The notes beneath the pieces were generated by a model. The model ran no database searches. It had not been told where the DNA came from and worked only from the letters and a program-made list of their open reading frames with translations. Position numbers and translations under genes: made by a program. From Holophagaceae bacterium (lineage in GTDB: Bacteria; Acidobacteriota; Holophagae; Holophagales; Holophagaceae), in the NCBI GenBank assembly GCA_025350765.1, contig JANXXC010000019.1, positions 1-32,138 on the forward strand: DNA of 32,138 nt, read 5' to 3'. The first letter of the stretch is position 1. Every line of letters begins with the position of its first letter. Shown piece after piece: positions 1 through 32,138 of this stretch.

Positions 1-4
1 GGTA

Positions 5-2695
5 TCAGTCCTCTACCGTGACCCGATAGGCGCCGAAGAAGATGGCGTTGAGGAAGGCACGGGTGGTGAAAGCGCTCATACCGCGGAACACGGGATCGCC
101 CGCGAAAAGGATCACGGCTCCCGCGCCGCGGTGCTCCCGTAGGGCGTAGGGGCTTAGGCGCAGCTTGGGCTCCAGGCCTTTTGGCAAAAGGCCGGAGACT
201 TTCAGGGGCTCGCCTTCATTGGAGACTTTCGTATCTTTCGCGTCTTTGGAGTCCTTGGATTCTTTGGATTCCTTTTTGGGATTGCCTGGATAAAAGATCG
301 GATTCTCGCCCCCAGGGCTCAGCTCCAGGATGGTGTCGCCGGTGTTCAGCACGGCCGCGTCGGCGCTGTGAAGGCCCCAGGCCAGGGGATGGCTCAGGTC
401 AACCTTCACACGCAGCAGGGCGCCGGGAATGGATTCCTGCAGATCCCGCTGCTCGCGGCCCGACCAAGGCTGGATAAGATCCGCCGCATCGGGCTTGGGA
501 GCCTCGCGCTTCGGGTCCTTCTCTTTGAGCCGAGCTTCCTCCGCCTCCTTGCCGAGGAACTGAAAACCGGCTTCTGAAAGGCCCGCCCGGGAGGCGTAGA
601 TCCCACCCCCTTGCAGGCCGATGAGCACGCCGCCTTCGCTGGTCCAGGTCTTGAGCTTCGCGGCGCCGCCATCGCCCAAGACGCGCTGCCAGCCCTTACC
701 CGCGGCATTGTCATCCACCAGAACAATGTGGGTGTAGCGATGAAGCAGGGCTCCGCTCAACCGTTCAGCCCGCACCTGCGCGAAAGGGATGCCGGTCTCG
801 CGCAGCGTGTGCATCACCGCGCCCAGGGCCGTCGCATCCGCTGGGCGATCAATGACCAGAGCCACCTTGGGAACCGCGAGAGGATAAACCCGGTCGGAGC
901 CGAGGTCCGGGCCCGTATCGGAGAGGGCGCTCTGGGCGGCCATCACGGGATGGTGATTCTGGGTAGCCAGATCCGAGATCCGGGCGCGAAGTTTCAAGGC
1001 GTCGTTAAGGCGGATGGGAAACACCACGGCGCCGGGGCCGAAGCGCTGGTCGCCCATGGCGAAGGGCTCGGATACCACCGTGCCGCGGAATCCATCCAGC
1101 AGCAGGGCCGCCATGGTCCGCTCGCGGCCTTCGAAACCCGCAGGGAGGATGTAGCTGGAACGGGCTTCGGGAAGCGCCGTGCCCTTGTCACCGACGATGG
1201 GTGCCGAGGCGACCTTGGGGCGCTGTTTCGCGTACCAGGCGGGAACATTGAAGCTGAGTGGAAGACTCCAGGCGGTCACGTCATAGCTGGGTTTTGGGCC
1301 CATCTGGGCTTCCTTCTGGAGCAGCGCTTCGGCCATGGCCCCGGTGGGTTGATCCAGCGGAACGAGGTAGCTGCCGGCCTTCACCGTGGCCGGCAGGACC
1401 CCCACGCCGATGGGCTCCAGACCAGCGGTACCAAGGCCTTCGGTGATGCGCTGGACTTCGATGCCGTTGCGCTGAAGGATTTCCACCAAGGCCCGCGAAC
1501 GGCCTGGATCCGGGCCTTCGGCGATAAGGAAGGCCCCCGCGCGCTCTCCCAAGTTCATCCTTTCCCGCCGCACCTTCTGGAAGTCCATGAGCAGCGCATC
1601 GTGGCTCTCAGAGGCGGTCTGCACCGTCGCGAGGCTCGCGGTGAAATGCCGCCGCACGCGCTTCTCCAGGGTGAGAATTTCGCCGTCCCGCCGACGGTAG
1701 GCCAACCCCGACTGGCCCGCCATTTCAAAGGTCATGCCCACCGCGCCGTGCAGGCTAGGCCAGCTATCGCCATAGCTCGGGTAGAAAAGGTCAAAGACAT
1801 CCTTACTGAAGTAGGCGAACTCATGGGCATCGAAGGCTCGCGCCACACCCTTGCCGAAGGTCTGTTGCCAATAGCCGGCGATGGGCTTCGGCACCGCGTC
1901 GTGGATGGGTTGCATGGTGGGCGGGAAGTAGTAGCTGCTCTCGGCGCTCATCTCATGGTGGTCCGCCAGAACTTGGGGATTCCATTGCAGGAAGGCCACC
2001 GCCTTGGCGCGGCTCTCGGATTGGGTCTGCCAGGCCCAGTCGCGGTTCAGGTCGAAGAGGCGATGGTTGAAGCGTCCCCCTGGCCAGCGGGGGCCGCTAT
2101 TCTGAGCGTCCTGGGGATCCGAAGGATTGACGCCTTGCAGGGTTTCGGACAGCGATTGGATGTAGCGTTCGCGGCCATCGGGATTCTGCGTAAGATCCAG
2201 CAGGATGACCACCCTGTCCAATTGCTTGATCACCTCGGCATCTTCACTGGCGGCGAAATGGTAGGCCACCACGAGGCCGGCCTCGCTGCCGCTGGGTTCG
2301 GCGCCGTGGATGCTGTAGCCCAGCCACACGAAGGCGGGATTGGCCCGGGCGATGCGCTCGGCCTCGTCACTGGAGCAGCTGCGGGGATCCGCGAGCTTCG
2401 CGTTATCCGCCTTCAGTTGATCCAGCTTCGCCAAATTTGCGGGGCTTGTGATGACCAAGAAGGGCTGGGGGCGGCCCTCTTCGGTGACATTGAGGGTGAA
2501 CAGCTTCACTCGGGTAGGGGCCGCCACCGCAAGGGCGTTCGCGTAGGCCACCAGATCCGCGTGATGGGTATAAGCCATGCCCGCGTTGGGCCGCGGGATA
2601 CCAGCTCGGTAGCTTTTGGAAGGGAACCACGAGGGCAGGGGCGCCTGGGCTGCGAGAGACAGGCCCATGAGAACCGGAATGGCGGCTCGCTTCAT
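5..2695 (-). CDS. M14-family zinc carboxypeptidase-like secreted protein
   Basis: 896-aa ORF with N-terminal signal-like sequence (MKRAAIPVLMGLSLAAQA); HGAEPSGSEA zinc-ligand-like motif and DLNRDWAW motif typical of M14 carboxypeptidases; ends close to the window start. Confidence 0.85.
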   Translation of the reverse strand: MKRAAIPVLMGLSLAAQAPLPSWFPSKSYRAGIPRPNAGMAYTHHADLVAYANALAVAAPTRVKLFTLNVTEEGRPQPFLVITSPANLAKLDQLKADNAKLADPRSCSSDEAERIARANPAFVWLGYSIHGAEPSGSEAGLVVAYHFAASEDAEVIKQLDRVVILLDLTQNPDGRERYIQSLSETLQGVNPSDPQDAQNSGPRWPGGRFNHRLFDLNRDWAWQTQSESRAKAVAFLQWNPQVLADHHEMSAESSYYFPPTMQPIHDAVPKPIAGYWQQTFGKGVARAFDAHEFAYFSKDVFDLFYPSYGDSWPSLHGAVGMTFEMAGQSGLAYRRRDGEILTLEKRVRRHFTASLATVQTASESHDALLMDFQKVRRERMNLGERAGAFLIAEGPDPGRSRALVEILQRNGIEVQRITEGLGTAGLEPIGVGVLPATVKAGSYLVPLDQPTGAMAEALLQKEAQMGPKPSYDVTAWSLPLSFNVPAWYAKQRPKVASAPIVGDKGTALPEARSSYILPAGFEGRERTMAALLLDGFRGTVVSEPFAMGDQRFGPGAVVFPIRLNDALKLRARISDLATQNHHPVMAAQSALSDTGPDLGSDRVYPLAVPKVALVIDRPADATALGAVMHTLRETGIPFAQVRAERLSGALLHRYTHIVLVDDNAAGKGWQRVLGDGGAAKLKTWTSEGGVLIGLQGGGIYASRAGLSEAGFQFLGKEAEEARLKEKDPKREAPKPDAADLIQPWSGREQRDLQESIPGALLRVKVDLSHPLAWGLHSADAAVLNTGDTILELSPGGENPIFYPGNPKKESKESKDSKDAKDTKVSNEGEPLKVSGLLPKGLEPKLRLSPYALREHRGAGAVILFAGDPVFRGMSAFTTRAFLNAIFFGAYRVTVED
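222..275 (-). repeat. In-frame 9-bp tandem repeat (about 6 units) encoding K-[ED]-[SAT] triplets
   Basis: gagactttc/gtatctttc/gcgtctttg/gagtccttg/gattctttg/gattccttt; encodes KESKESKDSKDAKDTKVS. Confidence 0.85.
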
Positions 2696-2707
2696 TATTT
2701 CTCCCGA

Positions 2708-4072
2708 TCAGCGTTCAAGAAAGGCAGGGCCGACATTCGTGATGGTCCCGGCGCCAAAGGTCATCAGGAGGTCCCCTTGGCGGGTGAGGGTCTTCAGGAA
2801 GTCCGGCAGATCTTCGATCTTCGGAACTGAATGGACCTCGCGCTGGCCGTGGGCGCGCAGGCCCTCCACCAGGCTTTCCCCCGAAAGGCCAGGGATGGAA
2901 GGCTCTCCAGCGGCATAGATATCGGTGATGATCACCACGTCCGCCTCGAAAAAAGCCCTCGAAAATTCTTCCAAGAGGCTTTGCGTCCGCGTATAGCGGT
3001 GGGGCTGAAACGCAGCAATGATGCGGCGTTCGGGGAATCCCTTTCGCGCGGCCTTCAACGTCGCCGCGATCTCCGTGGGGTGGTGGCCGTAGTCGTCCAC
3101 CACGAGCACGCCATCCTTCTCGCCTTTTTTCGTGAAGCGCCTTTCGGCGCCGCTGAAGGTGGCCAAGCTATCGCGGATCTGGTCCTTATCCACACCCAAT
3201 TCCAGCGCCACGCCAATGGCCGCCAGGGCGTTCAACACCATGTGCTGACCGGGCACATTGATGGAAAATTCGCCGATCTCCTCGCCGAAGGCCGTGACTT
3301 GGAAGGTGCTGGTGAAGCCCTCCTGGCGGATATCGCGGGCGCGCAGATCCACCTGCGGATTCGTCCCATAGGTCCGCACTTGGCGTTTCAACAAGGGCCG
3401 CACGTGGGCCACGTTGGGATCGTCCATGCAGGCGAAAACAGATCCATAAAAAGGCACCTTGTTGGCGAATTCCACAAAGGCCGCGCGGATTTCCTCGATG
3501 TCCTTGTAGTGATCCAAATGCTCGCGATCAATGTTGGTGATCACCGCCAGGGTGGGGCTCAGCATCAGAAAGCTGCCATCGCTTTCGTCGGCTTCGGCCA
3601 CCAAGTAGTCGCCCTTGCCCAGCTTGGCGTTGGAGCCAAGGATCCCGAGCCTGCCACCGATGACGATGGTGGGGTCCAGCCCGGCCTGGCTGAGCACCTG
3701 GGCGATCATGCTGGTCGTAGAGGTCTTGCCGTGGGAGCCGCCGATGGCGATGCCCTGCTTCAACCGCATCAGCTCCGCGAGCATCTCTCCTCGCGGGATC
3801 ACCGGAATCTTGCTGGCATGGGCCGCCACGACCTCCGGATTGTCGCCGCGCACGGCGCTGGAAATCACCACAACTTGGGCCCCTTCGATGTGTTTTGCCT
3901 CGTGCCCCAGATCCACACGGATGCCGAGGGAACGAAGGCGCTCGGTGACGACACTCTCTTTCAGATCCGTACCTGATACCTGGAAACCTAGATTCACCAG
4001 GACTTCCGCGATGCCCGACATGCCGATGCCGCCGATGCCCACGAAATGGATGTGCTGAATGGTGCCAAACAC
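2708..4072 (-). CDS. murC: UDP-N-acetylmuramate--L-alanine ligase
   Basis: HFVGIGGIGMSGIAEVL, GSHGKTSTTSMIAQVL, EADESDGSF, DDYGHHPTEI and FQPHRYTRT motifs. The ORF track starts at 4120, but a GTG at 4072 preceded by CAGGAG is the more likely start. Confidence 0.96.
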   Translation of the reverse strand: MFGTIQHIHFVGIGGIGMSGIAEVLVNLGFQVSGTDLKESVVTERLRSLGIRVDLGHEAKHIEGAQVVVISSAVRGDNPEVVAAHASKIPVIPRGEMLAELMRLKQGIAIGGSHGKTSTTSMIAQVLSQAGLDPTIVIGGRLGILGSNAKLGKGDYLVAEADESDGSFLMLSPTLAVITNIDREHLDHYKDIEEIRAAFVEFANKVPFYGSVFACMDDPNVAHVRPLLKRQVRTYGTNPQVDLRARDIRQEGFTSTFQVTAFGEEIGEFSINVPGQHMVLNALAAIGVALELGVDKDQIRDSLATFSGAERRFTKKGEKDGVLVVDDYGHHPTEIAATLKAARKGFPERRIIAAFQPHRYTRTQSLLEEFSRAFFEADVVIITDIYAAGEPSIPGLSGESLVEGLRAHGQREVHSVPKIEDLPDFLKTLTRQGDLLMTFGAGTITNVGPAFLER

Positions 4073-4228
4073 GTTGGATGCTCCTGAATCAGACCCCGAG
4101 GCCCGAATTTGCTGGGCCACCGAGGAGATCCTCTAGCATAGCCGTCACTGCGGACCCACACTTAGAGGAAGTGGCACGGCTTTGGACTGTGTATTCCCGA
4201 AACCTAACCCAACTTCAAGAGGTGCCCC

Positions 4229-5119
4229 ATGAACGGACCCCGGATCATCGCATTCCTTTCGGCCACGGGCTTGCTGGCCACGGGCCTTTTGGGCCAGGAT
4301 CGAGAACGGCGCGCGGTTCAGTCTCCGCAGCCTTCGAGTGATCGGCAGACGTCCTCCGATGTGCGTGGCGGCTCCGGCGGTTTCGGATCCGACCGGCACG
4401 GGATGGGCGTTGACCACCGCAATCGGGGGCCGGTAGGCCCGGGGGGTAATTCTCCCGCTCAGGACCGGCGCAGCGTGACCCCGAATACCAGCCTCACCCA
4501 CGGGGTGCTGACCTCAGGCGCCAACGCCCGCCTGCATCCTCACCCCCATTACTGGCAGCCCTGCCCATTCTTTCCCAATGCCGTTTACTGGGGCCATCGC
4601 GACATCATGGCGGAAATCCAGTTCATGTCGCGGGAAGGCTTCGTGGCCTGCACCCGGGTGGCGGATGATGCTCTGGAAGTGAGCGACTATGCGGACTTTC
4701 CCCAAGGCTGGAAGGGCTACGCCTTCGTGGTGCCCGCCAAAGGCACCCTGCACGTGAGTCTGAACCACGTGAACCGCGGTTGGTTCCGTTTGGTGATGAT
4801 GAACAAATGGGGCGATCTGCAGCAAGGGATGCTCCAGAACCTCATCCCCACCGGCAATCCCGAAGTGACCTTCAAGAACCCGAAGGATGAGGCTCAGGCA
4901 GTCTATGTGGTCGCCGACGATCCGGGCTGGATGTCCTCGAAGGCCTACCCTTTCCAGCTAACGGTGGAGCGATCCTGGGATCCCACCACCGTAGACTTGA
5001 AGGATGTGAAAGTGGCCGCGGGTGTGTGGGGCAACCATGTGGACATGAGCGCCCAGTTCCGCCGCCCTACTTATGTGGGCTTCGGGTCCTGGGATCGGTC
5101 GGGCCAAGGTTGGTGGTAA
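4229..5119 (+). CDS. Secreted hypothetical protein with a low-complexity G/R/D/S-rich N-terminal segment
   Basis: 296-aa ORF, RBS-like caagagg upstream, signal-like N-terminus; no family recognised. Confidence 0.8.
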   Translation: MNGPRIIAFLSATGLLATGLLGQDRERRAVQSPQPSSDRQTSSDVRGGSGGFGSDRHGMGVDHRNRGPVGPGGNSPAQDRRSVTPNTSLTHGVLTSGANARLHPHPHYWQPCPFFPNAVYWGHRDIMAEIQFMSREGFVACTRVADDALEVSDYADFPQGWKGYAFVVPAKGTLHVSLNHVNRGWFRLVMMNKWGDLQQGMLQNLIPTGNPEVTFKNPKDEAQAVYVVADDPGWMSSKAYPFQLTVERSWDPTTVDLKDVKVAAGVWGNHVDMSAQFRRPTYVGFGSWDRSGQGWW

Positions 5120-5133
5120 GCAGTCCCTGAGCA

Positions 5134-5159
5134 AAAAGCGGCCCTTCGGGGCCGCTTTT
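5134..5159. terminator. Bidirectional intrinsic terminator
   Basis: AAAAGCGGCCC-TTCG-GGGCCGCTTTT: 11-bp perfect stem with TTCG tetraloop, A/T flanks, between convergent genes. Confidence 0.95.
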
Positions 5160-5179
5160 GTTTGAGAATTCGGGTTGAA

Positions 5180-6133
5180 TCATCGCCATGGACAGGCCTC
5201 GGTCACTTGCATCCTGAAGACACTGGGTTCCAGGGTTATTTCCGCGCGGTCGCGGGATTCAACGGGCTCACCGTCCAGGTGCCAAGGCAAAGGGCGGTCC
5301 AGGTAAACGTTGGCCTTCAACAAGCGGCCTTCCTGGCGCAGGTAGGTGCGGCCGCCTTCGCGAAAAAGGGCCGGGAGTTGGGTCAGGAGGTCCAGGTGGC
5401 GGGGCTTTCGGAGGGTGGCCCACTGAAGGATTCCATCGGCGGGGTGCGCGCCCGGCGCGATCCAGAAGCCGGACCCGTACTGAGGAAGATTGGCGATGCA
5501 GAGACTCCAGGCACTCTCCGGCAACGCGGCTTCTTCGCCGAGCCACGCGGCGCGAAGCACTTCACGTCTCGAGTTCGGCTCGCTTTCTTGAGGCTGAATC
5601 GCCTCCCAGCGCAGGCCTACCGGCTCGAAGTCCCGCCACAATTTCAGGGAGCGTTTCACGTAATTCAGGAAGCCCCGCGCGGTGCCGCCATCGAAGGCGT
5701 GGGCGATGACCGCCTCGAATCCCGTGCCGCAGAGATTGAGAAAGGGCGCGCCATCCAATCTCGGCAAATCCATGCGGATCTCAACCCCTTCGAGCAATCG
5801 CTGCACCGCGCCGCTGGGGTTCAGCGGCGTGCGGAGGCCCCGCACCAGGCCGTTGCCGCTGCCGCCGGGGATGGCCGCCAGGGGCACCGGACATCCGGCC
5901 GCCACCAGAGCTTTTCCCGCATGGTGGAGAGTGCCATCACCGCCCCACACGAAGAGCGGTCCCTCGGCGGCGATGGCCTGCGCGATGTGCGGTTCAAAGT
6001 CGTAGGGCGGACCAAAGGCGATGGGTTCGATGCGGGCGCGATGCCGGGCCGGGAGCCTCGCCATCAAGGCCTCGGGATCCTTTCGGGACACCCCGGCCTT
6101 GGGGTTGTAGAGCAGGGGCAGCTTCACTTCCAT
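5180..6133 (-). CDS. Diacylglycerol kinase / YegS-family lipid kinase
   Basis: LLYNPKAG, VWGGDGTLHHAGKAL and AAIPGGSGNGLVRGL motifs. Confidence 0.92.
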   Translation of the reverse strand: MEVKLPLLYNPKAGVSRKDPEALMARLPARHRARIEPIAFGPPYDFEPHIAQAIAAEGPLFVWGGDGTLHHAGKALVAAGCPVPLAAIPGGSGNGLVRGLRTPLNPSGAVQRLLEGVEIRMDLPRLDGAPFLNLCGTGFEAVIAHAFDGGTARGFLNYVKRSLKLWRDFEPVGLRWEAIQPQESEPNSRREVLRAAWLGEEAALPESAWSLCIANLPQYGSGFWIAPGAHPADGILQWATLRKPRHLDLLTQLPALFREGGRTYLRQEGRLLKANVYLDRPLPWHLDGEPVESRDRAEITLEPSVFRMQVTEACPWR

Positions 6134-6624
6134 TCCCAGGCCCTCACCACCGACGCGCCCCGGACCTCAACGCTGAAGCGCCTTCCGCCCAGGGCGGCCT
6201 CCCGGTCGGGCTGAATGGAGAAACGCCAGTGGCCAGGGCCCAGGGACTGGCGGTGGACTTCATGATGCTGGCTCGACAGGAAGGCCTGCTTTTGTTTGAG
6301 GCGCATCATGGCCGCAGAACCGAACAGGGGATTCCAGCTCCAAGGCCATCGCGCGGCGTCGGGAAACTCCTTGCAAGCGCCCGGCTCCAGGCTCCAGACC
6401 CGCACGTATTTCCGAAGTTCGGTAAGCGCGAGGCGATCCTTGACGACACTCCCCTCAGGGGAGATGGCGCTGTTATCTAGGCGGAAATTCCGCGTGGCGG
6501 GCGTGATCTGGTGGTCGTAAGCGCTTTGCGCCATGGCGCGGCCCAGAAAGCAGGCTGCGACCCACGCGATGGGAACGAAGACGATGACCGTTCCGCAGGA
6601 TCCGAGCTGGCGGAAAATCTTCAT
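6124..6624 (-). CDS. Hypothetical membrane-anchored protein
   Basis: 166-aa ORF, hydrophobic N-terminus, start codon overlaps the rluA-family stop (TGATG). Confidence 0.65.
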   Translation of the reverse strand: MKIFRQLGSCGTVIVFVPIAWVAACFLGRAMAQSAYDHQITPATRNFRLDNSAISPEGSVVKDRLALTELRKYVRVWSLEPGACKEFPDAARWPWSWNPLFGSAAMMRLKQKQAFLSSQHHEVHRQSLGPGHWRFSIQPDREAALGGRRFSVEVRGASVVRAWEWK

Positions 6625-7490
6625 CAGGAATTCCAGCGCGGCGGTGCCACCAGCAGGAGTTCCTCTCCTGTGGCGGGATGCTTGAGCGACAGTTTCCAGG
6701 CATGCAGGTCCATCTCACTGGCCTCCTCGCCGCTGTACAGCCGGTCGCCTCGCACCGGCGCGCCCAGGCTCGCCAGGTGGACGCGGATCTGATGGGTGCG
6801 GCCCGTGCGGGGCTCCGCGATGATCCAGTGGCCTGCGGGCAGTCCCTGCCTTTCTTCCGCCAACGCGGGCCTGATCACAGTGATGGCGGATTTCGGCTCC
6901 ATGAGATCGCCTTCCACGCCGAAGCGCCCGGGCACCGCGTTTCGAAGGCGCCCGATGGGGCGGTCCACGGTGCAGGCCTCCACGGGGCTCGACACCCGCG
7001 CCAGATAGGTTTTCCGCACCTCGTGGTCCGTGAATTTGCGCGTCAGCTCGGCGTTGATGGAAGCATCCTTCGAAAAGATCAACAGGCCCGAGGTCCCTTG
7101 ATCCAGCCGGTGATGCAGGAAAAGTTTTAGCTCGGGCCTCTGGGCCTTCAGCAGGGCCAGCAGATCATGGCGGTCCGAAGCCCAAGTCCCTTGAGTGGGC
7201 AGGCCCGTGGGCTTGTTTACCACCAGCAGCCATTTGTCCTCGAACACGATGGGGATCTGGATGTCCGGCACCGGCGGCAGGTTCGCATCAAAGGCCACGC
7301 GAACCTCGACGCCTGAGGCAACCATCTTCCCCGCCACGCGGACGCGCTTGCGATCCACCTGCACGCCGCCCAATTTCAGCGCCTCTCGCGCCGCCCGCCG
7401 GGACAAACCCGTATGCTTCGCCACCAGCTGATCCAGGCGCAGGCCCGTATCTTCGGGTGGGGATGAGAAGGTCCATTTCTGTAGCGCCAT
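6624..7490 (-). CDS. RluA-family RNA pseudouridine synthase with S4-like N-terminus
   Basis: LDQLVAKHTGLSRRAAREALKLGGVQVD (S4), HRLDQGTSGLLIFSKD catalytic motif, EPRTGRTHQIRVHLASLGAPVRGD. Confidence 0.95.
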   Translation of the reverse strand: MALQKWTFSSPPEDTGLRLDQLVAKHTGLSRRAAREALKLGGVQVDRKRVRVAGKMVASGVEVRVAFDANLPPVPDIQIPIVFEDKWLLVVNKPTGLPTQGTWASDRHDLLALLKAQRPELKLFLHHRLDQGTSGLLIFSKDASINAELTRKFTDHEVRKTYLARVSSPVEACTVDRPIGRLRNAVPGRFGVEGDLMEPKSAITVIRPALAEERQGLPAGHWIIAEPRTGRTHQIRVHLASLGAPVRGDRLYSGEEASEMDLHAWKLSLKHPATGEELLLVAPPRWNS

Positions 7491-7500
7491 GGATTCAGCT

Positions 7501-7555
7501 TAGGGGCCGTAATGGAATTATCAGTGCTTTTCTGATGATTCCGTTACGGCCCTTA
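7501..7555 (+). other. 24-bp uninterrupted hairpin, 7-nt loop
   Basis: taGGGGCCGTAATGGAATTATCAG-tgctttt-CTGATGATTCCGTTACGGCCCtta; 7501-7524 pairs with 7532-7555 throughout, including 3 G-U wobbles on the + strand. Confidence 0.92.
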
Positions 7556-7638
7556 TGCCGTGCCTGCCCTCAGCATGGCGAGATTAATTATTAACAACGG
7601 CTTACAGGAAGGATGGCCCCCGTCGTAGACTCGACCGC

Positions 7639-9051
7639 GTGAGTGACGCTGAATCCCGATTCGCCCTTCTCCGGCAGGCCGCGAGCCCCGAGGCCGCCCA
7701 AGCCATTCAGGACCTCGTGCGCGAAGGCGCCGACGCCGATCTGTGCCGCATCAACGTCTATGATTTCGCCGCGCGGCACGGCCTGCGCGAGGATTGGACG
7801 GTGGATGCCTTCGTTCATGCCTCGCGCATCGGCCTTTTTGAGCTCTCTTGGAATCTGCTTTGCCCAGGCTGCGGCGGAGTGCTAGAAGCGGCGGCCAGCC
7901 TCAAGTCCGTGGACAAGGCGCACTACTATTGCGCCCTGTGCGCCGGGGGCTACGAGCCCACCCTGGACGAGATGGTCGAGGTGAGCTTCACCGTAAGTCC
8001 GGGCGTGCGAAAGATCGCCGGCCACGACCCCCACACCTTGCCCATGTGGGACTACTACCGCCAGATTTTCTGGAGCTCGGGCATCTTGTTCCCGGATGGC
8101 GCCGCGTACAAGGATCTGCTGGCCTCCCTTACCCTGGATGCGGACGAGATTCCCGCCTGGGGCAAGTGCATCCTCAACGTTCAGCTGCCCAAGGAATTCC
8201 TCATCGTGTTCGACGCCGTCACCCATTCGGCGATGTTCATCGATGTGAAAGGCGAGCCCACCCGGGAACGCCAGGATCTCACCGTGGTATTCAACGAGGT
8301 CAGCGTCCCCACGGGCACCCTTGAGCTGCGCCCAGGCCCGCTGCGCCTCACTCTGGAGAACCAGACGGACCATCGGGTGCTGCCGGGTATCTTTATCGCC
8401 AACGAGCGACTTCACGATCTGTTGGGCCATCGCCGCCGCTTCCTCACCGCCAAGGATCTGCTGACCACCCAGACCTTCCGCGACCTCTATCGCGCCGACA
8501 CGCTGGATATCAACCAGCGCATGAAGATCACGAGCCTAACCTTCCTCTTCACGGATCTCAAAGGCTCGACGGAACTCTATGAGCGGGTGGGCGATCTCGT
8601 GGCCTATGATCTTGTCCGGGCCCATTTCCGAGTGTTGAACGAAGTCGTGGCCGCGGAATCCGGCTCAGTGGTGAAGACCATCGGGGATGCGGTGATGGCG
8701 ACCTTTCCCACGCCCGAGCGGGGCCTGTCCGCGGCGCTGCGCATGCGCGAAGCCATGGGCCGGCTCAATGCCCCCGAGGATCGCGAGGACCTGATCTTGA
8801 AAATCGGCCTTCACGAAGGGCCCTGCCTGGCGGTGACATTGAACGAGCGGCTGGACTATTTCGGGCAGACTGTGAACATCGCCGCGCGGGTGCAGGGCCT
8901 CGCGATCTCCCAGGCGATCTTCACCACCGAGCCCGTGGTCTCCCATCCCTTAGTGGCAAGACTGCTCGATGCTCGCGGCCTCAAACCCACGCCCCATCGC
9001 GCTTCGCTCCGGGGCATCAAGGAAGAGCTCACGGTCTACGAGATTCCTTGA
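7639..9051 (+). CDS. Adenylate/guanylate cyclase domain protein with N-terminal zinc-ribbon-like (DUF5939-like) region
   Basis: GTG start; CPGC...CALC cysteine pairs; FLFTDLKGSTELYERVGD, KTIGDAVMATFPTPE, LDYFGQTVNIAARVQGLA class III cyclase motifs. Confidence 0.92.
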   Translation: MSDAESRFALLRQAASPEAAQAIQDLVREGADADLCRINVYDFAARHGLREDWTVDAFVHASRIGLFELSWNLLCPGCGGVLEAAASLKSVDKAHYYCALCAGGYEPTLDEMVEVSFTVSPGVRKIAGHDPHTLPMWDYYRQIFWSSGILFPDGAAYKDLLASLTLDADEIPAWGKCILNVQLPKEFLIVFDAVTHSAMFIDVKGEPTRERQDLTVVFNEVSVPTGTLELRPGPLRLTLENQTDHRVLPGIFIANERLHDLLGHRRRFLTAKDLLTTQTFRDLYRADTLDINQRMKITSLTFLFTDLKGSTELYERVGDLVAYDLVRAHFRVLNEVVAAESGSVVKTIGDAVMATFPTPERGLSAALRMREAMGRLNAPEDREDLILKIGLHEGPCLAVTLNERLDYFGQTVNIAARVQGLAISQAIFTTEPVVSHPLVARLLDARGLKPTPHRASLRGIKEELTVYEIP

Positions 9052-9069
9052 GAGGGGCGCATCCGGAAT

Positions 9070-9101
9070 GGGATTCACTCAAGAAGAAGTGTTTGAATCC
9101 C
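9070..9101. other. Inverted repeat / hairpin
   Basis: GGGATTCA (9070-9077) / TGAATCCC (9094-9101), perfect 8-bp arms; inner CACT/AGTG pairing is an alternative. Confidence 0.7.
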
Positions 9102-9122
9102 CAACCTGATTCCCAAGGATTC

Positions 9123-9163
9123 TCATCTCATTTATCTCCAAATAAATTGGGCGTTTGAGATGA
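9123..9163. other. Inverted repeat / hairpin
   Basis: TCATCTCA (9123-9130) / TGAGATGA (9156-9163), perfect arms; inner TTTAT/ATAAA. Confidence 0.7.
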
Positions 9164-9177
9164 AGTCAGCAGAAAAA

Positions 9178-9261
9178 CACTACGCGGAAGGCGCGGAGAA
9201 GCGGAGGCTTGCGGAGACCCACTGCTTCCCTCTGATTTCCTCCGCTTCCCTCCGCGTGGTG
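9178..9261. repeat. Two-segment inverted repeat element with GCGGA motifs
   Basis: CACTACGCGGA (9178-9188) pairs with TCCGCGTGGTG (9251-9261, one wobble); GAAGCGGAGG (9198-9207) pairs with CCTCCGCTTC (9239-9248). Confidence 0.75.
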
Positions 9262-9363
9262 CATTTTGATGAGGTTGGCCAGTCAGCTGAGTTTCATTTG
9301 TGATCAGGATTCCCTATTTTGGCGCTTGGGGTGTTTGAATCTCTAATCAACGGACTCCACACC

Positions 9364-10488
9364 ATGACCGACCCCACCGCCACGCCCATCGGCCCAATGA
9401 TCCGCGACGCGCAGATGGTGGTGCCTTGTCCCGACATAGCGGCATCGCTCGCGTTTTTCACTGAACGATTGGGTTTTCGAATCGAGCAGATTCATCCCGC
9501 CGATGCTCCGACGGTGGCGGTGATCTCTGGCTTCGGCGTTCACTTGCGGCTGCAAGCAATGTCGACTGAATCGGCGCTCGCGAGCCCCATGAGCTTGCGT
9601 CTGGCCTGCGACTTTGAACGCCTCCCGGCCGGCGTCGCGCGCGCTTTGAGGAGCCCCTGTGGCGTGCAAATCACATTGGCCGACGCCGATCCACCGCTGC
9701 TGGTGCCAGCAGGGACGCAGGAGTTTCTTGTCTGCCGCCATGATGACGCCAACGCGTGGGGCGTCGGACGCGCTGGGATGCAGTATCGGGATCTGATACC
9801 GGGTAGGCTGGGCGGCCGGTTCATCGCGTCGCACATCCGCATTCCGGACGGAGGCGTGGTGCCCGACTACGTGCACTACCACAAAGTTCGCTTCCAAATG
9901 ATCTTCTGCAAGGCTGGCTGGGTTCGGGTGGTGTTCGAAGATCAAGGTCCTTCATTTGTCTTGCAGGCCGGCGACTGCGTGCTGCAACCGCCGCAGATCC
10001 GCCATCGCGTGCTAGAGGCGTCGCCAGGCCTGGAGGTGATCGAACTGGGTTGCCCGGCGATCCACGAAACCTTCGCGGATCACCAGATGAGCTTGCCCAC
10101 GGCGCAAATCACCGCGGACCGTCGATTTTACGGGCAGCGATTCGTCCACCATGTCGCCGCGCAAGCGCCGTGGCGGCCGTGGCGTTTGGCGGGCCTCATG
10201 GCGCGTGACTCTGGCATCGCAGGTGCCACCGAGGATCTGGCTACGGTCAGGGTCGTGCGCGTGGATCCATCCCGTCCGGCGAACGCCAGCGCTTTGCAAC
10301 CTTCCTTGCGCCACAGCGGGGAGCTGTTGTTCCTGTTCGTCCTGCGTGGCCAATTGGCCCTGCACTCGCCCGAGTTCGGTGAGCACTGCCTTCGAGCCGA
10401 CGATGCCTGCGTCATTCCGGCAGATACCGATATCGCATTCGCGCCCAGCACCGACCTGGAGTTCCTCGAGGTGGCGCTCCCGGCGTAG
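9364..10488 (+). CDS. Fusion of VOC (glyoxalase-like) domain and two cupin domains
   Basis: N-terminal CPDIAASLAFFTERLGFRIEQI (VOC); central IPDGGVVPDYVHYHKVRFQMIFCKAGWVRVVFEDQGPSFVLQAGDCVLQPPQIRHRV (cupin); C-terminal ELLFLFVLRGQLALHSPE...LRADDACVIPADT (second cupin). ORF track start 9319 is TTG; ATG 9364 preferred. Confidence 0.85.
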   Translation: MTDPTATPIGPMIRDAQMVVPCPDIAASLAFFTERLGFRIEQIHPADAPTVAVISGFGVHLRLQAMSTESALASPMSLRLACDFERLPAGVARALRSPCGVQITLADADPPLLVPAGTQEFLVCRHDDANAWGVGRAGMQYRDLIPGRLGGRFIASHIRIPDGGVVPDYVHYHKVRFQMIFCKAGWVRVVFEDQGPSFVLQAGDCVLQPPQIRHRVLEASPGLEVIELGCPAIHETFADHQMSLPTAQITADRRFYGQRFVHHVAAQAPWRPWRLAGLMARDSGIAGATEDLATVRVVRVDPSRPANASALQPSLRHSGELLFLFVLRGQLALHSPEFGEHCLRADDACVIPADTDIAFAPSTDLEFLEVALPA

Positions 10489-10582
10489 GGTGCGTGGGTG
10501 TTGCCGCATTCCCTCTGCGTGATGATGCTTTTCTATTGAGCGCCATGTTTAGGATCAGGGGAAATTGCGCTCATTAAAATTC

Positions 10583-10610
10583 TTGACCAAAAAAGTAGGC
10601 TTTATATCCT
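10583..10610 (+). promoter_or_regulatory. Candidate sigma70 promoter for cysK
   Basis: TTGACC (10583-10588), 16-nt spacer, TATCCT (10605-10610), just upstream of the cysK RBS. Confidence 0.45.
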
Positions 10611-10634
10611 GGCTCTTTCCCCAAGGAGAATCCC

Positions 10635-11588
10635 ATGCCCCAGCGACCCAACCGCGTGGACCACGTTTACGATCTCGTGGGCTACACGCCCGTGGTGCGC
10701 CTGAACCGCGTCGTGCCCAAGGGATCGGCGACCGTATTCGTGAAGCTGGAAAGCGCTAATCCCGGTGGGAGCGTGAAAGATCGCATCGCCCTGAGCATGA
10801 TCTGCGATGCGGAAGCGCGCGGCGCCTTGAAACCCGGCATGAAGATTCTCGAAGCCACGTCTGGCAACACGGGCATCGGCCTAGCCTTCATCGCCGCGGC
10901 AAAAGGCTATTCCGTGCTGCTGGTGATGCCCGACACCATGACGCTTGAGCGCCGCGCGTTGCTGAAGGCTTACGGCGCGCAGGTTGTGCTGACGCCCGGC
11001 GCGGGCGGTATCAGGGCCGCCGTGGAAAAGGCCGAGGAAATCGCCGCGAGTGATGCGAATTATTTTCTGGTGCGGCAATTCGACAACCCCGCCAACCCCG
11101 ACGTTCACCGCCGCACGACGGCCCTTGAAATTCTGGAACAGGTGCCCGAGCTGGATGCCTTCGTGGCGGGTGTAGGCACCGGCGGCACCGTCACCGGCGT
11201 GGGCGAGGTATTGGCGAAAGAGAAGCCTGGCACCCTGGTGGTCGCGGTGGAGCCCGAGAGTTCTCCCCTGCTGACCAAGGGCACACCGGGCCCCAACAAG
11301 ATTCAAGGCATCGGCCCGAACTTCGTGCCGAGCATCCTCAATCGCGAAGCCTTCCATCGGGTGGAGGATGTGAGCTTTGAAGATGCAGTGGCCATGGCGC
11401 GTCGCTTGACTCGCGAAGAAGCCCTGTTTTCGGGCATCTCCACCGGCGCCATCGTCCATGCAGCCCTCAAGATCGCCGCGGAATTGGGCGAAGGGAAAAC
11501 CGTCGTCGCGATCCTCTGCGATACCGGGGAACGGTACCTAAGCCACCCCCTTTACGCAGAGATCGATGGGCCCGCGGAAGCGATCTAA
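10635..11588 (+). CDS. cysK: Cysteine synthase A (O-acetylserine sulfhydrylase)
   Basis: KLESANPGGSVKDRIALSM, EATSGNTGIGLAFIAA, GVGTGGTVTGVG, PNKIQGIGPNFVP motifs; RBS aaggag. Confidence 0.96.
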   Translation: MPQRPNRVDHVYDLVGYTPVVRLNRVVPKGSATVFVKLESANPGGSVKDRIALSMICDAEARGALKPGMKILEATSGNTGIGLAFIAAAKGYSVLLVMPDTMTLERRALLKAYGAQVVLTPGAGGIRAAVEKAEEIAASDANYFLVRQFDNPANPDVHRRTTALEILEQVPELDAFVAGVGTGGTVTGVGEVLAKEKPGTLVVAVEPESSPLLTKGTPGPNKIQGIGPNFVPSILNREAFHRVEDVSFEDAVAMARRLTREEALFSGISTGAIVHAALKIAAELGEGKTVVAILCDTGERYLSHPLYAEIDGPAEAI

Positions 11589-11607
11589 TTTCATCAAATT
11601 CAAGGGG

Positions 11608-11636
11608 AAAAGGCGCAGCTACGGCGTCGCCTTTTT
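11608..11636. terminator. Candidate intrinsic terminator between convergent genes
   Basis: AAAAGGCG...CGCCTTTTT, 8-bp arms; overlaps the 3' end of the BNR-protein gene. Confidence 0.65.
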
Positions 11637-14594
11637 CAGGTCATCCCACCGCTTGAGTAATTCGGTGAGTTTTTGCTGCGCGGCCGCTTCGGCGGCCACC
11701 AGCTGATCCGTAGGCTTGGCATCAGCGCTTTGGAGAACACCGAGCAAGTGAGTGAATTCCCCATGGAGCTTCGTGAGCTCTGATTCGAGGGTCTTGAGCT
11801 TTAGATCAGGCGGGGTCTTGGATGGCGTTCGGAGTTCATGGAGAATCCCAAAAGTTCTGGCCATGCCTTCGGCGCACCGCTGGGAGAGCTCCGCTTGCCG
11901 CCTCAGATCCATCTCTGAAATTTTCGCCCGGGGATCCAACCGGACGTTGAAAGACCGGATGAATTCTTGCCCATTCGTTTTGAACTTTGCGGTGTAGATG
12001 CCCGGCAAAACCCAAGGCCCGCGCGGTTCCAGCGGGGTGTCATGGGAAATCGCGGAGATGGGCGGCTCATGGTCCAGCGAAGCAGGAGGCGCGTAATGAA
12101 GATCCCACAGGAAACGATGCTGTCCGGCCTTCGCGGAGAGCAGACGAGACTCTCTCATCCAATGGAGCGGGACATTCAATTCCTTTTCGGGAAGGGGGTC
12201 CATCGCATCCTCGCTGCTGAAAAGCCGCACCCGCGCACCCTTCGTATCCAGGATTTCGAACGAGGTGGCCTTTGCATCTTCCTTCAGCCAGTAGTCCATC
12301 ACCGCCCCATCCGGCGGGTTCTGACCCACGGGTTCTTCCGGGGGCAGGGGCGTGTCGGTGTTCAGATTCCAGCGCACCCGGGTGGCGATCTGGGGCTTGA
12401 AGAAGAAGGCCCCGGCCGTCGCTACCGCGGGGGTGAATTGCCGCAGCGGCGTGACGTTGTCGAGGATCCAAAAGGAGCGCCCGTGCGTTCCCACCACGAT
12501 GTCATCGCCATGGATCACGAGATCCCGGATGGAAGTGGCGGGCATATTTTGACGCAGGCTCTGCCAGTGATCGCCGTCATCGAAGCTCACGAAGACCGCC
12601 TGTTCAGTGCCCGCGAAGAGCAAGCCCTTGCGCTCGGGATCTTCGCGCACGGTGTTGATGATGGTGCCGCTCGGGAGGCCCTCCGTAACGTGCTGCCAAC
12701 TCTTGCCGCCATCCCGCGTGCGGTAGACGTGGGGCCGCAGATCATCCAGGCGCAGGGTATTCACCGCGGCGTAGCAGGTCTGTTCGTCGAAATGCGAGGC
12801 TTCCAATTGCGCGATCTTGCTCCAAGGCGCGAGGCCCGTGGGCGTGATGTTCTGCCAGGTTTTCCCGCCGTCTAAGGTGCGATGGATGAGCCCGTCATCC
12901 GTGCCAGCCCAGAGATGGTTGATGTCTTTGTGCGATGGCGCCAGAGAATAAATCACTCCTCGCCGCTGGATTTTTGCGGCCTCGCTGGAAGCGTAGACGC
13001 CCACACTGGGCGGCGTCGGCAGGTCCGTGCGCGAGAGATCCGGGCTGATGGTTTCCCAGCCCTGGCCGCCATTGGTCGTTTTGAACAGCACGTTGCCCGC
13101 GAGGTAGAGCGTGTGCTTATCCACGGGCGAAAAAAGAATCGGCGTGGTGCGGAGATAGCGGGATTTCGCCTTCATTGGATCCGGCGAAATGTCCTGGGTC
13201 TGGCCCGTTCGGAAATCGAAGCGGGAAGCCTTGCCGGCGCCTACGCCGTAAATGATGTTGGGATCTGAAGGGTCCGGTGCCACGTAGCCGTACTCTTCGA
13301 CGCCCACGGGTTGCCAGTCCCGGAAGGAAATCGCGCCGTGATTTCCGCGGCTGAGGATGCCAACGGAGCCGCTTTCCTGTTGCCCTCCATAGACGCGGTA
13401 CGGAAATTGGTTGTCCGTGATGACGTGATAGAACTGTGCCGTGGGTTGGTTGTACCAGCTGCTCCACGTGGCACCGCCGTTGACGCTGAGGGTCGCGCCT
13501 TGATCGCAGCCCAGCAGGATGATCTGCGGATTGGTCGGGTTGATCCAGATGGTGTGATAGTCATCGCCGCCGGGCGCGCCCTTGATGGCGGTCCAGCTCT
13601 TGCCGCCATCCCTCGATCGATAGGTACTGGTGTTGGCGGCGTAGACGAGATCGCGATCTTTTGGGTCCACGCGGATTTCCGCGAAGTCGTCCCCGCGGCC
13701 ATGGATTCGCGTTTCATCGTTCACGCGGATCCAGGATTCGCCGGCATTCTCACTGCGGTAGGTGCCCGCGCCTTCCTTGGCATCCACCTGGGCGTACATT
13801 CGCTTGGGATCGCTCGGGGCGATGGCGAAACCGATGCGACCAAGACCTTGCGTAAACGTTGGCAGGCCCTTGTTCAGCGAGTGCCAGGTGGCGCCGCCGT
13901 CCTCGGATTTGAAGAGCCCGTTACCGGGGCCCTTGAAAGCGCCGTTCTCCCACGGCGCCTGGCGCGCCGCCCACAGATCCGCGAAAATAATCTGCGGATT
14001 GGTGGGATCGAAGGCCAGGGATTCGGCGCCGGTGTTTTCATCCGTATAAAGCACCTTGTCGAAGGTCTTGCCGCCATCCAAAGAGCGGAAGACGCCGCGC
14101 TCCGCGTTGGGCCCGTAGGGATGGCCCACCACCGCCACGAAGAGACGATCAGGATTGTTTGGATCCACGATGATGCTCCCGATCTGCTGGCCGTCCCGAA
14201 GGCCGAGATGCACCCAGGTCTTGCCGCCGTCCATGGATTTATAGATGCCATCGCCAGTACTCAGGTCCGGGCGCTGCAAGCCCTCGCCGCTTCCCACATA
14301 GATCACGTCGGGATTGGATGGGGCAATGGCGAGCGCGCCGATGGAGCCCGTGGGCTGGTCGTCAAAAATGGGTTTCCAGGTGCGGCCATAATCGTCGCTC
14401 TTCCAAAGGCCGCCGTGGTTGGGCGCCATGAAGAAGACGTTGGGCTGCTGAGGGATGCCCGCCACCGCCACGGTGCGCCCGCCCCGGAAGGGCCCGATGC
14501 AACGCCATTTTAGGTCCGCCATCATGGCCGGGGCGTAGGTCTGCGCGTTAGCGGTGAAGACGATTCCGGCGGCGAGAAGGAAGATCAGTCGCAT
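11619..14594 (-). CDS. Large secreted BNR/VPS10-sortilin-like beta-propeller protein
   Basis: Many GGLWKSDDYGRTW / GDGIYKSMDGGKTWVHLG / YRSENAGESW / VYRTRDGGKSW Asp-box repeats; signal sequence MRLIFLLAAGIVFTANAQ. Start refined from 14630 to ATG at 14594. Confidence 0.93.
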   Translation of the reverse strand: MRLIFLLAAGIVFTANAQTYAPAMMADLKWRCIGPFRGGRTVAVAGIPQQPNVFFMAPNHGGLWKSDDYGRTWKPIFDDQPTGSIGALAIAPSNPDVIYVGSGEGLQRPDLSTGDGIYKSMDGGKTWVHLGLRDGQQIGSIIVDPNNPDRLFVAVVGHPYGPNAERGVFRSLDGGKTFDKVLYTDENTGAESLAFDPTNPQIIFADLWAARQAPWENGAFKGPGNGLFKSEDGGATWHSLNKGLPTFTQGLGRIGFAIAPSDPKRMYAQVDAKEGAGTYRSENAGESWIRVNDETRIHGRGDDFAEIRVDPKDRDLVYAANTSTYRSRDGGKSWTAIKGAPGGDDYHTIWINPTNPQIILLGCDQGATLSVNGGATWSSWYNQPTAQFYHVITDNQFPYRVYGGQQESGSVGILSRGNHGAISFRDWQPVGVEEYGYVAPDPSDPNIIYGVGAGKASRFDFRTGQTQDISPDPMKAKSRYLRTTPILFSPVDKHTLYLAGNVLFKTTNGGQGWETISPDLSRTDLPTPPSVGVYASSEAAKIQRRGVIYSLAPSHKDINHLWAGTDDGLIHRTLDGGKTWQNITPTGLAPWSKIAQLEASHFDEQTCYAAVNTLRLDDLRPHVYRTRDGGKSWQHVTEGLPSGTIINTVREDPERKGLLFAGTEQAVFVSFDDGDHWQSLRQNMPATSIRDLVIHGDDIVVGTHGRSFWILDNVTPLRQFTPAVATAGAFFFKPQIATRVRWNLNTDTPLPPEEPVGQNPPDGAVMDYWLKEDAKATSFEILDTKGARVRLFSSEDAMDPLPEKELNVPLHWMRESRLLSAKAGQHRFLWDLHYAPPASLDHEPPISAISHDTPLEPRGPWVLPGIYTAKFKTNGQEFIRSFNVRLDPRAKISEMDLRRQAELSQRCAEGMARTFGILHELRTPSKTPPDLKLKTLESELTKLHGEFTHLLGVLQSADAKPTDQLVAAEAAAQQKLTELLKRWDDLKKATP

Positions 14595-14615
14595 AGTGAA
14601 ACTCCTAAAAAGACT

Positions 14616-15131
14616 GGACACAGAAGGCACAGAAGGAGAGGGGAAAACACAGAGACTGAATCGCGGTTTTCTTCTGGATTACCGTCCCACCTTAGCCCAG
14701 TTATCAACTCCATCGACAAGGAATGCGGAGAATGGAATAGCCACGGATTACACGGATCTGTTTGCCAAAAATTTTCCTAACTGTCGGCATCTCTCGACCA
14801 AATCCCTCGCGCCACCAAACTGCTGGGACGAGGAGATCGCGGAGAAAAGCGCGGAGAACACGAAGAGAGTCGTGCAGTGCAGCGCGGGGGTCGCCCGCAT
14901 ATGCGGGCACAGGCGCGACGCGCCTGAGGATGTGGGCGCGACCGCCGACTCGCCCTCAAAAGCGATCGAGGTCGCGCCCACATCCAAATGACCCCCGCTG
15001 GATGCGGCGCTGAACCTGCATTTCCGTGGTTTTATGTGAGATTTCTCTGCTTTCTGTGTCCGACTTTTTTATGCTGCGTGATGCCGAAAATCAGAATTTT
15101 TTTTATCCGTGGAAATCCGCGCAATCCGTGG
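14616..15131. repeat. Composite intergenic region built of inverted short dispersed motifs
   Basis: GGACACAGAA (14616-14625) vs TTCTGTGTCC (15052-15061); CCACGGATT (14741-14749) vs AATCCGTGG (15123-15131) and ATCCGTGG (15105-15112); GCGGAGAA motifs around 14840-14860. Confidence 0.75.
14880..15000. other. Nested perfect palindromes able to form a four-way-junction cloverleaf
   Basis: P1 GCGGGGGTC (14884-14892)/GACCCCCGC (14990-14998), alternatively extended by CAGC/GCTG with a 2-nt bulge; P2 GCCCGCATATGCGGGC (14893-14908); P3 AGGCGCG-A-CGCGCCT (14911-14925); P4 GGATGTGGGCGCGACC (14928-14943)/GGTCGCGCCCACATCC (14970-14985). Confidence 0.9.
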
Positions 15132-15176
15132 CCCAGGTTTTTCGGCGTCATCCGCGACCACCGTTACACTAGAGTT

Positions 15177-15632
15177 ATGTCCGAAGACCTCGTCCGCAAT
15201 CGCAAAGCTTTTCACGACTACCACATCGAAGACACGTGGGAGGCGGGGCTCGCCCTGGTGGGCACCGAAGTGAAATCGCTGCGCGGCGGCCACGGACAAT
15301 TGCAGGATGCTTACGTGGACGCCCAGAGCGGCGAATTGTGGCTGAAGCAGGCCAATATTGCGCCCTATGCGGAAGGCTCCTGGACCAACCACGACCCCCT
15401 TCGTCCGCGCAAACTGCTATTGCACCGCGCCGAGATCGACAAGATCGTGGCCCGCGCCACCCGCAAGGGCTTCACCATCATCCCGCTGGCTTTCTATATG
15501 AACCAAAAAGGTCATATCAAAGTGAAAATTGCGCTCGCCAGCGGCAAGACCCAAGGCGATAAACGCGAGGCCCTAAAGGATCGCGAGAGTAAGCGCGAAA
15601 TGGATCGGGTGCGGAAGGGCGACCGGGAGTAA
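15177..15632 (+). CDS. smpB: SsrA-binding protein
   Basis: NRKAFHDYHIEDTWEAGLALVGTEVKSLR, DAYVDAQSGELWLKQANIAPY, RPRKLLLHRAEIDKI, KIALASGKTQGDKREALKDRESKREMDR. Start refined from 14988 to ATG 15177. Confidence 0.97.
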   Translation: MSEDLVRNRKAFHDYHIEDTWEAGLALVGTEVKSLRGGHGQLQDAYVDAQSGELWLKQANIAPYAEGSWTNHDPLRPRKLLLHRAEIDKIVARATRKGFTIIPLAFYMNQKGHIKVKIALASGKTQGDKREALKDRESKREMDRVRKGDRE

Positions 15633-15634
15633 AT

Positions 15635-16345
15635 CTACTTCACCAGCCAAGTCGCGAACTGCATCCAGGCGCCGGTCCCAGCCAGCATGATTCGCAGGGG
15701 CAGGGAGGCGAGGATGAATAGGCCGCCCCAACCGAAAGCTGGATGCAAGCGGCGGTGTTTGAACGTGTCATAGGCGATGAAAGCGAGCACCGTCGCATTC
15801 GTGAGCATGAAGGCTGCCATCGGAAGATGGTTTCGAATGAAGCCTAGTTGGATGCGAGCGAATGCGGCGTTGAGGATGCCTACGGTCGCGAGCAACATCA
15901 GCCGACGATGGCTTTCGCGTTGGTTCCTCAACCCAAGACCCGTGATGACCAGCACGCCAAAGACGAACATGTCCCCCAGCGGAACCACCAGGAAGACCAA
16001 GGGCGGCGGGCCGGGGCTATGACCGAGCTTGGCGCCGACGATACCGGTGGTGGTGCCAACGACCAGCACCACGACCGCCCAGAGCGCCCCAAAAATACCC
16101 AGGCGGCGATGGATCTGGATTCGATGGGAAGAAACCAGCCATGTCTGCACCCCGTAAAGCGCAAACCAAACCGTCATCACGACACCATGGAGAAGCACCA
16201 GCGGCGTCAGGATTGGAGTGCCGAAAAAGGCCTTCAAATAAAAAGTCCTGGAGAATCCCACCAACATGACGAGGATGGCCACCGCCGCGCCCCAGCGGTA
16301 CAACAGATGCTCGTCGCCCGGTTTTATTTTCTGTTCCGTGATCAT
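15635..16345 (-). CDS. Multi-spanning integral membrane protein, function unknown
   Basis: 236-aa hydrophobic protein from MITEQKIKPGDEHLLYRW; several TM-like segments. ORF track start at 16447 probably too long; ATG at 16345 has an upstream GAGGAG. Confidence 0.8.
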   Translation of the reverse strand: MITEQKIKPGDEHLLYRWGAAVAILVMLVGFSRTFYLKAFFGTPILTPLVLLHGVVMTVWFALYGVQTWLVSSHRIQIHRRLGIFGALWAVVVLVVGTTTGIVGAKLGHSPGPPPLVFLVVPLGDMFVFGVLVITGLGLRNQRESHRRLMLLATVGILNAAFARIQLGFIRNHLPMAAFMLTNATVLAFIAYDTFKHRRLHPAFGWGGLFILASLPLRIMLAGTGAWMQFATWLVK

Positions 16346-16422
16346 GGAGGTTTCTCCTCGATTAGAAAATTCCTGACGACCGCCGATATGAGCGCGATGC
16401 GAGCGTTCGGCGAAGATGGGCA

Positions 16423-16447
16423 ATGCTTGGGGTGGTCCCACAAGCAT
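16423..16447. other. Short hairpin
   Basis: ATGCTTG (16423-16429)/CAAGCAT (16441-16447), extendable by GGG/CCC with one bulged A. Confidence 0.6.
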
Positions 16448-16545
16448 AGCCTGCGGGCCGGGATTTCAGAATCCTGTTGCCAAGGCAGAACCTACCCGTG
16501 GCCTGCTTACTCGCAGCTCGTGGCTCATCCCTCGTCGCCTCAAAC

Positions 16546-16971
16546 TCAATCCCACGCGCCCTTCCGCCCCGCTTTCACCACGCCGACGCGTTTCTTGGAT
16601 TCGATACGTCGCTCTTGACTGCCTTTGGTGGGTCTCGTTTTGTGGCGGGCTTTGGGGATTACGAGCGCTTGCGCGATGACGGAGATGGCCTTGGTGCGGG
16701 CGTCTTCAATGTTCTTGGGCAAGTCGCGGAAACGGTCGGAGGTGATAATCCATTGGCCTTCACTGTCCATCTGATTGCGGATGAGAAAGCGCAGCCGAGC
16801 CAGCGCGCCTTCGTCCAGCCCTTCGATGGCGGTGAGGTCGATGCGCAGTTCTGCCTTGCTGGAAACCTTGTTGACATTCTGCCCACCGGGACCGCCGCTG
16901 CGAACGGCCTTCAGGCTTTGAGCCCGCGCGGGCACTTGGACGCGCTCGTTGACTTGGATGGGATCGGCCAT
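16546..16971 (-). CDS. arfB: Peptidyl-tRNA hydrolase / alternative ribosome-rescue factor (YaeJ/ArfB)
   Basis: AVRSGGPGGQNVNKVSSKAELRID with GGQ motif; basic C-terminal tail TRPTKGSQERRIESKKRVGVVKAGRKGAWD. Confidence 0.92.
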   Translation of the reverse strand: MADPIQVNERVQVPARAQSLKAVRSGGPGGQNVNKVSSKAELRIDLTAIEGLDEGALARLRFLIRNQMDSEGQWIITSDRFRDLPKNIEDARTKAISVIAQALVIPKARHKTRPTKGSQERRIESKKRVGVVKAGRKGAWD

Positions 16972-17020
16972 GAGCGATGATCCCATGGCGGGAGAATTGG
17001 GCTATCTTCTCAAGGTCCTC

Positions 17021-17398
17021 ATGCATCCTCCAATGATCCCTCCCACCCTTGATCCTCTGGCCCTGGACCAGCTCCGGCCCTACAAAGGGCACGAGGGCGG
17101 CAGCCTGCTCGGCAATCTCATCCAGATCTATCTGGAGCAGTTGCCGGGGCGGGTGGAGGGCCTGCGGAAGGCTCATGATGAAGGCGATGCGCAGTCGGTG
17201 TTCAAGATCGCGCACATGCTGAAAAGCACCTCCGCCAGTCTAGGCGCCTACACGCTGCAGGCCTACTGCCAGCGACTTGAGGACGCGGGCCGCCGGGACG
17301 ACCTGGCAGGCATTGCGGAATGGCTCGAACCCTTCGAGACCGAGGCCGCCAAGGTGAAGGCCGCGTTGCTGGAAGAGAACGGCAGGCTGGACGAGTGA
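17021..17398 (+). CDS. Stand-alone Hpt (histidine phosphotransfer) domain protein
   Basis: LGNLIQIYLEQLPGRVEGLRKAHDEGDAQSVFKIAHMLKSTSASLGAYTLQAYCQRLE; H-box AHMLKSTSASLGA. Start uncertain (16970 or 17021). Confidence 0.85.
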   Translation: MHPPMIPPTLDPLALDQLRPYKGHEGGSLLGNLIQIYLEQLPGRVEGLRKAHDEGDAQSVFKIAHMLKSTSASLGAYTLQAYCQRLEDAGRRDDLAGIAEWLEPFETEAAKVKAALLEENGRLDE

Positions 17399-18726
17399 CT
17401 ACCGATGCCTTCCTGCCCGCGTCCAGGGTGGCCTTCGAGGCCTGGCGTCACGCCTCGCGCATGGCCCGGCGAGATTTGCTGCGGGGCTGGCGTGAGCGCA
17501 TCGCCGCCGCTGCGGAGGAGCTGGCCCAGCTTTTGACCCTCGAAACCGGCAAGCCCATCACCTTGTCGCGGGGAGAAATCCAGCGCGGCCTCCTGACCCT
17601 CCGGGCCACGGTAGAAGCGGTCGCGGCTTTCGGCGAGGAAGCCATTCCCTATGACCTGATGGCCGGCGCGGAAGGCTGTAGAGCCCGGCTCCAGCGCATT
17701 CCGCGGGGACCGGTGCTGGCCATCACGCCCTTCAATTTTCCGGTGAATCTGGCCCTGCATAAACTGGCCCCGGCCCTCGGAGCCGGATGCAGTTGTGTTT
17801 GGAAACCCTCCCCTCAGGCACCGCGTACCTCGCAGCTGCTCTTCGATTGTTTCGAGGTTGCGCGAGTGGAACTCAAGGCGCCTGAACATCTGCTTCAAAT
17901 CGCCGATGTTCCGCCCCTTGAGGCCGAAGCCCTGGCCTTGGATGAGCGCATCAAGGTGGTGAGTTTCACCGGCAGTGAGCGGGTGGGGATGCACTTGAAA
18001 GCGATTCTGCTGGGCAAGCCGTTGATCCTGGAACTGGGGGGCAACGCCGCGGTGGTGCTGGACGCGGACCTGGACGCCGCCATGGCCATCCAGGCGGCCA
18101 AGGCCCTGGCCCCGGCTGCGGTGGCGGCGGCGGGCCAGAGTTGCTGCAAGGCCCAGCGCATTTACGTGCACCAGGATCTCTGGGAGGTCTTCACCTCCGC
18201 CTTTGTGGCGGCCGTGCAAGCCTTGCCCTGCGGCGATCCCATGGATGCAGCCACCGTGGTGGGGCCCCTCATTGGCGAGGCCACCGCCATCCGGTTGGAG
18301 GCTTCCCTGGATCGCGCCAGCCAGGAAGGCGCGACGGTGCTCCTGCGGGGTCAACGCCGGGGTGCGCTCCTGCCTCCAGCCATTCTCGCGGATGTTCCTG
18401 AAAGTGATCCACTCCAATGCGAAGAACTTTTCGGACCCATCACCGTGCTGACCAAAGTCCCGAGTTTTGAAGCTGGATTGGATCGCGCCGCCGCCACGCG
18501 ATTTGGCCTGCGGGCCTCGATTTACACGCGGGACGCGGGGCATCAGCGCCTCGCGGAACAAAGGCTCCACGCAGGGTGCGTGCTGTTCAATCTACCCCCC
18601 ACCTTCCGTATGGATGCGGCGCCCTTTGGGGGTCTGGGCGCCTCTGGCCAGGGTCTCGAAGGCCCGCGCTGGGCTCTGGAATCCTTTACCGAACCCCGAC
18701 TGATCGTCGAGGGACCGGCGCTGTGA
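17395..18726 (+). CDS. NAD(P)-dependent aldehyde dehydrogenase
   Basis: VLAITPFNFPVNLALHKLAPALGAGC, VSFTGSERVG, LELGGNAAVVLDADLD, AAGQSCCKAQRIYV, EELFGPITVL. GTG start overlaps the Hpt stop by 4 nt (GTGA). Confidence 0.93.
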   Translation: MTTDAFLPASRVAFEAWRHASRMARRDLLRGWRERIAAAAEELAQLLTLETGKPITLSRGEIQRGLLTLRATVEAVAAFGEEAIPYDLMAGAEGCRARLQRIPRGPVLAITPFNFPVNLALHKLAPALGAGCSCVWKPSPQAPRTSQLLFDCFEVARVELKAPEHLLQIADVPPLEAEALALDERIKVVSFTGSERVGMHLKAILLGKPLILELGGNAAVVLDADLDAAMAIQAAKALAPAAVAAAGQSCCKAQRIYVHQDLWEVFTSAFVAAVQALPCGDPMDAATVVGPLIGEATAIRLEASLDRASQEGATVLLRGQRRGALLPPAILADVPESDPLQCEELFGPITVLTKVPSFEAGLDRAAATRFGLRASIYTRDAGHQRLAEQRLHAGCVLFNLPPTFRMDAAPFGGLGASGQGLEGPRWALESFTEPRLIVEGPAL

Positions 18727-18763
18727 TTCCCGCAAGAGCCTACCCATCGGGCATTATGGACGC

Positions 18764-19441
18764 ATGGCACACGCAGACGCATGGATGAATCCTTGGCCCA
18801 AGCGGCTTCTCAAGTGGGGGCTGGTGGTCGCGGTGCTGCTGGGGTGGAAGCTGGTTTGGGTCTTCGGTCCCGTCATCGCGGGCAAAGCCAACGGCAGCGG
18901 TAGCGCGGCGCCAGCCCTCTTCAAGGTGCACGCGAAAGTGTTACTGAAAGCCACCCTGGGCTACCCACGCCAGCTGGAGGCCACCATTCCGGTGCCCGAG
19001 TCCGGCTCCAATGCCTCGGCGCAATTGCAGCTCATGAAATTCTGGGATGGCAAAAACTGGGGACCGGAAGCTTTGAAAGTGGGGCGCGTGGAGGGCAGGG
19101 CGCTGAAGGTGCCCGCGGGGAAACTGATCTTCACCGACGTGGTGGAAGTCACCCCGGCCAGGGATTACAACGGCCCGGTGATGTGCCAAGTGGACTACCG
19201 CGCCCGCTGGGAATTCGATGAGGCCGCCCGCGACCTCTTCGCCCACCGCCAACTCATCAATCTGCGACTCCCCAAGGGGCTCGGGGGCAGCACGCCGGGA
19301 CAGGAGATTTCCAAACAAGTAACGCTGGAGCGGGTGGCCTGGTGGGGGCCCCAGTGGATCCTCCAGGACGCCGCCCAATGGCAGACCCAGGAGTCCGGCC
19401 GGCCTTCCGAAGGCCTGGCCTGGCTACCCTGGCTCATGTGA
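18764..19441 (+). CDS. Membrane-anchored hypothetical protein
   Basis: 225-aa ORF with one N-terminal TM-like segment; no family recognised. Confidence 0.7.
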   Translation: MAHADAWMNPWPKRLLKWGLVVAVLLGWKLVWVFGPVIAGKANGSGSAAPALFKVHAKVLLKATLGYPRQLEATIPVPESGSNASAQLQLMKFWDGKNWGPEALKVGRVEGRALKVPAGKLIFTDVVEVTPARDYNGPVMCQVDYRARWEFDEAARDLFAHRQLINLRLPKGLGGSTPGQEISKQVTLERVAWWGPQWILQDAAQWQTQESGRPSEGLAWLPWLM

Positions 19442-19451
19442 GGTACCCGCC

Positions 19452-19799
19452 ATGCCCTTGTCCTTCCCCTTTCAGCGTGGACAGCTCGTGGTGGTGGTCC
19501 TGAATGCCCCGCGTCTAAAAATATGGGGCCGCATTCTGGGCCTGGAGACCGCGGGCATCGCCGTGCGCGGCATCGATCTGGCGCCTTGGGAAGAGGTCCT
19601 TGCGCTGGTCAATCGGGGGCACGGTGACCAAGTGGCTTTGGATACAAGATTCTTCCCCATGCACCGGATCGAATTGATGTACCTGGATGAAATCAGTTCC
19701 GGCGTGCCAAGCCTGGAGCAGGTGTTCAAGGATCGTACGGGCCTCGACGCAATGGAATTCCTGGCGGACGCGGATCAGCTCCGAAGGAAACGCCGATGA
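19452..19799 (+). CDS. Hypothetical small protein, possible small beta-barrel
   Basis: 115-aa ORF; stop overlaps pta start (ATGA). Confidence 0.75.
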
Positions 19800-20806
19800 A
19801 TGCCAATCACGATCGTTGGATGGCGGCATTTTGTGAGCGGGCCAAGGGCTTGCGCCGCCACATCGTGCTGCCCGAAGGCCGGGACGATCGCACGCTGAAA
19901 GCCGCTTTCATGCTGCATTCCCAAGGCATCTGTGAGGTGACGGTACTAGGTTTGCCGGACGCGATATCGAAGCGCGCTTCTGAATTGAGCCTAGATCTGC
20001 AGGACATCCGTGTCCGGGATCCAGAACGCGATGACCTCACCGCCGAATTGGCGGGAGCTTTCTGGGAGCTGCGCCGGCCCAAGGGCATCAGTGAGCAACT
20101 GGCCTTGGAAGCCGTGCGGGAACCCCTCTGGTTCGGCGGCATGATGGTGCGGCAGGGTCTTGCGGATGGGTTCGCGGCGGGCGCCTTAAACACGACGGCA
20201 GAGACCGTGCGGGCTTGCCTCCAGACGCTAGGAACCGCGAAGGGAATCAAGACCGTGTCCGGTTGTTTTCTGATGATCCATCCCGATGTTGCCTTCGGCG
20301 AGCGCGGCGCGCTGATCTTCAGTGACTGCGCGGTGGTGCCGGATCCCACGGCGGAGCAGTTGGCGGATATCGCCCTGGCCGCGGCGGATAGCGCACGCAG
20401 GCTTCTGGGCGTGGAACCCCGGGTGGCCCTGCTGAGTTTTTCCACCAAAGGCAGCGCCGAGCATCCCAAGGTCGAGAAGATCCGGGCGGCCTTGGAACTT
20501 GTCAAAGCCCGCGCACCGGACCTTTGCGTGGATGGCGAATTGCAGATGGACGCCGCGCTCATGCCGGAGATCGGCGCGAGCAAGGCCCCTGGCTCTCCCG
20601 TGGCGGGCCGGGCCAACGTGCTGGTGTTCCCTGATCTCGACGCGGGCAACATCACCTACAAGACCGCCGAGCGGATGGGGGGCGCCTCGGCGCTGGGTCC
20701 GCTGTTGCAAGGGCTTTCGAAGCCCGCCAGCGATCTGAGCCGGGGCTGCACGCCACAAAACATCGTGGACGCGGTGGTGCTGACCCTCCTTCAAACCGCG
20801 CCATGA
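19796..20806 (+). CDS. pta: Phosphate acetyltransferase, short form
   Basis: [102 protein letters not shown]. Confidence 0.94.
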
Positions 20807-21384
20807 GGAAGCTGGCCCTCTTCATCTCCGGCAGCGGCGGCAATGCGCTGAACCTGCTGGAGGCCTGCCGAGAGGGCCGTATTCCCGCCGAAGTGGTCCT
20901 GGTCGTGGCCTCCCGATCTACGGCCGAAGGCATCGCGAAGCTACGGGATAAGGGCCTGTTGGTGGCCATTCTGGATCGAAAGGATGCCGATTCCGACGAA
21001 GCCTACTCTGACATTTGCCTAGGGCTCGCCGAAGCTGCCGGGGCCGATTTCATCGCGCTGGCGGGCTGGTTGCGGAAGCTGGTCATTCCTCTCCGTTGGG
21101 AGGGCCGGATCCTCAACATTCATCCGGGTCTGCTGCCGCGCTTTGGCGGTCCGGGGATGTATGGAATGAACGTCCAACGCGCGGTTCTGCTGGCGAAGGA
21201 AACCGAGTCCGGGTGCACCGTTCATCTGGTGGACAACGAATGGGACCACGGGCGCACCCTGGCCGAGACCCGGGTCGCGGTACTGCCTGGGGATACCGCA
21301 GAAACCCTCCAGCAGCGGGTCTACGAAGCGGAAATGGACCTCTACCCCAAGGCCGTGACGGACTTCCTACGGCAAACCCGTTAG
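20803..21384 (+). CDS. purN: Phosphoribosylglycinamide formyltransferase
   Basis: [70 protein letters not shown] overlap with pta. Confidence 0.93.
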
Positions 21385-21415
21385 GGTGGTCCGATGAACT
21401 GAAACGGGAGTATCG

Positions 21416-22582
21416 ATGCTGGTCCTCGTCTTGAATGCCGGCTCCTCGTCCCTGAAATTCAATCTCTTCGATATGACCGACGAGCGACTGCTGCTGGAAG
21501 GCATGGCAGAGCGCATCGGCGTGGACGGGGCCTTTCACTGGAGCGCGGGCGCGGAGGGAGAGCAGCGGGAACTGCCTCTTCCGGACCAGAGCGCGGCCCT
21601 GCGGGAGGTGATGGCATTGGTGGCGAGCCGGGTGCCCGAGGGGAAGTCCATCAACGTGGTGGGCCATCGCGTGGTGCACGGAGGGCCGAAATACGGAGAA
21701 AGCGTACTCATTACGCCCGAGGTGCTGGCGGACATCGAGGCCTATTCGCTATACGCGCCCCTGCACAACCCCGCCAACGCCCAGGGCATTCGCGCGGCCC
21801 TACAGGCCTATCCTGACATCCCTCAAATTGCGGTTTTCGACACGGCCTTTCATCACACCATCCCGGACTACGCGAGGACCTACGGCATTCCCTACGAACT
21901 GGCGCAGAAATACGGCATCCGGCGCTACGGCTTCCACGGCAGCAGCCACGCTTTCGTGGCCGCCCGCACCGCCATCCTGCTGGCCCGGCCTCTGCGCAGT
22001 CTGAAGCTGATCACCTGCCACATCGGCAATGGCAGCAGCGTCTGCGCCGTGCTCCATGGGCAGAGCATGGACACCAGCATGGGCATGACGCCGCTCCAGG
22101 GTGTCATCATGGGCACCCGCTGTGGCACCTTGGATCCCAGCATCGTGGACCTCCTCATCGAGAAGGAGCACCTGGACTACCGAGCCATCACGGAGCTGTT
22201 GAACCAGAAGTCGGGGCTCCTGGGCATCAGCGGGGTGTCCAGCGATTTTCGGGAGATCGAGGCCGCCGCGGACCAGGGCAACCCCAGGGCCATCCTGGCG
22301 CGGGATCTCCTCACCTACGATGTGCGCAAATTCATTGGCAGTTATGCCGCGGTGCTGGACGGGGTGGACGCCATTACCTTCACCGCCGGCATTGGCACCC
22401 ACAGTTCCCGCCTGCGGGCCGAAGTCTGCAGTCACCTGGACTACCTCGGGGTGGCGCTGGATGAGGACGCCAATCGAGAGGGCAGCGGCGAGCGGCTCAT
22501 CTCCCAGCCCGGCTCCAAGGTGGCCGTGGCGGTGGTGCCCACCAACGAAGAGCTAATGATCGCTCGCGAGGCGGTGAAGTAG
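21416..22582 (+). CDS. ackA: Acetate kinase
   Basis: MLVLVLNAGSSSLKFNLFD, VVGHRVVHGG, FDTAFHHTIPDYARTYGIPYE, RRYGFHGSSHAFV, TCHIGNGSSVCAVLHGQSMDTSMGMTPLQGVIMGTRCGTLDPSI, FTAGIGTHSS. Confidence 0.97.
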   Translation: MLVLVLNAGSSSLKFNLFDMTDERLLLEGMAERIGVDGAFHWSAGAEGEQRELPLPDQSAALREVMALVASRVPEGKSINVVGHRVVHGGPKYGESVLITPEVLADIEAYSLYAPLHNPANAQGIRAALQAYPDIPQIAVFDTAFHHTIPDYARTYGIPYELAQKYGIRRYGFHGSSHAFVAARTAILLARPLRSLKLITCHIGNGSSVCAVLHGQSMDTSMGMTPLQGVIMGTRCGTLDPSIVDLLIEKEHLDYRAITELLNQKSGLLGISGVSSDFREIEAAADQGNPRAILARDLLTYDVRKFIGSYAAVLDGVDAITFTAGIGTHSSRLRAEVCSHLDYLGVALDEDANREGSGERLISQPGSKVAVAVVPTNEELMIAREAVK

Positions 22583-22584
22583 GG

Positions 22585-22633
22585 GGGGCAAGGGGCAAGG
22601 GACGAGGGTTGAGGTACGAGGAACGAGGACGCG
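22585..22633 (+). repeat. Degenerate heptanucleotide tandem array (7 units)
   Basis: GGGGCAA GGGGCAA GGGACGA GGGTTGA GGTACGA GGAACGA GGACGCG, strict 7-nt period. Confidence 0.85.
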
Positions 22634-22644
22634 GCGAAGCCGCG
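22630..22644. terminator. Short GC hairpin after ackA, possible weak terminator
   Basis: CGCGGC-GAA-GCCGCG, 6-bp stem; no U-tract follows. Confidence 0.35.
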
Positions 22645-22650
22645 CACCAC

Positions 22651-22690
22651 AAATCGAAAATCGGAAATCCAAAATCAAAAATCCAAAATT
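22651..22690 (+). repeat. AAATC-type A-rich short repeat array
   Basis: aaatcg aaaatcgg aaatcc aaaatc aaaaatcc aaaatt. Confidence 0.75.
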
Positions 22691-22727
22691 GGGAAATTCC
22701 AAGCCCTGATGAAGTATCATTTGGAGG

Positions 22728-22787
22728 TCCGAGGAGCGCTGCGAGACACCTGTCCCAGGCTCGGATTCTTGATGAACGGCGCTCACC
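22728..22787 (+). ncRNA. S-adenosylhomocysteine (SAH) riboswitch aptamer
   Basis: TCCGAGGAGCGCTGCGA...CCAGGCTCGGA...AACGGCGCTCACC: TCCGAG (22728-22733)/CTCGGA (22760-22765); pseudoknot GAGCGC (22734-22739)/GCGCTC (22779-22784); lies directly upstream of ahcY. Confidence 0.93.
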
Positions 22788-22830
22788 TCACAACCTTGCC
22801 GGGGTGTGTTGGGTGAGCCCGCGAGCCCAT

Positions 22831-22854
22831 CCTCCTGGCCACAACTTGAGGAGG
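22831..22854 (+). promoter_or_regulatory. Shine-Dalgarno-sequestering hairpin upstream of ahcY
   Basis: CCTCCT (22831-22836)/AGGAGG (22849-22854), perfect 6-bp stem enclosing the RBS 8 nt before ATG 22862. Confidence 0.7.
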
Positions 22855-22861
22855 CTCCGCC

Positions 22862-24277
22862 ATGACGGCCGGAACTCAAACTGATTTTCATGTCGCCGAC
22901 ATGACCCTGGCCGCTTTTGGCCGCCGGGAAATCGCCATCGCCGAGACCGAGATGCCGGGTCTCATGGCCATCCGCGAGGAATTCGCCGCGTCCAAGCCGC
23001 TGAAAGGCGCGCGCATCGCGGGTTCCTTGCACATGACCATCCAGACGGCGGTGCTCATCGAAACGCTGAATGCCTTGGGCGCGGATGTGCGCTGGGCTTC
23101 GTGCAACATCTTCAGCACCCAGGATCACGCCGCCGCTGCCATCGCCGAAGGCGGCACGCCGGTCTTTGCGGTGAAGGGCGAGACGCTCACCGAGTATTGG
23201 GATTACACCCACCGCATTTTTGATTTCGCGCCTGATGCTCAAGGATCGGGCGCGAACATGATCCTGGATGATGGCGGCGATGCCACGCTGCTGCTGCATC
23301 TCGGCGCTCGCGCTGAAAGTGATGCGTCGGTGCTGAACAACCCCGGTAGCGAAGAAGAGCACATTCTTTTCGCGGCCATCCGCAAGCGCCTTGCTTCTCA
23401 TCCCGGCTGGTACGCAAAGCAGTTAGCGGGCATTCGCGGTGTCACCGAAGAGACCACCACCGGAGTGCATCGCCTTTATGAAATGGCGAAAAAAGGCGAC
23501 CTGAAATTCCCCGCCATCAACGTCAATGACAGCGTCACCAAGAGCAAGTTTGATAACCTCTATGGCTGTCGCGAATCCTTGGTGGATGCCATCAAGCGCG
23601 CCACGGACGTGATGATCGCCGGCAAGGTGGCCTTGGTCTGCGGCTACGGCGACGTGGGCAAAGGCAGCGCCCAAGCCCTGCGCGCGCTGTCGGCCCAGGT
23701 GTGGGTCACGGAAGTGGACCCCATCTGCGCCCTGCAGGCTTCAATGGAAGGCTATCGCGTGGTGACCATGGATTACGCCGCAGACAAGGCCGATATCTTC
23801 GTCACCGCCACGGGCAACTACAAAGTCATCACCCACGATCATATGGCGAAAATGAAAGACCAGGCCATCGTCTGCAACATCGGCCATTTCGACAACGAAA
23901 TTGATGTGGTGAGCCTCGAAAAATACACTTGGGAAGAGATCAAGCCCCAGGTGGATCACATCATCTTTGAGAACGGCAAGCGCATCATCCTGCTGGCCAA
24001 AGGCCGGCTTGTGAATCTCGGCTGCGGCACCGGCCATCCCAGCTATGTGATGAGCAGTTCTTTCGCCAATCAGACCCTGGCGCAGATCGAGCTGTGGACG
24101 AAGCGCGACGACTACAAAATCGGCGTCTACACGTTGCCCAAGCATCTCGACGAGAAGGTCGCGCGCCTCCAGCTTAAAAAGCTCAACGCTGTCCTCACCG
24201 AGCTTCGCGACGATCAGGCCACTTATATCGGCGTGAGCAAGGACGGGCCCTACAAGGCGGATCAGTACCGGTATTAA
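22862..24277 (+). CDS. ahcY: Adenosylhomocysteinase
   Basis: [84 protein letters not shown]-terminal KADQYRY. Confidence 0.98.
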
Positions 24278-24301
24278 GCAACCGCCACGCGGACCTGGGT
24301 C

Positions 24302-25102
24302 TCAGCCGAGGCCCAGGTTCGCGTCCAGTTCCACGCGCCCCAAAAGGCGCACGGGACCAAAGAGCCAGAGCTCCGTCCAACGGCCCTCGGTGTCCAGGTT
24401 CAGGGATACGGTGACCGGATCACCGCTGGCGGTTTCGAAGGTCCAATCCGAAAGGCCCTCGGTCTGCGCCAGCCAGGCGGCGCTTACGGCGCAGCCCGTG
24501 CCACAGCAGAGAGTCTCGCCTTCCACGCCCCGCTCGAAGGAGCGGATGCGTCCGTGGCCTGGGGACAAAATTTCCACCACGTTGACGTTGGTGCCTTCGG
24601 GAAAAGCTGGATTCCAGCGCAGGGGCTTGGCGAGGCTCGGCAGATCCACCGCTTCAACGGAGGGCACCCGCAGCACCAGTTGGGGATTGCCCACAAAACC
24701 GAAGCCCGATGGATAGCCCGTTTCGAGGGGCACCACCCCCAAGGCGAAGCCATCGCCTTCTGGCATGCGAATGCCTATGGCCTCAAGCTCCCGTCTCAAC
24801 CGGCAGTCGAAGCCCGCGGACTGGGCCTGCACCAGGGTTTCCGTGGGCGCGCCCTTCAGGGCTAGGGCGGCGCGGTTGCCGTTGGAGCAGAAGGTGTGGG
24901 CGCCATCGGAATCCCAATGATCCAGCCGCCAGGGCGCGTCGGGCAGGGGACGGTGCAGGCGGAAGATGCCATCCAATCCGAAACCGATACCTCGCGGCGA
25001 AAGCACCCGCGCCCAGGCGGGCCCATCGAAAGAGGGAGGGAGTTCATCAGCCCAGAAATAGCCGAAGACATTCCCCGAGGCTGAGGCGATGTGCATGCGC
25101 AT
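24302..25102 (-). CDS. dapF: Diaminopimelate epimerase
   Basis: SASGNVFGYF, SDGAHTFCSNGNRAAL, RSFERGVEGETLCCGTGCAVSAAWLA motifs with paired catalytic cysteines. Confidence 0.9.
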   Translation of the reverse strand: MRMHIASASGNVFGYFWADELPPSFDGPAWARVLSPRGIGFGLDGIFRLHRPLPDAPWRLDHWDSDGAHTFCSNGNRAALALKGAPTETLVQAQSAGFDCRLRRELEAIGIRMPEGDGFALGVVPLETGYPSGFGFVGNPQLVLRVPSVEAVDLPSLAKPLRWNPAFPEGTNVNVVEILSPGHGRIRSFERGVEGETLCCGTGCAVSAAWLAQTEGLSDWTFETASGDPVTVSLNLDTEGRWTELWLFGPVRLLGRVELDANLGLG

Positions 25103-25169
25103 GGCTCCAGACTAGCGGCACCACGGCATCTATTTCCAAGGGCTTGAGAGCCTCCGGTAAACTGCCCCC

Positions 25170-26633
25170 ATGATCCCCATTCTCACCGCCGATGAAATGC
25201 GCGCCCTGGAGCACTGGGCCATCGAGTCCGGCAAGGTCACTTCCCTGGAATTGCAGGAAGCCGCGGCGGAGGGTGCCGTGAAACTCATTCCGGAAAACGT
25301 GCCGGTGGAAGTCCTCGCGGGCCCCGGCAACAACGGCGGCGATGCGCTGGCGGTGGCGCGTCTGTTGAAGCTGCGGGGCCAGCAGGTCCGCGTGTGGACG
25401 CTGACCCCAGAGCCCAGATGGAAGGGCGACGCGGCGGTGCAGGCGGAGCGGTGGAGGGCGATTGGAGGGGAAATCGGCTTCACGGAGCATCCCTACTCGG
25501 ACGGATTGGTCGGCCATCCACCGGGAATGTTTTTTGTGGATGGAATGTTCGGAATCGGGACCAATCGTCCATTGGATGGGGTCGCGCAGGCTTGGGCAAC
25601 GGACCTGATCACCTGTTGGTTGGAGGATGGCATCGCCTTGGATTTACCTTCAGGCTTGCACCCCGATGATCCCGACGGGGAAAAACCCTTGTCTTACGTC
25701 CACGCCACCGCCTGCTTTGGATTTCTTAAACTTTGCCATCTCCTTAAACCCGCGGCGGAATCCTGCGGCACAGTGCATGTGATTCCGCTGCCGCTTGATC
25801 TCGATAAGTCGCCGATTCATCCGCTGCATTGGCTGATTGATGATCCGCCATTGCCGCATCCTTTCTGGGACACCCACAAAGGTTCCAAAGGTCATGTAGG
25901 GATTCTCGCGGGCAAGGAAGGCATGAGCGGAGCCGCAGTGCTGGCGGCCAAGGGCGCGCTGCGGGTGGGCGCGGGACTGGTCACGGTGCTGGTGCCCGCA
26001 TCCATTCGCGCCGAGGTCGCCGCGCAGATTCCCGAGGCCATGGTTCAGGTGTGGAACGGCGCCATCCCCCGCGGCATTGACGTGTTGTTGGTGGGGCCGG
26101 GTGGCGTGGATGAAATTCCCGATTGGGATGGCCCCTTGGTGCTCGACGCTTCGGCGTTGAAAGAGGGTGACGGTCCCAAGTGGATGGCGCGGCGCGACAC
26201 CATCATCACGCCCCATCCGGGCGAATTCGCGCGGCTCTTTCGGCTCCCAAAACCCGCAGGAACGAAGGAACGATTGGAACAGGCTAAAGCAGTGGCGACG
26301 GGACCAGGCGTGCTGCTTTTGAAAGGCGCCCAAAGTCTGATTTTGGGGGGCGAAAACCAAAAGGCGTGGATCAACGACACCGGCCATTGGGGACTTGCAA
26401 CAGGTGGCACCGGAGATTTTCTGTCGGGCATGGTGGCGGGACTAGTGGCGCAGCGATCCCTCATGACGGGCTGGCCCGCCGAAGGACAAGAAATGAAATG
26501 CTGCGCGGCCACTGCGGCTTGGCTCCACGGCAAATGCGCGGACCGCTTAGGCCTCGGGCCTCTGTTGCCACGTGACCTCGCAGAAGAATTGCCGAAATTG
26601 CTGCGCGATTTGTATGCTGGAAGGCCCGCATGA
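25170..26633 (+). CDS. nnr: Bifunctional NAD(P)H-hydrate epimerase / ADP-dependent dehydratase
   Basis: N-terminal VLAGPGNNGGDALAVARLL (YjeF_N); C-terminal GSKGHVGILAGKEGMSGAAVLAAKGALRVGAGLVTV, ITPHPGEFARLF, GLATGGTGDFLSGMVAGLVAQ. Confidence 0.95.
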   Translation: MIPILTADEMRALEHWAIESGKVTSLELQEAAAEGAVKLIPENVPVEVLAGPGNNGGDALAVARLLKLRGQQVRVWTLTPEPRWKGDAAVQAERWRAIGGEIGFTEHPYSDGLVGHPPGMFFVDGMFGIGTNRPLDGVAQAWATDLITCWLEDGIALDLPSGLHPDDPDGEKPLSYVHATACFGFLKLCHLLKPAAESCGTVHVIPLPLDLDKSPIHPLHWLIDDPPLPHPFWDTHKGSKGHVGILAGKEGMSGAAVLAAKGALRVGAGLVTVLVPASIRAEVAAQIPEAMVQVWNGAIPRGIDVLLVGPGGVDEIPDWDGPLVLDASALKEGDGPKWMARRDTIITPHPGEFARLFRLPKPAGTKERLEQAKAVATGPGVLLLKGAQSLILGGENQKAWINDTGHWGLATGGTGDFLSGMVAGLVAQRSLMTGWPAEGQEMKCCAATAAWLHGKCADRLGLGPLLPRDLAEELPKLLRDLYAGRPA

Positions 26634-27064
26634 GCGAAAAATTGCTTGAAGATGATCTGGCTACCGAAGCCCTGGGCGCAGAGCTGGCGAAACTCACCCC
26701 CAACGGCGGAACCTGGCTGCTGCGCGGCGAACTGGGCGCGGGCAAGACCACCTGGACGCGGGGTTTCGTGGCGGGGCTGGGCGGAAACGGCGACGACGTG
26801 GCCTCACCCACCTACGCGGTGCTGCACCGCTACGAGACGCCGCGAGGCAAGGTGTTCCACCTGGATCTCTACCGTCTCGGGGCCGCGGGCGCCTGGACCT
26901 TGGGCCTCGAAGAGCAGATCACGGAACGTGACTTTCTCGTAGTGGAGTGGGCCGGCAGCGAGGGACCCTGGCCAACGTCTTGGGTTTCCACCTTGGGCCT
27001 GGAATCCAGCGGCGAAGGGCGTCTGGCAAGATGGACAGCCGCCACGGGCATGATGGAATCATGA
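26630..27064 (+). CDS. tsaE: tRNA threonylcarbamoyladenosine biosynthesis ATPase
   Basis: WLLRGELGAGKTTWTRGFVAGLG Walker A, VASPTYAVLHRYE, VFHLDLYRLG; ATGA overlap with nnr. Confidence 0.94.
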   Translation: MSEKLLEDDLATEALGAELAKLTPNGGTWLLRGELGAGKTTWTRGFVAGLGGNGDDVASPTYAVLHRYETPRGKVFHLDLYRLGAAGAWTLGLEEQITERDFLVVEWAGSEGPWPTSWVSTLGLESSGEGRLARWTAATGMMES

Positions 27065-28392
27065 ATCTGACCGCGCTCTTCTCCCTCCTCGCTTTTCTCG
27101 CGGCATTAGTGGCCGTGTGGGCTTCGCTGCGAAAGAATCCCGATGAAGGCCGCCAGGTGGAGTCCCTGCACCGCCATCTGGATGAAGAAATCAAGCAGCA
27201 GCGTCGGGACATTCAGTCCGACGTGGCCTCTCAGCTCTTGCCCTTCCAGCAGGCCCTGACTCATCTGCAAAAGGATCTTCTGCAGATATCCAACGACGCG
27301 GAGAAAGGAAGAGAATCTGCCTTGAGGGTGCAAGCGGATGCACTCTCCAACCGCTTTGATGCCCTAACCAAGGCCATCCAAGACTCCCTTCGCGAGGCAC
27401 GCAAGGAGCAGGGTGAGCAGCTGCATTCGGTGCAGGAGCAAGTCCAGGCGCGGCTCAACGGCATCCAGCAAAGCAACGATGCCAAGTTGGAGCAGATGCG
27501 GCAGACCGTGGATGAAAAATTGCACGCCACCCTGGAACAGCGGCTGGGGGAGAGTTTCAAGCTGGTGTCGGATCGGCTGGAGCAAGTGCAGCTTGGCCTG
27601 GGCGCCATGCAAAATCTGGCCAATGACGTGGGCGGTTTGAAAAGGGCGCTGACCAACGTGAAGACTCGCGGCGTCATGGGTGAGGCTCAGTTGAGCGCGC
27701 TGCTGGAGCAGTTCTTGGCGCCGTCACAATACGCGGCCAACGTGAAGATCAAGCCGCGCGGAAACGAGATCGTCGAATTCGCGGTGAAGTTGCCCGGTCC
27801 TGTGGATGGGGAAACCGTGTGGTTGCCCGTGGATGCAAAATTCCCGACCGAGGACTACCAGCGCTTGATGGAAGCCTATGAAATCGGTGATCTGCCGGCG
27901 GTCGAAAAAGCGGCTCAGGCCCTGGAAAATCGTTTGTTAAGCTCGGCCCGGGACATCCGCGACAAATACATCTCGCCGCCCCACAGCACGGATTTCGCGC
28001 TGCTCTTTCTGCCCTTCGAAGGGCTCTACGCCGAGGCCTTGCGCCGTCCGGGATTGCTCGAAAAACTACAGCGGGAATGCCGCGTCACCATCGTCGGGCC
28101 CACGACGCTGACGGCTTTTCTAAACAGCCTTCAGGTGGGTTTCAAGACCCTGGCCATAAGCAAGCAGAGTGGGGAAGTCTGGAAAACCCTGGGCGCCATC
28201 AAGACCGAATTTGGCAAGTTCGGCGTGGCGCTGGAATCGCTGGATAAGAAACTGGATGAAGCCAAGACCAAGCTCGGCGAAGTGAGTAACCGCAGCCGTC
28301 TGCTCTCGGGAAAGCTCACCAAGGTAGAGGCCCTTCCAGAGGCCGAATCCCAGGCGGCCCTGGGTTATGTGGACGAAGACGCCGAAGCCTGA
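27061..28392 (+). CDS. rmuC: DNA recombination protein RmuC
   Basis: N-terminal TM plus coiled coil; KTRGVMGEAQLSALLEQFLAPSQYAANVKIKP, VWLPVDAKFPTEDYQRL, DIRDKYISPPHSTDFALLFLPFEGLYAEAL. Start refined to ATG 27061 (ATGA overlap with tsaE). Confidence 0.95.
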   Translation: MNLTALFSLLAFLAALVAVWASLRKNPDEGRQVESLHRHLDEEIKQQRRDIQSDVASQLLPFQQALTHLQKDLLQISNDAEKGRESALRVQADALSNRFDALTKAIQDSLREARKEQGEQLHSVQEQVQARLNGIQQSNDAKLEQMRQTVDEKLHATLEQRLGESFKLVSDRLEQVQLGLGAMQNLANDVGGLKRALTNVKTRGVMGEAQLSALLEQFLAPSQYAANVKIKPRGNEIVEFAVKLPGPVDGETVWLPVDAKFPTEDYQRLMEAYEIGDLPAVEKAAQALENRLLSSARDIRDKYISPPHSTDFALLFLPFEGLYAEALRRPGLLEKLQRECRVTIVGPTTLTAFLNSLQVGFKTLAISKQSGEVWKTLGAIKTEFGKFGVALESLDKKLDEAKTKLGEVSNRSRLLSGKLTKVEALPEAESQAALGYVDEDAEA

Positions 28393-28488
28393 ATTTGACC
28401 GCCGTGAAATTCTTTCGTTAAAAACACGGGCAATTGGCGAAAAAGGTTCCAGAATGGGTTAACCGCTTCATTCATTTTGGAATCGAAG

Positions 28489-28995
28489 ATGTTCATCCGA
28501 AGGGAACGTTCAGGGGCCGGCGACGTGATCGCCGTAGACCAGAATTACGTCCCCATGCAAGAGATGACTCGACGCAAAGCCATCCGCGCCGTGGCGGGGG
28601 GGCGGGCCTTCGTGCTCATGCCCGCGACCTTTGAGCGGAACCTGGAATTCGAGAACCACTTCGCCCTTGTGATCTTCCCCCATGCCTCAGCCTGCGCCGA
28701 ATCCAAACTCCTTATGGGTCGCCTGGAGCGCCGCGTCATGAAGCGGGACCATCACACCTGCATGTATGAAGGCTGCTCTCACAAGGCCACCACCGTGGAC
28801 CACGTGATCCCGCTCTGTCAGGGCGGCCAGACCACCTGGCAGAACCTTGTGGCCTGCTGCCTGACTTGCAATCAGCGCAAGGGTGGGCGCACGCCGGAAC
28901 AAGCGGGGCTGAAACTAAAAAAGATTCCCCGTGGGCCGCGCGCCCACTTGTTCGAGCGCTTCGAGGAAATTATCCGCGAGGCTTCAGCGGCCTGA
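28489..28995 (+). CDS. HNH endonuclease
   Basis: RRVMKRDHHTCMYEGCSHKATTVDHVIPLCQGGQTTWQNLVACCLTCNQRKGGRTPEQAGLKL. ORF track start 28477 is TTG; ATG 28489 is an alternative. Confidence 0.9.
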   Translation: MFIRRERSGAGDVIAVDQNYVPMQEMTRRKAIRAVAGGRAFVLMPATFERNLEFENHFALVIFPHASACAESKLLMGRLERRVMKRDHHTCMYEGCSHKATTVDHVIPLCQGGQTTWQNLVACCLTCNQRKGGRTPEQAGLKLKKIPRGPRAHLFERFEEIIREASAA

Positions 28996-29001
28996 CAATA
29001 C

Positions 29002-29493
29002 CTACCTCGCTTTCTTGAAGCTGTAGTCCTCCTGATGCACCACCTTGCCCTCCCGGGTCTTCGTGAGATGGGCCTCGAGCCTGCCTGGAGCCGCGATCTT
29101 GTAGACCAGGACCGTGCCCGCGTCGCCGTCCTGGCCCTCGCACCTGAAATGCTTGGCGTCGGCCTCGACTAGCTTGAGCCGCAAGGGTTCTTCTTTTCCG
29201 CGCAAGGCCTTGTCGAGGGCGGGGCCGAACATGCGAAGGCGCAGGACCCAATCCTCGCCATCCTTTTCCAGAGCGAACAATTCAAAGAAGGTGCTGCGAT
29301 CTCCTTCCATGGTGCGAGCAATACCGAGCAAAGACTGGCCCTGAAGGGACCATTGCTCTTCGAATGTCGCTTTGCCATGCTCGCCCAGCCAGCGGCCTTG
29401 CATCCACGCGAGGGCCCGCACATCCACGGGCGCTTCGGCCTGGAGAGCGTGAGCGGGCAGCATGAGCGGAAACGGGAAGGGTACGCAGAACAT
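29002..29493 (-). CDS. DUF6265-like secreted protein
   Basis: LAWMQGRWLGEHGKATFEEQWSLQGQSLLGIARTMEGDRSTFFELFALE pattern; signal-like N-terminus. Confidence 0.75.
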   Translation of the reverse strand: MFCVPFPFPLMLPAHALQAEAPVDVRALAWMQGRWLGEHGKATFEEQWSLQGQSLLGIARTMEGDRSTFFELFALEKDGEDWVLRLRMFGPALDKALRGKEEPLRLKLVEADAKHFRCEGQDGDAGTVLVYKIAAPGRLEAHLTKTREGKVVHQEDYSFKKAR

Positions 29494-29515
29494 GAATAAC
29501 TCCGGGATTGGTGGA

Positions 29516-30805
29516 TCAGGATAGTTCCAATATTTTTGTCTTCAAATGCAGTTCGCCCCACTCTTTGGATGCTTCGCTGCGCAGCGTGATGCCACCGCCT
29601 GCCCAGTAGATCAGGCGGTCTTCGAAGATCTGCGCGGTGCGGATGGGCAAGGCCAGATCGAAATCTTGGCCATGAATCCAGCCCAAGGCGCCGCAATAAA
29701 AGCCCCGGGTGGAAGCTTCCGCCTTCGCCAAATGAGCGCACACGGCGGCTTTCGGCGCGCCGGTGACGCTGCCGCCAGGAAGCACCGATCGAAGAATCGC
29801 CGCTAAGCCCATACCGGCTTTCGCCTTGGCTTCCACACGGCTCACCAGATGCTGCACCGTGGGGTAGGTGCGCAGGGCCATGAGCTCTGAAACCCGCACC
29901 GAACCTTGTTCCGCCACCCGGCCCAAATCATTGCGCACCAGGTCCACGATCATAGTGTGTTCCGCGATCTCCTTGGGGTCGGCTTGCATGGCCGCACCCG
30001 CGGCTTCATCCGCCGCGGTATCGCCTCGTAGCGCAGTGCTGCCCTTGATGGGCTCGGAGGTGAGCCGGCCACCGTTCTGGCTAAGCACCCGCTCCATGCT
30101 AAGGCAGAGCAGGGTGGGGCCGCCCAGGGGAAGAAGGGCTCCAAAGGGCGCTTTCGCTCGGCGGAAGGCCGACAGCGCCAGGGTAACTTCATCGCCGGAC
30201 CATCGGGCATCGAAGGGCACGCAGAGGTTGGCCACATAGAACCCGCCATCGAGAATGCGGGTGCGAATGGCTTCCACCGCGTCTCGGTGGATGGCCGCGT
30301 CCCATCGCGGGATCAGAGATTCCAGGCGGGGCCGAGCTAGGGTGCAAACCTGGGCGAGAATTCCTTCAACGCTTGTTTGGGGAGCTTCATTCCAACTCCA
30401 TAATTCCGCTTTTCCATCGTTCACCTGGATGGCTTGGGCCACGCCCTGCCACGCCATGCCCAATTCCCCAGGGGCGGGCGATTTATGGGAAAGACCCCCT
30501 TCGCCGCAGGCCAATTCGAAGCCAAGGGCGCCGATCCAGGGATGGGGAAAGGCGGTGGCCCTTTCCAGGATGGCGTAGGGCGATCCTGGCTGCTCCTGGC
30601 CCTCCAATGTGGTGATCCAGCGATCCCCGGACCACCGGCTCTCCAGGCGAGGGCCGCCCGGCAGGGCCAGCACATCCCCGCCCCAGCCGCTTCCATGGAG
30701 CCAGAGGGCACCCTCCCGAAGCAGGCCTTGGGCGCAGGCGGGCCAAGCCTGAGGCAGGGGGAAAGGGGTTCGTCGCAAAGGTCGGAGGCGGTCGGCAAGA
30801 GCCAT
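29516..30805 (-). CDS. pabB: Aminodeoxychorismate / anthranilate synthase component I family (PabB-like)
   Basis: SEPIKGSTALRGDTAADEAAG, HTMIVDLVRNDLGRVAEQGSV, LRTYPTVQHLVSRVEA, LPGGSVTGAPKAAV, FYCGALGWI; PIKG motif favours PabB over TrpE. Confidence 0.85.
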   Translation of the reverse strand: MALADRLRPLRRTPFPLPQAWPACAQGLLREGALWLHGSGWGGDVLALPGGPRLESRWSGDRWITTLEGQEQPGSPYAILERATAFPHPWIGALGFELACGEGGLSHKSPAPGELGMAWQGVAQAIQVNDGKAELWSWNEAPQTSVEGILAQVCTLARPRLESLIPRWDAAIHRDAVEAIRTRILDGGFYVANLCVPFDARWSGDEVTLALSAFRRAKAPFGALLPLGGPTLLCLSMERVLSQNGGRLTSEPIKGSTALRGDTAADEAAGAAMQADPKEIAEHTMIVDLVRNDLGRVAEQGSVRVSELMALRTYPTVQHLVSRVEAKAKAGMGLAAILRSVLPGGSVTGAPKAAVCAHLAKAEASTRGFYCGALGWIHGQDFDLALPIRTAQIFEDRLIYWAGGGITLRSEASKEWGELHLKTKILELS

Positions 30806-30927
30806 GCTCCATCTTGCCCGCTCGCATATGAGAGTAATTTTGAAAATGTTACAGTTGGATAACGAGTAAAAAAATCACTTTCCGGAGCATCTCGTTGAGG
30901 ATAGCCTCGTAACTCCCGGAGGCCCAA

Positions 30928-32138
30928 ATGCCCAGTATCGACATCAGCTCCCAGACCGGAAAGGATTTCTCCGGCGATGTGCTCATTGTCCCGGTGTTTT
31001 CTGGCCGCGAGCGACACCGCCTGCCTTTGGCCATCAGCAAGGTGGTGCGCCAGGTCATGGACGAGGGTGATTTCAAGGCCGACTACCTGGAGGTGGTGCC
31101 CCTCCATCATCCAAACGGAGTGAAGGATAGCCGCTGGATGATTTTGGTAGGGCTGGGGGAAGAAGAGGCCCTAACCCTTAACAAAATCCGCAAGGCCGTG
31201 GGAATCGCTGGGCGCCAGGCCATCAAAAAGCGCTGGTCCACCATCGGCGTGGTGGCGCCGTCGACCTCCGTATTGGGCCATGACGAAGTCCAAGAATCGG
31301 TGCTGGAGGGCATCTTGCTGGCGGACTATGACCAGGTGACCTTCAAGGGCGACAAAGCCGAGGCCAAGCGCTTCAAGAGCATCGAGATTTTTACCAACGG
31401 GGACGACACCCGCAAAGCCCGCCGTCGGCAGTCCCAGATCGAAGCGGGCGTGGGCGCTTGCCACCGCGTGCGCGATCTGGCCAACACACCCGCTGGAGAT
31501 CTCTCCCCCGAGATCTTCGCCGCCGAAGCAATGAAACTCGCCAAGCTGCACAAGCTCCATTGCGAGGTGCTGGACGTGCCCGCCCTCGAAAAGGGGAATT
31601 TCAACTGCGTGTTGGGCGTCGGCAAAGGTTCCGCCCGTCCGCCCCGGGTGGTGAAGCTGGACTACACGCCCAAAGAGAAAGCGAAGAAACACATCGTCCT
31701 GGTGGGCAAAGGCGTGTGCTTTGATTCCGGCGGCCTTTCCCTCAAGGACGCCTCGAGCATGGAGACCATGAAGGACGACATGACCGGCGCGGCCATCGTG
31801 CTGGCCACGCTGGTGGCCTGCGCGCAGCTGGACGCTCCCGTGAAGGTGACGGGGCTCATGGGGCTCGTGGAGAACATGACCGGTGGCGATGCCTACAAGC
31901 CCGGTGACGTTCTGCGTAGCCGCAAGGGCAAGACGATCGAAGTGCTCAACACCGACGCCGAAGGCAGGCTGGTGCTTGCGGATCTGTTGGACTGGGCCTC
32001 AGAAATGAAGCCTGACCACATCGTGGATCTGGCGACCCTCACCGGGGCCGCGCTCGTCGCCATGGGTGACGGGGTGAACGCCATCATGGGCACCGACCAG
32101 AAGCTCGTGGAGCGCTTGCTGGATGGCGGCAATGCCAC
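30928..32138 (+). CDS. pepA: Leucyl aminopeptidase (M17), 3'-truncated by window end
   Basis: ATG 30928 after cggagg; MPSIDISSQTGKDFSG...VGKGVCFDSGGLSLKDASSMETMKDDMTGAA...LNTDAEGRLVLADLL; open to the window end, absent from the ORF track. Confidence 0.95.
   Translation, partial: MPSIDISSQTGKDFSGDVLIVPVFSGRERHRLPLAISKVVRQVMDEGDFKADYLEVVPLHHPNGVKDSRWMILVGLGEEEALTLNKIRKAVGIAGRQAIKKRWSTIGVVAPSTSVLGHDEVQESVLEGILLADYDQVTFKGDKAEAKRFKSIEIFTNGDDTRKARRRQSQIEAGVGACHRVRDLANTPAGDLSPEIFAAEAMKLAKLHKLHCEVLDVPALEKGNFNCVLGVGKGSARPPRVVKLDYTPKEKAKKHIVLVGKGVCFDSGGLSLKDASSMETMKDDMTGAAIVLATLVACAQLDAPVKVTGLMGLVENMTGGDAYKPGDVLRSRKGKTIEVLNTDAEGRLVLADLLDWASEMKPDHIVDLATLTGAALVAMGDGVNAIMGTDQKLVERLLDGGNA

Follow-up and report, generated by a model that had tools for sequence, protein, structure and literature searches.

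The window, i.e. the complete stretch of 32,138 nucleotides that was analyzed (contig JANXXC010000019.1 of the Holophagaceae assembly GCA_025350765.1), contains a gene for a BNR protein and a divergently oriented smpB gene, and the unannotated DNA between these two can be folded into a compact cloverleaf. The preliminary description had placed four stems around a four-way junction here, and reading of the sequence, the detection of inverted repeats and RNA folding all returned these stems at the same positions. On the plus strand, the outer stem P1 (14884-14892 paired with 14990-14998 in the RNA fold) encloses the hairpin P2 (GCCCGC-ATAT-GCGGGC, 14893-14908), the hairpin P3 (CAGGCGCG-A-CGCGCCTG, 14910-14926) and the long hairpin P4, which has arms of 16 bp each (14928-14943 and 14970-14985). 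P3 had been given as 14911-14925 and gains an eighth pair, C14910-G14926. The loop of P4 (14944-14969) holds a conserved CC..AAAA tip and a small inner stem; the internal pairing that had been suggested for this loop is thus present in the fold.

The structure is far more stable than expected by chance, with -91.9 kcal/mol against -51.3 +/- 3.8 kcal/mol for dinucleotide shuffles (z around -10.8; 0 of 200 shuffles as good). The idea that either strand could adopt it also held: the opposite strand reached -93.8 kcal/mol as RNA (z -9.5, no shuffle as good), and folding as single-stranded DNA gave z-scores of -10.8 and -10.3 for the two strands. Rfam searches gave no match for the feature at the gathering score, only matches at chance level. 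A role as intrinsic terminator or promoter was discarded, as the number of such sites in the feature was no higher than in shuffled sequence. Elsewhere the window contains an ordinary SAH riboswitch (22725-22791; Rfam RF01057, E 5e-7), with the gene for S-adenosylhomocysteine hydrolase (22862-24277) just downstream of it.

The 320-bp element and its copies

One candidate explanation put forward earlier was a dispersed palindromic repeat, and the cloverleaf indeed proved to be dispersed: the 123-bp region gave around 27 strong matches within its own genome, at 80-93% identity. When the copies were aligned together with their flanks, the homology reached well past the cloverleaf, and a search with the full unit recovered around 26 nearly complete copies, along with roughly a dozen that have internal deletions. 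The cloverleaf as such was therefore described properly, but the homologous unit is larger than had been noted and runs from 14776 to 15095, including arms and terminal repeats that had been overlooked. The consensus element measures 320 bp, starts with CCTGATTATCGGC and ends with GCCGATAATCAGG, which constitute terminal inverted repeats of 13 bp, and folds into a single long imperfect arm that carries the cloverleaf at its tip.

The copy in the window lies on the plus strand, belongs to family I and is 83% identical to the consensus over positions 1-319. Its left terminal repeat reads CCTAACTGTCGGC (14776-14788, plus strand) and its right one, annotated on the minus strand, reads GCCGAAAATCAGA on the plus strand (15083-15095); in general, the terminal repeats are more diverged in old copies. 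The left outer arm (14803-14883), built of ACACGGAG-type repeats, is imperfectly complementary to the right outer arm (14999-15068); both are plus-strand features taken from the consensus fold, with approximate limits. The expected target duplication, AAAATTTT on the left (14768-14775) and ATTTTTTT on the right (15096-15103), is degraded, with 5 of 8 positions matching in this copy. No transposase gene was found inside the 320 bp, and the overlapping ORF of 145 amino acids lacks a Pfam match; the copies of the element differ from one another by indels. The element in turn sits within a separate, smaller palindrome, GCCACGGATTACACGGAT, that was apparently its insertion target and whose arms lie on the plus strand at 14740-14757 and 15115-15132; the locus thus represents nested insertions. 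An extra fragment that resembles an outer arm of the element was detected as an inverted repeat further upstream (14606-14634, plus strand).

Two lines of evidence bear on past movement. Firstly, the 8-bp flanks match at 7-8 of 8 positions in 8 of the 26 copies, where re-paired flanks lead one to expect 0.08; exact flank matches occurred four times at length 8 and at most once at every other length from 4 to 12. Secondly, an empty site was found before smpB in two genomes of the same genus (G057 and G059), in which little DNA separates the BNR gene from smpB. Since the gap between the homologous edges is so short there (around 60-110 bp, versus around 590 in the window), the repeat material at the smpB locus is an addition. 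The 25 copies examined were located between genes as judged by simple ORF predictions (one case was ambiguous), and their orientation was not fixed. The element at 14776-15095 is a miniature transposable element without genes of its own (MITE). The empty site and the around 26 other locations rule out a role linked to smpB, and the nearness to that gene is incidental.

In the own genome, the same ends also delimit sister elements, namely a family of around 445 bp and short variants that lack the cloverleaf; in genus g3 they delimit elements of 279-349 bp. A number of these sister elements likewise fold into an arm that bears a branched core. The ends of several contigs in the own genome's assembly fall inside the 445-bp element (loci L060-L062 and L068), probably because recent, near-identical copies break the assembly. 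Searches of phages and plasmids for the element gave no match. A pattern scan of named genomes gave 72 exact matches, among which no true palindromic member was recognized and which were taken as chance, and a scan of viral contigs gave two loci.

Terminal repeats of the IS1595 type

The 13-bp end was present in 21 of the 77 genomes of the family. In five of these (G059, of the same genus, and G040, G043, G045 and G046) pairs of ends face each other at a distance of 1.7-3.8 kb, and all of the end-bounded elements that were read code for an IS1595-family protein with a zinc ribbon and a DDE domain, interrupted by a stop codon in one copy. The transposase matches PF12762 (E 7e-32), PF12760 and NCBIfam IS1595 (E 4e-59), and the other matching elements that were read each hold a relative of it, at 71-88% identity. 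The ends of these transposons agree with the MITE consensus in 13 of the first 13 bases, and the sequence CTCAGCC is shared further in. Five of the transposons are moreover flanked, in the same register, by perfect 8-bp duplications (TAGGTCTT, AAAATGGT, ATTCCTGA, TATCTTTA and TAAACAAG), in agreement with the length that has been reported for this transposase family (PMC8101967). Some transposons with these ends carry a passenger gene with a BRO-N domain (L171, L186).

Within the genus, transposons with these ends occur in G059, and a more distantly related IS1595 transposase is encoded in G056. We found no IS1595 transposase in the own genome, the assembly of which has a completeness of 91% and is broken at repeats; a copy may therefore have been missed. 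Because the own assembly lacks a matching transposase, mobilization in trans is deduced from the shared ends. Judged from these sequences, the MITE was probably moved by a transposase of the IS1595 family: acting in trans, a zinc-ribbon DDE enzyme of this kind would use the terminal repeats to transfer the element, which has no gene of its own, to AT-rich intergenic sites.

Conservation of the branched core

The interior of a MITE is usually regarded as junk. A covariance model of the core nevertheless recovered related cores in G056 (same genus), in G055 (genus g6) and in G025 and G033 (genus g3). The three genera agree in how P2, P3 and P4 are ordered and sized, and most of the letters in the stems have changed. 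Among 12 divergent copies, 26 of the 38 pairs showed double changes and 95% of the cells were paired, versus 37-44% in slid controls (37-48% or less when all slid controls are taken together), although the alignments were fitted to the structure and these figures are inflated. For P1 the counts come from the model-fitted alignment, as MAFFT had misregistered this stem in alignment A1, and the counts of alignment A2 were excluded, since antisense and unrelated matches were mixed in. For the own-genome set the covariation counts were smaller, yet above the controls. None of the outcomes that the preliminary description had named as refuting it was observed: the folding energy surpasses that of shuffled sequence, further copies occur in the genome and in relatives, and compensatory changes preserve the stems. 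A second model, run on 396 genomes of the phylum with strict filters, placed the core in g1 and g3 only. Many of the core copies in g3 reside in elements with other ends and without a visible duplication. In a second family of the own genome (about a dozen copies, L211-L223) the ends are of the type CCTGATTACC... and the cloverleaf carries its P4 hairpin in inverted orientation.

The unpaired tip of P4 is conserved as well. CCC-AAAAA, or a sequence near it, is found in nearly all related cores, and a looser CC..AAA pattern in 50 of 56 distinct P4 loops. Divergence amounted to 9% in the core, 16% in the arms and 23% in the ends, and in 26 of 27 copies the ends had diverged more than the core, a comparison that is biased by the fact that the copies were partly gathered by core similarity.

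Such a pattern could arise if the core were a structured RNA, formed after read-through transcription, that acts in mRNA processing or stability or as a small RNA and is merely spread by the transposon. The very stable four-way junction, the cross-genus covariation and the conserved unpaired loop would fit such an RNA, and there is a precedent in the transcribed MITE hairpins that have been proposed as targets of RNase III (PMC2229807). Selection on one strand should, however, tolerate G-U pairs more readily, and over all copies the mismatches in P2-P4 comprised 27 G-U and 29 A-C cases, i.e. no strand bias; two subsets leaned in opposite directions (4 versus 14 and 23 versus 15). This balance favors a fold at the level of DNA, or passive correction of the arms, over an RNA of one strand. 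The equally good folding of the opposite strand, the flipped P4 of the second family, copies without fixed orientation or gene context and the lack of an Rfam match also speak against the RNA, which makes it an unlikely explanation.

Paired changes within palindromes can also come from template switching between the arms, without selection, and arm-correcting mutation is known for quasi-palindromes. The core might accordingly be functionless, a palindrome within a MITE that owes its regularity to template switching and common ancestry. The stem changes in the own-genome family, most of which are one-sided decay, and the mismatches without strand bias are what one would then expect. Correction of arms, however, cannot keep an unpaired loop, and the tip of P4 has been retained between genera. 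Neither does it sit well with P2, P3 and P4 retaining order and size in three genera despite changed stem letters, or with a core that diverges less than the ends that the transposase requires. We regard a functionless core as the less probable reading. The persistence of fold and loop across three genera and between different ends suggests that the interior of the MITE is in use.

The nature of that use is less certain. The core may be kept because the DNA fold (a cruciform, or hairpins in single-stranded DNA) together with the CCC-AAAAA tip binds a putative protein, which could help the element to multiply or to be tolerated. We infer a function of the core, including the binding of a protein by the fold, with less confidence than the mobility of the element.

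A separate lead concerns nucleases of the GxxExxY (PDDEXK_3) type, the genes of which were found in 62 of the 77 genomes of the family. In four species of genus g3 (G013, G004, G033 and G008; L299-L302) one cloverleaf element stands on either side of a GxxExxY gene; in G033 the two elements are oppositely oriented. As judged from sequence, the flanked locus seems to adjoin pan genes in at least two of the four species, and therefore the four loci may represent one ancestral site. Independently of this, inverted arms (CACAGAGGACACAGAGG or CACCGATGAACACCGAT type) often bracket the GxxExxY genes of this family tightly, as in a cassette (L263-L298). These arms reached a mean score of 18.7 versus 8.3, and the 99% level of the swap control was exceeded in 16 of 35 cases. 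They also resemble the arms of the element; here 10 of 35 exceeded the 99% level of the control (p around 4e-9). A literature search by protein name returned no paper that describes such bracketing.

The core could thus have originated in the nuclease cassettes and have been captured by an IS1595-type MITE, with the nuclease recognizing branched DNA. The flanked genes in the four species and the similarity between the arms are in keeping with such an origin. A general association between GxxExxY genes and the core was nevertheless rejected, as a clear core was present within 1.5 kb at none of the 30 top-scoring GxxExxY loci (there was one weak match). Conversely, the gene was found at 6 of 30 core loci, in three or four species and maybe at one ancestral locus, and at none of the MITEs of the own genome. 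We consider this origin quite improbable and the link to GxxExxY a lead rather than a conclusion. A slim chance is likewise given to the cloverleaf being a self-standing module of branched DNA with a CCC-AAAAA tip, common to otherwise unrelated mobile palindromes (the IS1595-ended MITEs, the arm-only elements and the pairs that flank GxxExxY genes) and recognized by a nuclease, for instance GxxExxY. If so, it would constitute a partnership of repeat and nuclease of a previously undescribed kind.

Taken as a whole, the observations are in all likelihood best explained by a gene-less MITE that is mobilized by IS1595-type transposition and whose branched core has been maintained through paired changes, perhaps because it is used. 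An unannotated structure is thereby explained as mobile DNA, for which a likely transposase family can be named in a testable way, and the apparent use of the interior provides a concrete target for finding its user.

Comparison with known mobile palindromes

The preliminary description had listed a REP/BIME-like element among its candidates. The dispersed palindrome was borne out by the genome copies, but the classical REP/BIME type was not, in view of the transposon-type ends and the 8-bp duplications. Classical REPs measure 20-40 nt and, to our knowledge, make no target duplication. A REP-like repeat that depends on a RAYT (Y1 transposase) would likewise be dispersed, intergenic and palindromic, and the two copies around a nuclease-like gene in four relatives recall the REP pairs around RAYT genes. 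The element in the window is larger, however, and has DDE-type ends with 8-bp duplications, and the search for RAYT/TnpA_REP transposases that had been proposed yielded no Y1/RAYT transposase and no PF01797 match in the own genome (G000). We therefore hold service by a RAYT to be extremely improbable.

Close agreement is seen with the IS1595 insertion sequences and their gene-less derivatives, with which the element shares the first 13 bases and the 8-bp duplications, a zinc-ribbon and DDE transposase being encoded by the elements with shared ends. Unlike these transposons the element is gene-less, and its arms and cloverleaf interior were not detected in the matching transposons. A comparable relation was described for RUP of Streptococcus pneumoniae, for which mobilization in trans by IS630-Spn1 was proposed from the shared terminal repeats (PMC2229807). 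Both are small, gene-less and intergenic, with terminal repeats that match a full transposon and a mobilization in trans that is deduced from them. RUP differs in its transposase family, its target and its size (100-200 bp versus 320 bp), and the element in the window has a branched core with conservation between genera. Like it, Correia/NEMIS and ERIC elements are dispersed intergenic palindromes that can fold as RNA or DNA, but these are long stem-loops, whereas the element described here has a four-way junction, a loop motif that is conserved, and 8-bp duplications.
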